Origin: Catenuloplanes niger
GTDB lineage: Bacteria; Actinomycetota; Actinomycetes; Mycobacteriales; Micromonosporaceae
NCBI RefSeq assembly: GCF_031458255.1
Contig: NZ_JAVDYC010000001.1
Coordinates: 5,961,001 to 6,025,000, forward strand
Reading direction: 5' to 3'
Length of the DNA: 64,000 nucleotides
In this document: positions 1 through 64,000 of the stretch, one piece after another
Layout: each line of letters opens with the position of its first letter
How positions within the stretch are numbered: position 1 is the stretch's first letter
The notes under the pieces: generated by a model
What the model was told of the DNA's origin: nothing
The model's input: the letters and a program-made list of their open reading frames with translations, nothing else
Database searches by the model: none
Program-made: the position numbers and the translations under genes

Positions 1-99
1 GACCTGTACGACGTGGACCGGACCTGGTACCTGTCCGGGCTGATGCTGGTGCGCCTCACGCTCAAGCCGGCCGGGCCGGACCAGGTGCGGGTCGGCTGA
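1..99 (+). CDS. C-terminal end of an upstream gene, truncated by the window edge
   Basis: The first 32 codons are open in frame 1 and end in a TGA at 97-99, two bases before the ATG of the glycosyltransferase gene. The visible tail (DLYDVDRTWYLSGLMLVRL) matches no family I recognise. The tight spacing suggests it is the previous gene of the polysaccharide operon. Nothing can be said about its start or function. Confidence 0.6.
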   Translation, partial: DLYDVDRTWYLSGLMLVRLTLKPAGPDQVRVG

Positions 100-101
100 C
101 C

Positions 102-1421
102 ATGCTCGCGTTCCTGCTCCAGCTCAACGCGTGGGCCACGACGGGTCAGCTGTACCTGTTCGCGCTCTTCATGATCATGATCTGGTCGCTCTGGCTGCTG
201 CGCGTCACGCTGGCGCGCTACTACCGGCCCTGGACCCGGCCGTACGAGACGAGCACCTCGGTGATCATCCCGGTGGTGGACGAGCCGGAGGAGCTGTTCC
301 GGTCCGTGCTGGAACGGATCATCGAGCAGCGGCCCACCGAGATCATCGTGGTGATCAACGGGCCGCGGAACGAGACGCTGGAGAAGCTCTGCGGCGCGCT
401 GGAGGTGCGCTGGGCGTGGACCGAGACGCCCGGCAAGCGGAACGCGCTGCAGATCGGCGTCGGCTTGATGACCTCGGACATCGCGGTCCTGGTCGACTCC
501 GACACGGTCTGGACCAGGGACACGCTGGCCGAGCTGATCAAGCCGTTCGCGGACCCGCGGGTCGGCGGCGTGACCACCCGCCAGCGCATCCTGGAGCCGG
601 ACCGGACCGTGCTGACCCGCTGGGCGGACTGGCTGGAGAACGTGCGCAACGAGTACTCGATGCCGGGCATGAGCGTGCTCGGCACCATCGGCTGCCTGCC
701 CGGCCGGACCATCGCGTTCCGCCGCTCGATCCTGGTGCGGTCGATGGAGAAGTTCCTGACCGAGAAGTTCCTGGGCGTGTTCCTGGAGGTCAGCGACGAC
801 CGTACGCTGACGAACTACACGCTGAGGGCCGGCTTCCGGACCGTCTACCAGTCCACCTCGCTGGTCTACACGGACGCGCCGCTGCGGCTCGGCAAGCTGG
901 CGAAGCAGCAGTACCGGTGGGCGCGCGGCTCGCAGTACAACACGCTGCGCATGCTGCCGTGGATGCTGCAGCACACGCCGCTGCTGGCGGTCTTCTACCT
1001 GGCCGACATCGTGGTGCCGTTCGTGCTGGTCGGCTCGTTCGTCTCGTGGGGCGTCACGCTGGTCACCGGGCGGCAGGCGGAGCTCTACGACGCGCTGCCG
1101 CTGCCCACCGCGCCGTGGGCCGCGCTCGGCCTGATCCTGCTGCTCAGCGGCGTGCTCACCACGCTGTCCCTGGCGTTGCGGTTCGGGCGGCACTTCGCGT
1201 ACCGGCCGATCGATCTGCGGCATCTGCCGGCGTTCATGCTGATCAACACGTTCCTGCTGATGCCGGTCCGGGTGCTCGGCTTCTTCCGGATGGCGCACAA
1301 TGCCGGCTGGGGCACCCGTGCCGGTGGCTTCGCCGGCGAGAAGGAGCGCAACCCGTTGCTGATCGTCCCGTACCTGCTGGGGGCCCTGATGCTCGGGGTG
1401 TCGGTGATGATCGGTGTCTGA
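102..1421 (+). CDS. Processive family 2 glycosyltransferase (hyaluronan/cellulose synthase type)
   Basis: A 439-aa integral membrane glycosyltransferase, predicted to polymerise an extracellular or cell-wall polysaccharide from a nucleotide sugar on the cytoplasmic face and extrude it. A transmembrane helix lies at about residues 16-36, the GT-A catalytic domain at about 50-280, and a hydrophobic C-terminal half carries several membrane spans. The processive D,D,D,QxxRW signature is present: DSD at 132-134, SDDR at 231-234 and QQYRW at 269-273. The ATG follows the previous stop by 2 nt and the 3' end overlaps the next gene by 8 nt, so it sits inside an operon. The sugar specificity cannot be read from the sequence. 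Family call firm, product unknown. Confidence 0.9.
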   Translation: MLAFLLQLNAWATTGQLYLFALFMIMIWSLWLLRVTLARYYRPWTRPYETSTSVIIPVVDEPEELFRSVLERIIEQRPTEIIVVINGPRNETLEKLCGALEVRWAWTETPGKRNALQIGVGLMTSDIAVLVDSDTVWTRDTLAELIKPFADPRVGGVTTRQRILEPDRTVLTRWADWLENVRNEYSMPGMSVLGTIGCLPGRTIAFRRSILVRSMEKFLTEKFLGVFLEVSDDRTLTNYTLRAGFRTVYQSTSLVYTDAPLRLGKLAKQQYRWARGSQYNTLRMLPWMLQHTPLLAVFYLADIVVPFVLVGSFVSWGVTLVTGRQAELYDALPLPTAPWAALGLILLLSGVLTTLSLALRFGRHFAYRPIDLRHLPAFMLINTFLLMPVRVLGFFRMAHNAGWGTRAGGFAGEKERNPLLIVPYLLGALMLGVSVMIGV

Positions 1422-2523
1422 CGAGGGCACGTTCACGCTGTCCGAGCTGTCCAAGGTGGCCCGGGACGAGCGCAACGGCCGGCTGCGCTTCCGGGTCTGG
1501 ACGACCGTGAACGCGGTCGCGCTGCTGGTGCTGGCCGGGTGGGTGCTGATGCCGGACTCGACCGGTTCGGACATGAAGCCGATCGACGGCCGGGCCGCGG
1601 CCGCGGCCGCGATGGACGTGGCGGCACCGCCCACCAAGGCGGAGATCCTCGCGATCGAGGGCGTCCGGTTCGGGCTGAGCGCGCCGCAGGTGCCGTACTC
1701 CACCACGGAACTCGACCGGATCGGCACCGCCGCCGGCACGCTGCCCACGCTGCTGCAGTACTTCGTGAAGTGGTCGGAGGAGCTGCGCCCGGAGAGCATC
1801 GAGCTGTCCTACGCGCAGAACGCGGTTCCGGTCGTCTCCTGGGAGCCGTGGGCCGGTTCGGAGGCCGGCGAGGACCAGCCGGAGTACGCGCTGGCCCGGA
1901 TCGCGTCCGGCGCGCACGACGACTACGTCCGGGAGTTCGCCACCACGATCCGGGACGCGCGCTACCCGGTCGCGCTGCGCTTCGCGCACGAGATGAACGG
2001 CGCCTGGTACCCGTGGTCGGAGCGCCGCTCCGGCAACGCGCCGGGCGACTACGTCAAGGCGTGGCGGCACGTGCACGACGTGTTCCGCGAGGTCGGCGCG
2101 ACCAACGTGATCTGGGTGTGGAGCCCGAACATCCTGCGCCCGGTGCCGAACGTCAGCATCGAGGCGCTCTACCCCGGCGACGAGTACGTGGACTGGGCCG
2201 GCTTCGTCGGCTACGCGGTGCACGAGACGACCGCGGCGGCGGTGTTCGCGCCGACCGTCGCGGCGATCCGGAAGTTCACCAACAAGCCGCTGCTGATCAC
2301 GGAGACCGGCGTGCTGCCGAGCGACCGGAAGGCCGGCTGGATCACGGACTTCTTCGCGTGGCTGCCCACCCAGGAGGGGCTGGTCGGCTTCGTCTGGTTC
2401 GAGTTCAGCAAGGACGAGGGCGGCACGGAGGACTGGCGGTTCAGCGTCGACAGCCGGTACGCCGCGGCGTTCAAAGAGGGAATGGCCAAGTTGACACCCG
2501 CGGCGCCGCCGCTCGGGTTCTGA
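1414..2523 (+). CDS. Membrane-anchored GH26-like glycoside hydrolase (beta-mannanase type)
   Basis: A 369-aa protein starting at a GTG that overlaps the end of the glycosyltransferase gene. A short cytoplasmic N-terminus is followed by one transmembrane helix (about residues 28-46), which places the catalytic domain outside the membrane. Two clan GH-A landmarks are visible: HEMNGAWYPW with the likely acid/base Glu193 (the HEMNG motif is typical of GH26) and LLITETGV with the likely nucleophile Glu297. Pairing a hydrolase with a processive synthase is common in exopolysaccharide operons, where it trims or releases the nascent chain; that role here is inferred. The substrate may be a mannan or another beta-linked glucan. 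Confidence 0.8.
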   Translation: MSDEGTFTLSELSKVARDERNGRLRFRVWTTVNAVALLVLAGWVLMPDSTGSDMKPIDGRAAAAAAMDVAAPPTKAEILAIEGVRFGLSAPQVPYSTTELDRIGTAAGTLPTLLQYFVKWSEELRPESIELSYAQNAVPVVSWEPWAGSEAGEDQPEYALARIASGAHDDYVREFATTIRDARYPVALRFAHEMNGAWYPWSERRSGNAPGDYVKAWRHVHDVFREVGATNVIWVWSPNILRPVPNVSIEALYPGDEYVDWAGFVGYAVHETTAAAVFAPTVAAIRKFTNKPLLITETGVLPSDRKAGWITDFFAWLPTQEGLVGFVWFEFSKDEGGTEDWRFSVDSRYAAAFKEGMAKLTPAAPPLGF

Positions 2524-2533
2524 GGAGCGTGTC

Positions 2534-3841
2534 ATGAGACGGCGTTTTCTGCTGACCGGCGCGGCCGGTGCGGCCGCTACCGTGGTGGTCGCCGGCCCGG
2601 CGAAGGCGGCCCCCGCGAAGACGGCCCCGGCGAAGACGGCCCCGGCGAAGGCGGCCCCGGAGACGGCCGCGGCCGGTGACGAGACCGTGGACGGCTCGCT
2701 CACGGTCGGCGACGGTTCGGTCAGCCGGTCGCTGACCGTGATGTCGTCGTTCGCCGGCGGGGACGACGTGCCCGGCAGCACCACCGCGTACGACTCGACC
2801 GGCCGGATCAACCTGCTCTCGTACCAGCGCGCCTACGTCCGCCAGTACGGCGAGACGATCCGCAACTTCCTGATGCGCAAGGACGCGAAGGCGATGACCG
2901 CCTGGTACGGCCCGGACAAGCTCTACGACGCGAACCGGGACGCGATCGGTGACTGGACCGACCCGAACCAGTTCTCCCCGTGGGTGTGGACCGGCGCGCA
3001 CTACGAGGCGAACGACCAGGGCTCGCTGCACGCGCACTGGGAGGTCGAGGTTCCGGACAGCAAGGGCGCGCTGCAGGGCCGCTTCGAGATCCTGTTCGCG
3101 GACCAGGCGACCGGCAAGATCGGCCTGGACACCACGAAGATCCTCACCAACCTGGCGCACTTCGTGGTGCGCTGCTCGAACAACCAGCAGCTGCGCCTGC
3201 AGGCCGTGGCCGGCTGGGAGAAGGCGATCGTCTTCACGAACGACACGGACGCGACCCGCCAGCGCTGGAAGATCCGCAGCACCGGCGAGGCGGAGAGCGG
3301 CGCGAACGCGGGCAGCAACTTCGAGCTGGCCCGGTACGACGACGCCGGTACCATGATCGACCAGCCGATCATCGTCAACCGGGCCACCGGTCAGATCACG
3401 CTCTGCGGGCGGTCCGGCACCGGCGGCGGCGTGGTCGTCAACCGCGCCGGCACCGGCGTCGCACTCGCCGTCAACAGCACCGGCGCGGCCGGGCAGGGCG
3501 TGCTGGTCAGCGGCGCGGACACCGCCTCGGCGGCGTACCAGACGAAGGTCACCGGCGACACCGTCAACCGCTTCCGGGTGATGACGGACGGAAAGCTGGA
3601 GTGGGGCGGCGGCACCGGCCGGGACACCAACCTCTACCGCGCGGGCACGGACGTCCTCAAGACCGACGACAGCCTGCACGTGGGCGCCCAGCTGCGCCAC
3701 CTCGGCACCGGCCTCGGCTTCTTCGGCGCCAACGCGGTGGCCAAGCCGGCCGTGTCCGGTTCCCGCGGGGGCAACGCGGCCCTCACCTCCCTGATCACGG
3801 CTCTGACCTCGCTCGGCCTGATCACGAACTCGACCAGCTGA
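2534..3841 (+). CDS. Tat-exported fibre-like protein of unknown function
   Basis: A 435-aa protein with a twin-arginine leader (RRRFLLTG at residues 2-9, hydrophobic stretch to about 23) and a low-complexity APAKTAPAKTAPAKAAP segment at about 24-45. The middle (about 80-290) is rich in aromatic and charged residues and matches no enzyme I recognise. The C-terminal 110 residues look beta-repetitive and end in GSRGGNAALTSLITALTSLG, close to the last residues of many actinophage tail-fibre or minor tail proteins. It is 10 nt downstream of the GH26-like gene and 11 nt upstream of a small coiled-coil gene. I infer an exported, possibly trimeric, surface fibre. No catalytic residues identified. Confidence 0.75.
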   Translation: MRRRFLLTGAAGAAATVVVAGPAKAAPAKTAPAKTAPAKAAPETAAAGDETVDGSLTVGDGSVSRSLTVMSSFAGGDDVPGSTTAYDSTGRINLLSYQRAYVRQYGETIRNFLMRKDAKAMTAWYGPDKLYDANRDAIGDWTDPNQFSPWVWTGAHYEANDQGSLHAHWEVEVPDSKGALQGRFEILFADQATGKIGLDTTKILTNLAHFVVRCSNNQQLRLQAVAGWEKAIVFTNDTDATRQRWKIRSTGEAESGANAGSNFELARYDDAGTMIDQPIIVNRATGQITLCGRSGTGGGVVVNRAGTGVALAVNSTGAAGQGVLVSGADTASAAYQTKVTGDTVNRFRVMTDGKLEWGGGTGRDTNLYRAGTDVLKTDDSLHVGAQLRHLGTGLGFFGANAVAKPAVSGSRGGNAALTSLITALTSLGLITNSTS

Positions 3842-3852
3842 ACGGGGAAATC

Positions 3853-4005
3853 ATGGACCTGACGATCGAGGACTTCCAGCAGGTGCTCTTCGAGCTCTAC
3901 ATGGCGCAGCGGGAGAACAACCAGCTGCGCGCGGAGGTGGCGAAGCTGCGGGAAGCGCTCGCCGCCGCCCAGTCGCACTCGCACGGCCCCGCGGACGCCG
4001 AATGA
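3853..4005 (+). CDS. 50-aa coiled-coil protein
   Basis: A small ORF (MDLTIEDFQQ start, ADAE end) preceded by the purine-rich stretch GGGGAAA and overlapping the next gene by ATGA at 4002-4005. Residues 15-40 (MAQRENNQLRAEVAKLREAL) show a heptad pattern expected of a short parallel coiled coil; there is no signal peptide or membrane segment. Small Asn/Leu heptad proteins of this kind also sit next to tail-fibre genes in actinophages. Function unknown. The strong translational coupling and conserved-looking heptads support a real gene. Confidence 0.7.
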   Translation: MDLTIEDFQQVLFELYMAQRENNQLRAEVAKLREALAAAQSHSHGPADAE

Positions 4006-5480
4006 GCCGCCGCACCGGCCTGACCGTTGCCGTGGTCGCGGCCGTGCTGGTGATCGCGCTGTCCGTGGCCGTGGTCGTGGTCGGGCTGGGCAACGCGTCG
4101 ACGGAGGACGGGACCACGGCCGGGGGCAAGACCGTGACGGTCGACGCCGCGCAGGACCTGGGACCGTTCGACAACCCGGCCGGCTTCCAGAACCAGAGCG
4201 GGCCCGCGTACCCGCTGGGCTCGGCGGACCTGGACCGGGTCGCCCGGCTGGAGCCGCGGGTGGTGCGCGCCTGGTTCAAGCCGCATCAGTACTACGACCG
4301 GCAGACGAAGAAGTTCAACTTCGACTACCCGACCGCCGGGGGTACGACCGCGTACGACTACCTCGACCAGGTGGCCGCGCAGGGCAAGTCGATCATCGGC
4401 AACTTCGACCAGTGCGACCAGGCGCTGATGCGGCTGAACGCCACGGCGGACTGCCGGTGGGTGCTCAAGGCCGGGCTGATGCACTACAAGAAGAAGTACC
4501 CGTCGCTGCGGTACATCGAGGTGTTCAACGAGCCGGACAAGACCTGGGAGCCGACCGAGGTCGAGCAGCCGGCCATGCCGCTGGAGGACTACTACCGCTG
4601 GTACCAGGTCGCGTACCAGGTGGTGAACGAGGTCAACGACGAGCTGAAGCCGGGCGTGCCGCTGGAGATCGGCGGGCCCGCGTCGTACACGTTCAACGAG
4701 GACTTCTTGACCGGCTTCCTGGACCTCTACGTCAAGGACGACAACAAGGACAAGAAGTTCGCGTTCATCTCGTACCACCAGTACAAGCAGCGGGACCGGC
4801 CGGCCGCGGTGGCGCAGGAACGGGAGATCGTCCGCGGCTGGATGCGGGACCGGAAGCTGGACGAGAACCGGCCGGTCTTCGTCACCGAGTACGGCGTGTT
4901 CCCGGGCGCGAACACCGGCACCACGTTCGAGGCCGACCTGCTCACGCACGCGGCCGGGATGGCCACGCTGGGCCGCTACTACGCGTACAGCGGGACCGAG
5001 ATGTACATGCACTGGGTCTACGACCACCTGGACAACGAGCGTAAGTCGATGTTCGTGGACGCGGTCGACGGTGGCGTCTACCCGTACTACAACCTGGTGC
5101 TGATGCAGCGCATGCTGGGCACCCGGCTGGTGCCGGCGGAGTCGAACGCGGTCGCGGACACCGGCATCGGCGTCTCCGCGCTCGCCACCACCGGCGACCG
5201 GAAGGTGGCCGTGCTGCTGACCAACTACCAGTGGACGGACGGCGCGGCCGAGCACGACGTGACGCTGGCGCTGCGGAACCTGCCGGAGTCGCTCACCGCG
5301 GGCGAGGTGACGGTCGAGCGGTACCTGGTGGACGCGCAGACCAGCAACCGGGCCCACAACGAACTGGGCCAGGACCTGCAACGGGTCGAGCGGTACGACA
5401 CGAAGCTCGGCGCGTCCGCGGACCTGAGCCTGCACCTCGGCGTGAACGCCATGTCCCTGGTGGTGGTCACCGCCAAGTGA
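4002..5480 (+). CDS. Membrane-anchored glycoside hydrolase, clan GH-A (GH39/GH5-like)
   Basis: A 492-aa protein with an N-terminal transmembrane anchor (about residues 7-29) and an extracytoplasmic TIM-barrel. The likely acid/base is Glu177 in YIEVFNEPDK and the likely nucleophile is Glu296 in VFVTEYGVFPG; a SYHQYKQRD segment lies between them. The C-terminal 120 residues form a beta-rich domain typical of GH39/GH5 accessory modules. It is the last gene of the operon and the second hydrolase beside the synthase, so it probably remodels or degrades the same polymer. Which family it belongs to needs a profile search. Confidence 0.75.
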   Translation: MSRRTGLTVAVVAAVLVIALSVAVVVVGLGNASTEDGTTAGGKTVTVDAAQDLGPFDNPAGFQNQSGPAYPLGSADLDRVARLEPRVVRAWFKPHQYYDRQTKKFNFDYPTAGGTTAYDYLDQVAAQGKSIIGNFDQCDQALMRLNATADCRWVLKAGLMHYKKKYPSLRYIEVFNEPDKTWEPTEVEQPAMPLEDYYRWYQVAYQVVNEVNDELKPGVPLEIGGPASYTFNEDFLTGFLDLYVKDDNKDKKFAFISYHQYKQRDRPAAVAQEREIVRGWMRDRKLDENRPVFVTEYGVFPGANTGTTFEADLLTHAAGMATLGRYYAYSGTEMYMHWVYDHLDNERKSMFVDAVDGGVYPYYNLVLMQRMLGTRLVPAESNAVADTGIGVSALATTGDRKVAVLLTNYQWTDGAAEHDVTLALRNLPESLTAGEVTVERYLVDAQTSNRAHNELGQDLQRVERYDTKLGASADLSLHLGVNAMSLVVVTAK

Positions 5481-5545
5481 CGACGATCGCCGGCCGGGCC
5501 GCCCCCGGCCGGCGATCCGGCCGTTGTAACGTTCAAGCCAGGGTA

Positions 5546-5574
5546 TTGACGCTCATCGAACCAACCCCTAACGT
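5546..5574 (+). promoter_or_regulatory. Putative sigma-70 promoter of the sugar ABC operon
   Basis: TTGACG at 5546-5551 and TAACGT at 5569-5574 are separated by 17 bp, close to the actinobacterial housekeeping consensus. They lie 62 bp upstream of the chosen start of the solute-binding protein and downstream of the previous operon. Inferred from motif and position only. Confidence 0.55.
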
Positions 5575-5635
5575 CTGAGCCCACGGTCTGCAGTGACGTA
5601 CTGAAATGTATGGATCATTCGAGGGGTTGGCCCGG

Positions 5636-6895
5636 ATGGCGTCGACAAAACGATTCAGGGCGGCGCTCGCCGTGCTGCTGCTGGCCGGCAGGCTGACCGC
5701 CTGCGGGGGCGGCGACGACGCGGGCGGCGACGTCACGCTGCGGTTCTCCTGGTGGGGCAACGCGGACCGGGCCGCGCTCATGCAGCAGTCGATCGACCTG
5801 TTCCAGGCGGCGAATCCGACGATCACGGTGACCCCGAGCTTCCAGGAGTTCGAGGCGTACTGGCAGAAGATGGCGACCGAGACCGCCGGCGGCAACGCGC
5901 CGGACGTGCTCCAGATGGACTTCGCCTACCTGCGGGAGTACGCGGACCGCAACGTCCTGCTCGACCTGAAGAAGACCGACGTCAGGGTGGACGACCTGAT
6001 CCCGGCGTTCCAGGGCGTCGGCGAGGTGGACGGCGCGCTCTACGGCGTTCCCACCGGCGGCAACACGTGGTGCATGTTCTACAACCCGGCACTGCTGGCC
6101 GCCGCGGGCGTCGAGGAGCCGGCGGCCGGCATCACCTGGGACCAGTACCACGCGCTGGTCGACACGGTCTCGAAGAAGGGCGCCGGCCGCACCTACGGCG
6201 GCAGCAACTACCGCTCGGTGATCTACAGCTTCGAGTCGTACCTGCTCCAGCGCGGCGGCACCCTCTACACCGAGGACGGCGCGCTCGGCTTCACCGAGCA
6301 GCAGCTGATCGACTACTGGACGGTCGGCAAGCAGTACGTCGACGACGGCCGGTTCATCCCGTCGGAGAAGGTCGCGCAGATCGAGCCGGCCTCGCCGATC
6401 ACCAAGGACCTGATCGCCACCGAGTTCCGCTGGGACAACTTCTTCGCGCGGTACGCGGCCGAGACCGAGGCCGAACTCAAGATCGGTCCGGTGCCCGTGA
6501 CGGCGGCGGGCGGCCCCACCGGGCAGTACCTGAAGCCGGCCATGCTGCTCTCCGCGTCCGCGCGCACCGACCATCCGGACGAGGCCGCCAAGCTGATCAG
6601 CTTCCTGATCAACGACCCGCAGGTCGGCCGGATCTTCGGCAGCAACCGCGGCATCCCGGCCACGAACGCGCAGCGCGAGGCGGCCGTGCTGGAGGGACCG
6701 GCGCTCGCCATCGCCGAGTACGAGAAGGCGATCGCGCCGCTGCTGCAGAAGGCGCCGCCCGCACCGCCGAAGGGCGCGGGCACGGTGGAGGCCGCGTTCC
6801 TGCGCATCGCGGACGAGATCAGCTACGGCCGGTCCTCCGTGCCGGACGCGGTCGACACCTTCTTCACCGAGGCCGAGGACACGCTCGCCGGATGA
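5636..6895 (+). CDS. Extracellular sugar-binding lipoprotein of an ABC importer
   Basis: A 419-aa family 1 solute-binding protein for carbohydrate import. I chose the ATG at 5636 because GAGGGG lies 9 nt upstream and because it gives a compact lipoprotein signal, with hydrophobic residues 9-19 and lipobox LTAC, Cys23 being the lipidated residue. The body shows the usual pattern of this family (VTLRFSWWGN near the N-terminus, PDVLQMDF, YGVPTGGNTWCMFYNP). It overlaps the first permease by ATGA. No ATPase gene follows, so energy probably comes from a shared MsiK-type ATPase elsewhere, as in other actinomycetes (family knowledge). Substrate unknown; hydrolases next door suggest an oligosaccharide. 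Confidence 0.9.
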   Translation: MASTKRFRAALAVLLLAGRLTACGGGDDAGGDVTLRFSWWGNADRAALMQQSIDLFQAANPTITVTPSFQEFEAYWQKMATETAGGNAPDVLQMDFAYLREYADRNVLLDLKKTDVRVDDLIPAFQGVGEVDGALYGVPTGGNTWCMFYNPALLAAAGVEEPAAGITWDQYHALVDTVSKKGAGRTYGGSNYRSVIYSFESYLLQRGGTLYTEDGALGFTEQQLIDYWTVGKQYVDDGRFIPSEKVAQIEPASPITKDLIATEFRWDNFFARYAAETEAELKIGPVPVTAAGGPTGQYLKPAMLLSASARTDHPDEAAKLISFLINDPQVGRIFGSNRGIPATNAQREAAVLEGPALAIAEYEKAIAPLLQKAPPAPPKGAGTVEAAFLRIADEISYGRSSVPDAVDTFFTEAEDTLAG

Positions 6896-7806
6896 CCACG
6901 ATCCCCGCGCGGGTACGGTACGGGGACGCCACGGCGGGGCTGCTGTTCCTGACCCCGTGGCTGCTCGGCATGCTGCTGCTCACGATCGGCCCGATGCTGG
7001 CCTCGCTCTACCTGTCGTTCACCGACTACGACCTGTTCGACACGCCGGAGTGGGTCGGCCTGGACAACTACCGGCGGATGTTCGACGACCCGCGCTACCT
7101 GCAGTCCGTCACGGTCACCACCGCTTACGTGGCGCTGGCCGTGCCGCTCAAGCTGGCCGCCGCGCTCGGCGTGGCGCTGCTGCTCAACCGGCCGCGTCTC
7201 GGCCAGGGGCTGTACCGGTCCGCGTTCTACGCGCCGTCGCTGATCGGGGCCAGCGTCAGCCTGTCGCTGGTCTGGAAGAGCATCTTCTCCGACGACGCGG
7301 TCGTGGACCGGGGCCTGGCCGCGATCGGGCTGGACACCGGCGGCTGGGTCGGCCGGCCGGAGTTCTCGCTGCCGATGCTGGTGCTGCTGGCCGCCTGGCA
7401 GTTCGGCGGGCCGATGGTCATCTTTCTGGCCGGGCTGAAACAGATCCCCGGCGAGCTGTACGAGGCGGCCGCGGTCGACGGCGCCGGACCGTGGCGCCGG
7501 TTCCGCGCGGTCACGCTGCCGATGCTGTCGCCGGTGCTCTTCTTCAACCTGCTGCTGGAGATCATCGGCGCGTTCCAGGTGTTCACGTCCGCGTTCGTGA
7601 TCGCGACCGGCGCGGCCGGCGGTGGCGGGCCGGCCGGTTCCACACTGCTCTACACGGTCTACCTCTACGGCCGGGGATTCGTCGACTTCCGGATGGGATA
7701 CGCGTCCGCGATGGCCTGGATGCTGGTGCTCGGCGTCGGGCTGGTCACCGCGCTGCTGTTCCGGACCAGCCGGATGTGGGTGCACTACGCGGGGGACAGG
7801 GCATGA
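6892..7806 (+). CDS. Carbohydrate ABC transporter permease (MalF/UgpA type)
   Basis: A 304-aa inner-membrane permease with about six transmembrane helices. The EAA loop that contacts the ATPase is visible as YEAAAVDGAGPWRRFRAVTL in the second half. Start ATG at 6892 overlaps the binding-protein stop and its own stop overlaps the next permease by ATGA, so the three subunits are translationally coupled in equal stoichiometry. Confidence 0.92.
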   Translation: MTTIPARVRYGDATAGLLFLTPWLLGMLLLTIGPMLASLYLSFTDYDLFDTPEWVGLDNYRRMFDDPRYLQSVTVTTAYVALAVPLKLAAALGVALLLNRPRLGQGLYRSAFYAPSLIGASVSLSLVWKSIFSDDAVVDRGLAAIGLDTGGWVGRPEFSLPMLVLLAAWQFGGPMVIFLAGLKQIPGELYEAAAVDGAGPWRRFRAVTLPMLSPVLFFNLLLEIIGAFQVFTSAFVIATGAAGGGGPAGSTLLYTVYLYGRGFVDFRMGYASAMAWMLVLGVGLVTALLFRTSRMWVHYAGDRA

Positions 7807-8636
7807 GACGGCTTCGCTCGGTGGCCTGGCACGCCGGTGCCGTCCTGCTGCTGATCGTGGTGCTCTACCCGGTGGTGTGGATGATCAGCTCGTCGTTCAA
7901 GGACTCCCGGGACATCATCGGCGACCTCGACCTGCTGCCCGCGCCGCCGACCGGCCGCAACTACGCCACCGCGGTCGAGGGCGTGGCCGGGATCAGCGTG
8001 TGGCGGCTGTTCGGCAACTCACTGCTGCTGGCCGTGCTGTCCGTGATCGGGACCGTGGTGTCCAGCACGCTCGCGGCGTACGCGTTCGCCCGGGTCCGGT
8101 TCCGCGGCCGCGGCCTGCTGTTCGCGCTCATGATCAGCACGTTGCTGCTGCCGTTCCACGTGCTGATCATCCCGCAGTACATCGTGTTCCAGCGCCTGGA
8201 CCTGATCGACACGTACCTCCCGCTGCTGGTCGGGAAGTTCCTCGCGGTCGAGGCGTTCTTCGTGTTCCTGCTGGTCCAATTCATGCGCACGCTGCCGTAC
8301 GAGCTGGACGAGTCCGCGCGGATCGACGGCGCCGGCCACGGGCGGATCTTCTGGAACATCGTGCTGCCGCTGTCCCGCCCCGCACTGATCACCACGTCGA
8401 TCTTCACGTTCATCTGGACGTGGAACGACTTCTTCGGGCCGCTGATCTACCTCTCCACACCGGACCGGTACCCGCTGCCGCTCGCGCTGCAGCTCTACAT
8501 CGACCAGACCGAGGCCACCGACTACGGCGCGCTGATCGCGATGTCGACGCTGGCGCTGCTGCCGGTCGTCCTGTTCTTCCTGGTCTTCCAGCGCTTCCTG
8601 ATCGAGGGCGTCGCCACGTCCGGCCTGAAGGGCTGA
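7803..8636 (+). CDS. Carbohydrate ABC transporter permease (MalG/UgpE type)
   Basis: A 277-aa second permease subunit with an N-terminal helix ending in YPVVWMISSSFK, typical of the MalG/UgpE branch, and an EAA-like loop (LDESARIDGAGHGRIFWNI). It partners the preceding permease. One nucleotide separates its stop from the ATG of the YesL-like gene. Confidence 0.92.
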   Translation: MRRLRSVAWHAGAVLLLIVVLYPVVWMISSSFKDSRDIIGDLDLLPAPPTGRNYATAVEGVAGISVWRLFGNSLLLAVLSVIGTVVSSTLAAYAFARVRFRGRGLLFALMISTLLLPFHVLIIPQYIVFQRLDLIDTYLPLLVGKFLAVEAFFVFLLVQFMRTLPYELDESARIDGAGHGRIFWNIVLPLSRPALITTSIFTFIWTWNDFFGPLIYLSTPDRYPLPLALQLYIDQTEATDYGALIAMSTLALLPVVLFFLVFQRFLIEGVATSGLKG

Positions 8637-8637
8637 G

Positions 8638-9567
8638 ATGAGCTCCGATGAGATCCCGGCCGCGGCCGGGCAGCCGGACGAACACGGCGGGCTACCGCTC
8701 GGGCACCGCGCCCATCCCCGGCGTGGCCGGCTGAATCCAGTGCCGAGCGATCCACGCGCGTCGGGCGCCGCGCCGATTTCGCGGGTCGCGTGGAGTTGGC
8801 GGGTTGCGTGGGCTTCGCGGGTTGCGTGGAGTTGGACCGTTGCGTGGGGTTCGCGGGTGGCGCGGGTTTCACACGTTGCGCGGACCTCCCGAGATGCGCG
8901 GGTTTCGCACGTTGCCCGCGCTTCGCGGGATGCGCGAGTTGCGCGAGTTGCGCGAGTTGCGCGGGCTTCGCGGGATGCGCGGGATGCGCGGGCTTCGCGC
9001 GTTGCGGGGGTGCCGGGGGGTGAGCGCCTGGCGCTGTTCGCGGAGTGCGTGCTGGCCGGGCTGTGCACGCTGGTCGCGGCGGTGCCGCTGGTCACGCTGC
9101 TGCCGGCGCTCGGTGCGGGCTGCGCCCACGTCGCCGCACACCTGGACGGTCGGTCGACCGCGCTCTCCACGTACCCCCGCCGGCTGTTGATGTCCTTCCG
9201 CGGCGGCGGGCTGGCACTCGGCGCGCTGCTGGTGCTCGCGCTGGCCGTGCTCGCGCTGGATCTCGTCGCCGTGCGGCGCGGCCTGCCCGGCGCGGTCCCG
9301 GTCGCGGTCGTCTGCGCCGCCGCCACGCTCGCGCTGCTGGTGGTCGTGCTGCGGGCGGCCGCGGTCTGGCGCCCCGGTGGACCGTGCTGGCCGGCGCTGC
9401 TGCGCGACGCCGCCGGGCGGGCGCGCACGGACCTGCCCGGCTCGCTGCTGCTGGTCGGCGGGCTCGGCATGCTGGCGGTGACGACCTGGCAGCTCGCACC
9501 GCTGGTGATTCCCGCGCTCGGCTGCCTGCTGATGGGCGGAGTGGCCGTCGAACGGCGCCTATCATGA
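8638..9567 (+). CDS. YesL/DUF624-like membrane protein with a repeat-expanded N-terminus
   Basis: The reading frame encodes 309 aa. Only the C-terminal part (about residues 125-309, from GERLALFAECVLAGL) looks like a normal small membrane protein with 4-5 helices of the YesL/DUF624 kind, which often accompanies sugar ABC permeases. Residues 45-123 are a low-complexity run of Ala-Arg-Val and Ala-Ser-Arg triplets encoded by degenerate 9-nt repeats. Two starts are possible: ATG 8638, coupled to the permease stop, or GTG 9010, which gives a 185-aa protein of normal family length without the repeat. The sequence alone does not decide. Role, perhaps modulating the transporter, is inferred from context. 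Confidence 0.65.
   Translation: MSSDEIPAAAGQPDEHGGLPLGHRAHPRRGRLNPVPSDPRASGAAPISRVAWSWRVAWASRVAWSWTVAWGSRVARVSHVARTSRDARVSHVARASRDARVARVARVARASRDARDARASRVAGVPGGERLALFAECVLAGLCTLVAAVPLVTLLPALGAGCAHVAAHLDGRSTALSTYPRRLLMSFRGGGLALGALLVLALAVLALDLVAVRRGLPGAVPVAVVCAAATLALLVVVLRAAAVWRPGGPCWPALLRDAAGRARTDLPGSLLLVGGLGMLAVTTWQLAPLVIPALGCLLMGGVAVERRLS
8778..9008 (+). repeat. Degenerate 9-nt tandem repeat (microsatellite-like)
   Basis: About 230 bp of imperfect 9-nt units of the kind GCGAGTTGC, GCGGGTTGC, GCGGGCTTC and GCGGGATGC. Three identical GCGAGTTGC units lie around 8938-8964. Because the unit is three codons long, every frame stays open through it, which creates several spurious overlapping ORFs. 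It sits inside or just upstream of the YesL-like coding region. Confidence 0.85.
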
Positions 9568-10130
9568 TCGGCGTGCCACAGCTCACCGTCATCGTCGCCA
9601 GCACCCGTCCCGGCCGCGCCGGTGCGCCCGTCGCCCGCTGGCTCGCCGGCCGGGTGACCGCGCACGGCGGCTTCGACCTGCACGTCGCCGACCTCGCGGA
9701 ACTGAACCTGCCGATGATGGACGAGCGGAACCATCCGCGGCTCCGCAAGTACGAGCACGCGCACACGAAGGCGTGGAGCGCGATCGTGGACGCGTCGGAC
9801 GCGTTCGTGATCGTGACGCCGGAGTACAACCACGGGTATCCCGCGCCGCTCAAGAACGCGATCGACTACCTGGTCCAGGAGTGGGCGCACAAGCCGGTCG
9901 GGTTGGTCAGCTACGGCGCGGTCGCCGGTGGTGTGCGGTCGGCCCAGGCGATCAAACCGGTGCTGCAGTACCTGAAGATGATCCCGATCAGCGAGTCGGT
10001 GATCATTCCGTTCGTCGCGAAGCACATCGTCGACGGCGAGTTCCGGGCCACGCCCGCGATCGAGGAGTCCGCGACCGCGATGCTCGACGAGTTGCGGCGC
10101 CTGGAGGCCGCCCTCCGCCCACTGCGCTGA
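9564..10130 (+). CDS. NADPH-dependent FMN reductase family protein
   Basis: A 188-aa flavodoxin-fold protein. The N-terminal FMN phosphate loop reads ASTRPGR (residues about 11-17) and the second signature TPEYNHGYPAPLKNAIDYL is the classic NADPH-dependent FMN reductase/ArsH-like motif. It probably reduces FMN or quinones in the cytoplasm. ATG 9564 overlaps the stop of the preceding gene by ATGA; GTG 9573 is an alternative start. It appears to be a passenger of the sugar transport operon rather than a functional part of it. Confidence 0.9.
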   Translation: MIGVPQLTVIVASTRPGRAGAPVARWLAGRVTAHGGFDLHVADLAELNLPMMDERNHPRLRKYEHAHTKAWSAIVDASDAFVIVTPEYNHGYPAPLKNAIDYLVQEWAHKPVGLVSYGAVAGGVRSAQAIKPVLQYLKMIPISESVIIPFVAKHIVDGEFRATPAIEESATAMLDELRRLEAALRPLR

Positions 10131-10174
10131 ACCACCCGGCGAATATCCGGATGCGTCGTGTCCCGCCGGCCCGT

Positions 10175-10180
10175 TAGCGT
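10175..10180 (+). promoter_or_regulatory. Extended leaderless -10 element (TAGCGT) of the DMT exporter leader
   Basis: TAGCGT is followed by exactly 7 nt and then an ATG at 10188. This is the geometry of leaderless transcription in Actinobacteria, so the transcript would begin at or next to the leader peptide start codon. No good -35 is visible, which is usual for such promoters. Confidence 0.5.
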
Positions 10181-10187
10181 GCCGGTC

Positions 10188-10226
10188 ATGCGTCTCGTCG
10201 TGTGCTCCCCGCCGGTCGTCCGCTGA
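10188..10226 (+). CDS. Putative 12-aa leader peptide (uORF) of the DMT exporter
   Basis: ATG to TGA encodes MRLVVCSPPVVR, four valines plus one leucine and one cysteine in twelve residues. Its stop codon lies in the loop of a 10-bp hairpin (10214-10223 with 10227-10236). A leaderless start, regulatory-looking codons and stop-codon-coupled RNA structure are the hallmarks of ribosome-mediated attenuation of amino-acid genes. The downstream gene is an EamA-type exporter, a family that includes amino-acid exporters. The sensed amino acid (valine, branched-chain or cysteine) is inferred, not shown. Confidence 0.5.
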   Translation: MRLVVCSPPVVR

Positions 10227-10330
10227 GCGGGCGACCGTAAGGCCGGTTCCCGGCCCTTGATGCCGCAAGCGCCCCGGTGCGCGCGGCGGGTGGTCGCTGC
10301 CCTCACTCCGCAGCCCTGATCCGACCATCC
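10214..10330 (+). ncRNA. Multi-hairpin mRNA leader of the DMT exporter (putative attenuator)
   Basis: Four structures can be drawn. Hairpin 1 pairs 10214-10223 with 10227-10236 (10 bp with one G-U, TGA loop). Hairpin 2 spans 10239-10258 (AAGGCCGG with CCGGCCCTT, one bulge). Hairpin 3 pairs GCCGC near 10262 with GCGGC near 10282. A long-range stem pairs GGGTGGTCG at 10288-10296 with CGACCATCC at 10322-10330, one G-U pair. The last stem ends four bases before the GTGGAG ribosome-binding site (10334-10339), so it could control its exposure. It matches no T-box, SAM or other riboswitch core I know. Confidence 0.45.
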
Positions 10331-10346
10331 GCAGTGGAGCACCCGC

Positions 10347-11519
10347 ATGTCCGTCGAGACTTCCGCACCCACGACACCGTCCACCGCGTCGCCGGCGGCC
10401 CCCGAGCCGAACCACTCCCGGCGGGGCATGGCGTTGATCGCCCTGGCCGCCATGGCCTGGGGCACCGGCGGCGCGGCCGCCGCCGTCCTCTACCGCACCA
10501 GCGGCCTCGGCCCGATCGCCGTCTCCTACTGGCGTTTCGTGATCGGAGCGCTCGCCCTGGCCGCCTACCTGGCCGCACGCACGGCCCGCCACCGCACACC
10601 GGCACGCCGCGCCTCAGCCCGCGAAGCCGGCGAGACCGGCGAGACCGGCGGGGCACGTGATGTCGGTGAGACCGGTGACGCACGTGATGCCAGCACTACA
10701 GGCGACGCTCGCGAGACCCGCGGCGAAGCTGGCCTCGACGTCACCGACGGTTACGCCGCCTTCCACGGCGGTGCCGGCCCGGCCGCCCACCCCGGCGACC
10801 GCCGGGCCGGTGCCGTCCGCACCCGTCGCCGGGTCCGTCGTCTGCTGATGGTCGCCGCAACCGGCGTCGGTCTCGCCGTCTACCAGTCCGCGTTCTACGT
10901 CAGCATCGCGGAGACCGGCCTCGCCGTCGCCACCGTCGTCACGCTCGGAGCCGGCCCGATCCTGATCGCCGTCGGCGCCCGGGTCTTTCTCGCGGAGCGC
11001 CTCGGCCACGCCGGCGCGGCCGCGATCGCCCTCGCGCTCGCCGGGCTGATCGCACTCTCCCTGGACAGCGGCACCACCGGCCCGCGCCCGGCTCTCGGCA
11101 TCGGCTACGCGTTGCTCTCCGCGCTCGGCTACGCCGTGGTCACGCTGGTCGGCCGCACCCCCGGCAGCGCCGGCGACCCGTTCCGCACGTCCCTGACCGG
11201 ATTCGTCGTCGGCGGCATCGTGCTGACCCCGTTCGCGCTGGCCGACGGCGTGCTGCCGGCCACGGGCGGTCTACCGGTCACCATCGGCTGGCTGCTCTAC
11301 CTGGGCGTGGTCGCCAGCGCGCTCGCCTACGGCCTGTTCTTCGCCGGCCTGGCCCACGTCGGCGCGACCACCGCCGCCGTCGTCACGCTCCTCGAACCGG
11401 TCGCCGCCGCACTCCTCGCCGTCGCGTTCCTCGGCGAGCACCTCACCCCGGCGGTCCTCACCGGCATGCTCCTGCTGCTCGGCGCCGTCGCCGTCCTCGC
11501 CTACCCGGCCCGCCGTTGA
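10347..11519 (+). CDS. DMT superfamily exporter, EamA (RhtA/YdcZ-like)
   Basis: A 390-aa integral membrane protein with two EamA repeats, about ten helices in all (GMALIALAAMAWGTGGAAAA opens the first; LGIGYALLSALGYAVVTLVG opens the second). Family members export amino acids, nucleosides or metabolites. The usual length is about 290-310 aa; the excess is a loop of about 75 residues after the third helix, made of Gly-Glu-Thr and Ala-Arg-Asp repeats. ATG 10347 has GTGGAG 7 nt upstream. The leader described above suggests regulation by an amino acid. Substrate unknown. Confidence 0.88.
   Translation: MSVETSAPTTPSTASPAAPEPNHSRRGMALIALAAMAWGTGGAAAAVLYRTSGLGPIAVSYWRFVIGALALAAYLAARTARHRTPARRASAREAGETGETGGARDVGETGDARDASTTGDARETRGEAGLDVTDGYAAFHGGAGPAAHPGDRRAGAVRTRRRVRRLLMVAATGVGLAVYQSAFYVSIAETGLAVATVVTLGAGPILIAVGARVFLAERLGHAGAAAIALALAGLIALSLDSGTTGPRPALGIGYALLSALGYAVVTLVGRTPGSAGDPFRTSLTGFVVGGIVLTPFALADGVLPATGGLPVTIGWLLYLGVVASALAYGLFFAGLAHVGATTAAVVTLLEPVAAALLAVAFLGEHLTPAVLTGMLLLLGAVAVLAYPARR
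10609..10735 (+). repeat. Degenerate GAGACCGGC-type 9-nt repeat inside the exporter gene
   Basis: Imperfect units such as GAGACCGGC and GACGCACGTGAT encode Gly-Glu-Thr-Gly and Gly-Asp-Ala-Arg runs in a cytoplasmic or extracytoplasmic loop. The frame is preserved because the unit is a multiple of three. It is the second in-frame 9-nt expansion within 2 kb. Confidence 0.65.
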
Positions 11520-11658
11520 CGCCCGGCCGGTTCTCGCCCGCCGTTGACGCCCGGCCGTCGCTGACGCCCGGCTGGCTCCCGCCCGGGCGTCAGCGGCGGG
11601 CCGGCCGGTTCCCGCCTACGGCTGCCGCCGGGTTGCCTCCCGCCCACTGCTACCGCCC

Positions 11659-11692
11659 GGCTGCCTCCCGCACACCCGGGCGGGAGGCAGCC
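11659..11692. terminator. Bidirectional terminator-like hairpin between the exporter and sseA
   Basis: A perfect 13-bp inverted repeat (11659-11671 with 11680-11692, 8-nt loop) lies between two convergent genes, 12 bp from the sseA stop. No T-tract is present. The preceding 140 bp are imperfect repeats of CCCGGCCG/GTTGACGCCCGG type. Confidence 0.7.
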
Positions 11693-11704
11693 GAGCGGCA
11701 CCTG

Positions 11705-12553
11705 TCATTCCGCGCCGAGGGCCCGCGGCCGCGCCGAGTCCGTGATCCACTCGCTCCACGAGCCGACGTACAGTGCCGCGTCCGTCCGGCCCGCCAGGTG
11801 CAGGGCCAGCACCGTGTGCGCGCCGGTCACGCCGCTTCCGCAGTACGCGCCGACCGGTCCGGCGTCCGGCGTCACGCCGGCCGCGGCGAAACGGTCGCGC
11901 AGCCGGCCCGCGGCCAGGAAGCGGCCGTCCGGTCCGGTGTTCCCCGCGGTCGGCACGTTGACCGCGCCGGGGATGTGGCCCGGCGCGGCGTCCACCGGCT
12001 CGACCTCGCCGCGGTAGCGCTCCGGTGCCCGCGCGTCGATCAGCACGCCGCCGGACGCGACGGTCGCGGCGCCGGCCGCGTCCAGCACCGGCAGGCCACC
12101 GGGCCGGACCGTGAAGTCCCCGCCGCCGGGCGCCGGCACCTCGGACGTGACCTCGAACCCGCCGGACCGCCAGGCCCGGAACCCGCCGTCGAGCACCCGC
12201 ACCCGCGGGTGCCCGGCCCAGCGCAGCGTCCACCAGGTGCGGGCCGCGGCCCACTGGTCGCCGTCGTCGTAGACGACGACCGGACGGTCGCCGGACACTC
12301 CGGCCGCGCGCAGCACGTCCTGCAGTGCGGCGGCGTCGGGCAGCGGGTGCCGGCCGCGCTCGCCGGGCGGGCCGCTGAGCGAGGCGTCCAGGTCGACGAA
12401 GACGGCGCCGGGCAGGTGGCCGGCCAGGTAGTCGTCGCGGCCGGGCGGGCCGGCGAGCCGCCAGCGCACGTCGAGCAGCGTCGGGGCCGCCGCGGAGCGC
12501 AGCAGTGCGGCGAGCGCTGGAGCATCGATGAGAAGTTCGTCCGGTAGGGTCAC
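11705..12553 (-). CDS. sseA: Thiosulfate/3-mercaptopyruvate sulfurtransferase (two-domain rhodanese)
   Basis: A 282-aa cytoplasmic enzyme that transfers sulfane sulfur from thiosulfate or 3-mercaptopyruvate to a thiol acceptor or cyanide. It has two rhodanese domains: residues about 8-135, catalytically silent (VVVYDDGDQWAAARTWW, no Cys), and about 150-275, with the active loop YCGSGVTG. The CGSGVTG loop favours the SseA-type 3-mercaptopyruvate group, though annotation in this family is loose. It starts at a GTG at 12553 and is divergent from ideR. The symbol is assigned by family resemblance. Confidence 0.87.
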   Translation of the reverse strand: MTLPDELLIDAPALAALLRSAAAPTLLDVRWRLAGPPGRDDYLAGHLPGAVFVDLDASLSGPPGERGRHPLPDAAALQDVLRAAGVSGDRPVVVYDDGDQWAAARTWWTLRWAGHPRVRVLDGGFRAWRSGGFEVTSEVPAPGGGDFTVRPGGLPVLDAAGAATVASGGVLIDARAPERYRGEVEPVDAAPGHIPGAVNVPTAGNTGPDGRFLAAGRLRDRFAAAGVTPDAGPVGAYCGSGVTGAHTVLALHLAGRTDAALYVGSWSEWITDSARPRALGAE

Positions 12554-12629
12554 AAGTCCCTAGTCAACACCACCCTTCGGCACTTGCCCTTACCATTCTG
12601 CGGCCAAGTCTGGTGCCGGGTTCGCAAGG

Positions 12630-12635
12630 TAGAAT
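12630..12635 (+). promoter_or_regulatory. -10 element of ideR (TAGAAT)
   Basis: TAGAAT lies 24 bp upstream of the ideR start, leaving a leader of roughly 18 nt that contains the AGGGAGGG ribosome-binding site. A matching -35 is not obvious. Confidence 0.5.
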
Positions 12636-12659
12636 CGCCATCCAGGGAGGGCTGCCGTC

Positions 12660-13337
12660 GTGAACGACCTAGTCGACACCACCGAAATGTATTTGAAGAC
12701 CATCCTCGAGCTCGAGGAGGAGGGCGTGCCCGCGCTTCGTGCGCGAATCGCGGAGCGTCTGCACCAGAGCGGCCCCACCGTCAGCCAGACCGTCGCGCGC
12801 ATGGAGCGGGACGGGCTGCTGCGGGTCGAGAACGATCGTCATCTGCACCTGACCGAGGCGGGGCGTCAGCACGCCGTCTCCGTCATGCGCAAGCACCGCC
12901 TTGCCGAGCTGCTGCTGGTCAACGTCATCGGCATGCCCTACGAGGAGGCCCACGAGGAGGCCTGCCGCTGGGAGCACGTGATGAGTGACGCGGTGGAGAA
13001 GCGGGTCTTCGAGCTGCTGAACCGTCCGAGTCGCTCGCCGTACGGTAATCCGATTCCGGGCCTGGAGGCCCTGGGTGACGACCCGTCGACGGAGGAGCGG
13101 CCGGGGGAGCGCAATCTCGCGTTCCCCGGTCTGTCCGGCAGCGTCGTGGTGTCCCGCATCTGCGAGAGCGTCCAGACGAACGCGGACGTGCTGCGTCAGC
13201 TGCACGCGGCGGGCGTCGACCCGGGCGCGACCGTGACCGTGGCGCAGGATCGTGACGCGGTGACGATCGACCGCTTCGGTGACAAGATCAAGCTTCCGCG
13301 CGAGGTCGCGTCGCGCGTCTTCGTGGCCGCCGCATAA
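12660..13337 (+). CDS. ideR: Iron-dependent repressor of the DtxR/IdeR family
   Basis: A 225-aa metalloregulator that binds DNA when loaded with Fe(II), repressing iron uptake and activating storage. It has an N-terminal winged helix (about residues 4-60), a dimerisation and metal domain (about 64-140) and a C-terminal SH3-like domain (about 150-222). Every metal ligand of diphtheria DtxR occurs at the same residue number: Met10, Cys102, Glu105 and His106 (primary site) and His79, Glu83 and His98 (ancillary site). The GTG start is supported by AGGGAGGG 9 nt upstream. In mycobacteria ideR is adjacent to sigB; here the two are 9 kb apart. Confidence 0.95.
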   Translation: MNDLVDTTEMYLKTILELEEEGVPALRARIAERLHQSGPTVSQTVARMERDGLLRVENDRHLHLTEAGRQHAVSVMRKHRLAELLLVNVIGMPYEEAHEEACRWEHVMSDAVEKRVFELLNRPSRSPYGNPIPGLEALGDDPSTEERPGERNLAFPGLSGSVVVSRICESVQTNADVLRQLHAAGVDPGATVTVAQDRDAVTIDRFGDKIKLPREVASRVFVAAA

Positions 13338-13350
13338 GCAACGACATAAG

Positions 13351-13388
13351 AACCCCCGGTCCGCGCGAGATCGCGGCCGGGGGTTTTT
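13351..13388 (+). terminator. Rho-independent terminator of ideR
   Basis: AACCCCCGG (13351-13359) pairs with CCGGGGGTT (13377-13385), and the second arm runs into five T residues. It starts 13 bp after the ideR stop and also faces the convergent lipoprotein gene. Confidence 0.9.
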
Positions 13389-13402
13389 CCGTATGCGACG
13401 GG

Positions 13403-13969
13403 TCAGGCCGCGACCAGCGTCGCGTCGAGGTCTTTCGCCATGTCGACCAGGATCGGCGCGAGATCGGTGGCCGCGGCCTTCTGCTGATCCTTTGCAAACG
13501 TGTATCGCAGCATCAGAATGCGACCGTTCGACGAGAGCCAGCCGATCTCCGCGGACGGCCCGTGTTCCTTTGTCGGGTCCGAGACGATCTGATAGGCGGC
13601 CTTTCCGAGCCCCTTGACCGGTGCCGCGCCGTCCGGGGTCACGTCCGACGCGAAGATGTTCGGATCGGCGGACGTCTCGCTGACGGCCAGGCTCAGATCC
13701 GGCCACGGCGCGTCGCCCTGCTGCAGCACGCAGGTGATCGTCTCCTTCTGCTCCCCGGCCGCGGACACGTTGAACTCCACGTCCAGGAAGTCGTGCACCA
13801 CGCCGAAGTTCAGCAGCTCACAGGCGCCGCCGGCGATTTCCGCCTGGGCGTCGTCGACCCGCGCCTTGACGGGCGGGCCCGCGTCGGTCGGTGTCTCGCC
13901 GTTGTTGCAGCCGGTGACGGCCAGCATCAGGCCCAGCGTCACCGCCATCAGCCGGTTACGCACGTCCAC
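13403..13969 (-). CDS. Secreted lipoprotein, DUF3558-like
   Basis: A 188-aa protein with a lipoprotein signal peptide (hydrophobic residues about 7-18) and lipobox AVTGC, Cys20 being the modified residue. The mature part has two cysteines (GGACELL and ITCVLQQ) about 45 residues apart in a short alpha/beta domain, similar to DUF3558 lipoproteins. Codons are less GC-rich than in neighbouring genes. Function unknown. The ATG start is followed by a GTG two codons later that could equally serve. Confidence 0.75.
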   Translation of the reverse strand: MDVRNRLMAVTLGLMLAVTGCNNGETPTDAGPPVKARVDDAQAEIAGGACELLNFGVVHDFLDVEFNVSAAGEQKETITCVLQQGDAPWPDLSLAVSETSADPNIFASDVTPDGAAPVKGLGKAAYQIVSDPTKEHGPSAEIGWLSSNGRILMLRYTFAKDQQKAAATDLAPILVDMAKDLDATLVAA

Positions 13970-14040
13970 TCCTCGAATTCGCGGTCCGACGCCGGAAACC
14001 GTACGGGGTGAGCGGGCCGGGCGAAAGTCCCGCCACTCCG

Positions 14041-15225
14041 CTAATTCGGCGAAACCGCTCCGAGCTGCGCGACAATGTGTTTAGCGATCTCCAAGGAACT
14101 GGTCGCGGCCGGTGACGGAGCGTTCAGCACGTGCACCTGTCCGTCGCGCGATTCGATCAGGAAGTCGTCGACCAGTTCGCCGGACGGCAGGATGGCCTGC
14201 GCTCGCACGCCCGCCTCGGACGGCACCAGGTCCGCCTCGGTGATCTCCGGGACCAGCCGGGCCAGGCCGCGCGCGAACAGCGGCTTGGACAGCGACCGCC
14301 GCACCTCGGCCAGCCCGTAGCCGAGGTGCCGCCGGGCCAGCCGCCACATCCCGGGGAACACGGCCACCTCGGCCAGGTCGCGCGCGCTGAACCGGCCCCA
14401 CGAGTAGCCCTCGCGCGCGGTGGCGAGCACCGCGTTCGGCCCCGCGTGCACGCTGCCGTCGATCATGCGGGTGAGGTGCACGCCGAGGAACGGGAACCGC
14501 GGGTCCGGCACCGGGTAGATCAGCCCGTTGACCAGGTGCCGCCGGTCCTCGCGCAGCTCGTAGTACTCGCCGCGGAACGGCACGATCCGCGCGGCCGGCC
14601 GGATCCCGGCGAGCCGGGCGATCCGGTCCGACTGCAGCCCCGCGCAGTTGATGACGAAGTCCGCCGGGATGTCCCCGGTGGTGGTCTCGACCACGCCGTG
14701 CCGGAAGCCGCTGACCGCGGTGCCGAGCCGGATCCGGCCACCGGCGGCCGTGACCAGCCCGGCGAGCACCTCGCACACCGCCGTGTAGTCCACGATCCCG
14801 GTCGACGCCACGTGCATCGCCGCCACCGCGGACACGTGCGGCTCGTACTCCGACGCCTCCGCGGCCGACAGCATCCGCACCGGCAGCCCGTTCGCGGTCG
14901 CGCGCGTGAACAGCGCGGTCAGCCGGGGCAGCTCGTCCGCGGCGGTCGCCACGATCAGCTTGCCGCACGTCTCCACCGGGATCCCGTGCTCCCGCGCGAA
15001 CGCCACCATCGACGCGCTGCCCGCCCGGCTCAGCGTCGCCTTGAGGCTGCCCGGCTTGTAGTACACGCCCGCGTGGATCACGCCGGAGTTGTGCCCGGTC
15101 TGGTGCGCCGCGACCCGCGGCTCCTTGTCCACCACGGTCACCCGGGCGCCGGGGTGGTCGAGCGTCAGCCGATGCGCGGTCGCGAGCCCCACGATGCCCG
15201 TCCCGATCACCACGTACCGTGCCAT
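14041..15225 (-). CDS. lhgO: L-2-hydroxyglutarate oxidase
   Basis: A 394-aa FAD-dependent DAO-family flavoenzyme that oxidises L-2-hydroxyglutarate to 2-oxoglutarate, passing electrons to oxygen or the quinone pool. The FAD dinucleotide motif VIGTGIVGLATAHRL is at residues 5-19, followed by the family-typical HQTGHNSGVIHAGVYYKPGS. Length matches LhgO of other bacteria. The gene stands alone between the lipoprotein and the GH13 gene. Confidence 0.9.
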   Translation of the reverse strand: MARYVVIGTGIVGLATAHRLTLDHPGARVTVVDKEPRVAAHQTGHNSGVIHAGVYYKPGSLKATLSRAGSASMVAFAREHGIPVETCGKLIVATAADELPRLTALFTRATANGLPVRMLSAAEASEYEPHVSAVAAMHVASTGIVDYTAVCEVLAGLVTAAGGRIRLGTAVSGFRHGVVETTTGDIPADFVINCAGLQSDRIARLAGIRPAARIVPFRGEYYELREDRRHLVNGLIYPVPDPRFPFLGVHLTRMIDGSVHAGPNAVLATAREGYSWGRFSARDLAEVAVFPGMWRLARRHLGYGLAEVRRSLSKPLFARGLARLVPEITEADLVPSEAGVRAQAILPSGELVDDFLIESRDGQVHVLNAPSPAATSSLEIAKHIVAQLGAVSPN

Positions 15226-15329
15226 ACCGCTCCTCCTGCTGGTCCCGACGGGCGACGCTACCCGCGTCCGGCCGCCCCGCTAACCCACCGATTGGCCCCT
15301 TCCGACCAGGCAAAAGATCAAAATCAAGA

Positions 15330-16565
15330 TCATTCGTGGGTACGTGCGACCACGGTCCACGCCTGCGCTCCGAGCACATAGGGATCGTGGTCCGGCCGGT
15401 GCGAGGACTCGGCCACGCGCACGCCCGGCTCCACGGCGGGGAACCGGTAGGGCGCGTCGTCGATGTTGAGCAGCGCCACCACGACCTGGCCGTCGTGCTC
15501 CGCCCGCAGCGCGATCGCCCGGTTCGTCAGGTGCGCCACCGTCGTCTCCGCCCGCGCCAGCCACGGGAAGCGCCGCCGCAGCCCGATCAGCCGCTGGTGC
15601 GTCCGCAGCACCTCCGCCCCGAACGGCGCCAGCTCGGCCGGCGAGCCCGGGAACGCGGGCCGGACCGCGTCGTCCCCGCCGGCCCGGTCCTCCTTCACGC
15701 CCCGGAACGCCTGCTCGTCCCCGTAGTACACGCTCGGCACCCCGGCCACCGTGAAGAGCACGGCCAGCGCGTGCCCGAGGTGCGCCGGGTTCGTCAGGCG
15801 GGAGGCGATCCGGGTCACGTCGTGGTTGCCGACGAACGTGAGCGTGTCCGGCGAGTGCCGCCCGAGCGCCCAGGCCAGCTCGAACAGGTTCCCGTCGTTG
15901 AGCGAGCTCCAGATCGCCTTCCACAGCTCGTACTGGGTGACCGCGTCCAGTCCGGCCCGCTCCCGGTACTCCAGCCCGTGGATCACCTCGCCCACGATCC
16001 ACGCCTCCGGGTGCCGCTCCCGCACGGCCGGCAGCACCGCGCGCCAGAACTCCGGTGGCACCGCGTAGGCCGCGTCCAGCCGCCACCCGTCCGCACCCCG
16101 GTCCAGCCAGTGGTTCATCACCGTGGTCACGTGCTCGCGTACCGCCTCGGAGTCGTGGTCCAGCACGACCAGCGCCCGGTGCCCCTCGAACGTCGCCGGC
16201 TCCGCACCCTGGCGCCGCAACCAGGCGGCCGGCCGGAAGTCGCGCGCCACGTGGTTGAAGACGCCGTCCAGCAGCACCCGGATGCCGCGCTCACGGCAGG
16301 CGCCGATCAGCCGGTCGAAATCGGCGTCGTCGCCCAGCCGGGGATCCACCGCGAGATGATCGACGGTGTCGTACCCGTGCGTCCGGGAGGCGAAGACCGG
16401 GCCGAGCTGCAGCCCGTTGCAGCCCAGCTCGATCAGGTAGTCCAGCCAGCCCTCGAGGTGCTTCAGCCGGTGCACCACCGGCTCGTCCGGCTCGGCCGTG
16501 TGCGGGGCGCCGGTGAAACCCAGCGGGTAGACGTGCCAGAAGATCGCGTGCTCGACCCAGCTCAT
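15330..16565 (-). CDS. Alpha-amylase family (GH13) glycoside hydrolase
   Basis: A 411-aa cytoplasmic GH13 enzyme with no signal peptide. The four conserved regions are present in order: DGVFNH (I), GWRLDAAYA with the nucleophile Asp (II), VGEVIHG with the acid/base Glu (III) and FVGNHD with the transition-state Asp (IV). A short beta-sandwich domain C follows from about residue 325. I chose the ATG at 16565 because the upstream extension of the frame has no ribosome-binding site and would run through the divergent TetR promoter. It may act on imported malto-oligosaccharides or trehalose-like sugars. The palindrome beyond its start suggests control by the adjacent TetR protein. Confidence 0.9.
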   Translation of the reverse strand: MSWVEHAIFWHVYPLGFTGAPHTAEPDEPVVHRLKHLEGWLDYLIELGCNGLQLGPVFASRTHGYDTVDHLAVDPRLGDDADFDRLIGACRERGIRVLLDGVFNHVARDFRPAAWLRRQGAEPATFEGHRALVVLDHDSEAVREHVTTVMNHWLDRGADGWRLDAAYAVPPEFWRAVLPAVRERHPEAWIVGEVIHGLEYRERAGLDAVTQYELWKAIWSSLNDGNLFELAWALGRHSPDTLTFVGNHDVTRIASRLTNPAHLGHALAVLFTVAGVPSVYYGDEQAFRGVKEDRAGGDDAVRPAFPGSPAELAPFGAEVLRTHQRLIGLRRRFPWLARAETTVAHLTNRAIALRAEHDGQVVVALLNIDDAPYRFPAVEPGVRVAESSHRPDHDPYVLGAQAWTVVARTHE

Positions 16566-16591
16566 GCGCCGACTCCCGAATCCGAACGGTT

Positions 16592-16612
16592 TTACTGAGC
16601 CTAACTCACTAA
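16592..16612. promoter_or_regulatory. Probable TetR operator between GH13 and tetR
   Basis: A 21-bp palindrome, TTACTGAG-N5-CTCACTAA, with seven of eight arm positions matching. It lies in the 64-bp divergent spacer, just upstream of the tetR -10 element and 27 bp upstream of the GH13 start, so one bound dimer could repress both genes. Confidence 0.7.
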
Positions 16613-16617
16613 TCCGG

Positions 16618-16623
16618 TACGGT
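16618..16623 (+). promoter_or_regulatory. Leaderless -10 element of tetR (TACGGT)
   Basis: TACGGT followed by 6 nt and the GTG start at 16630. There is no ribosome-binding site, consistent with leaderless transcription. The operator palindrome occupies the space where a -35 would be. Confidence 0.55.
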
Positions 16624-16629
16624 GGACCC

Positions 16630-17247
16630 GTGACCCGCACCGATCGACGTCCCCGGCAGCGGCTCGGCGAGGCGGCCCGCCGCGAGGCGATCCTGACCGC
16701 GGCCGGCCAGGCCTTCGCCGGCCATCCGTACGACGAGGTCGCCGTGGCCCGCGTCGCCGACGCCGCCGGTGCCTCCGAGGCGCTCGTGCACCGGTACTTC
16801 GGCAGCAAGAGCGGCCTCTACCTGGCCGTCGTCCGCCAGTCGATCCGCCTGCTGCTGGACCGTCAGCGCGTCGCGGACACGGCGCTCCCGGCGGACGCCA
16901 CGCCGCGCGACCGGCTCGCCGAGAGCGTCCGCGTCTACCTGGACACGGTCGCGGTCTGGGCGGTCGGCTGGCTGGCGCCACTGCAGGTGCCCGGCGGCGA
17001 GCCGCCGGCCGCGGCCGCGCTGCGCACCGAGAGCCGGGCCTACTACGTCCACCTGATGCGCGGCATGCTGGAGACCGAGGACCCGGCGCTCGACTACGCG
17101 CTGCACGGCTACCTCGGCTTCCTGGACGCGTCCTGCCTGGCCTGGGCCGGTCAGGGCTATCCCGCGACCGCCCGCCCCGTGATCACCGCGCAGGCCCTCG
17201 GCGCGCTCGACGGCGCCCTGCGCGCGGCAGGTCATCGGGGACTGTAG
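16630..17247 (+). CDS. TetR family transcriptional regulator
   Basis: A 205-aa regulator. The N-terminal helix-turn-helix spans about residues 15-60 (VAVARVADAAGASEALVHRY followed by FGSKSGLY). The alpha-helical C-terminal ligand domain has no recognisable specificity. The GTG at 16630 was chosen because a TACGGT -10 element lies 6 nt upstream. It is divergent from the GH13 gene over a shared palindrome, so autoregulation and control of that gene are likely. Confidence 0.9.
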   Translation: MTRTDRRPRQRLGEAARREAILTAAGQAFAGHPYDEVAVARVADAAGASEALVHRYFGSKSGLYLAVVRQSIRLLLDRQRVADTALPADATPRDRLAESVRVYLDTVAVWAVGWLAPLQVPGGEPPAAAALRTESRAYYVHLMRGMLETEDPALDYALHGYLGFLDASCLAWAGQGYPATARPVITAQALGALDGALRAAGHRGL

Positions 17248-17305
17248 ATAGAAGTCTCACAGCCGGTCCGCTGACCGGTCGATCCGCGCGTGCGACGATG
17301 GCCGC

Positions 17306-18520
17306 ATGGAGAGCCCGACATCAGGTTCAGCCGGCACGGTCGTCGTCTGGGACGAGTCCCTCCTGCAGTACGACCTCGGCGACCACCCGCTCAACCCGGT
17401 CCGCGTGGAACTCACCATGGCCCTGGCCCGCGAGTTCGGCCTGCTGCGCCGCCGGGGCGTGCGCGTGCTCGCGCCGACGGTCGCGGAGGACGCGCTGATC
17501 GAGCGCGTCCACACGAAGGACTACCTGGCGGCGGTCCGCGCCTCCGCCACCGACCCGTTCTTCTCCGGGTACGGGCTGAACAGCCCGGACAACCCGGTCT
17601 TCGAGAACATGCACGAGGCCAGCGCGCGCATCGTGGGCGCCACCGTCGCCGCGGCCGAGGCGATCTGGAAGGGCGAGGCCGTCCGCGCGGTCAACGTGGC
17701 CGGCGGCCTGCACCACGCGATGCCCGGCCGCGCCGCCGGCTTCTGCGTCTACAACGACCCGGCCGTCGCGATCGCCCGGCTGCTCGACCTGGGCGCGGAA
17801 CGGGTCGCCTACGTCGACGTGGACGTGCACCACGGCGACGGCGTGCAGGCCGCGTTCTACGACGACCCGCGGGTGCTGACGATCAGCCTGCACGAGACGC
17901 CGTTGGCGCTGTTCCCGAACACCGGCTTCCCGGACGAGACCGGCGCGCCCGGCGCGGAGGGTTACGCGGTCAACGTCGCGCTCCCGCCCGGCACCACCGA
18001 TCCCGGCTGGCAGCGGGCGTTCCACGCGGTCGTGCCGGGCCTGCTGCGCGCGTTCCGGCCGCAGATCCTGGTCACCCAGTGCGGCGCCGACGCGCACCTG
18101 CTCGACCCGCTGGCCGACCTGCGCCTCTCCGTGGACGGGCAGCGCGCCACCTACCTCGCGTTCCGCGCGCTCGCCGACGAACTGTGCGAGGGGCGCTGGC
18201 TGGCCACCGGCGGCGGCGGATACGCGCTGGTCGAGGTGGTCCCGCGGGCCTGGACGCATCTGCTGGCGATCGCGACCGGCGAACCGCTCGACCCGGCCAC
18301 GCCCACGCCGCCGGACTGGCGCGCGTTCGCGGCGCAGCGCATCGCGCAGGGGCACCTGGGCCAGGCCGAGATCCCGGAGTCGATGACGGACGACGTCGAC
18401 CCGAGCCACACACCGTGGGAGCCGGAGGGCGAGCCGGACGCGGTGGACCGGGCCGTGATGGCCACCCGCCGGGCCGTCTTCCCGCTGCACGGCCTGGACC
18501 CGCACGATCCGAGGGACTGA
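17306..18520 (+). CDS. acuC: Acetoin utilization protein AcuC, class I/II histone-deacetylase-fold lysine deacetylase
   Basis: A 404-aa zinc-dependent deacetylase of the HDAC fold. The catalytic His-His dyad is in GGLHHAMPGRAAGFCVYND, the zinc ligands are in YVDVDVHHGDG, and the glycine-rich loop with the catalytic Tyr is GGGGYALVEVV. AcuC removes acetyl groups from lysines, classically reactivating acetyl-CoA synthetase. It shares an ATGA overlap with the next gene, a protein acyltransferase, so writer and eraser are co-transcribed. A GACGAT hexamer 6 nt before the ATG suggests a leaderless transcript. Confidence 0.9.
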   Translation: MESPTSGSAGTVVVWDESLLQYDLGDHPLNPVRVELTMALAREFGLLRRRGVRVLAPTVAEDALIERVHTKDYLAAVRASATDPFFSGYGLNSPDNPVFENMHEASARIVGATVAAAEAIWKGEAVRAVNVAGGLHHAMPGRAAGFCVYNDPAVAIARLLDLGAERVAYVDVDVHHGDGVQAAFYDDPRVLTISLHETPLALFPNTGFPDETGAPGAEGYAVNVALPPGTTDPGWQRAFHAVVPGLLRAFRPQILVTQCGADAHLLDPLADLRLSVDGQRATYLAFRALADELCEGRWLATGGGGYALVEVVPRAWTHLLAIATGEPLDPATPTPPDWRAFAAQRIAQGHLGQAEIPESMTDDVDPSHTPWEPEGEPDAVDRAVMATRRAVFPLHGLDPHDPRD

Positions 18521-21159
18521 TGACCGAGACGGTTCCGATCACCGCCCGGGACGCGGACGTGCTGCTCAGCGACGGCACCACGGCGCACCTGCGGCAGATC
18601 CGCCCGGCGGACGCGCCCGCGATCGTCGCCATGCACTCGCGGTTCTCCGAGCGCACCCGCTACCTGCGCTACTTCAGCCCGTACCCGCGGATCCCGGAGC
18701 GCGACCTGCGCCGCTTCGTCACCGTCGACCACCACGACCGTGAGGCGCTGGTGCTGACCAGCGGCGGCGAGATCTTCGCGGTCGGCCGGTACGAGCGGCT
18801 CGGGGCCGACTCGCCGGAGGCCGAGGTCGCGTTCGTGGTGGAGGACGCGCACCAGGGCCGCGGCATCGGGTCCGTGCTGCTGGAGCACCTGGCCGCGGCC
18901 GCCCGGCAGGAGGGCATCACCCGGTTCGTGGCCGAGGTGCTGCCGGCCAACGGCGCGATGCTGCGCGTCTTCGCGGACGCCGGCTACTCGATCCAGCGCA
19001 AGTACGAGGACGGCGTCGTCCACCTGACGTTCCCGATCGCGCCCACCGAGCTCTCCCGTGAGGTGCAGGAGCGCCGCGAGCACCGCACCGAGGCCCGCTC
19101 GATCGTGCCGCTGCTGTCACCGCGCGCGGTCGCGGTCTACGGCGCCAGCGCCAGCGGCCAGGGCATCGGCGCCGCGCTGCTGGCCCACCTGCGCGACGGC
19201 GGGTACGCCGGTCCGGTGCTGCCGATCCACCCGTCCGCCGCGCGGGTGGCCGGCCTGCCCGCGCTGCGCAGCGCGGTGGACGCGGGCACCGAGATCGACC
19301 TGGCGCTGGTCGCGGTGCCACCCGGCGCGGTCGGCGAGGTGGTGGCGGACGCGGCCCGGGCCGGCGTGCGCGGCCTGGTCGTGGTCTCGGCCGGGTTCGC
19401 GGAGACCGGGCCGGACGGCGCGGCCGCGGAGCGCGAACTGCTGCGCGCGGCCCGCGACGCCGGCCTGCGGCTGATCGGCCCGAACTGCCTCGGCATCGCG
19501 AACACGTCGTCCGACGTGCGGCTGAACGCCACGCTCGCGCCGCGCCTGCCGACCGCGGGCCGGGTCGGCTTCTTCAGCCAGTCCGGCGCGCTCGGCGTGG
19601 CGCTGCTGGACGCGGCGGACCGGCGCGGGCTCGGCCTGTCCAGCTTCGTCTCGGCCGGCAACCGCGCCGACGTCTCCGGCAACGACCTGCTGCAGTACTG
19701 GCAGGACGACCCCGCCACCGACGTCATCCTGCTCTACCTGGAGACGTTCGGTAACCCGCGCAAGTTCGCCCGGCTGGCCCGCCGGATCGGCCGCACCAAG
19801 CCGGTGGTCGCGGTCGCGTCCGCCGCCCGCCCGGCCGCGCCGGACGTGCCCGGCCTGGACCCGGCCGCGGTCACCGCGCTCTTCGCCCGGTCCGGCGTGA
19901 TCCGGGTGGACACGGTCGCGGAGATGTTCGACGTGGGCATGCTGCTCGCGCACCAGCCGCTGCCGGCCGGCCGGCGGATCGGCGTGGTCGGCAACTCGTC
20001 CGCGCTGACCACGCTCGCGGCCGCGGCCGTACACGCGTCCGGCCTGATCCTGGCCGAGAGCTACCCGCACGACGTGCCGCCGGCCGCGAGCGCGCACGAC
20101 TTCGCGGACACGCTGGCGGACGCGGCCACCGACGAGCGGGTGGACGCGCTGGTCGCGGTGTTCGCGCCGCCGCTGCCCGGCCAGCACGCGGACGAGGACG
20201 CGGACTTCGCGTCCGCGGTGGCGAGCGTGGCGCTGGCGGGGGAGAAGCCGACGGTCGCGATGTTCCTGGCCGGCACGCTCCCGGACCGCATCCCCTCCTA
20301 CCCGTCCGTGGAGGAGGCGGTGCGCGCGCTCGCCCGCGTCGTCACCTACGCCGACTGGCTGCGCCGCCCGCCCGGTAGCGTTCCCGACCTCCCCGGCGTC
20401 GACCCGATCAAGACCAAGGCCCTGATCAGCCGGTACGGCACCCAGCCGCTCGCCGCTCCCGGGTCCCCCGGCCCCGGTGAGGCGGAGGCGCACGAACCGG
20501 GGCCGAGCGCGCCGGAGCTGCTCGCCGCCTACGGCATCCCGGTCGTGCCGTCCGTCACCGTGCAGTCCGCCGCGGACGCGGTGGCGGCCGCCGGCCGGCA
20601 CGGCTACCCGGTCGCGCTGAAGGCGGCCGGCGGGGGACTGCGGCACCGCATCGACCTGGGCGCGGTCCGGCTGGACCTGGGCTCCGCGGCCGACGTGGAG
20701 CGCGCCTACCGCGAGCTGTCCCCGTTCGGCACCGGCGTGATCGTGCAGCCGATGGTGGCGCCCGGCGTCGCGTGCGTGGTCGAGATGGTGGAGGACCCGC
20801 AGTTCGGCCCGATCGTCGGCTTCGGGCTCGGCGGCGTCGCGATGGAGCTGGTCGGCGACCGGGCCTGGCGCGCCGCTCCGCTCACCGATCTGGACGCGGC
20901 CGCGCTCGTCGACGAGCCGCGTGGCGCGCCGCTGCTGCGCGGGTTCCGCGGCGCCGCGCCGGTCGACCGCGCGGCGCTCGCCGAGCTGCTGGTCCGGGTG
21001 GGCCGGCTGGTCGACGAGCACCCGGAGATCCGCTCGCTGTCGCTCAACCCGGTGCTCGCCCGCCCGGACGGCTTCGCCGTGCTGCACGGATCGGTGCAGG
21101 TCGGCGACCCGGGCGAGCGCGGCGATCCGGGTCCGCGACGGCTGCGCGGCGGCGCGTGA
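18520..21159 (+). CDS. PatA-type protein acyltransferase: N-terminal GNAT fused to NDP-forming acyl-CoA synthetase-like domain
   Basis: An 879-aa fusion. Residues about 20-185 form a GNAT domain with the acetyl-CoA loop QGRGIGSVLL. Residues about 200-640 are the CoA-binding and succinyl-CoA-ligase-like domains (SPRAVAVYGASASGQGIG; FSQSGALGVALLD). Residues about 665-870 are an ATP-grasp-like domain. The GNAT-first order matches Streptomyces lividans PatA and is the reverse of Salmonella Pat. Such enzymes acetylate AMP-forming acyl-CoA synthetases, and the ligase-like part usually acts as a sensor. The ATG overlaps the acuC stop. Target proteins are not in this window. Confidence 0.9.
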   Translation: MTETVPITARDADVLLSDGTTAHLRQIRPADAPAIVAMHSRFSERTRYLRYFSPYPRIPERDLRRFVTVDHHDREALVLTSGGEIFAVGRYERLGADSPEAEVAFVVEDAHQGRGIGSVLLEHLAAAARQEGITRFVAEVLPANGAMLRVFADAGYSIQRKYEDGVVHLTFPIAPTELSREVQERREHRTEARSIVPLLSPRAVAVYGASASGQGIGAALLAHLRDGGYAGPVLPIHPSAARVAGLPALRSAVDAGTEIDLALVAVPPGAVGEVVADAARAGVRGLVVVSAGFAETGPDGAAAERELLRAARDAGLRLIGPNCLGIANTSSDVRLNATLAPRLPTAGRVGFFSQSGALGVALLDAADRRGLGLSSFVSAGNRADVSGNDLLQYWQDDPATDVILLYLETFGNPRKFARLARRIGRTKPVVAVASAARPAAPDVPGLDPAAVTALFARSGVIRVDTVAEMFDVGMLLAHQPLPAGRRIGVVGNSSALTTLAAAAVHASGLILAESYPHDVPPAASAHDFADTLADAATDERVDALVAVFAPPLPGQHADEDADFASAVASVALAGEKPTVAMFLAGTLPDRIPSYPSVEEAVRALARVVTYADWLRRPPGSVPDLPGVDPIKTKALISRYGTQPLAAPGSPGPGEAEAHEPGPSAPELLAAYGIPVVPSVTVQSAADAVAAAGRHGYPVALKAAGGGLRHRIDLGAVRLDLGSAADVERAYRELSPFGTGVIVQPMVAPGVACVVEMVEDPQFGPIVGFGLGGVAMELVGDRAWRAAPLTDLDAAALVDEPRGAPLLRGFRGAAPVDRAALAELLVRVGRLVDEHPEIRSLSLNPVLARPDGFAVLHGSVQVGDPGERGDPGPRRLRGGA

Positions 21160-21393
21160 ACCCGGCGTGGGACTGCAACCTGCAACTTCCATGCGGTGTG
21201 TGCACTTGGCGCTCAAAGTCGCATTGATCGACTCATGGTGACCACTTGTTTACGCGGAAGCGTCGGTCAATAGTGGACGGAGAGATCTCCGCCGTACCGT
21301 GACGATCGGCCGATGCCGGCAATCCCGGCCGTGACCGCTCCCTCCCCTCACGGACGACATCGTTAGGCATCGGCCTGCCCGAAGGACGACGCG

Positions 21394-21693
21394 ATGATCG
21401 ACCATGATGTCCGGATCGAGTTCGACCTGCGCCTCCCGGTCCCCGACCACCCACTCGGCACGGGCGACGTTCTCCGGATCAAGCCGACGGACTACTGCTA
21501 CGGCAACGGCCCACTCACGCTGCGCATCACCCGGCTGGGCGCCGACCCCGCGGATTACCCGGCGCTCGAGTGGCTCGGCCTCACCGGCGTCGAGGTCGAC
21601 CCGGACGGCACCGAGGGCGAGCTGCGCCACGTCCTGGTCCGCGCCGAACTGGTCCGCGGCGTCCGCGTCCCCGGCCCGGCACCCACCCGCTGA
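21394..21693 (+). CDS. Small hypothetical protein (99 aa)
   Basis: An isolated ORF with AAGGA about 8 nt upstream of the ATG. The acidic protein (IDHDVRIEFDLRLPVPDHP at the start) has alternating hydrophobic residues suggesting a beta-sandwich, one Cys in DYCYGNGPL, no signal peptide and no membrane helix. I do not recognise the family. Codon bias and the ribosome-binding site favour a real gene. The 234 bp upstream of it hold no other supported feature. Confidence 0.55.
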   Translation: MIDHDVRIEFDLRLPVPDHPLGTGDVLRIKPTDYCYGNGPLTLRITRLGADPADYPALEWLGLTGVEVDPDGTEGELRHVLVRAELVRGVRVPGPAPTR

Positions 21694-22116
21694 TCCACCG
21701 GCCGGCCCCCGGCGGCCGCCCCGACCCGCCCCACCACCGCGAAGCCCGCCGACCACCGAACCCGCCCGACCACCGAACCCGCCGACCACCGAACCCGCCG
21801 ACCACCACGAAGCCCGTCGACCACGACGTAACGATCCACCGGCCCGGCTCACGATCCGGCCGGATCGGGCTCATAACCGGCCGATCCGCGCGTTCGGCCC
21901 GCAGACCCGCCGTCCCGCATCCGCGGCCCCGGGCGTTCGCCTCCCCCCGCGAACCGCCCGGAACGCCGCATCCGGTGCCGGCCGCCGGTCCGATCACTCC
22001 CCCCGATCGGTCCGGCGGCCGGCGCGTTCCCCCCGGCCTTGCCGTGCCCCCGTGCGGTCCGGCACCCCCCGTGCCGGACCCGCATGTACAGAACGTCTGG
22101 ATCATGCGGTGTGGTT

Positions 22117-22220
22117 CGCATGGTTTTCGGTGACCGTCCGCGGAACCGGCAGGAAGGCCGGCCAACGGCCGACCGGTGCCCGCGGGAGCATGCCCGGCGT
22201 CACCCCGCCGGAAGCGGGAA
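22117..22220 (-). repeat. Dispersed 104-bp element, copy A
   Basis: Read on the minus strand it begins TTCCCGCTTCCGGCG, contains GCATGCTCCCGCGGGCACC and GGCCGTTGGCCGGCC, and ends in CCATGCG. It aligns without gaps over 104 bp with copy E at 63707-63810, with about 85% or more identity by eye. It lies between convergent genes. Confidence 0.85.
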
Positions 22221-22262
22221 GACGATCCGGCTCCTGATCTTGATCTCGCCGGCCTCGGCCGC

Positions 22263-22291
22263 CCCACCGCTCCGGAACGTGGAGCGGTGGG
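22263..22291 (-). terminator. Terminator-like hairpin downstream of sigB
   Basis: CCCACCGCTCC (22263-22273) pairs perfectly with GGAGCGGTGGG (22281-22291), 7-nt loop, starting 7 bp past the sigB stop. No T-tract. Confidence 0.7.
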
Positions 22292-22298
22292 CCGGGAG

Positions 22299-23315
<1,017 letters not shown>

Positions 23316-23514
23316 CTGCAGGACCACCTTGAGTCCCCTCCCCGCTTCCAACAAGTGGCGCGTTACCAACACGTCGTGCCGGTGAGAGACAGCTTTCTCC
23401 AAACCCCGTTAAGCGGAGGTAAGGCGAACCCCTTGTGGCACTAATCCGGGAGATGTTCTCTGCGTTCGCCGTAGATGAGGAGTCCTCAGTCGGCTTTATG
23501 GCAGGGTGGCGGCC

Positions 23515-23937
23515 ATGCGAGCGGTGATTCAAACGGTGAGTAGGGCAAGTGTGACCGTGGGTGGAGAGGTGGTCGGGTCCATCGGTGAGGGCCTGCTGGT
23601 GCTGCTGGGAGTGACGCACACGGATACGCCGGCCGTCGCGGAGACGATGGCCCGGAAGATCCATGAGCTGCGGCTGCTGCCGGGGGAGAAGTCGGCGGCC
23701 GACCTCGGCGCGGGGATTCTCGTGGTCAGCCAGTTCACGCTCTACGGCGACGCGCGCAAGGGCCGGCGGCCGACCTGGTCGGCGGCGGCGCCGGCCGAGG
23801 CCGCGGAGCCGCTCGTCACGGCCGTGGTCGAGGCGCTGCGGGAGCGAGGCGCCAAGGTGGAGACCGGACGCTTCCGCACCCACATGCTGGTGGAGAGCGT
23901 CAACGCCGGTCCCAACACCCTGATCCTGGATCTTTAG
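23515..23937 (+). CDS. dtd: D-aminoacyl-tRNA deacylase
   Basis: A 140-aa cytoplasmic enzyme that hydrolyses D-aminoacyl-tRNA (and glycyl-tRNA-Ala) to keep D-residues out of protein. The N-terminal MRAVIQTVSRASV and the two active-site signatures SQFTLYGD and NAGPNT (the Gly-cisPro motif region) are intact. The ATG at 23515 with AGGGTGG 7 nt upstream is preferred to a GTG three codons earlier. It is divergent from sigB. Confidence 0.93.
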   Translation: MRAVIQTVSRASVTVGGEVVGSIGEGLLVLLGVTHTDTPAVAETMARKIHELRLLPGEKSAADLGAGILVVSQFTLYGDARKGRRPTWSAAAPAEAAEPLVTAVVEALRERGAKVETGRFRTHMLVESVNAGPNTLILDL

Positions 23938-23941
23938 CCGC

Positions 23942-24730
23942 TCAGAAGAACAGGCCGCGGCGCTGGGCGGACTGACGCAGCCAGTTGTCCAGCTGCGCGA
24001 CCCAGTTCGTGGAGTCCGCGGTGGCCCAGTCGACCGTGAACCGGCCGAACGCGTCGTGACCCTCGGTGAAGAGCCCGCCCCGCTTGTCGATCTCCAGGAC
24101 GACCTGCAGGTGGCGGGCGGTCGCCACGAACGTCAGCTCCAGCTGGTTGATGCCGGACGCGTACTGCGGCGGCGGGTAGAACTCGATCTCCTGGTAGAAC
24201 GGCAGCGTCTGCTCCACGCCGTAGATCCGGCCGCGCTCCACGTCCGCCCGGGTGAACCGGAAGCCGAGCTGCTGCAGCGCGTCCAGGATGCGCTCCTGGG
24301 CCGGCAGCGGGAAGATCGCCACCTGGTCCAGGTCGCCCTTGTCGACCGCGCGCGCCACCTCCAGCTCGGTGCGCAAGCCCATGGTCATGCCGTGCAGGTA
24401 CTGGTTGTAGACGTGGGTGATCGGCGTCTCCCACGGCACGTCGAAGCGGAACGGGATGTCGTGGCGCTGCCCCGGCTCCAGGCGGAACGCGCCGGTCAGC
24501 CGCGACCGGTGGAACTCCTGCGTGGTGTCGTACTCACTGTCGCCGCTCTCCACCTCCACGCGGGTGACCAGGCCGAGGGAGACGTACTCGATGTCGGTGG
24601 CGTGATCGCCGCCGGTGACGTGGACCTGGCCCTCCAGGTAACCACCGGGACGGGCGTTGGGGTTGGCGAGCACCGTCTCCACCGACGGGCCGCCCACACC
24701 GAGGGCCTGCATGAACCGCTTGAAGACCAC
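23942..24730 (-). CDS. spo0M: Spo0M family arrestin-like protein
   Basis: A 262-aa cytoplasmic protein of the SpoOM family, two arrestin-like beta-sandwich domains, first described in Bacillus as a sporulation control protein. The N-terminus (ETVLANPNARPGGYLEGQVHV) and the VPWETPITHVYNQYLHGMTMGLRTEL region are typical. It sits tail-to-tail with dtd, 4 bp apart, so little space remains for a terminator. Its role in actinomycetes is not established. Confidence 0.88.
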   Translation of the reverse strand: MVFKRFMQALGVGGPSVETVLANPNARPGGYLEGQVHVTGGDHATDIEYVSLGLVTRVEVESGDSEYDTTQEFHRSRLTGAFRLEPGQRHDIPFRFDVPWETPITHVYNQYLHGMTMGLRTELEVARAVDKGDLDQVAIFPLPAQERILDALQQLGFRFTRADVERGRIYGVEQTLPFYQEIEFYPPPQYASGINQLELTFVATARHLQVVLEIDKRGGLFTEGHDAFGRFTVDWATADSTNWVAQLDNWLRQSAQRRGLFF

Positions 24731-24798
24731 GACGTCCTCCGTAGGATCTCTGTCTGGTTCTCAGCGACAGTATCCGCCGGTCGCAAGGCTTTCGCTCG

Positions 24799-26268
24799 TC
24801 ACATCTCCGGAGTCACGAGCCCGCGCTCGACCAGGTGACCGACCAGCGGCAGCGCGGCATCGACGAGATCCTCTTCCGGGGTGTCGTGCGCCATCGCCAG
24901 CACGGACAGCTGCTCGCGCAGCGGCACCCGGCCGTCGGCGCCGCTGACCAGCGCCAGCACCAGCGGGTCGACCTCCTCGGACCAGCGCAGCCCGTGCGTC
25001 ATCCGGAGCACCTGGCGATCCACCAGCCAGCCCTCGTCGCCCATGGTGGCCTCCTGCAGCAGCTGGACGCCGTCGGCCAGCCGGTAGCGGGTGGCGAGCA
25101 GCCCGGCGCGGTCCTGCGCGCGCAGCCAGTCCTGCCGGCCGAACCAGTCCCGGACCCGCTCGCCGAGCGTGCCCTCGACCTGCTGGCGGAGATCTTCGAC
25201 GCGGACCACCGGGTCGGCCGCGCCGGTGTGCCGCAGGCTGATCAGCCCGAAGCCGACCGCCTCGATCCGGTGCGCGTCGAACCAGTCCAGCCAGGCGGCC
25301 TTCCGGTGCGGGTCGCCACCGTCGGACGCGTCCGCCAGCCACAGGTCGACGTAGGACATCGGGTCCGCGACCTCGCGCTGGATCACCCACGCGTCCAGCC
25401 CGGTCCCGGCCACCCAGCCGGCGACCCGGTCCGCCCACTCCTCGCCCTCCACGTGCACCCAGTTCGCCAGGAACTGCATGGTGCCGCCCTCGTTCAGCAG
25501 GCGCGGCGCCGCGGCCGCGAGCTCGGCGCAGACCGCGTCGCCCGGCCGGCCGGAGTCGCGGTAGGTGTGCGTCGCCACGCCCGGCCCGACCACGAACGGC
25601 GGGTTGCTGACCACGAGGTCGAACGTCCGGTCGCGGACCGGCTCGACCAGGTCGCCGCGGAGCAGCTCCCAGCTCTGGCCGTTGAGCGCGGCCGTGGTCG
25701 CGGCGAAGCGCAGCGCCCGCTCGCTCAGGTCGGTCGCGGTGACGTGCCGCGCGTGCTCGTGCAGGTGCAGCGCCTGCACGCCGCAACCGGTGCCGAGGTC
25801 CAGCGCGGTGCCGACCCGGCGGCGCACGGTCGCGCCGGCCAGCGTGGTCGACGCGCCACCGACGCCGAGCACGTGATCGGCCGGCAGCGGACGGCCCGGG
25901 CGCGCGGGGACGTCCGAGACGACCCAGTAGTCGTCGCCGTACGGTTCGAGGTCCACGCCCTGGCGGATTCCGTCCCCGTGCCGCTCGACGATGCCGGCCG
26001 CCAGCACCTCGGTCAGCGGCAGCGCCTCGGCGACGTGCTTCTCCGGCTCGGTCTGCCCGCAGACGAACAGCCGGATCAGCGTGGCGAGCGGGTCGCGCTC
26101 CTCGGTCACCCGCAACGCGGCCCGGAAGTCGTTGCGCCCGACCGCCGCGGTCGCGTCCGGCCCGAGCCGGTCCGCGATGCCCTTGGCCGTGTAGCCGGTG
26201 CGCGTGAGCGCCTCGCGGAGCCGCTGGACGCCGTCGTCGGAAAGGAGCATGTCGGTCACGGCGCCCAT
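24799..26268 (-). CDS. Class I SAM-dependent methyltransferase, HemK/RsmC-like
   Basis: A 489-aa protein. An N-terminal helical domain of about 140 residues precedes a Rossmann methyltransferase core, with SAM motif I LDLGTGCGVQALHLHEHA and the catalytic VVSNPPFVVG of N6-adenine or N5-glutamine methyltransferases. About 180 further residues carry a helical tail. The NPPF motif points to methylation of an exocyclic nitrogen in RNA, DNA or protein glutamine. The target is unknown. GTG 26259 is an alternative start. Confidence 0.85.
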   Translation of the reverse strand: MGAVTDMLLSDDGVQRLREALTRTGYTAKGIADRLGPDATAAVGRNDFRAALRVTEERDPLATLIRLFVCGQTEPEKHVAEALPLTEVLAAGIVERHGDGIRQGVDLEPYGDDYWVVSDVPARPGRPLPADHVLGVGGASTTLAGATVRRRVGTALDLGTGCGVQALHLHEHARHVTATDLSERALRFAATTAALNGQSWELLRGDLVEPVRDRTFDLVVSNPPFVVGPGVATHTYRDSGRPGDAVCAELAAAAPRLLNEGGTMQFLANWVHVEGEEWADRVAGWVAGTGLDAWVIQREVADPMSYVDLWLADASDGGDPHRKAAWLDWFDAHRIEAVGFGLISLRHTGAADPVVRVEDLRQQVEGTLGERVRDWFGRQDWLRAQDRAGLLATRYRLADGVQLLQEATMGDEGWLVDRQVLRMTHGLRWSEEVDPLVLALVSGADGRVPLREQLSVLAMAHDTPEEDLVDAALPLVGHLVERGLVTPEM

Positions 26269-26290
26269 TGTTCCCTACCGGCGTCCCGCG

Positions 26291-26722
26291 CTACGCGAGG
26301 CGCCAGTCCTCGTACTCGAAGCCGGGCGCCACGATGCACGTCACCAGCGCCGGCTCGTGTCCCGCCGGGGCCGCCGCCTGCCATGTCCCGGCCGGCACCA
26401 GTCCCTGCGGTCGCTGCCCGGCCGCCAGGTCCGTGCCCAGCACCAGCGACCGGACGAACTCGCTCGGTCGCTCGCCGTCGCCGCCCATCCGCAGCGTCAT
26501 CGGCCCGCCCGAGTGCCACAGCCACAGCTCGTCCGACCGCACCCGGTGCCAGCGCGCCTCCTCGCCCGGATGCAGCAGGAAATAGATCGCGGTCGCGGCC
26601 GCTCGCACCCCCGGATATCCCTCCGGCGTGAACTCGTGCCCGCTCCGCCACGTCTGCCGGAACCAGCCACCCTCCGGATGCGGTGACAGATCCAGCTCCG
26701 CGACGATCGACGACCTGCTCAT
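26291..26722 (-). CDS. Cupin-fold protein, DUF985 family
   Basis: A 143-aa single-domain cupin. LSPHPEGGWFRQTWRS near the N-terminus, YFLLHPGEEARWHRV and the C-terminal VAPGFEYEDWRLA are characteristic of DUF985. It probably binds a small ligand or metal. The ATG at 26722 gives the normal family length; longer in-frame extensions cross the divergent promoter region. It is encoded just upstream of the methyltransferase (23-bp gap), so the two may be co-transcribed. Confidence 0.85.
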   Translation of the reverse strand: MSRSSIVAELDLSPHPEGGWFRQTWRSGHEFTPEGYPGVRAAATAIYFLLHPGEEARWHRVRSDELWLWHSGGPMTLRMGGDGERPSEFVRSLVLGTDLAAGQRPQGLVPAGTWQAAAPAGHEPALVTCIVAPGFEYEDWRLA

Positions 26723-26842
26723 GCGGAACATTCTCCACCGCCGCATGCCGGCCGGACGGGGGAATTCGCCCGCCGGCGTGACGCACATGATCAGCAACGC
26801 CCCTGGCGTACGGGAGCCGCCGGCGGGTAGCAAGATGACGGC

Positions 26843-27418
26843 ATGACGTTCTCGCTGCCCATCGACGCCGAGGCCAACGCGCTGCTGGACCGTGACCCGC
26901 TGGCGGTGGTGATCGGTCTCACGCTCGACCAGCAGATCACCGTGGAGAAGGCGTTCACGTCGCCGTGGGTGCTGGTGCAGCGGCTCGGGCACGAGCCGAC
27001 CGCGGCGGAGCTGGCCGAGTTCGACCCGGACGCGCTGATCGCGATCTTCGCGGAGCCGCCGGCGCTGCACCGGTTCCCGAAGGCGATGGCCGCGCGGGTG
27101 CAGGAGGTGTGCCGGGCGCTGGTCGACCACTACGACGGGGTGGCGGCGAACCTGTGGACGGATGCGGCGACCGGCGCGGAGCTGTTCCGGCGGATCGTGG
27201 CGTTGCCCGGCTTCGGCACGCAGAAGGCGCAGATCCTGGTCGCCCTGCTCGGCAAGCAGCTCGGCGTGCGGCCGCCCGGCTGGCGCGAGGCGGCCGGCGG
27301 CTACGGCGAGGAGAACTCGTTCCGGTCCGTCGCGGACATCGTCGACGACGAGTCACTGGTCAAGGTGCGCGAGTACAAGAAGCAGGCGAAGGCCGCGGCC
27401 AAGGCCGCCAAGGCCTGA
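26843..27418 (+). CDS. HhH-GPD family base-excision repair protein
   Basis: A 191-aa helix-hairpin-helix protein. The hairpin reads LPGFGTQKAQILVALLGK (about residues 128-145) and the N-terminal SLPIDAEANALLDRDPLAVVIG is typical of an actinobacterial HhH-GPD subgroup. It lacks the iron-sulfur cysteines of Nth/MutY, and no catalytic Lys/Asp pair in the usual position is evident, so activity is uncertain. The tail is Lys/Ala-rich. A CAAGAT hexamer 6 nt before the ATG suggests a leaderless transcript. Confidence 0.85.
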   Translation: MTFSLPIDAEANALLDRDPLAVVIGLTLDQQITVEKAFTSPWVLVQRLGHEPTAAELAEFDPDALIAIFAEPPALHRFPKAMAARVQEVCRALVDHYDGVAANLWTDAATGAELFRRIVALPGFGTQKAQILVALLGKQLGVRPPGWREAAGGYGEENSFRSVADIVDDESLVKVREYKKQAKAAAKAAKA

Positions 27419-27464
27419 TCGCCGGCCGGTCCGGCGCGGCGGGACCGGACGCCACCCACGTGGG

Positions 27465-27499
27465 CCGACGGCCCGGCACTGGTAGTGCCGGGCCGTCGG
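27465..27499. terminator. Perfect 16-bp stem between convergent genes
   Basis: Positions 27465-27480 are exactly complementary to 27484-27499 with the 3-nt loop GGT, and CCCA/TGGG can extend the stem across a bulge. It separates the HhH-GPD gene from the chaplin-like gene and has no T-tract. Confidence 0.75.
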
Positions 27500-27534
27500 T
27501 GGGAAACGCATTGATCACTCGGGGGATTGAGTGG

Positions 27535-27861
27535 TCAGTGCTTCTGGATCTTGAAGTTCTTGAACAGCAGCTTGTTGAGGATGGTGCTGCTGGACGACGG
27601 CGAGCACTCCGAGATCTGGTTGTTCTCGATGAGCTGCGACAGCACGTTGACGTCGATCCCGCACAGGCCGGCCGCGACCGGGATCTGCACGTTCTGCAGC
27701 AGCGTGACCTCGTTGCCGTTCAGGATGTTGACGCCGGTGATGTCGACCAGCGCGGTGCTGGTCGAGCCGCCGCCGGCCATGGCGGGGGAGGCCATGGAGA
27801 AGCCGCCGAACGTGGCGACACCCGCCAGAGCGACGCCGGCGACAATCTTCTTGATCTGCAT
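27535..27861 (-). CDS. Secreted chaplin-like protein (DUF320-like)
   Basis: A 108-aa protein with a Sec signal peptide (MQIKKIVAGVALAGVATF, cleavage after ASPAMA near residue 29). The mature part resembles one chaplin domain: a GN-x-V segment, then IPVAAGLCGIDVNVL and a second Cys 19 residues after the first, the spacing of the chaplin disulfide. Chaplins are amphipathic amyloid-forming proteins that coat aerial hyphae and spores. Beyond the domain is a Ser-rich then basic tail (SPSSSSTILNKLLFKNFKIQ) not found in short chaplins. ATG 27861 has GGGAG 6 nt upstream. It could instead be an unrelated two-Cys secreted peptide. Confidence 0.6.
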   Translation of the reverse strand: MQIKKIVAGVALAGVATFGGFSMASPAMAGGGSTSTALVDITGVNILNGNEVTLLQNVQIPVAAGLCGIDVNVLSQLIENNQISECSPSSSSTILNKLLFKNFKIQKH

Positions 27862-27873
27862 TAAATGCTCCCT

Positions 27874-27954
27874 ATATGTGTTTTGCGACCCTATTTGCGG
27901 CCGCGACCAATTTGTACCCACGGACCGGCAAGATCAGAACCACAAAACACGTAT
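27874..27954. promoter_or_regulatory. Inverted AT-rich repeat upstream of the chaplin-like gene
   Basis: GTGTTTTG at 27878-27885 and its complement CAAAACAC at 27943-27950 sit in an unusually AT-rich stretch (about 27850-28030) directly upstream of the chaplin-like gene on the minus strand. Extended arms match at 12 of 14 positions. Possibly paired binding sites for a developmental regulator; no clear -35/-10 pair found. Confidence 0.35.
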
Positions 27955-28160
27955 GAATCGGATAAGTCAGTTTTTATACAGATAAGCGGAGATTCACTCG
28001 CGAAAATGTCATCAATGCACCGCTGACTGAAGAAAAGTTTCAGTCGACCCGGTCCGGCGCCCGCCTCGGCCACGGTGTAGCGCGGATCGCTCCCCGCCCG
28101 ACCGGTGCCGCGGTGCGGAAAGTGCGAGGATGGACCATCGGGAGCACGAACGCCCCGGGA

Positions 28161-28517
28161 ATGAGGATTTCGGTGAGACGCCACGAGCGCGGGCCCAGCC
28201 TGATCACCGACGCGCCGCGCAGCCCGCAGGACGAGTTCCGCAGCCGCCAGATTCGCTATGTCGTGATGATGCTGATCCGCACCCTCTGCCTGATCGCCGG
28301 CGCGATCCTGATCAGCTTCGACGTGCCGCTGCTCTGGCTCTGGCTCTCGCTGTGCGCGGCCGGCATGGTCATCCTGCCCTGGCTCGCCGTGATCCTCGCG
28401 AACGACGGCCCGCCCAAGGACCGGCACCGCATGCGCCGGCCGACGCACCGCATCGACCCGGGCCCGGCCGCGCTCCCCGCCCAGCAGGCCGCGCCCACCA
28501 TCGACCACGAGCCCTGA
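28161..28517 (+). CDS. DUF3099 family membrane protein
   Basis: A 118-aa protein with two adjacent transmembrane helices (about residues 32-50 and 54-74; LCLIAGAILISFDVPLLWLW) and a Pro-rich cytoplasmic tail. The N-terminal PSLITDAPRSPQDEFRSRQIRY is the DUF3099 signature. It occupies the place of the small membrane protein Rv2709 in the mycobacterial sigB-sigA region, as I recall it. The start is uncertain: ATG 28161 or GTG 28173, the latter with AGGA 6 nt upstream. Function unknown. Confidence 0.75.
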   Translation: MRISVRRHERGPSLITDAPRSPQDEFRSRQIRYVVMMLIRTLCLIAGAILISFDVPLLWLWLSLCAAGMVILPWLAVILANDGPPKDRHRMRRPTHRIDPGPAALPAQQAAPTIDHEP

Positions 28518-28905
28518 CCGCGATCAGAGCCACAACGGCCGATCTTCCCGCTTCCGGCGCGGTGCGGCCCGCATGCTCCCGCGGGCCAACCGCGCGGTGT
28601 CCTCCGGCTCCGCCGGCGCTCCGCTCCGGACGCCGCGGCGGAGCCGGTCCCGCCGCCGGTCACCGAGACCACGCGGCGCCCGACACCATCACCTCCCGGC
28701 CGCGCCGCCCGAAACACGGCCGCCGTCCGCCACCGTCACCTCCCGGCCGCGCCGCCCGGAACACGGCCGCCCGTGCCCGGCACCCGGTTCTCGCTACCCC
28801 CGGCGCCGCTTCACTCCGGACGATGCCGGAACGCCGCCGGGTCTTCGCTACCCCGGCGCCGGTTTCTCGCCGGCCGATGCCGGGACACCGGGTGGCGCCC
28901 GGACG
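28518..28905. repeat. Non-coding interval with dispersed element copy B and direct repeats
   Basis: No gene is supported. Copy B of the dispersed element starts with TTCCCGCTTCCGGCG at 28545 and is recognisable to about 28588. Then come a 36-bp direct repeat with one mismatch (starting at 28689 and 28736) and a degenerate repeat of about 50 bp around 28793-28895. The interval separates the convergent DUF3099 and PfkB genes. Confidence 0.65.
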
Positions 28906-29793
28906 TCAGGAGGCCGGGGGGCGGGCGCCGATCGTGGTGACGGCGCGGGCGCCGAGAGCGTGGGCGGCGGTGAGCGCGTCCAGCGGGGTGGCGCCGCGGA
29001 GCAGCGCCGCGAGCAGGCCCGCCGCGAACGCGTCACCGGCGCCGGTCGCGTCGACCGGCGTGACGGCGGCGGCCAGCGACGGCGGCAGTTCGGTCAGCCG
29101 GCCGTCCGCGGACGCCCAGACCGCGCCGGCCGCGCCACGCTTCACCACGGCGGCGCCCCCGGTCGCGGCCGCGAGCGTGCGCGCCTGCTCGTCCGGGCGG
29201 CCCGGGCCGGCCAGCACCGAGGCCTCGTCCGCGTTGGCGAGCAGCAGGTCGCATCCGCGTACCCAGGACAGGAAGGTCTCCGCGCCCACCTGCCGCAGCG
29301 GCTCCGCGGAGGCCGCGTCGACGCTGGTCGCGACGTCCTGCCGGAGCGCGTGCCGGGCGGCTGGGCGGGTGGCCTCGTCCAGCAGCGCGTAACCGGACAG
29401 GTGCAGGTGCGTCACGTCGGGCGTGCGGGCCGCGTCCACGTCCGCCGGCCGCAGCAGCAGGTTCGCGCCCCGGTCGGTGACCATCGAGCGTTCAGCGCCC
29501 GCGCTGAGCACGATGATCGTGCCGGTGACCGCGCCGGCCGCCCGGCGGACCGCGCCGGTCACGCCCGCGGCGGTCAGCTCGGTCAGCCGCGCGTCGCCGG
29601 CCGGGTCGTCGCCGACCACGCCGGCCAGCGTGACCGGCACTCCGGCCGCGGCGAGCCAGGCGGCGGTGTTCGCGGCCTGGCCGCCCCCGGCGACGCGGAT
29701 CGCCGCCGGGGTGTCCGAGCCGGGCGCGAACGCGCCGCCGAGCACGGCCACGACGTCGGTGATCACGTCGCCGACGACCAGGACGCGGGCCAC
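28906..29793 (-). CDS. PfkB family carbohydrate kinase, probable pseudouridine kinase
   Basis: A 295-aa ribokinase-fold kinase. VAGGGQAANTAAWLAAAG is the N-terminal PfkB signature (residues about 34-51) and VDATGAGDAFAAGL near the C-terminus holds the catalytic Asp and anion hole. It starts 2 bp after psuG in an obvious operon. PsuG works with a PfkB kinase (PsuK) that makes pseudouridine 5'-phosphate, so that substrate is inferred from context rather than from sequence. Confidence 0.82.
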   Translation of the reverse strand: MARVLVVGDVITDVVAVLGGAFAPGSDTPAAIRVAGGGQAANTAAWLAAAGVPVTLAGVVGDDPAGDARLTELTAAGVTGAVRRAAGAVTGTIIVLSAGAERSMVTDRGANLLLRPADVDAARTPDVTHLHLSGYALLDEATRPAARHALRQDVATSVDAASAEPLRQVGAETFLSWVRGCDLLLANADEASVLAGPGRPDEQARTLAAATGGAAVVKRGAAGAVWASADGRLTELPPSLAAAVTPVDATGAGDAFAAGLLAALLRGATPLDALTAAHALGARAVTTIGARPPAS

Positions 29794-29795
29794 GG

Positions 29796-30716
29796 TCAGG
29801 CCCGGGCGGCGGACGCGACCGCGATCTGGCCGGCCAGCGTGGCGTTGCGCAGGATGATCCGGACGTTGGTGGCCAGGCTCGCGCCCTCGGTCGCGGAGTG
29901 GAAGTAGGAGAGCAGGAACGGCGTCACGGCCTTGCCGGTGACCTTGTTCTGCTCCAGCAGTGCGAGCCCGTCCGCCAGCGTCCTGTCGTGCAGCGCGGTG
30001 TCCAGCTGCTCGTCGACCGGCAGCGGGTTCGCGACCACGGTCGCACCGGCGGTCGCGCCGAGTGCGGCCTGCGCGGCGATCATCTCGGCGATCTGCTCCG
30101 GCGAGTCGACGGCCCAGTCCAGCTCGTAGCCGCTGTCGGTGATGAAGAAGCCGGGGAACCGGCGGGTGCGGTAGCCGACGACGGTGACGCCGAGCGTCTC
30201 CATCCGTTCCAGCGTGGCCGGGACGTCGAGGATCGACTTCACCCCGGCGCAGACCACCACGATCGGCGTACGGGCGAGCGTGGTCAGGTCCGCGGACTCG
30301 TCGAACGTGACGTTCGCCTCGCGGTGCACGCCGCCGAGCCCGCCGGTGGCGAACACGCCGATGCCGGCCGCGGCCGCGACCGCGCTGGTGGCCGCGACCG
30401 TGGTGGCGCCGTCCGCGCGCCGGGCGGCCGCGACCGCGAGGTCGCGCACCGAGAGCTTGGCCACACCCTCGGCGCTCGCCAGGTGGCTGACCTGAGCGTC
30501 GTCCAGGCCGACGATCAGCTCGCCGCCGATCATGCCGATCGTGGCGGGCACCGCGCCGGTGGCCCGGACCGCGTCCTCGATCTCGCGGGCCACCCGAATG
30601 TTGTCCGGATGCGGCAGCCCGTGCGAGATGATCGTGCTCTCCAGGGCCACCACCGGGCGGCCGGCGCGGAGCGCGTCCGCCACCTCGGCGCCGTAGCGGA
30701 GTGATGAGTTCTTCAC
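29796..30716 (-). CDS. psuG: Pseudouridine-5'-phosphate glycosidase
   Basis: A 306-aa enzyme that reversibly cleaves the C-C glycosidic bond of pseudouridine 5'-phosphate to uracil and ribose 5-phosphate. Signatures include VALESTIISHGLPHPDN, GVFATGGLGGVHR and VVCAGVKSILDVPATLE with the catalytic Lys. I chose GTG 30716 (protein start VKNSSLRYG) because a TACCGT -10 element lies exactly 7 nt upstream, implying a leaderless mRNA; GTG codons at 30722 and 30725 are alternatives. Co-transcribed with the PfkB kinase. Confidence 0.92.
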   Translation of the reverse strand: MKNSSLRYGAEVADALRAGRPVVALESTIISHGLPHPDNIRVAREIEDAVRATGAVPATIGMIGGELIVGLDDAQVSHLASAEGVAKLSVRDLAVAAARRADGATTVAATSAVAAAAGIGVFATGGLGGVHREANVTFDESADLTTLARTPIVVVCAGVKSILDVPATLERMETLGVTVVGYRTRRFPGFFITDSGYELDWAVDSPEQIAEMIAAQAALGATAGATVVANPLPVDEQLDTALHDRTLADGLALLEQNKVTGKAVTPFLLSYFHSATEGASLATNVRIILRNATLAGQIAVASAARA

Positions 30717-30807
30717 GATCACCACGGTACGGACCTGCGGTTGCGTGGAGTCCGGTGGACCGGCACCGAGTGAGCTGTCAAACTGGGACCTTTGGAGGTG
30801 TGAGGTT

Positions 30808-31026
30808 ATGACGACCCAGATCCTTGAGCGGCCAGAGGTCAAGGAGTCCGATACCGGACCGGAGATGTTCCACTACGTCCGGAAAGAGAAGATCGCGGAG
30901 AGTGCCGTGATGGGCACCTTCGTGATCGCGCTGTGCGGAGAGAAGTTCCCGGTGACCAAGACGCCCAAGCCCGGCTCGCCGGTGTGCCCCGCGTGCAAAG
31001 AGATCTACGACTCGCTGCAGGACTGA
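30808..31026 (+). CDS. DUF3039 family small zinc-ribbon-like protein
   Basis: A 72-aa protein found in most Actinobacteria. It has the conserved core FHYVRKEKIAESAVMGTFVI and cysteines in ALCGEK and VCPACKEIY that could bind one metal ion (three Cys, possibly with a His). The ATG at 30808 is preceded by GGAGGTGTGAGG. In M. tuberculosis the homologue lies between sigB and sigA, matching its place here. Function unknown. Confidence 0.88.
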   Translation: MTTQILERPEVKESDTGPEMFHYVRKEKIAESAVMGTFVIALCGEKFPVTKTPKPGSPVCPACKEIYDSLQD

Positions 31027-31115
31027 TCGATGCCCACCTGACCGCGCCGGCTCGTCGGGGGACGGGACGTGTCTGTGACCGGCGCGGTTATTCGGTGCGC
31101 CCCGCGAAGTTGATC

Positions 31116-31121
31116 TAACCT
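31116..31121 (+). promoter_or_regulatory. Leaderless -10 element (TAACCT) of the TRIC channel gene
   Basis: TAACCT followed by GCGGCG and the GTG start at 31128. No ribosome-binding site is present, so leaderless expression is likely. Confidence 0.55.
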
Positions 31122-31127
31122 GCGGCG

Positions 31128-31748
31128 GTGAGCACCCCCAGCGCCCTTCTGATCGCCGACCTGGCCGGCGTGGCCGTGTTCGCCGCGTCCGGCGCATCGG
31201 CGGCGATCGTCAAGCGCCTCGACCTCTTCGGCGTCATCTTCGTCGGCTTCGTGGCCGCGCTCGGCGGCGGCATCGTGCGGGACGTGGTCATCGGCGCCGT
31301 CCCGCCGCTCGCGTTCGCGGACTGGCGGTACGCGATCACCGCGGCCGTCGCCTCCGGTGCGACGTTCTGGCTGCACCCGCAGTTCTCCCGGCTGCGCTGG
31401 ACCGTGTTGCTGCTGGACGCGGCCGGCCTCGCGCTGATCACGGTCACCGGCACGCTCAAGGCGCTGAACGCCGGGCTTCCCCCGGTCGGCGCCTGCCTGG
31501 CCGGCATGATCACCGGCATCGGCGGTGGCGTCGGGCGCGACCTGCTGCTCGGCGAGATCCCGGTGGTGCTGCGCCGGGAGATCTACGCCGTGGCGTCGCT
31601 GGCCGGCGCCGTGCTGGTCGCCGTGCTCGTCCGGTTCGGCATCCACGACGGCCTCGCGCTGGTCGCGCCCGCGGTGCTGATTTTCGGCATCCGCATCATC
31701 GCGCTGCTGCGCTCCTGGTCGGCTCCGGTGCCGCCGGAGCCCGCGTGA
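31128..31748 (+). CDS. TRIC (UPF0126) family cation channel
   Basis: A 206-aa membrane protein with seven predicted helices in two related halves. Each half carries a glycine motif: FVAALGGGIVRDVVIGAVPP and MITGIGGGVGRDLLLGEIP. Bacterial TRIC proteins form trimeric cation channels. The start is a GTG at 31128. Confidence 0.9.
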   Translation: MSTPSALLIADLAGVAVFAASGASAAIVKRLDLFGVIFVGFVAALGGGIVRDVVIGAVPPLAFADWRYAITAAVASGATFWLHPQFSRLRWTVLLLDAAGLALITVTGTLKALNAGLPPVGACLAGMITGIGGGVGRDLLLGEIPVVLRREIYAVASLAGAVLVAVLVRFGIHDGLALVAPAVLIFGIRIIALLRSWSAPVPPEPA

Positions 31749-31832
31749 CGGCATGCGGTGATGTGTCTCCTTCCGGCCATCCCGGCCGTCGGGGCGCCGC
31801 TATGCTGGATCGGGCCTCCGCGCCGGGACGTA

Positions 31833-31860
31833 TTGACGCGGGGGACTTTTTGTGTAGTCA
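31833..31860 (+). promoter_or_regulatory. Putative promoter of the DEAD/DEAH helicase gene
   Basis: TTGACG at 31833-31838 and TAGTCA at 31855-31860 are 16 bp apart, with TG preceding the -10 region. The helicase start is 27 bp downstream behind a strong GGAGGGGGAG site. Confidence 0.4.
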
Positions 31861-31886
31861 CATCGTCACGGAGGGGGAGCGAGCGG

Positions 31887-33614
31887 TTGAGTCCGACTGC
31901 GCCGGTGCTGGAGACGTTCCCCCCGCTGCGAGCCTGGCAGCGCAAGGCGCTCGTCAAGTACCTCAGGCAGGGCTCGGAGGACTTCCTCGCGGTCGCGACG
32001 CCGGGCGCCGGCAAGACCACGTTCGCGCTGCGCATCGCGGCTGAGCTGCTGGTCGACGGCACGGTGGACGCGGTGACCGTGGTCGCCCCGACCGAGCACC
32101 TGAAGACGCAGTGGGCGCAGGCCGCGGGCCGGGTCGGCATCCACCTGGACGCCGCGTTCCGCAACGCCGACCTGCACTCCGCCGCCGACTTCCACGGCGC
32201 CGTCGTGACGTACGCGCAGGTCGGCATGGCTCCGCACGTGCACCGCCGGCGCACCATGACGCGGCGCACGCTGGTCATCCTGGACGAGATCCACCACGCC
32301 GGCGACTCGCGCACCTGGGGCGACGGCGTGAAGGCCGCGTTCGAGCCCGCGGTGCGCCGCCTGGCGCTCACCGGCACGCCGTTCCGCTCGGACGAGAACC
32401 CGATCCCGTTCGTGGTCTACGAGCGCAACGACGCCGGGCTGCAGCAGTCCCGCTCCGACGCCGCGTACGGCTACGCCGACGCGCTGCGCGACGGCGTGGT
32501 CCGGCCGGTCATCTTCCTCGCCTACTCCGGCGAGACGCGGTGGCGGACGAACGCGGGCGACGAGCTGGCCGCGCGCCTCGGCGAGCCGATGACGCAGGAC
32601 CTGGTCGCGCAGGCCTGGCGCACCGCGCTGGACCCGGCCGGCGACTGGATGCCGGCCGTGCTGCGCGCCGCGGACAACCGGCTCTCGGTGATCCGCAAGC
32701 ACGGCATCACGGACGCGGGCGGCCTGGTCATCGCGAGCGACCAGCAGACCGCCCGGTCGTACGCGAAGGTGCTGGAGAAGATCACCGGGGAGCGTGCCGT
32801 GGTGGTCCTCTCCGACGACCCGGACTCCTCGAAGCGGATCGCCACGTTCTCCGCCGGCGACCAGCGCTGGATGGTCGCGGTCCGGATGGTGTCCGAGGGC
32901 GTCGACATCCCGCGTCTGTCCGTCGGCGTCTACGCGACCAGCGCGTCCACCCCGCTGTACTTCGCGCAGGCGATCGGCCGTTTCGTGCGCGCCCGGAAAG
33001 CGGGCGAGACCGCGAGTGTGTTCCTGCCGAGCGTGCCGCACCTGCTCGGGCTGGCCAGCGAGATGGAGGTCCAGCGCGACCACGTCCTCGGCGCGCCCAA
33101 GGAGAAGGACGGGCTCGACGACGAGCTGCTGGAGCGGGCGAACAAGAAGGAGGACGCGTCCGGCGAGCTGGAGAAGCGGTTCCAGGCGCTGTCCGCCTCG
33201 GCCGAACTGGACCAGGTCATCTACGACGGCGCCTCGTTCGGCACCGGTGCCCAGGCGGGCACGCCGGAGGAGGAGGAGTACCTCGGCCTGCCCGGTCTGC
33301 TCAGCCCGGAGCAGGTCACCACGCTGCTGAACAAGCGACAGGCCGAGCAGCTCGCCGCCCAGAAGCGCCGCAAGGCCGCGCAGAAGGACGACGAGCCGAC
33401 GGTGCCGGTCCAGACCGCGCCGCTGACCGCCGGCGAGCGCCGGGTGACGCTGCGCCGGAAGCTCAACACGCTGGTCGCCGCGCACCACCACCGCACCGGC
33501 CTGCCGCACGGCAAGATTCACGCGGAGCTGCGCCGGCTGTGCGGCGGCCCGCCCAGCGCCCAGGCGACGATCGAGCAGCTCGAAGAGCGCATCGCCACCA
33601 TCCAGTCGTTCTAG
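31887..33614 (+). CDS. DEAD/DEAH-box superfamily 2 helicase
   Basis: A 575-aa ATP-dependent nucleic-acid translocase. Motif I is ATPGAGKTTFAL, motif II LDEIHHAG, motif III LTGTPF and motif VI QAIGRFVRARK. The N-terminal LRAWQRKALVKYL is a Q-motif-like region seen in RadD/type III restriction-like helicases. The C-terminal 170 residues are charged and partly coiled-coil. I chose the TTG at 31887 because GGAGGGGGAG lies just upstream and no in-frame ATG or GTG has one. Substrate unknown; no nuclease or methylase neighbours suggest a restriction or defence system. Confidence 0.85.
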   Translation: MSPTAPVLETFPPLRAWQRKALVKYLRQGSEDFLAVATPGAGKTTFALRIAAELLVDGTVDAVTVVAPTEHLKTQWAQAAGRVGIHLDAAFRNADLHSAADFHGAVVTYAQVGMAPHVHRRRTMTRRTLVILDEIHHAGDSRTWGDGVKAAFEPAVRRLALTGTPFRSDENPIPFVVYERNDAGLQQSRSDAAYGYADALRDGVVRPVIFLAYSGETRWRTNAGDELAARLGEPMTQDLVAQAWRTALDPAGDWMPAVLRAADNRLSVIRKHGITDAGGLVIASDQQTARSYAKVLEKITGERAVVVLSDDPDSSKRIATFSAGDQRWMVAVRMVSEGVDIPRLSVGVYATSASTPLYFAQAIGRFVRARKAGETASVFLPSVPHLLGLASEMEVQRDHVLGAPKEKDGLDDELLERANKKEDASGELEKRFQALSASAELDQVIYDGASFGTGAQAGTPEEEEYLGLPGLLSPEQVTTLLNKRQAEQLAAQKRRKAAQKDDEPTVPVQTAPLTAGERRVTLRRKLNTLVAAHHHRTGLPHGKIHAELRRLCGGPPSAQATIEQLEERIATIQSF

Positions 33615-33664
33615 CCGGTCCGTCCGGCGGCGCGACCGTCCGCCCGGGCGCGGGGCCTGCCGCT

Positions 33665-33753
33665 GTCCGCGGCCGGCAACCCGCGGCCGTCCGCGGCCTA
33701 CGACCCGCGGCCTTTCGCGGCCCACGACCCGCCGCCGTCCGCGGCCGGCGGCC
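33665..33753. repeat. 24-bp tandem repeat, about 3.7 units
   Basis: Three units of 24 bp (33665-33688, 33689-33712, 33713-33736) and a partial fourth, each built on GTCCGCGGCC followed by ACCCGCGGCC. The array fills the gap between the convergent helicase and tautomerase genes. Related GCGGCC-rich sequence continues to about 33800. Confidence 0.8.
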
Positions 33754-33806
33754 AATGGCTCCTCGTGCCCGGCGGCAGGCTGCCGCGTGCGGTCGGCGAC
33801 CCGCCG

Positions 33807-33995
33807 CTATTCGCGGTCGGACTCCAGCGTCCCGCCGTTCGCCACGTCCTCCCGCTCGATCTCGTCGAAGCGGATGCGGACCGAGGCCCGCTTCGCCTTG
33901 AGGATGTCCACCGCGGCCGCGGTGACGGCCTCGGCGAACTCCCGCCGCTGATCCAGCGTGCGCCCGGACAACAGCTCCACGGTGATGTTCGGCAT
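33807..33995 (-). CDS. 4-oxalocrotonate tautomerase family protein
   Basis: A 62-aa protein of the tautomerase superfamily. After Met removal, Pro1 (MPNITVELLSGRT) is the catalytic base, and Arg residues at about 39-41 match the substrate-binding arginines of 4-OT. It would isomerise an enol or keto acid. ATG 33995 has AGGAGG 4 nt upstream. It is divergent from the kdu operon, which also handles keto acids, but no direct link is shown. Confidence 0.9.
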   Translation of the reverse strand: MPNITVELLSGRTLDQRREFAEAVTAAAVDILKAKRASVRIRFDEIEREDVANGGTLESDRE

Positions 33996-34103
33996 GAGCC
34001 CTCCTTGTTTCGTCACCGAGAACTCTGTCCCGTGACATGGAACGCCGTCAAGCCCCGTCCCGCACGATGATCGATATCTGCGATCGACGAGAATCGCTGC
34101 GTT

Positions 34104-34160
34104 TCATGTATTGACAGCCCCGTTCCGTGTAGCAGAACATCTGTAACGCCCGCGTTACAG
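34104..34160 (+). promoter_or_regulatory. Promoter and two operator-like palindromes of the kdu/symporter operon
   Basis: A perfect -35 TTGACA at 34111-34116 faces GAACAT at 34135-34140 (18-bp spacer). The imperfect palindrome GTTCCGTGTAGCAGAAC (34122-34138) lies between them, where a repressor would block RNA polymerase. A second, perfect palindrome, CTGTAACGC-CC-GCGTTACAG, occupies 34141-34160 over the expected transcription start. The first site recurs in altered form before kduI. The IclR protein of the same operon is the likely ligand of the shared motif; what binds the second is unknown. Confidence 0.6.
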
Positions 34161-34177
34161 CGACGGAGGGAGGGCAC

Positions 34178-35680
34178 GTGACCACGCTCGATTGGGTGGT
34201 TATCGGTGGGTACTTCGTGGTGATGGTCGGCATCGGCCTGTGGGCCAAGCAACGCATCCACAGCGTCGCCGACTTCTTCACCGCGCGCGGCATGATCCCC
34301 TGGTGGCTATCAGGGATTTCTCACCATATGTCGGGCTATAGCGCGATCATGTTCGTCGCGTTCGCGGCGGTCGCGTACAACTACGGCCTCGCCATGTACG
34401 TCTGGTGGGCGCTCACGATCGGTCTCGGCGTCGGCATCGGCGCGTTCGTCTTCGCGGCCCGGTGGAACCGGCTGCGATCCAAGCACGGCGTGGCCTCTCC
34501 GCTGGAGTACCTGGCCCGTCGCTACAACGTCCCCACCCAGCAGGCGCTCGCGTACAGTGGCGCGCTCCTGAAGGTCGTCGACATCGCGGCCAAGTGGGTG
34601 GCCATCGCGGTGCTGCTGCGCGGCTTCGCGGGCGTGCCGATCGTCTGGGGCATCCTGATCACGGGCGCGGTCACGCTCGTCTACATCACGGCGGGCGGGC
34701 TCTGGGCGGACGTGCTCACCGACTTCGGCCAGTTCATCATCCAGGGCATCGCCGGGATCGCCATGTTCTTCGCGTTCCTCGCGCACCTCGGTGGCGTCTC
34801 CGCGCTGTGGACCATGTGGGGTGACCTGCCGGAGGGGCACGGCGACCCGTTCAACGGGCCGTACACGCTGACGTTCTTCCTCGCGCTGCTGTTCATCAAG
34901 ACGTTCGAGTACAACGGCGGCATGTGGAACCTGGCCCAGCGCTACATGGCCGCGCCGTCCGGTTCCGCCGCCAAGCGGTCCGCGCTGCTGTCCAGCGGCC
35001 TGTGGCTGGTCTGGCCGCTGATCCTGTTCATGCCGATGTTCGCGGCACCGCTGATCGTCCCCGGGATCGCCAACCCCGAGCAGGCGTACGTGGAGCTGGC
35101 CAAGACGCTGCTGCCGCCCGGCATCATCGGGCTGGTGCTGGCCGGATTCTTCTCGCACACCATGGCGATGGTCTCGTCGGACGCCAACGTGATCTCCTCC
35201 GTGGTGACCCGCGACATCGCGCCGGTGCTGGTGCGCGCGGTCCGCAACCTGAGCGAGCGCGCCGAGCTGACCTTCGCCCGGATCACCACGTTCACGTTCG
35301 TGCTGATCAGCATGGTGATTGCGATGACCACCCAGGGGCAGGGCGTGGTGCTCAAGATTGTGGTGGACGTGGTCGCCGCGACCATGGGCCCGATCTCGAT
35401 CCCGCTGATGCTCGGCCTGCTGCCCTGGTTCCGGCGCAGCGGCCCGCTCGCCGCGATCGTGTCGTGGGCGGCCGGGCTCGGCGTCTGGGTCGTGATCCGG
35501 TGGGTGCTGGAGGAGACCAGCCAGACCATGGTGGTCGGCGTCCCGCTGGTCACCTCGCTGGTGCTCTACGTGGCGATCGGGCTGCTCCGCCCGGAGCGGA
35601 CACCGGAGCGCGACGACCTGATCGACTCGCTCGACAACGACCCGGCCGGCGAGCCGAAACACCCGGTCGCGGCGGCCTGA
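34178..35680 (+). CDS. Sodium:solute symporter (SSS family)
   Basis: A 500-aa membrane protein with about 13 helices. WVVIGGYFVVMVGIGLWAKQ opens helix 1; GMIPWWLSGISHHMSGYSAI contains the sodium-site region of helix 1/2; QRYMAAPSGSAAKRSA is the conserved loop of the family. First gene of the kdu operon, GTG start, 60 bp before kduI. I infer import of an unsaturated or keto-deoxy uronate, since no other uptake system is present, but SSS specificity cannot be read from sequence. Confidence 0.88.
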   Translation: MTTLDWVVIGGYFVVMVGIGLWAKQRIHSVADFFTARGMIPWWLSGISHHMSGYSAIMFVAFAAVAYNYGLAMYVWWALTIGLGVGIGAFVFAARWNRLRSKHGVASPLEYLARRYNVPTQQALAYSGALLKVVDIAAKWVAIAVLLRGFAGVPIVWGILITGAVTLVYITAGGLWADVLTDFGQFIIQGIAGIAMFFAFLAHLGGVSALWTMWGDLPEGHGDPFNGPYTLTFFLALLFIKTFEYNGGMWNLAQRYMAAPSGSAAKRSALLSSGLWLVWPLILFMPMFAAPLIVPGIANPEQAYVELAKTLLPPGIIGLVLAGFFSHTMAMVSSDANVISSVVTRDIAPVLVRAVRNLSERAELTFARITTFTFVLISMVIAMTTQGQGVVLKIVVDVVAATMGPISIPLMLGLLPWFRRSGPLAAIVSWAAGLGVWVVIRWVLEETSQTMVVGVPLVTSLVLYVAIGLLRPERTPERDDLIDSLDNDPAGEPKHPVAAA

Positions 35681-35686
35681 TCCGTC

Positions 35687-35720
35687 TCATGTGTCGATAA
35701 ACTGTCCTATGTAGCGGAAC
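35687..35720 (+). promoter_or_regulatory. Second copy of the kdu operator-like block, upstream of kduI
   Basis: GTCCTATGTAGCGGAAC at 35704-35720 shares GTnC-N2-TGTAGC-N-GAAC with the site at 34122-34138, and both are preceded 17-18 bp upstream by TCATGT. It lies 20 bp before the kduI start in the 60-bp gap after the symporter gene, so kduI may have its own regulated promoter. Confidence 0.55.
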
Positions 35721-35740
35721 GAAACGGTAGGGGAGGGCTC

Positions 35741-36541
35741 ATGGAGTCACGGCACGCCACAGCCCCGGACCAGCTGGCGGGCATGGACACCGACCAACTG
35801 CGCCGGCGGTTCCTGGTGGAGGACCTGTTCGCACCCGGCGAGGTGCGGCTGACGTACTCGCACGAGGACCGCATCGTGGTCGGCGGGTCGGACGGCACCA
35901 CCGCACTGCCCTGCCCCGACGAACTGCGGTCCGAGTTCTTCCTGGAGCGCCGCGAGCTCGGCGTGGTCAACATCGGTGACGCCGGCACGGTCACCGTCGA
36001 CGGCGACCGCTACGAGCTCGCGGCGAAGGAGGTGCTCTACGTCGGCCGGGGCGCCCGCGACGTGCGCTTCGACGGCCGGTTCTACCTCGTCTCCACGCCC
36101 GCGCACGCGGCCCACCCGACGGTGAAGGCCACGCTCGACGACGCGGAGCCGGTGCGTCTCGGCTCCCAGGACGGGTCCAACGACCGCACGATCTACAAGT
36201 ACATCCACGTCAAGGGCATCCAGAGCTGCCAGCTCGTGCTCGGCGTGACCGTGCTCGCGCCCGGCAGCATGTGGAACACCATGCCGTGCCACACCCACGA
36301 GCGCCGCACCGAGGTCTACTTCTACTTCGACCTGCCGGAGACCGACCGGGTGGTGCACCTGATGGGCCGGCCGGACGCGACCCGCAACCTGATCGTGGCA
36401 CCGGAGCAGGCCGTCATCTCGCCGTCCTGGTCGGTGCACTGCGGCTTCGGCACCCGCAGCTACGCGTTCGTGTGGGCGATGGGCGGCGAGAACCAGGCGT
36501 ACGAGGACGTCGAGCCGGTCGCGATCGGCGACCTGCGGTGA
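35741..36541 (+). CDS. kduI: 5-dehydro-4-deoxy-D-glucuronate isomerase
   Basis: A 266-aa two-cupin zinc enzyme that converts 5-keto-4-deoxyuronate to 2,5-diketo-3-deoxygluconate in pectin/alginate-type uronate degradation. The metal ligands are in MPCHTHERRTEVYFYFDLPE (two His and Glu) and WSVHCGFG (His). The start ATG has GGGGAGGG 3-4 nt upstream. It overlaps kduD by GTGA. Confidence 0.95.
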   Translation: MESRHATAPDQLAGMDTDQLRRRFLVEDLFAPGEVRLTYSHEDRIVVGGSDGTTALPCPDELRSEFFLERRELGVVNIGDAGTVTVDGDRYELAAKEVLYVGRGARDVRFDGRFYLVSTPAHAAHPTVKATLDDAEPVRLGSQDGSNDRTIYKYIHVKGIQSCQLVLGVTVLAPGSMWNTMPCHTHERRTEVYFYFDLPETDRVVHLMGRPDATRNLIVAPEQAVISPSWSVHCGFGTRSYAFVWAMGGENQAYEDVEPVAIGDLR

Positions 36542-37284
36542 CCTCACCGTTCTCGCTGCACGGCCGGACCGCGCTGGTCACCGGCGCCCGCACCGGCATG
36601 GGCCGGGCCATCGCGGTCGGCCTCGCCCAGGCCGGTGCGGACCTGGTGCTGCACGGCCGCACCGACGACCTCGACGAGACCGAGGCCGAGGTGCGCAAGG
36701 CCGGCCGCCAGGTCTCCCGGTGGGTCCTCGACCTGTCCGACACCGCCGCCATCCCGGATGCGGCCGCCGTGCTGCCCGAGGTGGACATCCTGGTCAACAA
36801 CGCCGGCATCATCCGGCGGGCGCCCGCGGCCGAGCACTCGTTCGCCGACTGGCGGGCCGTGCTCGACATCGACCTGGACGCGATCTTCCTGCTCAGTCGC
36901 GCGGTGGGCGCGCGCATGCTGGCCCGGCGCAGCGGAAAGATCATCTCAGTCGCGTCGATGCTGTCCTTCCAGGGCGGCGTGCACGTGCCCGGCTACGCCG
37001 CCGCCAAGCACGGCGTGGCCGGCCTGACCAAGGCGCTGGCCTGTGAATGGGCCGCCCGGGGGGTGCAGGTCAACGCGGTCGCGCCGGGATACATGGAGAC
37101 CGACAACACGGCGGCGCTGCGGGCCGACCCGGTGCGCGAGGCCGAGATCAGGTCGCGCATCCCGGCCGGGCGCTGGGGCCGCGCGGAGGACGTGGCGGGT
37201 GCGGTCGTCTTCCTGGCCTCGTCCGCGGCCGACTACGTCAACGGGCACGTCCTCGCGGTGGACGGAGGCTGGCTCGCCCGCTGA
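36538..37284 (+). CDS. kduD: 2-dehydro-3-deoxy-D-gluconate 5-dehydrogenase (SDR family)
   Basis: A 248-aa classical short-chain dehydrogenase that reduces 2,5-diketo-3-deoxygluconate to 2-keto-3-deoxygluconate (KDG). NAD(P)-binding TGARTGMG (residues about 16-23), NNAGI, and catalytic YAAAK with the upstream Ser are present. The GTG start overlaps the kduI stop. KDG kinase and aldolase are not in this window and must be encoded elsewhere. Confidence 0.93.
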   Translation: MTSPFSLHGRTALVTGARTGMGRAIAVGLAQAGADLVLHGRTDDLDETEAEVRKAGRQVSRWVLDLSDTAAIPDAAAVLPEVDILVNNAGIIRRAPAAEHSFADWRAVLDIDLDAIFLLSRAVGARMLARRSGKIISVASMLSFQGGVHVPGYAAAKHGVAGLTKALACEWAARGVQVNAVAPGYMETDNTAALRADPVREAEIRSRIPAGRWGRAEDVAGAVVFLASSAADYVNGHVLAVDGGWLAR

Positions 37285-37295
37285 GTACCACCGAA

Positions 37296-37301
37296 TAGGC
37301 T
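37296..37301 (+). promoter_or_regulatory. Leaderless -10 element (TAGGCT) of the IclR gene
   Basis: TAGGCT, 7 nt, then ATG at 37309. It implies that the regulator has its own leaderless transcript in addition to read-through from kduD, which ends 24 bp upstream. Confidence 0.55.
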
Positions 37302-37308
37302 GGATCTC

Positions 37309-38067
37309 ATGGCCAGGGAAGGCAGTTCCATCGACAAGACGCTGGCGGTGCTGGAGGCGCTCGCCGAGCACCACCGCGTCACCGACATCGCCGTGGCGAC
37401 CGGCGTCTCCAAGTCGACCGTGCACCGCATCCTCCAGGCGCTGGTGCTGTGGGGCTTCGCCCGGCCGGACGGGCTCGGCAGCTACGAGCCCGGCCCGCGC
37501 ATCCTGACGCTGGCGGGCCGGGTGATGAACCGGTTCGACCCGGCCCGCCAGGCGTCCGGCGCGCTGCGGGCGCTCCGCGAGTCCACCGGGTACACCACAC
37601 ACTTCGCGATCCGCAGCGCGGACGAGGTGGTGTATGTAGACAAGCAGGAGGGCCGCCGTCCCTACCAGATGCCGTCCCGGATCGGCATGGGCGTCGCGCT
37701 GCACACCACCGCGATCGGCAAGGCGATCCTGGCCCAGCTCAGCGACGAGGAGGTGCTGGCGATCTGCCGCCGCACCGGTCTGCCGCAGCGCACCAGGGCC
37801 ACCCTGACCAGCGAGGAGGACCTGCTGACCCATCTGGCCCGGGTCCGGGTGCTCGGCTACGCCGTCGACGACGAGGAGAACGAGCCCGGCATCCGCTGCG
37901 TCGGCGCCGCGGTCTTCGACCACACCGGCCAGGTCCTCGGCGGCATCTCCATCTCCACGCTCGCCATGGACAGCACGATGACCGACCTGGAGGCGCACGC
38001 TCCCGACGTCATCGCCTCCGCCCGGGACGTCTCCACCGCGCTCGGCGCCGCGATCCCCGCGCTCTGA
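37309..38067 (+). CDS. IclR family transcriptional regulator (KdgR-like)
   Basis: A 252-aa regulator. The N-terminal winged helix is at about residues 6-65 (VTDIAVATGVSKSTVHRILQ), and the GAF-like effector domain at about 80-250 (IGMGVALHTTAIGKAILAQL is the family hallmark). Being last in the kdu cluster, it is probably the KDG-responsive repressor of the operon, as KdgR is in enterobacteria. The GTnC-N2-TGTAGC-N-GAAC sites before the symporter and kduI are its candidate operators. Confidence 0.9.
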   Translation: MAREGSSIDKTLAVLEALAEHHRVTDIAVATGVSKSTVHRILQALVLWGFARPDGLGSYEPGPRILTLAGRVMNRFDPARQASGALRALRESTGYTTHFAIRSADEVVYVDKQEGRRPYQMPSRIGMGVALHTTAIGKAILAQLSDEEVLAICRRTGLPQRTRATLTSEEDLLTHLARVRVLGYAVDDEENEPGIRCVGAAVFDHTGQVLGGISISTLAMDSTMTDLEAHAPDVIASARDVSTALGAAIPAL

Positions 38068-38098
38068 GGCCCACCCCTCGGCCCAGGCCACCCACGAA

Positions 38099-38153
38099 CG
38101 CGCGAGGTGCGCGGTGGACACGGTGGTGCCGTGTCCACCGCGCACCTCGCGCG
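38099..38153. terminator. 25-bp perfect inverted repeat after the IclR gene
   Basis: Positions 38099-38123 and 38129-38153 are exact complements around a 5-nt loop. This is the longest perfect hairpin in the window. It lies 31 bp beyond the regulator stop and has no T-tract. A second hairpin, CGGGGACGCCC (38282-38292) with GGGCGTCCCCG (38300-38310), lies nearer the convergent DUF7455 gene. The 314-bp interval holds no gene. Confidence 0.75.
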
Positions 38154-38381
38154 GTGAGTCCTGCCGGGCTCCGGCCGTCGTCGCGGCGTCCCGTGGGAGC
38201 GCTCGGCGACGGCCACCGGGTCGGAGACGGGAGACCTGGGTCTCCCATCCCCGGAGCCGGGCGGTCCCGAGGATGTGGAAACGGGGACGCCCCACACCTG
38301 GGCGTCCCCGTCATCGGGTCGACTCGTTCGGTTGTGCCGGGTTCCGCCGGGCTCGGCGGGACCAGTGTGACTTCGGCAGGA

Positions 38382-38612
38382 TCAGCGGCGCATCATGTCC
38401 GCGCCTCGCCAGGTGAACTCCGGCTCGGTCACGTACTGCACTGCGATCTTGACGAGATCGTCGGCGTACTTGTTCGCGTGGTGTCCGCAGAACACCAGCT
38501 CACTGCCGCCGGCAATGGTCACCCGCAACTTGCCCGCCGCGCTGCAACGATCGCAGCGTTCATCGGCGGCTGGGGGCGCCGCCGTTTCTGGCGGCGTGAG
38601 GGTCGGGGTCAT
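38382..38612 (-). CDS. DUF7455-type small Cys-rich protein
   Basis: A 76-aa protein with a flexible Pro/Thr/Ala N-terminus and a compact core DERCDRCSAAGKLRV ... ELVFCGHHANKY. The CxxC and CGHH pairs would bind one zinc ion. ATG 38612 is preceded by GAGGAGGAAGG; a longer frame to 38669 lacks such a site. Similar small proteins are common next to sigA in high-GC Actinobacteria. Function unknown. Confidence 0.82.
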   Translation of the reverse strand: MTPTLTPPETAAPPAADERCDRCSAAGKLRVTIAGGSELVFCGHHANKYADDLVKIAVQYVTEPEFTWRGADMMRR

Positions 38613-39074
38613 CGCCTTCCTCCTCGGGTCGTCACCGATGAACAGGTTCTTCGGTAGTGCTTCACCCATTGTCCAACACCCGTGACGGGTGCGGCCTTCC
38701 CATGGTGCCCTCGGGGGACCGAGGTCACACCTGGTATGGACAGTGTGCCGTGCTCCAAGGGTGCCACGTCAACGATCACATCCCCACAACTCTTTGATCA
38801 CCACCGAAGGATGTACGGGTGGTGATCAATCAGGCACGGAAAGTTGACTCCGAAGTCAGCATCCGGATAATTGATCGTTGGGTGACCAGCCGGGCCGGGT
38901 GATTTTCATGGCTTTCCGGCCTCCTCTGTGCCCGATCGCGCGCTTCGTCCCATTCGCGGGCTTCGCCTTTTCGGTCATCGGGAATCGCCCGTTCGGGTGT
39001 CCCCCACAAACAGGTCTTAACGGACATCGGCCGCACCCCTCGAGGGGTGCGGCCGATGTCTGCGTTCGGTGCGA
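38613..39074. other. 462-bp interval between DUF7455 and sigA with several symmetric elements
   Basis: No protein gene is supported. TTGATCACCACC (38794-38805) is the complement of GGTGGTGATCAA (38818-38829). A plus-strand promoter-like pair, TTGACT (38844-38849) and TAATTG (38868-38873), has the palindrome TGACT-N4-AGTCA over its -35. A 38-bp perfect palindrome ends the interval (separate entry). Local GC is lower than in flanking genes. A short plus-strand RNA from about 38880 to 39060 is possible. Confidence 0.45.
39023..39060 (-). terminator. 38-bp perfect palindrome downstream of sigA
   Basis: The palindrome (GACATCGGCCGCACCCCT, then CG, then its complement) starts 14 bp beyond the sigA stop. 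On the minus strand it is followed by CGTTAAGACC, so it is a plausible sigA terminator; being symmetric it could stop transcription from either side. Confidence 0.7.
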
Positions 39075-40655
<1,581 letters not shown>

Positions 40656-40795
40656 GAATGACCTTCCGGAGGCGAAGAACGAGCACGGCCGATCCGGCGG
40701 GCAGCGCGAGCAGACGTTGCGGGCCGGTGATGTAGTGGCCCCCGAGCCGCGGACCGATCGGCGTGGCGACCGTCCGTGTCACGTGGGCAGCGTGA

Positions 40796-40801
40796 ATTGT
40801 A
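40796..40801 (-). promoter_or_regulatory. Putative sigA -10 element (TACAAT)
   Basis: TACAAT on the minus strand, about 140 bp upstream of the sigA start, is the best housekeeping-type -10 in the region. The -35 is poor. The intervening leader has no obvious RNA motif. Confidence 0.4.
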
Positions 40802-40934
40802 ACGCTGTCTGAGGCAAACAGCTTGCGCCCCGCGCCGCGGAGCGCGGTGCGAGAGGCGCGAAGTAGGTGATGACGGGGGTTTGCCAGCGATCGTACCCCG
40901 CCGGACGGGCGCCCGGTGCGTGCGGGACGGCAGT

Positions 40935-41777
40935 ATGGATCGCGTGCAACACACCTCTTCAGAGCCCCTGGACCTGCTCAAGACGGCCGTCGAGATCGCC
41001 CGCCGGGCCGCGGACACCGCCGCCCGGATGCGGGCCGAGGCGGTCAGCTCGGCCATCGAGACCAAGAGCACCGACACCGACGTGGTGACCGCGGCGGACC
41101 GCGCCGTGGAGCGCCAGATCTCCGAGGAACTGCGCACGCTGCGGCCCGGCGACGCGCTGCTCGGCGAGGAGTACGGCGAGAGCGCCGACCGGGCCACCGG
41201 TGCCGCCGCCGGCGGGCGCGTGCGGTGGATCGTCGACCCGATCGACGGCACCGTGAACTACCTGTACGGCCTGCCGCAGTACGCCGTGTCGATCGCCGTC
41301 GAGGTGGACGGCACGGTGGTGGCCGGGGTGGTGCGCAACGCGGCCACCGGCGACGAATGGACGGCCACCCGCGGCGGCGGTGCGTTCCACGACGGCCGGC
41401 CGATCCGCGGCTCCCGGCAGACCGTGCTCGCGCAGGCGCTGGTCGGCACCGGGTTCGGCTACGACGCGGCGCGGCGCACGCACCAGGCCGGCGTGCTGTC
41501 CGGCCTGCTGCCGCACGTGCGGGACATCCGGCGGTTCGGTGCGGCGTCGCTGGACCTCTGCTTCGCGGCGGAGGGCCTGATCGACGCGTACTACGAGAAG
41601 GGCCTGAACCCGTGGGACCACGCGGCCGGCGGCCTGGTGGCCCGGGAGGCGGGCCTGACCGTGGCCGGCCTGGACGGCGCGGAGCCGGGCCTGCCGATGG
41701 TGATCGCGGCCCCGCCCGCGCTCTTCGCGCCGCTGCACGACCGCCTGGTCGCCCTGGACGCCGCCGGCGGGGCCTGA
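40935..41777 (+). CDS. suhB: Inositol monophosphatase family protein
   Basis: A 280-aa Mg-dependent, Li-sensitive type phosphatase of myo-inositol 1-phosphate or related sugar phosphates. Metal motifs: GEEYGE, DPIDGTVN and WDHAAGGLVAREAG. The homologue follows sigA in mycobacteria, where it feeds inositol into phosphatidylinositol and mycothiol pathways (family knowledge). ATG 40935 is used. GTG 40944 is a real alternative because CAGTAT sits 7 nt before it, in the leaderless configuration. Confidence 0.92.
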   Translation: MDRVQHTSSEPLDLLKTAVEIARRAADTAARMRAEAVSSAIETKSTDTDVVTAADRAVERQISEELRTLRPGDALLGEEYGESADRATGAAAGGRVRWIVDPIDGTVNYLYGLPQYAVSIAVEVDGTVVAGVVRNAATGDEWTATRGGGAFHDGRPIRGSRQTVLAQALVGTGFGYDAARRTHQAGVLSGLLPHVRDIRRFGAASLDLCFAAEGLIDAYYEKGLNPWDHAAGGLVAREAGLTVAGLDGAEPGLPMVIAAPPALFAPLHDRLVALDAAGGA

Positions 41778-41911
41778 ACCCGCGGCAACGCCCGACCGGA
41801 CCGGCCGGGCCGTTCGGCGCCGCCCCGCCCGGGGTGGCGCCGGGCCGCGGGGTGTCGAGCCTGGGGTGTCGAGACGAGGGAGTGCCGAGCCAGGGAGCGG
41901 GTGACGGCCGG

Positions 41912-42430
41912 CTACGCCGCGCAGGCGCCCGGCGGGACCTCGGCCTGGCCGAGCTCGACCAGGGACTGGTTGACCTCGGTGGTGGTGGCGAGCTGCTCGA
42001 AGCCGGTGCCGATCACCACGTCGACGACGTCGCTGTCGCGGCCCTCGTCGTACTCGGTCAGCGCGTTGTCCAGGAAGTAGGCGCGGAGCAGGTGGGCCGC
42101 GCCGACCGCCTTCGGTCCGTACCGCAGGATCGCCACGTCGTCGCTGGTGCGGTCGCTGTTCTCCGGCTTCTCCACCTGGAACTTGCGGTTGCTGAAGTCG
42201 GTCGACACGCGGGCGCCGAGACCGTTCTGCCCGGCCGCGTTGAACACCTTCAGCTTCACGTCCTTCGGCTCGGGCAGCGCGACGTTGGCGAGCACGTAGC
42301 CCGGGGGGCACTCCTCGGTCACGGTGGCCTCGGTCTGCGTGTCCTGCACGAGCGCCACCGCGACGAACACGATGGCGGCGACGGTCAGCACGCTCAGGAC
42401 GATGAGCGCCCGCATGCGCGCATAGCTCAT
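41912..42430 (-). CDS. cei: Envelope integrity protein Cei homologue (LytR C-terminal domain)
   Basis: A 172-aa membrane-anchored protein with one N-terminal helix (about residues 7-28) and an extracytoplasmic LytR_C domain. VKLKVFNAAGQNGLGARVST and AILRYGPKAVGAAHLLRAYF are typical. It sits between suhB and the DUF4193 gene exactly as Rv2700 (cei) does in M. tuberculosis, where it contributes to envelope integrity. Two Cys (41 and 170) may form a disulfide. Confidence 0.88.
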   Translation of the reverse strand: MSYARMRALIVLSVLTVAAIVFVAVALVQDTQTEATVTEECPPGYVLANVALPEPKDVKLKVFNAAGQNGLGARVSTDFSNRKFQVEKPENSDRTSDDVAILRYGPKAVGAAHLLRAYFLDNALTEYDEGRDSDVVDVVIGTGFEQLATTTEVNQSLVELGQAEVPPGACAA

Positions 42431-42817
42431 GTTGGTGACGGCTCCCCGCGGAATGGGTGGGTTTGGCGGTGTCCCGCTGAGGTTAACGCGTGGGGGCCTG
42501 CCCGGGGAAAGTGATGAGGGTTCCCGGCGTGCCGACGATGATCGGCGCAACGGACCCCCTACCTTGGTGTCGCCTGAATCACATTGGGAACATCTGGGCG
42601 GGCCGGGGCGTACAAGCAACGCACGAGAGCGGTAAGGTACCGCGCTCGCTGGGGGGAGTTTCTTGGTGAGCTGCCGTCGTGGTGTCACCATCAGCATCGT
42701 CGCTGAGGGTGACGTCACAGGTGCAAAGTGTGCCAACGTTGGCCGCCAGGGAACCGAACATCGCCGTCCGGCGTTACAGACGCCGGACGACACATCGATA
42801 CGGGAGAGTGACAACCG
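42431..42817 (+). promoter_or_regulatory. 387-bp divergent region with a long leader of the DUF4193 gene
   Basis: A TAAGGT -10-like hexamer at 42633-42638 would start a leader of about 170 nt. Within it GGGGGGAG (42651-42658) precedes a TTGGTG start pair at 42663-42668, whose frame stays open past the DUF4193 start in another register. A 9-bp hairpin (CGTCCGGCG at 42765-42773 with CGCCGGACG at 42781-42789) lies just before the true ribosome-binding site CGGGAGAG. A regulatory uORF is possible. The cei promoter should also be here but is not evident. Confidence 0.4.
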
Positions 42818-43114
42818 ATGGCCACCGACTACGACGCCCCGCGTCGCGACGAGGTCGACCTCGGCGAGGACAGCCTTGAGGAACTCAAGGCACGTCGCGT
42901 CGACTCGCAGTCCGGCGCCGTCGACGTGGATGAGGCCGAGGTAGCCGAGAACTTCGAGCTGCCCGGTGCTGACCTGGCCGACGAGGAACTGACTGTCAAG
43001 GTGCTGCCGATGCAGCAGGACGAGTTCCGCTGCTCGCGGTGCTTCCTGGTGCACCACCGCAGCCAGCTTGCCCACGAGCGCAACGGCGAGCTGATCTGCC
43101 ACGAGTGCGCCTGA
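42818..43114 (+). CDS. DUF4193 family Cys-rich protein
   Basis: A 98-aa acidic protein conserved across Actinobacteria (Rv2699c in M. tuberculosis). The start ATDYDAPRRDE and the C-terminal four-cysteine zinc ribbon, CSRCFLVHHRSQLAHE then LICHECA, define the family. The ribosome-binding site GGGAGAG is 9 nt before the ATG. Function unknown; the acidic body and ribbon recall small RNA-polymerase-associated factors, which is speculation. Confidence 0.93.
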   Translation: MATDYDAPRRDEVDLGEDSLEELKARRVDSQSGAVDVDEAEVAENFELPGADLADEELTVKVLPMQQDEFRCSRCFLVHHRSQLAHERNGELICHECA

Positions 43115-43323
43115 TCCCCGCTGACGGGTGCACGGGAACAACCGAATAGGGCACACAACCACCGCGTTGCGGGCCGAGGGTGGGCGGTCCGCGACGCGGC
43201 GAGGCCACCGGACCCCGGGGGTTCGGTGGCCGGGATCTGCTTCACTCGATCCACCCGCCCCGACCGGCGTGCGACCCCCTCCGGGTGGGTAGTACCGGTC
43301 AGCGGATCGAGGCAGGAGGCGAG

Positions 43324-44166
43324 ATGACGGACGCCAGCAACGAGCGGCGCACCACAGCGGACGACGTCGTGCCGGCGACCGAGCCGGGCGTGCCGGCCGC
43401 CGGGACCGGTGACCCGGAGCGGTTGAGTCAGGCCATCGCCGGTCTCGCCGAGGAGGAGTTGCCGGCGCCGGTGCGCCGGCGGCTGCTGGGGCGCCTCGTC
43501 CAGTCGGTGCGGGCCAGCGGCGCCGGGCGCATGATCCGGCCGAAGGTGGCGATCCAGTGGATGGTCGACACGGTCAGCCAGATCGCGCCGTACGTGCCGG
43601 TCCGCGACCTGGAGACGTTGCGCCGGCACCACCCGGGCCTGACCGACGAGGAACTGGCCGAGCGCCTGGTGCGCAACGCCGCCCGGGCCACCGCGAGCAT
43701 CGGCGCGGCCGGTGGCGGCGTCGCCGCGATCGAGTGGGCCGTGCCGCCCACGCTGCTGTCCACGCCGGTGCTGCTGGCCACCGAGACCGTGGCCGTGGTG
43801 TCGGTCGAGCTGAAGCTGATCGGCGAGCTGCACGAGATCTACGGGCAGCCGGTGACCGGCAGCGCCACCGAGCGCGCGGTCTCGATGCTGCAGTCCTGGT
43901 CCAGCCAGCGCGGCGTCAACCCGCTGCTGCCCGGCGCGGGCGTCGGCGCGGTGCTCGGCACGGCCGCGCGCCGCGAGCTGCGCGACATGCTGCTGAAGCG
44001 CTTCGGGCGCAACCTGACCACGCTGGGGCCGCTGCTCACCGGCGCGGCCGTGGCCAGCTATCTCAACCGGCGCGCCACCCGCGGGCTCGGCGACCGGCTG
44101 CGCGAGGACCTGCGGGCCGGCCGGGCGAAGCTCGGACCCGCGCCGCGGAGCATCGAGAGCGCCTAG
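43324..44166 (+). CDS. Hypothetical protein (280 aa) with a central hydrophobic segment
   Basis: ATG 43324 has AGGAGG 6-7 nt upstream. A charged N-terminus (about 1-60) precedes a helical region. Gly/Ala-rich hydrophobic stretches at about residues 125-160 (SIGAAGGGVAAIEWAVPPTL) and 195-215, and another near 240-255, may insert in or associate with membranes, in the manner of EcsC- or DUF697-like proteins. I do not recognise the family. It is not part of the mycobacterial gene order and overlaps the convergent DUF3093 gene by 4 bp. Confidence 0.7.
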   Translation: MTDASNERRTTADDVVPATEPGVPAAGTGDPERLSQAIAGLAEEELPAPVRRRLLGRLVQSVRASGAGRMIRPKVAIQWMVDTVSQIAPYVPVRDLETLRRHHPGLTDEELAERLVRNAARATASIGAAGGGVAAIEWAVPPTLLSTPVLLATETVAVVSVELKLIGELHEIYGQPVTGSATERAVSMLQSWSSQRGVNPLLPGAGVGAVLGTAARRELRDMLLKRFGRNLTTLGPLLTGAAVASYLNRRATRGLGDRLREDLRAGRAKLGPAPRSIESA

Positions 44167-44666
44167 GCGGCGTGTTGTCCCTTGGCGTCCAGCACGGCCT
44201 GCGCGAGCGCGATCGGGTGGCGCGTGCTGACCACCCAGTACGGCGTGGGGTCGGCCGGGTCGTCCAGCAGCACCTGGACGGCGCCGGAGATCCACGGTCG
44301 CTGCACCACGAAGGCCAGCGGGTCCGCGGCCACGCCGAGGATCTCGCGGCGGCCCTCCGCGTCCAGCGGGACCACGTCGGAGATGAACCGCACCGGCAGG
44401 TGTGCGTCGTCGACCAGCAGCGCGACCTCGCCGTCCGGGCCGGGCGCCACCGCGACCCGGATCCGGCCGAGCGCCCAGAGACCGAGCGCGGTCAACGGCA
44501 GCAGCACCGCGAACGGCAGCCACGCGCGCACGCCGTCCGCACCCAGCCAGACCTCCAGCGCCAGTGCGGCCGCGGCGGCGAACCCGAGGAGCCAGAGCCA
44601 CCAGGTGACGGTCAGGCGCTCTCGATAGAGGGAGGTCTGCGATGTTCCGGTGCCGGGGGGTGCCAC
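44163..44666 (-). CDS. DUF3093 family membrane protein
   Basis: A 167-aa protein with two adjacent helices (about residues 15-55; WWLWLLGFAAAAALALEVWL and AWLPFAVLLPLTALGLWAL) followed by a soluble beta-rich domain ending in STRHPIALAQAVLDAKGQ. It is the counterpart of Rv2698, divergent from dut as in mycobacteria. GTG 44666 is chosen because TACCCT lies 7 nt upstream, a leaderless promoter; the longer frame has no such support. Function unknown. Confidence 0.87.
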   Translation of the reverse strand: MAPPGTGTSQTSLYRERLTVTWWLWLLGFAAAAALALEVWLGADGVRAWLPFAVLLPLTALGLWALGRIRVAVAPGPDGEVALLVDDAHLPVRFISDVVPLDAEGRREILGVAADPLAFVVQRPWISGAVQVLLDDPADPTPYWVVSTRHPIALAQAVLDAKGQHAA

Positions 44667-44755
44667 GCCTGCCAGGGTACGAGTGCTTCCCGCGGCGCGG
44701 CACGGCAGGATGTGCAGGGTCCGCGAAACGCCGTCGACGATGAGGACCCGAACCC

Positions 44756-45211
44756 GTGACCGAGACCGTGCCCGTGCCGCTGCTGCGACTCGACCCGGAT
44801 CTGCCGATGCCCGCCTACTCGCACCCGGGGGACGCGGGCGCCGACCTGTACGCCGCGGAGGACGTGGAGCTGGCGCCGGGACACCGCGCGCTGGTGCGGA
44901 CCGGGGTGGCGCTGGCGCTGCCGGAGGGGTTCGTCGGGCTGGTGCACCCACGGTCCGGCCTGGCCGCCCGGCTGGGCGTGACGCTGCTGAACGCGCCCGG
45001 TACGGTCGACGCCGGATACCGGGGGGAGATCCTGGTGAATCTGATCAATCACGACCCGTCCGCGACCGCGAAGATCTCCCGCGGCGACCGGATCGCGCAA
45101 CTGGTCGTGCAGCGGGTGTCCCGGGCGGTCTTCGAGGTGGTCGACGCGCTGCCGGAGTCGGTGCGCGGCGCCGGCGGGCACGGGTCGACCGGCGGGCACG
45201 CGGCTCTCTAG
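44756..45211 (+). CDS. dut: Deoxyuridine 5'-triphosphate nucleotidohydrolase
   Basis: A 151-aa trimeric dUTPase that converts dUTP to dUMP and pyrophosphate. Motif 1 is [13 protein letters not shown], motif 2/3 [20 protein letters not shown] with the uracil-binding hairpin VDAGYRGEI, motif 4 [11 protein letters not shown] and motif 5 [10 protein letters not shown]. His replaces the usual Phe in motif 5, as in mycobacterial enzymes. The start is a GTG; GAGGA lies about 9 nt upstream. Confidence 0.96.
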
Positions 45212-45254
45212 TCTCCGACATCTACGACATCTCGGTTAATCCGGAAAGGTAATC

Positions 45255-45944
45255 ATGGCGATCTTCAATCGGGGCGGGCGTCACGCGCGTGCCGAGAACA
45301 CCCCGATTCCGACCGAGGTGGCCTCGGGCTCGACCAGCGGGCCGTACGACGTGGCGGACGCGCCGGACGACGTGCAGCGTCTCGACCTGGGCAGCATGCA
45401 GATCCCGGCGGTACCCGGCGTCGAGGTGCGCGTGCAGGCCGGTCCCGAGGGCGTGGTGCAGCAGGTCGTGCTCGGCGAGGGGCCCAGCACGCTCCAGCTG
45501 ATCGTGGTCGCGGCACCGCGCAGCGAGGGCATCTGGGACGAGGTGCGCGAGGAGGTCGGCGAGTCGCTCCGCAGCCAGGGCGCTCAGCTGCAGGAGGGCG
45601 AGGGGCCGTACGGCGTCGAGCTGCTGGCCCGGGTGCCCACCCCGAACGGCCCGGTCGACCTGCGGATCGCGGGCGTCGACGGGCCGCGGTGGATGGTGCA
45701 GGCCGTCTTCCAGGGGCCGGTCGCGACCACGCCGTCGAGCGCACCGCTGCTCGGCGAGTGCCTGCGCGGGCTGGTCGTGGACCGCGGCAACGAGGCCAAG
45801 CCGGTCAAGGAGCCGCTGCCGCTGCGACTGCCCAAGGAGGTGGCCGCGCAGGGTCAGGGCGGCGCCGCCGCGGCACCCTCGCCGGAGCCGGAACCGCCGT
45901 CGGACGAGCCCCGTCGCCGCCCGTCGCCGCGGCCCCGTTCGTAG
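45255..45944 (+). CDS. DUF3710 family protein
   Basis: A 229-aa cytoplasmic protein (Rv2696c counterpart). The core QRLDLGSMQIPAVPGVEVRV ... GEGPSTLQLIVVAAPRSEGIW defines the family; the C-terminus is a disordered Pro/Arg-rich tail. It follows dut by 43 bp behind GGAAAGG, in the same order as in mycobacteria. Function unknown. Confidence 0.92.
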   Translation: MAIFNRGGRHARAENTPIPTEVASGSTSGPYDVADAPDDVQRLDLGSMQIPAVPGVEVRVQAGPEGVVQQVVLGEGPSTLQLIVVAAPRSEGIWDEVREEVGESLRSQGAQLQEGEGPYGVELLARVPTPNGPVDLRIAGVDGPRWMVQAVFQGPVATTPSSAPLLGECLRGLVVDRGNEAKPVKEPLPLRLPKEVAAQGQGGAAAAPSPEPEPPSDEPRRRPSPRPRS

Positions 45945-46006
45945 CGGCCCCCGGGGCGTACGCTGGTCGCCACAGCGCGTGCTGCTAGAAGGGTGGGACC
46001 CGCTCC

Positions 46007-46387
46007 ATGACGATCGACGAACGCCGGTCGCCGTTGCGCCGATTCATTCAGCGGCTGACGGCCTCCGAGGCCGAGCTGGACGCGGAGCAGCTGCAACGGG
46101 AGAGCGCCGAGTGCGGTGCCGTCCCGGCCGGCACCTGCCGGCGCGGCCAGCTCGCCTCGGTCTCCGGCCGGCTGCGCACGGTCGTCTACACGCCCCGCAC
46201 CAACCTGCCGACGCTGGAGGCCGACCTCTACGACGGCAGCGACGTCGTCACGCTGGTCTGGCTCGGTCGCCGGCACATCGCCGGGATCGAGCCGGGCCGG
46301 CAGCTGACGGCCCGCGGGCGGATAGCTGTCCGGGATGACCGTAAAGTGATGTACAACCCGCATTACGAGCTGGAAGCGCCCAGGTGA
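46007..46387 (+). CDS. OB-fold nucleic-acid-binding protein
   Basis: A 126-aa protein with a helical N-terminus (residues 1-40) and an OB-fold (about 45-122: RGQLASVSGRLRTVVYTPRT ... VTLVWLGRRHIAGIEPGRQL). It is the Rv2694c counterpart. It probably binds single-stranded nucleic acid, but no partner is known. It overlaps the DUF3159 gene by GTGA. Confidence 0.9.
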   Translation: MTIDERRSPLRRFIQRLTASEAELDAEQLQRESAECGAVPAGTCRRGQLASVSGRLRTVVYTPRTNLPTLEADLYDGSDVVTLVWLGRRHIAGIEPGRQLTARGRIAVRDDRKVMYNPHYELEAPR

Positions 46388-47163
46388 GCATGACCGGTCC
46401 CGACAGAGCAACCGATCAGCACGCGGCAGTCGATCCGCAGCCGCCCACCGATCCGTACTCGCCCGACGCCGTTCGGGAGGCCGTGGCGTTCTCCGCCGCG
46501 CCCCGGAGCGAGGACGAGCCGGAGGAGGAGCGCATCCCGACCATCTCGGAGCAGATGGCGGAGCAGCTCGGCGGCGTCCGCGGGCTCGTCGAGTCCAGCA
46601 TCCCGGTCTGCGCGTTCGTCGTGCTCAACCTGGTGTGGGACCTCTACCCGGCGATCTTCGGCGCGGTCGGCACCGCGGTCGGGATCGCGATCTACCGCCT
46701 GATCCGCAAGCAGCCGGTCCGGCACGCGGTCAACGGCCTGGCCGGCATCGCGCTCGGCGCCTACCTGGCCGCCCGCTCCGGCGAGGCCCGCGACTTCTAC
46801 CTGCCGGGCATCCTGCTGACGTTCGCCCAGGCCGCCGCGCTGATCATCTCGGTGACGGTGCGGAAACCGCTGATCGGTTTCGTCTGGGCGATCATCGCGG
46901 CCGGCGGCAAGCACGACTGGCGGCACCACCCCGCGCTGTTCCGCACGTTCCAGTGGCTGACGCTCGCGTGGGCCGCGTCGCTCATCGTCCGGGCCGGCAT
47001 CCAGGCCGCGCTCTGGGTCGCCGAGCAGCCCGACCTGCTCGGCATCGCCCGCATCGTGATCAGCTGGCCCACCTACGTCGGCATGCTCGCGCTGACGGTC
47101 TGGGCGGTCCGCCGCACGCTCAAGCACTCCCCGATGCCGGCCACCGAGGCCGATCGCGTCTGA
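46384..47163 (+). CDS. DUF3159 family membrane protein
   Basis: A 259-aa protein with six predicted helices from about residue 60 onward (SSIPVCAFVVLNLVWDLYPA begins the first) and an acidic N-terminal cytoplasmic region. It is the Rv2693c counterpart. GTG 46384 overlaps the upstream stop; ATG 46390 is an alternative. Function unknown; its constant position beside the Trk genes suggests a transport link, unproven. Confidence 0.9.
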   Translation: MSMTGPDRATDQHAAVDPQPPTDPYSPDAVREAVAFSAAPRSEDEPEEERIPTISEQMAEQLGGVRGLVESSIPVCAFVVLNLVWDLYPAIFGAVGTAVGIAIYRLIRKQPVRHAVNGLAGIALGAYLAARSGEARDFYLPGILLTFAQAAALIISVTVRKPLIGFVWAIIAAGGKHDWRHHPALFRTFQWLTLAWAASLIVRAGIQAALWVAEQPDLLGIARIVISWPTYVGMLALTVWAVRRTLKHSPMPATEADRV

Positions 47164-47220
47164 TCGGCCGGCGCCGCGCGGCTGCGGTGTCGACGGCGAC
47201 CGCACACACCGACCAGGATT

Positions 47221-47452
47221 TTCCCGCTTCCGGCGGGCCGGGTTCCGTATGCTCCCGCGGGCCACGGTCGTCGCTGGCGCTCCTCCCTGCCGGTCCCGCG
47301 GTGGCCGGACCGGACCCGAAGCGTCCACCAGGGCCGGGCCGAGGTGCGGGCGGTGGGGTGTGGCCGGGCCACCGCGGGACCGGCAGGGAGGCCGCCCGCG
47401 GCCGACCGGTGCCCGCGGGAGCACCGGGACCCGGCCGCGCCGGAAGCGGGAA
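47221..47452. repeat. Dispersed element copies C and D as a 232-bp inverted pair
   Basis: Copy C (forward, 47221-47308) and copy D (reverse, about 47369-47452) begin and end with TTCCCGCTTCCGGCG-type termini and share GCTCCCGCGGGC and CTCCCTGCCGGTCCCGCGGT. About 60 bp of unrelated GC-rich DNA lies between. The unit resembles a MITE in layout and fills the gap between the convergent DUF3159 and ceoC genes, ending 9 bp from the ceoC stop. No target-site duplication could be recognised. Confidence 0.8.
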
Positions 47453-47461
47453 GACCGGCTT

Positions 47462-48139
47462 CTAGATGTTGTGCACCGCCGACGGGCCGAGGATGACGGC
47501 GCGGACCGAGTCCTCGGCCTCGGCGACGCAGACGAAGATGAGTTCGTCGCCGGCCTCGAGCGGGTCGTCGGGCGTGGGCACGAGGACGCGCTTGCCGCGG
47601 AGGATGGCGGTGAGCGCGGCGTCGCGGGGGAGCGGGACCGCGCGGACGGGCTGGCCGACGTAGGGCGCGTCCGGCGGGAGCGTGATCTCGACGAGGTTGG
47701 CCTCGCCCTGGCGGAACGTCATCAGGCGGACCAGGTCGCCGACCGTGACGGCCTCCTCGACCAGCGCGGCCATCAGGCGCGGCGTGCTGACCGCGACGTC
47801 GACGCCCCACTGGTCGGTGAAGAGCCACTCGTTCTCGGCGCGGTTTATCCGCGCGACCACGCGGCCGACCGCGAACTCGGTCTTGGCCAGCAGCGAGACG
47901 ACCAGGTTGACCTTGTCGTCGCCGGTGGCGGCCACGACCACGTCGCACTGGGCGATCTCGGCCTCCTCCAGGCTGGCGACCTCGCAGGCGTCCGCGAGGA
48001 TCCACTCGGCCTGGGGTACGCGCTCCGGGCGGAGCATCTTCGGCTCGCGTTCCAGCAGCACGACCTCGTGACCGTTGCCGACCAGCTCCTGGGCGATGGA
48101 CCGGCCGACGTTGCCGGCTCCGGCGATGGCGACGCGCAT
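47462..48139 (-). CDS. ceoC: TrkA-type potassium uptake regulator (CeoC)
   Basis: A 225-aa cytoplasmic RCK protein. The N-terminal Rossmann domain has AGAGNVGRSIAQEL and the acidic residue after beta-2 (LLERE) that indicates NAD(H) binding; the C-terminal TrkA_C domain is at about 140-215. It is the Rv2692 counterpart and is co-transcribed with ceoB, 1 bp away. Such pairs gate a Trk/Ktr potassium channel whose pore gene is not in this window. Confidence 0.9.
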   Translation of the reverse strand: MRVAIAGAGNVGRSIAQELVGNGHEVVLLEREPKMLRPERVPQAEWILADACEVASLEEAEIAQCDVVVAATGDDKVNLVVSLLAKTEFAVGRVVARINRAENEWLFTDQWGVDVAVSTPRLMAALVEEAVTVGDLVRLMTFRQGEANLVEITLPPDAPYVGQPVRAVPLPRDAALTAILRGKRVLVPTPDDPLEAGDELIFVCVAEAEDSVRAVILGPSAVHNI

Positions 48140-48140
48140 G

Positions 48141-48806
48141 TCAGTGCGCTCCTTCCGGTGCCGCACCGGCGCGCTGCCGCACGGTGGTGACGATCTCGTC
48201 GGTGACCAGCATGAAGACCTGGTCGCCATCCTGGATCATGGTGGACGCGGTGGGAAGGTGGCCGAGGCCGAAACGCATCAGGTACGCGGTGCGCGCGCCG
48301 GCCGCGGTCTCCAGCGACGAGAGCCTGCGGCCGATCCAGCCCTTGTGCACCGGCACCTCGACGATCGAGACGGTGCTGGTCGGGTCGCGGAAGACTTCCA
48401 GGTCGCCGGTGGCGAGGACCTGGCGGAGCACCCGGTCGGCGGTCCAGCGGACGGTGGCGACCGTGGGGATGCCGAGCCGCTCGTAGACCTCGGCGCGCCG
48501 CTGGTCGTAGATCCGGGCGACCACGCGCGGCACGCCGAACGTCTCGCGCGCCAGCCGGGCCGAGATGATGTTCGAGTTGTCGCCGCTGGAGACGGCCGCG
48601 AACGCGTCCGCGCGCTCGATGCCGGCCTCGGTGAGCACCTCGCGGTCGAACCCGGCGCCGGTGATGATCGCGCCGCCGAACTCGGGGCCGAGCCGGCGGA
48701 ACGCGTCCGCGTTCTGATCGATGACGGCCACCGAGTGGCCGCGGTCCTCGAGGCTGTGGGCGAGGGTCGACCCGACCCGCCCGCAACCCATGATCACGAT
48801 GTGCAC
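48141..48806 (-). CDS. ceoB: TrkA-type potassium uptake regulator (CeoB)
   Basis: A 221-aa RCK protein with MGCGRVGSTLAHSLEDRGH (NAD-binding glycine motif) and VAVIDQN after beta-2, followed by a TrkA_C domain (about 140-210). It is the Rv2691 counterpart. GTG 48806 gives the normal family start (HIVIMGCGRVG). It is divergent from the APC permease over an 88-bp shared promoter region, so the two may be coregulated in cation or pH homeostasis. Confidence 0.9.
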   Translation of the reverse strand: MHIVIMGCGRVGSTLAHSLEDRGHSVAVIDQNADAFRRLGPEFGGAIITGAGFDREVLTEAGIERADAFAAVSSGDNSNIISARLARETFGVPRVVARIYDQRRAEVYERLGIPTVATVRWTADRVLRQVLATGDLEVFRDPTSTVSIVEVPVHKGWIGRRLSSLETAAGARTAYLMRFGLGHLPTASTMIQDGDQVFMLVTDEIVTTVRQRAGAAPEGAH

Positions 48807-48894
48807 CCGTGGCCCCCTGTCCGCGAAAGACGCGTGCAGTGAGAGCGTGCCATGCCCGATCATCCGATCCGCGCTGGCCGTACTCTTACCCGTT

Positions 48895-50910
48895 GTGGCC
48901 CGTCCCACCTCACTCGTCAAGCGCCTGCTGCTCGGGCGCCCGTTCCGCTCCGACCGGTTGCAGCACACGCTGCTGCCGAAGCGGATCGCGCTCCCGGTGT
49001 TCGCGTCCGACGCGCTGTCCAGCGTGGCGTACGCGCCGGACGAGATCCTGCTGACGCTGTCGATCGCGGGCGCGACCGCGTACATGTACTCGCCGTGGGT
49101 GGCGCTGGCCGTCGTGGTCGTGATGCTGACCGTGGTGGCCAGCTACCGGCAGAACGTGCACGCGTACCCGTCCGGCGGCGGCGACTACGAGGTGGCGACC
49201 GTCAACCTCGGCCCGCGGTACGGCGTGGCGGTGGCGAGCGCGCTGCTGGTCGACTACGTGCTGACGGTCGCGGTGTCGGTGTCGTCCGGCGTGGCGAACC
49301 TGGGCTCGGTGGTGCCGTTCGTGGACACCCACAAGGTCCTGATCGCGTTGATCGCGGTGGCGCTGCTGACCGCGATGAACCTGCGTGGCATCCGGGAGTC
49401 GGGCACCGCGTTCGCGATCCCGACGTACGGCTTCATGATCATCATCGTCGGCATGATCCTCACCGGGCTGGTCCGGATCGTGGTGCTCGGCGAGCCGCTG
49501 CTGGCGCCGTCCGCGACGCTGGAGATCCACGCGGAGGAGGACCACCTCAGCCAGTGGGCGTTCGCGTTCCTGCTGCTGCGCACGTTCTCGTCCGGCTGCG
49601 CCGCGCTGACCGGCGTCGAGGCGATCTCCAACGGCGTGCCCGCGTTCAAGGAGCCGAAGAGCAAGAACGCGGCGACCACGCTGCTGCTGCTCGGGACGAT
49701 GGCGATCGTGATGCTGGTCGGGATCATCTGGCTGGCCCAGGCCACGAAGCTGCAGTACGTGGAGGACCCGCTGCGGCAGATCGCCGGCGGCCCGCCGAAC
49801 TACGTGCAGAAGACGGTCACCACCCAGCTCGGCGAGGCGATCTTCGGCTCCGGCTCGATCATGCTGTACGTGGTGGCCGGTGCGACCGCGCTGATCCTGT
49901 TCCTGGCCGCGAACACCGCGTACAACGGCTTCCCGGTGCTCGGCTCGATCCTGGCCCAGGACCGGTACCTGCCCCGGCAGCTGCACACCCGCGGCGACCG
50001 GCTGGCGTTCTCCAACGGCATCGTGTTCCTGGCGATCGCGGCCGTGGTGCTGATCGTGGCGTTCCAGGCCGAGGTGACCCGGCTGATCCAGCTCTACATC
50101 GTGGGCGTGTTCGTGTCGTTCACGCTCTCCCAGGCCGGCATGATCCGGCACTGGACGCGGCACCTGCGCACCGAGCGGGACCCGGTGGAACGGCGGCGCA
50201 TGCACCGGTCCAAGGCGATCAACACGGTCGGCATGCTGCTCACCGGCGCGGTGCTGATCGTCGTGCTGATCACGAAGTTCCTGCTCGGCGCGTGGATCGC
50301 GATCGCGGCGATGGCGTTCATCTTCGTGCTCATGCTGGGCATTCGGAAGCACTACGACCGGGTCGCGGCGGAGCTGGCGCCGACCGTGGAGCGGTACGTG
50401 CTGCCCGCCCGCAACCACGCGATCGTGCTGGTCAGCACCGTGCACATGCCGACGCTGCGGGCGCTGGCCTACGCGCAGGCCACCCGGCCGGACACGCTGA
50501 CCGCGGTGACCGTGGGCGTGGACCCGGCGGACACCCGGCGGATCCAGGACGAGTGGGAGGCGCGGGAGATCCCGGTGCCGCTGACCGTGGTGGAGTCGCC
50601 GTACCGGGAGATCACCCGGCCGATCATCGACTACGTGAAGGGCGTGCGCCGCAGCTCGCCGCGGGACGTGGTGACGGTGTTCATCCCGGAGTACGTGGTC
50701 GGCAAGTGGTGGGAGAACCTGCTGCACAACCAGAGCGCGCTGCGGCTGAAGACCCGGCTGCTGTTCGAACCGGGCGTGATGGTCACCAGCGTGCCGTGGC
50801 AGCTGCGGTCCAGCGCCGACCGGGATCTCGCCCGGCTCGACCAGGCGCTGGTCCGCGGCCCGGCGCGCGGGCCCCGCGCGTCCTCTTCTAATTCGGAGCA
50901 CAGCGAGTGA
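48895..50910 (+). CDS. APC superfamily permease (KimA/Rv2690c type)
   Basis: A 671-aa membrane protein with about 12 helices (residues about 30-490) and a soluble C-terminal domain of about 150 residues resembling a universal-stress-like fold (RNHAIVLVSTVHMPTLRALA). The N-terminal LPVFASDALSSVAYAPDEIL is characteristic of the KimA-like branch, whose Bacillus member is a high-affinity K+ importer. Position next to ceoBC supports a potassium role by inference. GTG 48895 has TACTCT 8 nt upstream (leaderless). It overlaps the next gene by 4 bp. Confidence 0.88.
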   Translation: MARPTSLVKRLLLGRPFRSDRLQHTLLPKRIALPVFASDALSSVAYAPDEILLTLSIAGATAYMYSPWVALAVVVVMLTVVASYRQNVHAYPSGGGDYEVATVNLGPRYGVAVASALLVDYVLTVAVSVSSGVANLGSVVPFVDTHKVLIALIAVALLTAMNLRGIRESGTAFAIPTYGFMIIIVGMILTGLVRIVVLGEPLLAPSATLEIHAEEDHLSQWAFAFLLLRTFSSGCAALTGVEAISNGVPAFKEPKSKNAATTLLLLGTMAIVMLVGIIWLAQATKLQYVEDPLRQIAGGPPNYVQKTVTTQLGEAIFGSGSIMLYVVAGATALILFLAANTAYNGFPVLGSILAQDRYLPRQLHTRGDRLAFSNGIVFLAIAAVVLIVAFQAEVTRLIQLYIVGVFVSFTLSQAGMIRHWTRHLRTERDPVERRRMHRSKAINTVGMLLTGAVLIVVLITKFLLGAWIAIAAMAFIFVLMLGIRKHYDRVAAELAPTVERYVLPARNHAIVLVSTVHMPTLRALAYAQATRPDTLTAVTVGVDPADTRRIQDEWEAREIPVPLTVVESPYREITRPIIDYVKGVRRSSPRDVVTVFIPEYVVGKWWENLLHNQSALRLKTRLLFEPGVMVTSVPWQLRSSADRDLARLDQALVRGPARGPRASSSNSEHSE

Positions 50911-52163
50911 CACAGGTGGAGATGCCCGGTGAGGGCGAGCGGGTCGAGGTGCTGGTCGGTGCGGTCGCGCACGGCGGGCACTGCGTGGCCCGGGTCGGCG
51001 GCGACGGCGGGCCGGTGCTCTTCGTGCGGCACGCGCTGCCCGGCGAGCGGGTCGTCGCGCTGGTCACCGAGGTGCACCGCGGGTTCGCGCGGGCGGACGC
51101 GGTGGAGATCCTGACCCCGTCGGCGGACCGGGTGACCGCGCCCTGCGTCTACGCGCACCCGAACGGCTGCGGCGGGTGCGACCTGCAGCACGTGGCGCCG
51201 GAAGCACAGCTGGCCTGGAAGGCGTCGGTGGTCACCGAGCAGTTGGCCCGGCTCGGGAAGCTCTCCCAGGATCACATTCAGGCCCTGGGGGTACGGGTCT
51301 CGCCGCTCGACGGCGACCGACTCGGCTGGCGCACGCGCGTGCGGTACGCGGTGGACGGCCGGGACGCGGCCGGGCTGCTCAAGCACCGGTCGCACGAGGT
51401 GGTGCCGGTGGACCGGTGCCTGATCGCGCACCCGGCGATCCAGGCGGCGCCGGTGACCTCGGAGGCGTGGCCGGACGCGGACGAGGTGCACGTGGTCGCG
51501 TCCGGCGGCGGGGACGTGCTGGTGACGCCGCGCCGGTCGCCGTTGCGCCTGGACGAGCCGGACGTCCTGGACGGCGCGTCGGTCGCCGGGGAGATCCGGG
51601 AGAAGGCCGTGGGGCGCGAGTGGGTGCTGCCCGGTGACGCGTTCTGGCAGGTGCACCCGGCGGCCGCGGACACGCTCGCGGCGGCCGTGCTGGAGCTGCT
51701 GGCGCCGCAGCCGGGCGAGGCGGCCTGGGACCTCTACGGCGGCGCCGGGCTGTTCGCGGCCGCGCTGGCCGGCGTGGTCGGGCCGACCGGGCCGGTGACC
51801 GTGGTGGAGTCCGCGCCGCAGGGCGTGGCCGCGGCCCGGCGCAACCTGACCGACCTGCCGGGCGTGGCCGTGATCGAGGCGAAGGTGGAGGTCGCGCTGC
51901 GCCAGGGGCGGCTGCCGAAGCCGGTGGACCTGATCGTGCTGGACCCGCCGCGGTCCGGCGCGGGCGCGGCGGTGGTCAAGGCGATCACCCGGACCGGCGC
52001 GCGGGCGGTCGCCTACGTGGCCTGCGACCCGGCCGCGTTCGCCCGGGACGTGGCCACGTTCCGGGCGGCCGGGTGGCGGCTGGCGGAGTTGCGCGCGTTC
52101 GACCTGTTCCCGATGACGCACCACGTGGAGTGCGTCGGCCTGCTGCTGCCGCCCACCGCCTGA
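50907..52163 (+). CDS. TRAM-domain class I RNA methyltransferase (TrmA/RlmD family)
   Basis: A 418-aa SAM-dependent uracil-C5 methyltransferase of rRNA or tRNA. TRAM domain at about residues 8-65; an iron-sulfur motif with the CGGCDLQH cluster cysteines at about 88-95; SAM motif AAWDLYGGAGLFAAAL; catalytic LDPPRSGAG and YVACDPAAFARD with the nucleophilic Cys. It is the Rv2689c counterpart. The specific base modified cannot be assigned. The last four codons lie in a 19-bp tandem repeat that duplicates the stop region. Confidence 0.9.
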   Translation: MTQVEMPGEGERVEVLVGAVAHGGHCVARVGGDGGPVLFVRHALPGERVVALVTEVHRGFARADAVEILTPSADRVTAPCVYAHPNGCGGCDLQHVAPEAQLAWKASVVTEQLARLGKLSQDHIQALGVRVSPLDGDRLGWRTRVRYAVDGRDAAGLLKHRSHEVVPVDRCLIAHPAIQAAPVTSEAWPDADEVHVVASGGGDVLVTPRRSPLRLDEPDVLDGASVAGEIREKAVGREWVLPGDAFWQVHPAAADTLAAAVLELLAPQPGEAAWDLYGGAGLFAAALAGVVGPTGPVTVVESAPQGVAAARRNLTDLPGVAVIEAKVEVALRQGRLPKPVDLIVLDPPRSGAGAAVVKAITRTGARAVAYVACDPAAFARDVATFRAAGWRLAELRAFDLFPMTHHVECVGLLLPPTA

Positions 52164-52207
52164 CCGGCCGCCCACCGCCTGACCGGCCGCCCACCGCCTG
52201 ACCGGCC
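52151..52207 (+). repeat. Three perfect 19-bp tandem repeats across a stop codon
   Basis: GCCCACCGCCTGACCGGCC occurs three times without mismatch. The first unit contains the last codons and TGA of the RNA methyltransferase gene, so the duplication added two further in-frame-like stop regions downstream. A degenerate fourth unit (GTCGACCGGCTCGCCGGCC) follows. Confidence 0.9.
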
Positions 52208-52256
52208 GTCGACCGGCTCGCCGGCCGGGCGGCGCGGAGTCATGCGGGTCGTGGGG

Positions 52257-52430
52257 TCAGCCGCGGCGGTCGCGCAGGCGGATCCAGATGATGACCGGGA
52301 CCGCGATCGGGGCGAGCAGCACGGCCAGCAGCCCGATCGCGATCATGCCGAGCACGTGCGCGGCGCCGGGCGCGCCGCGCAGGTCGCGCGGGACCGGGTG
52401 CGGGTCCCAGCCGGGCTGCTGGTCACTCAT
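52257..52430 (-). CDS. 57-aa single-pass membrane protein
   Basis: A small ORF starting MSDQQPGWDPHPVPRD, with one helix at about residues 28-50 (LGMIAIGLLAVLLAPIAVPV) and a basic C-terminus. ATG 52430 has GGAGAC 7 nt upstream; an in-frame ATG at 52523 would add 31 residues and is less likely. Unknown function. It stands alone and is convergent with the methyltransferase gene. Confidence 0.6.
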   Translation of the reverse strand: MSDQQPGWDPHPVPRDLRGAPGAAHVLGMIAIGLLAVLLAPIAVPVIIWIRLRDRRG

Positions 52431-52670
52431 GGAACGCGTCTCCCGCGACGTGCGCGGCGCGATCGGCCGACGGCTGGGCAGGGGGAGGTTCGGTGAAGGT
52501 TGCGAGGTTGACTGGGCGTTCATGAAACCGACCTTCTGGATAAAAGCTCCGGCCCATCGTACCTCTTTGGGTGTTTTGCGGGTTTTTGATCATCCGGTCG
52601 GGTGATGCGGGTCGCGCCCCCTGTTGATCACGCCATGGTCTCGGATCGCGGGACGGGTGCCCCTGCCCAT

Positions 52671-52676
52671 TAGACT
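52671..52676 (+). promoter_or_regulatory. -10 element of dxs (TAGACT)
   Basis: TAGACT lies 8 nt before the dxs ATG at 52685. No ribosome-binding site is visible, suggesting a leaderless or very short leader mRNA. Confidence 0.5.
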
Positions 52677-52684
52677 GGCACCTC

Positions 52685-54631
52685 ATGAGCGTTGAAGAGG
52701 ATCAGGTCACCGACGGCCGCTTGCTCAGCTCCGTCACCGGGCCGCAGGATCTCAAGCGTCTGACCACCGACGAGATGTCGGTGCTGGCGGCCGAGATCCG
52801 TGACTTCCTGGTGGCCAAGGTGTCCCGCACCGGCGGGCACCTGGGCCCGAACCTCGGCGTCGTGGAGCTCACGCTGGGCATGCACCGCGTGTTCGACTCG
52901 CCGCGTGACCGGTTCCTCTTCGACACCGGCCACCAGGCCTACGTGCACAAGATCCTGACCGGCCGTCAGGACGGCTTCGACCTGCTGCGTCAGCGCGGTG
53001 GCCTCTCCGGCTACCCGTCGCAGCAGGAGAGCGACCACGACCTGATCGAGAACTCGCACGCCTCCACCGCGCTCTCCTACGCGGACGGCATGGCGAAGGC
53101 GTACGCGTTGCGGGGCGAGGACCGGCACGTGGTCGCGATGGTCGGCGACGGCGCGCTCACCGGCGGCATGTGCTGGGAGGCGCTGAACAACATCGCCGCC
53201 ACCGAGAACAAGCTGGTCATCATCGTCAACGACAACGGCCGTTCCTACGCGCCGACGATCGGCGGCCTCTCCGACCACCTCGCCACGCTGCGGCTCAACC
53301 CGGGCTACGAGAAGGTGCTCGACCTGGTCAAGGACTCGCTCGGCGCCACGCCGGTGGTCGGCAAGCCGGTCTACGAGGTGCTGCACGCGGTCAAGCGCGG
53401 CATCAAGGACGCGGTCGCGCCGCAGTCGATGTTCGAGGACCTCGGCCTGAAGTACGTCGGCCCGATCGACGGCCACGACCAGGCCGCGGTGGAGACCGCG
53501 CTGCGCCGTGCCAAGGGCTTCAACGGCCCGGTCATCGTGCACGCGGTCACCAAGAAGGGCTTCGGCTACCGCCCGGCCGAGGAGGACGAGGCGGACTGCC
53601 TGCACGGTCCCGGCGCGTTCGACGCGGAGACCGGCAAGCTGCTCGCGGCGCCGTCCGTGAAGTGGACCGGCGTCTTCGCGGACGAGCTGGTCGCGATCGC
53701 GGACGAGCGGCCGGACGTGGTCGGCATCACCGCGGCCATGGCGGAGCCGACCGGCATCGCGAAGCTGGCCCGCAAGCACCCCGAGCGGGTGTACGACGTG
53801 GGCATCGCGGAGCAGCACGCGGCGACGTCCGCGGCCGGTCTCGCGCTGGCCGGGCTGCACCCGGTGGTCGCGGTCTACGCCACGTTCCTGAACCGGGCGT
53901 TCGACCAGGTGCTGCTGGACGTGGCGATGCACCGGCTGCCGGTCACGTTCGTGCTGGACCGCGCGGGCATCACCGGGCCGGACGGGCCCAGCCACTACGG
54001 CGTCTGGGACATGTCGGTCTTCGGCGTGGTCCCGGGCCTGCGGATCGCGGCACCGCGCGACGCGGCGACGCTGCGCGAGGAACTGCGCGAGGCGGTCGCG
54101 GTCGAGGACGGGCCGACCATCCTGCGCTTCCCGACCGGCTCGGTCGCGGCCGACCTGCCGGCACTGCGCCGGGTCGGCGGTGCGGACGGCGTCTCCGGCG
54201 GCGTGGACATCCTGGCCGAGCACGGCTCCGGCGCGGAGCGGGACGTGTTGATCGTCGCGGTGGGGGCGTTCGCGCACCTGGGCGTGGACGTGGCGGCGCG
54301 GGTGGCGGCCGAGCAGGGCTACAGCGTGACCGTGGTCGACCCCCGCTGGGTCCGGCCGGTGCCGATCGAGCTGGTGGCGCTGGCCCGCGAGCACCGTCTC
54401 GTGGTCACGCTGGAGGACGGCGTGCGCAACGGCGGCGTCGGCGACGCGGTCGCCAAGGCGCTGCGCGACGCCGAGGTGGACGTGCCGCTGCGCGACATCG
54501 GCGTGCCGAACGACTGGCACGCGCACGGCACGCGCGCGCAGATCCTGGCCGACCTGGGCATCACGGCGCAGGACGTCGCGCGGGACGTGGCGGCGTGGGC
54601 GTCCCGGGTGGTGCCGGCGCGCACCCACTGA
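52685..54631 (+). CDS. dxs: 1-deoxy-D-xylulose-5-phosphate synthase
   Basis: A 648-aa thiamine-diphosphate enzyme condensing pyruvate and glyceraldehyde 3-phosphate, the first step of the MEP isoprenoid pathway. TPP-binding motif [17 protein letters not shown] (about residues 158-174) with the downstream VNDN, the transketolase pyrimidine-binding region at about 320-480 ([18 protein letters not shown]) and the C-terminal domain to 640 are complete. It is the Rv2682c counterpart and the last gene of the conserved backbone here. Confidence 0.96.
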
Positions 54632-54646
54632 GGTATCCGAGCTGAA

Positions 54647-54676
54647 AAAGGGCCCCCGGTTGACCGGGGGCCCTTT
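54647..54676. terminator. Bidirectional terminator between dxs and the pectate lyase gene
   Basis: AAAGGGCCCCCGGT (54647-54660) pairs with ACCGGGGGCCCTTT (54663-54676), flanked by A and T runs on the two sides. It serves both convergent genes. Confidence 0.88.
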
Positions 54677-54680
54677 CGCG

Positions 54681-56174
54681 TTACTTGAAGGTCACGTCTG
54701 AAGTGCTGTATTTACAGGTGGTGCCGTCGGGTCCGGAGCCGGTCTTGGTGGGTTCCTTGCCGGTGGAGTTACCGGTGAAGCGGGTGCAGATGTCCATGCT
54801 CTTGTCGCCGATGACGGTGATGTTGCGGAAGGTCGCGGTGTCGCCGTAGTTGGTGTTGACGCCGGCGAGGAGGTCGCCGGGTGCGGTGACGGTGACGGTG
54901 TCGACGATGAGGGTGCGTTTGTACTGGGTGGAGCAGTTGCCGCAGGAGCGGTAGAGCTTGCCGAAGTCGGAGACCTGGAAGTTCTTGATGGTGAGGGTGC
55001 CGCCGCCGTTGTGCTGGAAGACCTTGTCGTCGGCCTTGCGGGCGCCGCCGCCGTCGATGGTGAACACGGCGTTGGCGCCGCCGCGGAAGGTGGCGGCATC
55101 CTCGCCGACGTCTTCCCACCAGACGTTGATCAGGGTGCAGGAGCCGGCGCAGTGCACGCCGTCCGCGGCGGGGGAGCCGAGGATGACGTTCTTGAGCGTG
55201 GCGCCGTCGGCGAGGTCGAAGATCGGGTCCTGGCCCTCGTCCTGCCCGGATCCGCCGAGCGCGCCGGTGCCGTAGTAGCGGGCCATGCCGCCGTCGAGCG
55301 TGCCGGAGACCTTGACCGAGGCGGAGACCGGCTTGGTGCCGGTCGCGGTCGGCCACGGCGCGTTCGGGCTCACCGCACCGCCACCGGTGGCCGGCGGGGC
55401 CGTGGTCTTGCCGGGGCTGGGTGCCGCGCTCGCGGTCTTGCTGGGGCTCGGCGCCGCGCTCGCGGACTTGGTCGGCGCGGGGCCGGCCGTGGTCGGCGCC
55501 GGGGCCGCGGTGGTCCGGCCCGGCGTGGGCTCGGTGCCGGCGCCGGCCGTGGTGGCGAGCACGTCGTCGAAGGACGCGGACGCCAGCGAGGTGACCAGGC
55601 CGAGCCGGCCCTTCGCCGCGACCGCGCTGGTGCCGGAGCCGACCGGCGTGCCGTCCACCCAGCCCTTCACGGTCGTGCCGCTCGCCTGGATCTGCAGCGT
55701 GTGGAACGTGCCGGTGGCCGACGCGACCGGCACCGAGCCGAGCACCGTGACCGCGCTGCCCTTGACGGTCTGCAGCTCGGCCGTGCCGGCCGAGGTCAGC
55801 ACCAGCCGGTAGAGCGTGGTCGGCCCGGACGCGCGGGCCGCCACCCCGGCGAAGCCGCCGGCACCGACCTCGACGGCCTTGACCTTCGCCTGCACCGCGT
55901 AGTCGGTCCAGGACGCGTCACCGGCGAAGACGCGGGCCGCCTCGCTGCCGGCCTTCGACTGCCGGTACGCCTTCGAGCCGTCGTCGACGACCGACCAGTC
56001 GCCGCCGGACTTGGACCAGCCGCTCGGCGCACCGGCCTCGAAGTTCTCGCTGAACAGCGTGGACGCGTTCGCGGACGGAACGGTCAGCGCGACCGCGGCG
56101 GCCGCGATCCCGGCGACGCCGGCCGCGGCGAGTCCGGCGTACATGCGCCGTCTCTTGGGTTGTTCTGTGGGCAT
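54681..56174 (-). CDS. Secreted multidomain pectate lyase, family PL3
   Basis: A 497-aa exported enzyme. Order: basic Sec signal (residues 1-38, cut after ANAS); a LamG/concanavalin-like beta-sandwich (about 40-210, LFSENFEAGAPSGWSKSGGD); a Pro/Ala/Thr/Ser linker (about 215-270); and a PL3 parallel beta-helix (about 285-497) with LKNVILGSPAADGVHC, CTLINVWWEDVGEDAATFRG and several disulfide cysteines. PL3 cleaves polygalacturonate by calcium-dependent beta-elimination, giving unsaturated oligogalacturonides that feed the KduI/KduD route. Codon use of the catalytic part is less GC3-biased than the N-terminal half, hinting that the modules have different histories. Confidence 0.9.
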   Translation of the reverse strand: MPTEQPKRRRMYAGLAAAGVAGIAAAAVALTVPSANASTLFSENFEAGAPSGWSKSGGDWSVVDDGSKAYRQSKAGSEAARVFAGDASWTDYAVQAKVKAVEVGAGGFAGVAARASGPTTLYRLVLTSAGTAELQTVKGSAVTVLGSVPVASATGTFHTLQIQASGTTVKGWVDGTPVGSGTSAVAAKGRLGLVTSLASASFDDVLATTAGAGTEPTPGRTTAAPAPTTAGPAPTKSASAAPSPSKTASAAPSPGKTTAPPATGGGAVSPNAPWPTATGTKPVSASVKVSGTLDGGMARYYGTGALGGSGQDEGQDPIFDLADGATLKNVILGSPAADGVHCAGSCTLINVWWEDVGEDAATFRGGANAVFTIDGGGARKADDKVFQHNGGGTLTIKNFQVSDFGKLYRSCGNCSTQYKRTLIVDTVTVTAPGDLLAGVNTNYGDTATFRNITVIGDKSMDICTRFTGNSTGKEPTKTGSGPDGTTCKYSTSDVTFK

Positions 56175-56368
56175 TGCTCCTGCTCTCCTGCGATCCGTGG
56201 GCGCGGGCGCGGCAGCCGCTGAAGGGGCGGCTGTGGGCGTGCGCTCGCGACATGATCAAGAAACCACGTGCGCGCGGCGGACTCCATTGGCCCGCGATTA
56301 GTTGTCCCTTAAGTTCTCCTTCGCACCGGCGGATCCGCTGCTTTCGATGCGATGTCATCCGGGGGCGG

Positions 56369-56374
56369 TACATT
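56369..56374 (+). promoter_or_regulatory. Leaderless -10 element (TACATT) of the propeller operon
   Basis: TACATT, 6 nt, then the GTG at 56381. It lies in the 206-bp gap divergent from the pectate lyase gene and is the only promoter-like motif seen for the following operon. Confidence 0.5.
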
Positions 56375-56380
56375 CGGCTC

Positions 56381-57652
56381 GTGCCCGCTGAGGTGACCAT
56401 TGACCTGGGTGTTCCGGCCGATGGGGAGCCGGACGGGCCCGGGGCGCCGGACGAGCCGGGACCACGGTCGCGCGCGGCCGTGGCTGTGGCGCTCGCGCTG
56501 CTGCTCGCGTTCACGGTCGCCGGGTCGGCGCCGGTGCACGACTCCGGATGGCGGGCCGGGCAGCTGCCGCTCGCGGCCGGGGACGACTTCGCGCTGGCCG
56601 GGGATCTGCTGGTGGTGGCCGGGCGGTCGACGGTCACGGCGTACCGGGTGCCGCTGCTGACCGTGATCTGGACGCTGCCGGTGCCGGCCGCGGAGGGCTA
56701 CTCGCTGACCGGCACCGGTGACCTGCTGGTGATCGGCGCGCGCAACGGGGTCGGCCGCCAGCAGGAGAGCCTGGTGGTGACCGCCGCGACCGGCCGGCTG
56801 CGGTGGCGGCACACCGGCCGGCTCGTCCCGGTGCCCGGCTCGGACGTGCTGCTGGCCGTCTCCGACGTGCGCAGCTCCTCCGGCTCGGGCCGGCGGGTGA
56901 CCGGCACGATCGAGGGGATCGACACGTTCGGCATGCGCCGCTGGTCGTTGCGGCTGCCGTCCAGCGCGGTCGCGGCACCGCTGCCGGACGGGGAGTTCCT
57001 GCTGGTCCACGACGACGGCACGACCCAGATCCGGGGCGCGTCCGACGCGGTGCCGCGCGCCGCCGGTGAGCTGCCGCCCGCGGCGTACGCGCCGGACAAC
57101 CCGCGGCTGGTCGGCGACGCGATCGTGCTGCGGCACCCGGGCGACAACACCAGCCGGATCAGCGGGTACGACCGGCGGACGCTCGCCCGCCGCTGGTCGC
57201 GCACGGTCGGCGGGCTGCAGAGCGTGGACCAGTGCGGTGACCTGCTCTGCCTCGGCACCACGATCGGCGTCCGCGCGCTCGACCCGTCGGACGGCTCCAA
57301 CGCGTGGGTCAGCCAATCCTGGCGCCGCACGCTCAGCTGGGGGGACATGACCATCGCGTACGGGCGGCCGACCGGCGTGGACGCGGAGCTCGCGCTCGTC
57401 GAGCCGATGACCGGTGGGTCACTGCTCGACCTCAGCGCGTGGCAGCAGGTGACTAGTGTGACGGATGACGTCGTGTTGGCTCACCCGGACGCGGCTCGCG
57501 GCGTTACGCTCGTCGCCACGGTGGCCTCCGACCAGCGGTCGGTGCGGGTCCTGGGCGCGATACCCGCGGCCTCGGGCGGCTGCCGGGCCGGCGGCGGCGT
57601 GCTCGCCTGCCGGCAGGGAGGCGGGATCTTGGGAGTGTGGGCGCTTGACTGA
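56381..57652 (+). CDS. Membrane-anchored PQQ-like beta-propeller protein, paralog 1
   Basis: A 423-aa type II membrane protein. It has a short acidic cytoplasmic N-terminus with the motif VTIDLGV, one transmembrane helix at about residues 31-47 (AAVAVALALLLAFTVAGSAP) and an extracytoplasmic domain of repeated beta-blades (GDLLVVAGRSTVTAY; TATGRLRWRHTG) of the PQQ/pyrrolo-quinoline type. No quinoprotein active-site residues are evident. It ends in C-x8-C-R-x8-W-x-L, as do its two paralogs downstream. GTG 56381 is chosen for the TACATT element. Function unknown. Confidence 0.82.
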   Translation: MPAEVTIDLGVPADGEPDGPGAPDEPGPRSRAAVAVALALLLAFTVAGSAPVHDSGWRAGQLPLAAGDDFALAGDLLVVAGRSTVTAYRVPLLTVIWTLPVPAAEGYSLTGTGDLLVIGARNGVGRQQESLVVTAATGRLRWRHTGRLVPVPGSDVLLAVSDVRSSSGSGRRVTGTIEGIDTFGMRRWSLRLPSSAVAAPLPDGEFLLVHDDGTTQIRGASDAVPRAAGELPPAAYAPDNPRLVGDAIVLRHPGDNTSRISGYDRRTLARRWSRTVGGLQSVDQCGDLLCLGTTIGVRALDPSDGSNAWVSQSWRRTLSWGDMTIAYGRPTGVDAELALVEPMTGGSLLDLSAWQQVTSVTDDVVLAHPDAARGVTLVATVASDQRSVRVLGAIPAASGGCRAGGGVLACRQGGGILGVWALD

Positions 57653-57670
57653 GCGCGGGGGTGCGCCGGC

Positions 57671-58984
57671 GTGATCGAGCTGGACCTGCGGGACGACCCG
57701 GTGCGCGAGGCGCCGACGCCGCGGGACTGGATGCATGGATCACGCTGGGTCGCTGTCGTGATCACGCTATGTCTACTGGCGACGGTGGCCGCGTCCGTGC
57801 CGCTGCACCGCGCGCTGAGCCTCACCGGCTCGGTGACGGTGCCGGCCGGCACCGACTTCACGCTCACCGACCGCCGGCTGTACACGATGCAGGCCGGGCG
57901 GGAGCCGGTCGTCTCCGCGTTCACGCTGACCGGTCAGCGGCTCTGGCAGGCGCGGTCCCGGTTCACCGGCGACGTGTCGTTCCAGGAGGCCGGCGACATG
58001 CTGCTGGTCACCGGCGTGAACCGCTCCGGGCAGCCGGAGACGCTCGGCGTCGACGCGCTCACCGGCACGCAGCGGTGGACCCGGCCGGAGCAGGTCGTGC
58101 CGCTGGCCGACGGGCGCACCGGGCTGGTCACCACGCCGCTCTTCCACGGCGACGTGCCGCCCGGCGCCACCGTCGTGGAGGACGCCGACGGCAACCTGAT
58201 CAACGTCGCGCCGACGTCCACCGCGCTGCGTGCGGTCGATCTGACGGACGGCCGTGACCTGTGGAGCGAGCGGTTCGGCGGCAGCGCGCGGCGCACCCTG
58301 CTGCCCGGCACCGCCGAGGTGGTGGTCGCGGAGCCGGCCGGGGTGAAGGTGCTGGACGCCCGGACGGGTGCGGTCCGGCGGTCGGTGGCGCTCGACGGCG
58401 GGTTCGCCATCGACGAGCTGCTCGTCTCCCCGCAGCTGATCATCGTGCAGCAGGGGCGGCGCGGGGGCGGGCACACGTACGCGTTCCGGCCGGACACGCT
58501 GGAGCAGGCCTGGCGCATCCAGCTGCCCGGCAACGTGGCGCTCGGCTACGGCTGCGACGACGTGCCCTGCGTGACCGACATGTCCACGGTCGGCGTGCTC
58601 GACCCGGAGACCGGCGCGGTGGCGTACCGCATCCCCGCCGCCACCCTGCTGCGCCTCGGCGGCCACACGCTGATCAGCCCGCAGGCCGCCGGCCTGGACC
58701 TGAGCGTCGTCACCGCCCCGGACGGCAGGGCCACGCCGCTGCCCGGGTGGAAGCTGCTGCTGCCCAACCTCGACCCGGCCGGGCGGTCCACGGCGCCCGC
58801 GCTGCTCACCCGGGAGGGCGACGGGCGGGCCTGGCTGGCCGCGCTGGACCGGTCCGGCACCCCGAAGGAGCTGGGCAGTCTCGCACCCGAGATACTCGAC
58901 TGCCAGTCCGCGTCGATGACGGTCGCCTGTCGCACCGGACTGCAGGAGATCAGGACCTGGCAGCTGCGGGGGGTGCGGCCGTGA
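57671..58984 (+). CDS. Membrane-anchored PQQ-like beta-propeller protein, paralog 2
   Basis: A 437-aa paralog of the previous gene, 18 bp downstream. It starts at GTG 57671 with IELDLRDDP, carries a helix at about residues 26-44 (WVAVVITLCLLATVAASVPL), and has blades with LTGQRLWQARS, DALTGTQRWTRPE and DLTDGRDLWSERF, the W-x-(R) strand ends typical of PQQ repeats. It shares C-x4-C before LDPETG and the C-x8-C-R-x8-W-x-L tail. It overlaps the EAL gene by GTGA. No enzymatic motif. Confidence 0.82.
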   Translation: MIELDLRDDPVREAPTPRDWMHGSRWVAVVITLCLLATVAASVPLHRALSLTGSVTVPAGTDFTLTDRRLYTMQAGREPVVSAFTLTGQRLWQARSRFTGDVSFQEAGDMLLVTGVNRSGQPETLGVDALTGTQRWTRPEQVVPLADGRTGLVTTPLFHGDVPPGATVVEDADGNLINVAPTSTALRAVDLTDGRDLWSERFGGSARRTLLPGTAEVVVAEPAGVKVLDARTGAVRRSVALDGGFAIDELLVSPQLIIVQQGRRGGGHTYAFRPDTLEQAWRIQLPGNVALGYGCDDVPCVTDMSTVGVLDPETGAVAYRIPAATLLRLGGHTLISPQAAGLDLSVVTAPDGRATPLPGWKLLLPNLDPAGRSTAPALLTREGDGRAWLAALDRSGTPKELGSLAPEILDCQSASMTVACRTGLQEIRTWQLRGVRP

Positions 58985-60252
58985 CCGTCACCGGCTCCCC
59001 GCGCGCCGCGCGGACCGTCGGCGAGATCATCGACGCGCGCGCGGTCACCACGCTCTTCCAGCCGCTGGTCGACCTGGAACGCCGCGAACCGGTCGGCTAC
59101 GAGGCGCTCAGCCGCGGCCCGGCCGGCACGCCATGGCAGGCGCCGATCGCGCTCTTCGAGGCCGCACGCGAGATCGGCCGGGCCGCCGAACTCGACTGGA
59201 TCTGCCGGGTCCGGGCGTACGAGGCGGCGCTCGCGGCCGGGCTCGACGACTCGATGACGCTCTTCGTGAACATCGAGCCGATGGCGCTGCGCACACCCTG
59301 CCCGGACGACCTCTTCCCGGCCACGCTCGCGGCCCAGGGCAAACTGCGGGTGGTCACCGAGATCACCGAGCGGGCCATCGCCGGTGACCCGTCCGCGCTG
59401 CTCAGCACGGCCGCGGCCTGCCGGGCCGTCGGGTGGGGCGTCGCGTTCGACGACGTCGGCAGCGACCCGGCGTCGCTGGCGCTGATGCCGCTGGTCCGGC
59501 CGGACGTGGTCAAGCTGGACATGGGGCTGCTGCACGACCCGCACCGCGTCGAGGTCGCACACGTGGTCAACGCGGCCATAGCGTACGCGGAACGGACCGG
59601 CGCGGTGATCCTCGCCGAGGGCATCGAGACCGAGGAACACCTGGAGCTGGCCCGGACCATGGGGGCCACGCTCGGTCAGGGCCTGCTCTTCGGTCCGCCG
59701 GCGCCGCTGCCGGTGCCGGCCGTGACCTGCGGGACCAGCGTGCCGCTGCTGCCCGCGGACGGGGTGCCGCCGGTGGCCGTACCGCCGAGGACGCCCTTCG
59801 AGATCGTCGCCGCCGCGAAGCCGGTGCTGCGGACGACCAAGGAGCGGCTGGCGCCGATCAGCCGGTTCCTGGAGTCCAAGGCGCGCGACGACGGCGAACC
59901 ACCGGTGCTGCTCGCCTGCTTCCAGGAGGCCCGGTTCTTCACGCCGTCGGTGGCGCAGCGGTTCGCGGACACGGCCACCACGGCCGCGTTCGTCGCGGTG
60001 CTCGGCGTCGGGCTGGACGAGCGGCCCGCGGCCGGCGTGCGCGGCGCCCGGCTCAGCGAGGACGACCCGCTGCGCGGCGAGTGGAACGTGATAGTGGTCG
60101 GCCCCTACTTCGCGGCCGCGCTGACCGCCCGGGACCTGGGCCTGAACGGGATGACCGAGGCGGAGCGCCGTTTCGAGTACGCACTGACCCACGACCGGGA
60201 ACTGGTGCTGGAGGCGGCGCGGGCACTCATGCACTGGATATCGCCGGTCTGA
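58981..60252 (+). CDS. EAL-domain protein with C-terminal DICT domain
   Basis: A 423-aa cytoplasmic protein. Residues about 12-245 form an EAL phosphodiesterase domain: EAL at 41-43, FVNIEP, VTEITERA, DDVGSD, VKLD, AEGIET and GQG, so most metal- and substrate-binding residues for c-di-GMP hydrolysis are kept; VGS stands where FGT/FGS is usual. Residues about 265-415 resemble a DICT sensory domain (PPVLLACFQEARFFTPSVAQ). The gene is sandwiched and coupled between two propeller paralogs, so c-di-GMP turnover is probably tied to the signal they sense. Whether it is active or a c-di-GMP receptor is open. Confidence 0.85.
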   Translation: MTVTGSPRAARTVGEIIDARAVTTLFQPLVDLERREPVGYEALSRGPAGTPWQAPIALFEAAREIGRAAELDWICRVRAYEAALAAGLDDSMTLFVNIEPMALRTPCPDDLFPATLAAQGKLRVVTEITERAIAGDPSALLSTAAACRAVGWGVAFDDVGSDPASLALMPLVRPDVVKLDMGLLHDPHRVEVAHVVNAAIAYAERTGAVILAEGIETEEHLELARTMGATLGQGLLFGPPAPLPVPAVTCGTSVPLLPADGVPPVAVPPRTPFEIVAAAKPVLRTTKERLAPISRFLESKARDDGEPPVLLACFQEARFFTPSVAQRFADTATTAAFVAVLGVGLDERPAAGVRGARLSEDDPLRGEWNVIVVGPYFAAALTARDLGLNGMTEAERRFEYALTHDRELVLEAARALMHWISPV

Positions 60253-60269
60253 CGGTCTAAGACTGTCTG

Positions 60270-61595
60270 ATGGTCTCCATCGATCTCGGCGTGATCTCCG
60301 ATCCGCGGCCGGAGCCGGTCCCGTCCCGGCCGCGCCCGCCCCGGACCCGCCGGGCGATCGGGGCCGGGCTCTGCCTGCTGCTGGCCGCCGCGCTGCTCGG
60401 CGCGTCGGCGCGTTCGGCGCGTCCGGACCTGCCGGAGGCGCGGGTGGAGCTCTCCCCGAGCGACGCGTACTTCGTCGACGGCGGCCGGCTCTACGTGGTC
60501 GGGCCGGACAGCCAGGGGTACGACCGGGTGCCGCGGACGATCACGGCGTACACCCTGCCCGGTGGCGAACGGCTGTGGCAGCGGCCGCTGGAGATCGACG
60601 GGCCGCTCAACGGGATGGTCGCGGTCGGCGACAAGCTGCTGCTGCACGTGAGCGGCGGCGGGACCGGCCAGGCGATGGTCGCGCTGGACCGGGAGACGGC
60701 CGAGCCCCGGTGGCGGGCCGAAGCCGGCTGGGCGGTGTCGACGACCGCGGACCGCGTGGTGTTCAGCGCGGAGGGGGACGGCACCGGCGACCCGCTCACC
60801 TGGCGGGCCGTGCGCACCGGCACCGGCCAGGAGCTGTGGCGGCGCGAGTTCCCGCCGCAGTCGTACACGCTCTACTCGTACGGCTGGGGCACGCGGTTGT
60901 TGATGGTGGTGCTCCCCGGCGACCGGGTCGAACTGTGGGACCTGGACGCCGGCCGGCGACTCGCCGCGACGCGGGTGCCGGCGGACGCCGCGGTCTCCGT
61001 CACCACCGAGTCGGTGCTCGCCGTCGTCCCCCGGGACGGCAGCGCCGACGTCACCGCCTACGCGCTGCCGGATCTGCGGCCGCTGTGGCAGCGCACGGTC
61101 CCCGGCGGCTTCGGCCAGGCCGGCTGCGGCGGCCGGGTGCTCTGCGTCGCGACCGAGGCGCAGGACCGCACGGTGGGGATCGACCCGGCGACCGGGGAAC
61201 GGCTCTGGGAGAGCCCGGCGTACGGCTGGTACTCCGAGATCGGGTCGATGCTGCTCGCCGAGGGACAGGTCCGGAGTGAGGGCGGGGGCGTGTTCATCGG
61301 GAACGGGCCGCTCGTCGCGCTGGACAGCCGTACCGGCCGGGAGATCCGGGATTTCGGTCCCTGGCGGCGCCTCAGCTTCGGGAGGCCCGAGGCCGCGCGG
61401 CGCACCGTGGCCGTGTACTTCGACTCGAGCACCGGCACCGCGCTGGTCGCCGAGGTCGACCTGGACGCGATGTCGCTGCGCGTGCTCGGCCGCATCCACC
61501 AGGTCGACCCGGACTGCCTCGCCGAAGGAGACGCGATGATCTGCCGGCGGCGGGACGGCTCCCTCGGCATATGGGATCTGCCGGTCGGTTCCTGA
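60270..61595 (+). CDS. Membrane-anchored PQQ-like beta-propeller protein, paralog 3
   Basis: A 441-aa third paralog with N-terminal VSIDLGV, a helix at about residues 29-45 (AIGAGLCLLLAAALLGASAR) and propeller blades (LPGGERLWQRPLEI; DRETAEPRWRAEAG; DPATGERLWESPA). The C-x5-C pair and the C-x8-C-R-x8-W-x-L tail are preserved. It starts 17 bp after the EAL gene. With the two other copies it forms a tandem family interrupted by a signalling gene. Confidence 0.82.
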   Translation: MVSIDLGVISDPRPEPVPSRPRPPRTRRAIGAGLCLLLAAALLGASARSARPDLPEARVELSPSDAYFVDGGRLYVVGPDSQGYDRVPRTITAYTLPGGERLWQRPLEIDGPLNGMVAVGDKLLLHVSGGGTGQAMVALDRETAEPRWRAEAGWAVSTTADRVVFSAEGDGTGDPLTWRAVRTGTGQELWRREFPPQSYTLYSYGWGTRLLMVVLPGDRVELWDLDAGRRLAATRVPADAAVSVTTESVLAVVPRDGSADVTAYALPDLRPLWQRTVPGGFGQAGCGGRVLCVATEAQDRTVGIDPATGERLWESPAYGWYSEIGSMLLAEGQVRSEGGGVFIGNGPLVALDSRTGREIRDFGPWRRLSFGRPEAARRTVAVYFDSSTGTALVAEVDLDAMSLRVLGRIHQVDPDCLAEGDAMICRRRDGSLGIWDLPVGS

Positions 61596-61673
61596 CCGCT
61601 CCTCACGGCGGTTTAACATCCGGCCTGATTGGCTTCACGCGGGTGTGCGTCTCGAACGGGATTGGCGGGAACG

Positions 61674-62351
61674 ATGCGGGTTCTGGTCGTCGAGGATGAG
61701 CGGAACCTGGCCGACGCGATCGCGCGTGGCCTGCGCCGCAAGGGCATGGCGGTGGACGTGGCCTACGACGGCACCACCGGGCACGAGATGGCGTTCGTCA
61801 CCCGGTACGACGTGGTCGTGCTGGACCGCGACCTGCCCGGCGTGCACGGCGACCAGATCTGCGCCGACCTGGCCGCGTCCGGCGCGCTGACCCGGGTGCT
61901 GATGCTCACCGCCAGCGTCACGATCGCGGACCGGGTCGAGGGCCTGCAACTCGGGGCGGACGACTACCTGCCCAAGCCGTTCGCGTTCGACGAGCTGGTC
62001 GCGCGCGTGCAGGCGCTCGGCCGCCGCGCCACCCCGCCGGCGCCGCCCGTGCTCAGCGCCGCCGACCTGGTGCTCGATCAGGCCCGCCGGGTTGTCACCC
62101 GGGCCGGCGGGGTGCTGCAGCTGACCAACAAGGAGTTCGGCGTGCTGGAGGAGCTGCTCAAGGCGCGCGGCGCCGTGGTCTCCACCGAGGAGCTGCTGGA
62201 ACGCGTCTGGGACGAGAACACCGACCCGTTCACCACCACCGTGCGGGTCACCATGAACACGCTGCGCCGCAAGCTCGGCGACCCGCCGATGATCGAGACC
62301 GTGGTGGGGGCCGGTTACCGCATCACGTCGTTCTCGGACGCCGCGTCATGA
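61674..62351 (+). CDS. OmpR/PhoB family response regulator
   Basis: A 225-aa two-component regulator. The receiver domain is at residues 1-115, with the acidic pair E7/D8, phospho-acceptor Asp51 (VVLDRDLPG), Thr in LTAS and the switch Lys in PKPF. The C-terminal winged helix is at about 125-220 (EFGVLEELLKARGAVVSTEE). ATG 61674 rather than an upstream in-frame ATG fits the family start MRVLVVEDE. It overlaps the kinase gene by ATGA. The propeller genes just upstream are candidate targets or inputs. Confidence 0.93.
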   Translation: MRVLVVEDERNLADAIARGLRRKGMAVDVAYDGTTGHEMAFVTRYDVVVLDRDLPGVHGDQICADLAASGALTRVLMLTASVTIADRVEGLQLGADDYLPKPFAFDELVARVQALGRRATPPAPPVLSAADLVLDQARRVVTRAGGVLQLTNKEFGVLEELLKARGAVVSTEELLERVWDENTDPFTTTVRVTMNTLRRKLGDPPMIETVVGAGYRITSFSDAAS

Positions 62352-63490
62352 GCCCGCTGATGCGACCCACGCTGCGGCTCCGGCTGACCGTGCTGAACGG
62401 GATCCTGCTGGTCGGCGCCGGCGCGATCATGCTGGTCCTGGCCTGGATGCTGATCGACAACGTGCTGCACCCGGCCGACTCGCTGCTGCCCGGCACCCAG
62501 GTGGCGCTCGCCGACGGCAGCCGCCTCCCGGTGGAGGTCTGGCAGGACCGGATGGTCGCCGGCGCGCGGGCCGAGCTGCTGGCCAAGGGCCTGCTCGCGC
62601 TGATCGCGATCGGCGTCGCCGGGATCGCCGGCGCGTACGTGGTCGCCGGGCGGGCGCTGCGCCCGCTGCACCAGGTCACCGCGACGGCCCGGCGGCTCGG
62701 CGGCGAGACGCTGGACCAGCGGATCCGCTACTCCGGCGCGAACGACGAGGTCGCTGAGCTGGCCGCCACGTTCGATGCGATGCTGGACCGGCTCACCGAG
62801 TCGTTCGAGTCGCAGAAACGCTTCGTGGCGAACGCGTCGCACGAGCTGCGCACGCCGCTCGCGGTCATGCGGACCGAGATCGACGTCACGCTGAGCGACG
62901 ACGAGGCGGACATCCAGGAGTACCGCCGGATGGCGATGGTGGTCCGCGACGCCTCCGAACGCGCGAACGGGCTGGTCGACGCGCTGCTCATTCTGGCCCG
63001 CAGCGAGGCGCAGTCGGGGCGGCGACTCGCCCGGAAGGTGCCGTTCGACATCACCGACGGTGTGCACGCGGCGCTGTCCGCGCAGAAGAACGAGATGGCC
63101 CGGCTGAAACTGGACGTCGCGACCGACCTGCGGCCGGCCGTGGTGGTGGGCGATCCGGGGCTGCTGGAGCGGCTGGCCGGCAACCTGATCGAGAACGCGG
63201 TCCGCTACAACCACCTGCACGGACGCCTGTGGGTCCGGACCGACGTGCCGGCGCCCGGCGTGGTGCGGCTCGTGGTGGGCAACACCGGGTTCGAGGTCGA
63301 CCAGGCCGACGTACCGGGGTTGTTCGAGCCGTTCCGGCGCGGTGGACGCGAGCGGACCGGGGCCCGCGGCAGCGGTCTGGGGCTGTCGATCGTGAACGCG
63401 GTGTGCGAGGCGCACGGGGCGACGGTGGGCGCGGTGGCGCAGCACGGCGGCGGCCTCGAGGTGACGGTGACACTGCCGGGCGCGGTGTAG
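62348..63490 (+). CDS. Membrane sensor histidine kinase
   Basis: A 380-aa kinase with two helices (about residues 14-37 and 80-101) bracketing a small extracytoplasmic loop of about 40 residues. HAMP is at about 101-153, HisKA with His165 in NASHELRTPLAVMRTE, and HATPase_c with NLIENAVRYN (N box), then a degenerate D-box region and the G2 box RGSGLGLSIV. The tiny sensor loop suggests that it senses membrane state or a partner, possibly the neighbouring propeller proteins. It partners the preceding regulator. Confidence 0.93.
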   Translation: MSPLMRPTLRLRLTVLNGILLVGAGAIMLVLAWMLIDNVLHPADSLLPGTQVALADGSRLPVEVWQDRMVAGARAELLAKGLLALIAIGVAGIAGAYVVAGRALRPLHQVTATARRLGGETLDQRIRYSGANDEVAELAATFDAMLDRLTESFESQKRFVANASHELRTPLAVMRTEIDVTLSDDEADIQEYRRMAMVVRDASERANGLVDALLILARSEAQSGRRLARKVPFDITDGVHAALSAQKNEMARLKLDVATDLRPAVVVGDPGLLERLAGNLIENAVRYNHLHGRLWVRTDVPAPGVVRLVVGNTGFEVDQADVPGLFEPFRRGGRERTGARGSGLGLSIVNAVCEAHGATVGAVAQHGGGLEVTVTLPGAV

Positions 63491-64000
63491 CGGGTCACGC
63501 CGTCCGGCCCGGTTGGCCTGGGGCCGTTCGGTTGGTCCAGCCGATGCGTGTCCCGGTGTCCCGGTGTCCCGGTGTCGCTGGTTCACGGGTGCCCGCTGAT
63601 CGTTGTTGCCGGCGGTGCCGCTGGGGCGGGTAACCGGCGTGCCGGACGCATCACCCGTTCGTTGATCGCGTTCCGCTTCGGCTCCATTTCCCGCACGAAG
63701 CTGATGTTCCCGCTTCCGGCGTGGTGGCGGTCCGCATGCTCCCGCGGGCACCGGTCGGCCGTTGGCCGGCCTTCCTGTCTGTGCCGTGGGTGGTCACCCC
63801 AACCCATGCGGTCGCGGCGTTTTCCCAGGCCGCGCCGTTCGCGGTTGCCTCGCACCGTGCACCGCCGGCGTCGGTGAAGGCCGGCGGACGGGGCCTCGCC
63901 GGCGGCCGATCGGTCACGTTGTCCGGCGGTTATCCACAGGTCTGGTGACGGGCCGGTGGCGGACGGCAGCGTATAAGGCGTGTTCGATGGATGGGTCAAA
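63491..64000. other. 510-bp terminal interval without a supported gene
   Basis: It contains an 8-bp tandem repeat (GTGTCCCG, three units plus a partial one from 63548), dispersed element copy E (63707-63810) and a single DnaA-box-like TTATCCACA at 63930-63938. The remainder is GC-rich without a convincing start or codon bias. Confidence 0.6.
63707..63810 (+). repeat. Dispersed 104-bp element, copy E
   Basis: It begins TTCCCGCTTCCGGCG, contains GCATGCTCCCGCGGGCACC and GGCCGTTGGCCGGCC, and ends ACCCATGCG. It matches the complement of copy A (22117-22220) end to end at equal length. It lies 216 bp after the histidine kinase gene. Confidence 0.85.

Follow-up and report, generated by a model that had tools for sequence, protein, structure and literature searches.

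The window, a stretch of 64,000 nucleotides of the Catenuloplanes niger genome, carries on its forward (+) strand an array of propeller copy 1, propeller copy 2, a gene for an EAL-DICT protein, propeller copy 3 and the genes for a response regulator and a histidine kinase. Copy 1 (56381..57652), whose start is GTG 56381 or alternatively GTG 56393, encodes a protein with a cytoplasmic I-D-L-G start, one helix, a PQQ-like ectodomain and two cysteine pairs (PQQ_2, 1.1e-6), and copy 2 (57671..58984) has an I-E-L start (PQQ_2, 9.6e-12). The EAL-DICT gene (58981..60252; EAL, 3e-30; DICT, 1.7e-11; both past their Pfam cut-offs) overlaps the end of copy 2 by 4 bp and is followed after 17 bp by copy 3 (60270..61595; PQQ_2, 6.4e-15). 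A further 78 bp separate copy 3 from the OmpR-family regulator (61674..62351; Response_reg, Trans_reg_C) and the kinase (62348..63490; two helices with a cysteine-free loop of about 45 residues, HAMP, HisKA and HATPase_c); the receiver, DNA-binding, HAMP, HisKA and HATPase domains of this pair are all above Pfam cut-offs. An earlier sequence-only reading had described three paralogous one-helix propellers with an EAL-DICT gene translationally coupled between copies 2 and 3 and a regulator/kinase pair 78 bp further on, and the frames, spacings and motifs are as it claimed. The layout is identical in all five genomes of the window's genus, its own included, and is therefore beyond chance.

An alignment of the five genus genomes contains a conserved block (56363..56380, + strand) directly 5' of the first start codon, with TACATT at 56369-56374. 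This block may be promoter-like, which would suit a leaderless reading of copy 1; a simple promoter scan found no match for it. The promoter and terminator scan of the window gave no usable signal, an Rfam search of positions 54000-64000 found no RNA element and a tRNA search found no tRNA.

All three propellers passed the Pfam cut-off for PQQ_2 and for no other family, and a single strongly hydrophobic segment lies close to each N-terminus. Identity to copy 1 is 25% for copy 2 and 29% for copy 3. All three carry the tail C-x8-C-R-x8-W-x-L and a central cysteine pair, spaced C-x4-C in the first two copies and C-x5-C in the third, and both shared motifs hold as first proposed. The (I/L)DL(G/R) start proposed with them is a shared motif but not in that exact form, as copy 2 reads I-E-L-D-L-R and the common element is I-[DE]-L. 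Among 95 related propellers, gathered with a profile that already contained these cysteine and I-[DE]-L features, the tail pair (Cys416/Cys425) is present in 95, the central pair (Cys286/Cys292) in 93, and I4 and L6 of the cytoplasmic I-[DE]-L in 94 and 93, respectively; these six residues rank within the eight most conserved positions. Because the tail cysteines are invariant and the central pair was lost only jointly, in the other two proteins, the pattern fits two disulfides per propeller.

The extracytoplasmic part of the kinase comprises about 45 residues or fewer. Between its helix and HAMP anchors the kinase has 93-94 residues in 29 of the 38 genera and 45-66 in the other nine, and in 51 of 54 kinases this stretch contains no cysteine. 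The kinases of the window and of the other four genomes of its genus lack an extracytoplasmic cysteine; that of locus L150 has one in what remains of its loop. Linked propellers occur in 25 of the 29 long-loop genera versus four of the nine short-loop genera (Fisher p 0.02, uncorrected for shared ancestry), the latter four retaining propellers despite the short loop. In PADLOC, the regulator gave only a weak receiver-domain match.

The core unit in Micromonosporaceae consists of one to six propellers, the regulator and the kinase, often 3' of dxs. The kinase is present in 173 of 200 genomes and in 39 of 44 sampled genera, and in 29 of the 38 testable genera (41 of 54 loci) propellers are encoded near it. 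This genus count leaves out loci L132 (g38) and L157 (g4), both on contigs that stop close to the regulator, L155 (g5), with no kinase match past the filter, and L158, with no match. In 36 of the 43 loci with both, ≤214 bp separate the last propeller from the regulator; L010, L011, L105, L106 and L113 (duplicates or loci without kinase) were left out of this count. The proposal that propellers and two-component system form a conserved unit is borne out by these figures and by co-occurrence: a propeller match was found in 154 of the 173 kinase-bearing genomes versus four of the 27 that lack the kinase, a comparison uncorrected for shared ancestry and in which 22 of the 27 kinase-less genomes belong to one genus. 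The kinase lacks linked propellers in nine of 38 genera, four of which have the full loop, so it can do without them. Propellers bearing the same motifs are also encoded apart from the kinase in Plantactinospora-type genomes (L105 and L106) and one g34 genome (L113). In a class-wide survey of 148 genomes, full-length propeller matches were restricted to the two from Micromonosporaceae, with four partial matches within open frames of ~3,100 amino acids, and this kind of propeller appears specific to the family.

The EAL-DICT protein is predicted from its active-site residues to be of the c-di-GMP phosphodiesterase type. EAL, the N of VNIEP, EITE, DD, the K of VKLD, the E of AEGIE and the Q of GQG align with solved EAL domains, and DVG replaces DFG; these aligned residues are presumably catalytic. 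The sequence-only reading made c-di-GMP turnover part of the core, which the distribution does not support: the gene lies within the array in all five genus genomes and is missing from the 49 other kinase loci scanned, so that linkage to c-di-GMP genes holds inside the genus and is absent from these loci outside it. By gene content, the EAL-DICT gene is not part of the core and appears to have joined the array in the window's genus.

A direct repeat, CTCAC-N6-TTAAC (61602..61617, + strand), lies 5' of the regulator gene, and repeats of this type precede the regulator in 10 genera, with 14 matches in 9,120 bp 5' of the regulator versus three in 718,361 bp elsewhere. The strict form occurs once in the window's genome. 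Across the family it was matched in only 22 of 44 genera, and 28 of 108 matches fall at the expected regulator promoter; the 80 places away from it exceed the 38 matches of a reversed control, indicating that the repeat is not specific to the propeller-kinase system. Other OmpR-type regulators, such as PhoP, recognize similar 11-bp repeats. The repeat at 61602-61617 is a candidate binding site for a regulator of the OmpR family, probably that encoded next to it. A shared regulator site 5' of copy 1 was considered and rejected on 8-mer counts and a window scan, and a scan with the short MtrA motif gave too many matches to discriminate sites.

The array beside the kinase looks like an undescribed envelope-sensing system. 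By analogy with LpqB-MtrB, the propellers may be accessory sensors for the neighbouring kinase in a multi-component signalling system of Micromonosporaceae, and as the whole explanation this reading is given slightly better than even chances. One to six single-pass membrane proteins would present PQQ-like propellers outside the cell, each with two probable disulfides, and would act as sensor subunits for one histidine kinase with a loop of ~45 residues or less. They could report the state of the envelope or of a ligand to the kinase via its loop and membrane helices or, alternatively, via the I-[DE]-L segment conserved on their cytoplasmic side. The OmpR-type regulator would then be phosphorylated by the kinase and would probably act on its own promoter via the direct repeat, and in the window's genus the EAL-DICT protein may add a c-di-GMP output. 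A more specific version, which we hold only tentatively and consider unlikely to be right, is that one kinase reads several receptors: disulfide-locked propellers, variable in number and fast evolving, would be interchangeable sensors converging on a nearly sensor-less kinase, the disulfide sensing proposed for the CutS cysteines having moved to separate proteins. The kinase itself has little to sense with, given its short loop and the lack of cysteine there in most homologues.

Several other explanations were weighed. A role for the propellers in envelope structure or assembly, akin to that of BamB scaffolds, with the two-component system regulating them or answering their failure and no sensing on their part, is doubtful, although PQQ_2, the sole Pfam family passed, is that of BamB, the best profile matches in solved structures are BamB proteins (4hdj and 9pxg) and stand-alone propellers exist. 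These bacteria do not have the outer-membrane machine in which BamB acts. Against the BamB equivalog TIGR03300 (cut-off 285.2 bits), copy 2 scores 25.6 bits, copy 3 scores 25.9 and copy 1 has no match, and fast divergence is ill suited to a scaffold. A further point against this role is the position of the candidate site 5' of the regulator; no match to the repeat with ≤1 mismatch lies 5' of copy 1 in the window. Another explanation treats the propellers as surface receptors, for phage, a competitor product or kin, that diversify rapidly and are placed near the two-component system mainly for co-regulation. Copy 3, the regulator-proximal propeller, is the fastest evolving of seven genes compared, with a genus mean dN of 0.41 versus 0.03-0.06 for dxs, EAL-DICT, regulator and kinase and a dS about equal to or up to twice that of these four genes, and copy number varies from one to six per locus with lineage-specific duplications. 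Copies 1 and 2 evolve more slowly, however, and the propellers had no match in the defence systems of PADLOC. Positive selection on copy 3, suggested by a dN/dS near 1, was dropped as a claim, since a neutral simulation at this GC content gave 1.4-1.85 by the same measure, a consequence of GC bias. Copy 3 is therefore weakly constrained, and the surface-receptor explanation is improbable.

Less probable still is the model of the sequence-only reading, an array built to feed c-di-GMP turnover via the EAL-DICT protein. The presence of the EAL active-site residues, the slow evolution of the gene and the 4-bp overlap with copy 2, kept in five of five genus genomes, are in its favour, but they are set against the absence of the gene from the other 49 kinase loci scanned. 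Its relatives in other genera (57-64% identical) are on another contig or >1 Mb from the kinase wherever both places are listed (the kinase place of G027 is not), and no neighbour is common to more than two of the eight EAL-DICT neighbourhoods examined. Passive synteny, with propellers and two-component system merely old neighbours of dxs, is the least credible explanation and very improbable. It draws on the presence of dxs in the fetched stretch of 31 of 41 propeller-bearing loci, but propeller and regulator are still together in the 10 loci without dxs in that stretch (e.g., g4, g20 and g23; some stretches are short). Across genomes, moreover, the kinase and propellers tend to occur together.

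Micromonosporaceae are rich in antibiotic producers, and their kinase, although present in 39 of 44 sampled genera, belongs to a system on which no paper was found in the literature searched. If the propellers do sense for the kinase, the family would have a multi-receptor two-component system whose receptors can be counted and separated. It would also allow a direct test of whether partner proteins, rather than the kinase, read the extracytoplasmic disulfide state, which the CutS work left open outside Streptomyces.

Known systems resemble parts of the array. The propellers share the PQQ_2 domain and PQQ-type repeats with BamB but differ in their single N-terminal helix, cytoplasmic motif and two conserved cysteine pairs. 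PQQ-dependent quinoprotein dehydrogenases have an adjacent cysteine pair near the cofactor, which none of the three window propellers contains. The window's EAL-DICT protein has both domains and the active-site residues of such proteins, and its place in a propeller array was seen only in its genus.

The regulator and kinase are 65-66% and 40-42% identical, respectively, to those of family f19, which we take to be Streptomyces, and little of either CutS or the window kinase is extracytoplasmic. In CutS two extracellular cysteines are conserved, and CutR binds the motif TAWATAAA (PMC12802291). Two such cysteines are found in all 11 f19 kinases fetched, and in a tree of 43 rows (12 from the window's kinase group) the Micromonosporaceae kinases form their own clade (support 100/99) apart from CutS-like kinases. 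Membership in CutRS, suggested by regulator similarity, was ruled out by the cysteine test and this tree; the repeat enriched 5' of the window-type regulator differs from the CutR motif. In HbpS-SenS-SenR of Streptomyces, a secreted accessory protein, an iron-binding octamer, modulates the kinase in a redox-linked manner (PMC4991794). Unlike this secreted octamer, the propellers are membrane anchored.

A close parallel is MtrAB-LpqB, in which a membrane-anchored extracytoplasmic protein likewise accompanies an OmpR-type regulator and kinase. A defining trait of that system is contact of its accessory protein with the extracellular domain of the kinase, which alters phosphotransfer. MtrAB-LpqB has one lipoprotein 3' of the kinase, whereas the window system has one to six single-pass PQQ_2 propellers 5' of the regulator. 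The window propellers match PQQ_2 and not Gmad1, presumably the LpqB family, whose sole match in the window's genome (G000:C1:3133070) is away from the array, and the regulator scores 142 bits against the NCBIfam cut-off of 300 for MtrA. An MtrA target in A. deccanensis is annotated as a PQQ-binding-like propeller protein (PMC10714768); the annotation alone does not place it in the present propeller family. The suggestion that no system with this architecture has been described agrees with the listings, abstracts and passages searched, in which no propellers linked to this kinase type were found, but overlooks MtrAB-LpqB: a membrane-anchored accessory protein beside a regulator and kinase is already known from that system.

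The six-gene layout proposed in the sequence-only reading was borne out by the window sequence. Three tandem propeller paralogs (copies 1, 2, and 3 at 56381-57652, 57671-58984, and 60270-61595), each with a single N-terminal helix and a PQQ-like ectodomain, precede an OmpR-type regulator (61674-62351) and a histidine kinase (62348-63490), and an EAL-DICT gene (58981-60252) separates copies 2 and 3. Pfam assigned PQQ_2 to all three propellers, EAL and DICT to the protein encoded between copies 2 and 3, and the domains typical of their kind to the regulator and kinase. Identity to copy 1 is 25% for copy 2 and 29% for copy 3; the common tail C-x8-C-R-x8-W-x-L and central cysteine pair claimed by the same reading are found in all three. 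A profile of the three sequences matched only these copies in the window's own genome at an E value of 0.001 (150 of 175 candidates scored); a wider profile gave one additional match at 1e-10. Divergent to the array, a pectate lyase-type protein (Pectate_lyase, 8.9e-79) is encoded on the minus strand at 54681-56144.

Among 200 Micromonosporaceae genomes, the propeller profile had matches at 1e-10 in 158 (8 candidates were scored per genome, and copy counts are therefore lower bounds), and the kinase was found at 1e-80 in 173, at a single place in each and in 39 of 44 genera. Crossing the two match tables placed propellers in 154 of the 173 kinase-bearing genomes versus 4 of the 27 kinase-less genomes, 22 of which belong to one genus. 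Neighborhoods were read for 54 kinase loci from 38 genera and for two named records; the 39th genus (g38) was excluded because its contig was too short. The kinase has one to six linked propellers at 41 of the 54 loci, which represent 29 of the 38 genera, and none in the remaining nine genera. The order dxs, propellers, regulator, kinase occurs in 31 of the 41 propeller-bearing loci, those in which dxs was found. With the named records included, 36 of 43 loci have ≤214 bp between the last propeller and the regulator. The remainder comprise six loci with an opposite-strand gene in between and one case, in genus g27, where 8.5 kb of transporter-type genes separate the propeller from the regulator and kinase. 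At L129, a locus of genome G030, genes identified by eye as ABC transporter-type, apparently an insertion, lie between a propeller, still beside dxs, and the regulator/kinase pair. The opposite-strand gene is Peptidase_C39_2 in the three loci tested (L108:3997-5190, L120:9042-10220, and L133:3345-4574); L109, L117, and L121 carry opposite-strand genes at the same position, and the window's genus has none there. A set of 148 genomes from the class gave full-length propeller matches in its two family members and nowhere else; four other genomes had partial matches inside open frames of ~3,100 residues.

The genomic linkage to a c-di-GMP gene noted by the sequence-only reading holds within the genus, where the EAL-DICT gene is in the array in all five genomes, and did not extend to any array outside it among the loci scanned. 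EAL-DICT relatives occur in 73 of the 200 genomes at 1e-60. In other genera, the relatives with 57 to 64% identity share no contig with the kinase or are separated from it by >1 Mb in every case that gives both positions (compared by eye). Within the eight neighborhoods of relatives with 60 to 63% identity, two from one genus have two genes in common, two further pairs have one common gene each (36 to 43% identity), and no gene is common to more than two. From this distribution, the EAL-DICT gene looks like one that entered the array in a single genus. Its protein has the EAL active-site residues and may well be functional within the array of this genus, but it is not defining for the propeller/kinase system. 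A second gene of EAL-DICT type in the window's genome (L002, G000:C1:8216092-8217261) is 45% identical and has no propeller within the 4 kb examined.

Gene order is identical in all five genomes of the genus, including the window's own, as is the 4-bp overlap of copy 2 with the EAL-DICT gene; the G003 array has a fourth propeller. Over the genus, dxs has a mean amino acid identity of 95%, EAL-DICT and the regulator 93%, and the kinase 90%; the propellers are lower, at 82% (copy 1), 71% (copy 2), and 52% (copy 3). Mean dN is 0.41 for copy 3 and 0.03 to 0.06 for dxs, EAL-DICT, regulator, and kinase; the dS ranges are 0.28 to 0.55 for copy 3, 0.15 to 0.29 for dxs, and 0.20 to 0.47 for the kinase, the first of two G003 copies being taken as copy 3. 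Neutral simulation at the same GC content and by the same method gave dN/dS of 1.4 to 1.85, so copy 3 is weakly constrained and positive selection is not proven. In Micromonospora craterilacus (L011), the neighboring propeller copies 2 (at 7827) and 3 (at 9131) are near-identical over their first 45 residues, suggesting recent duplication or gene conversion.

The tail cysteines are invariant in 95 aligned propellers, which were collected by a profile of 26 family members that favors its own conserved features. The central pair is present in 93, and both members are missing from the two exceptions, a pattern compatible with a pair of disulfides (in copy 3, C286-C292 and C416-C425). In the N-terminal, cytoplasmic motif I-[DE]-L, the I is kept in 94 and the L in 93 of the 95; such conservation would not be expected of a short tail on the cytoplasmic side, suggesting an intracellular partner. 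The motif extends beyond linked propellers, as the 95 include those of L105, L106, and L113, remote from the kinase. At L105 and L106, loci of Plantactinospora-type genomes, two propellers of the same type are flanked by a protein phosphatase-like gene and putative molybdenum hydroxylase subunit genes (named by eye).

Upstream of the regulator, the direct repeat YTMAC-N6-YTMAC has 14 matches from 10 genera in 9,120 bp, versus 3 in 718,361 bp elsewhere (57 loci), an enrichment that is not independent because the repeat was derived from the loci counted. A stricter form, YTCACRNNGRYTTMAC, occurs once in the window's genome (61602-61617), one or two times in each of the four remaining genomes of the genus, and at 108 places in 72 of the 200 genomes. 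For 28 of these places, a kinase match follows 727 to 1232 bp downstream in the same orientation, the spacing expected for the regulator promoter; the other 80 exceed the 38 matches of a reversed control, so the repeat also marks sites unrelated to this locus. Its position suggests that regulator and kinase have their own promoter, and the likeliest binder would be the regulator itself.

The best-supported reading is a multicomponent sensing system in which the propellers would act as accessory sensors for the kinase. Between the first kinase helix and HAMP, 29 of 38 genera have 93 to 94 residues and nine have 45 to 66; linked propellers occur in 25 of the 29 long-stretch versus 4 of the 9 short-stretch genera (Fisher P = 0.02, with genera counted irrespective of shared ancestry). 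From the cysteine pairs, envelope redox or folding state is one candidate signal; a variable ligand is another, given how quickly the copy nearest the regulator evolves.

The closest well-studied relative of the kinase is CutRS. One study reports two extracellular cysteines in CutS and finds two or more in only 6.9% of CutS homologues identified by reciprocal search (PMC12802291). All 11 fetched kinases of family f19, taken to be Streptomyces, agree with CutS in having two. The Micromonosporaceae kinases, represented by 12 of the 43 sequences in the tree, group in a clade of their own (support, 100/99), and 51 of 54 have no cysteine between the first helix and HAMP; the three exceptions are all short-loop kinases, one with its cysteine in a remnant of the loop. 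Domain family, order, copy number, and regulator all set the propeller system apart from MtrAB-LpqB, with which it is therefore not classed. A further accessory-sensor precedent is HbpS-SenS (PMC4991794).
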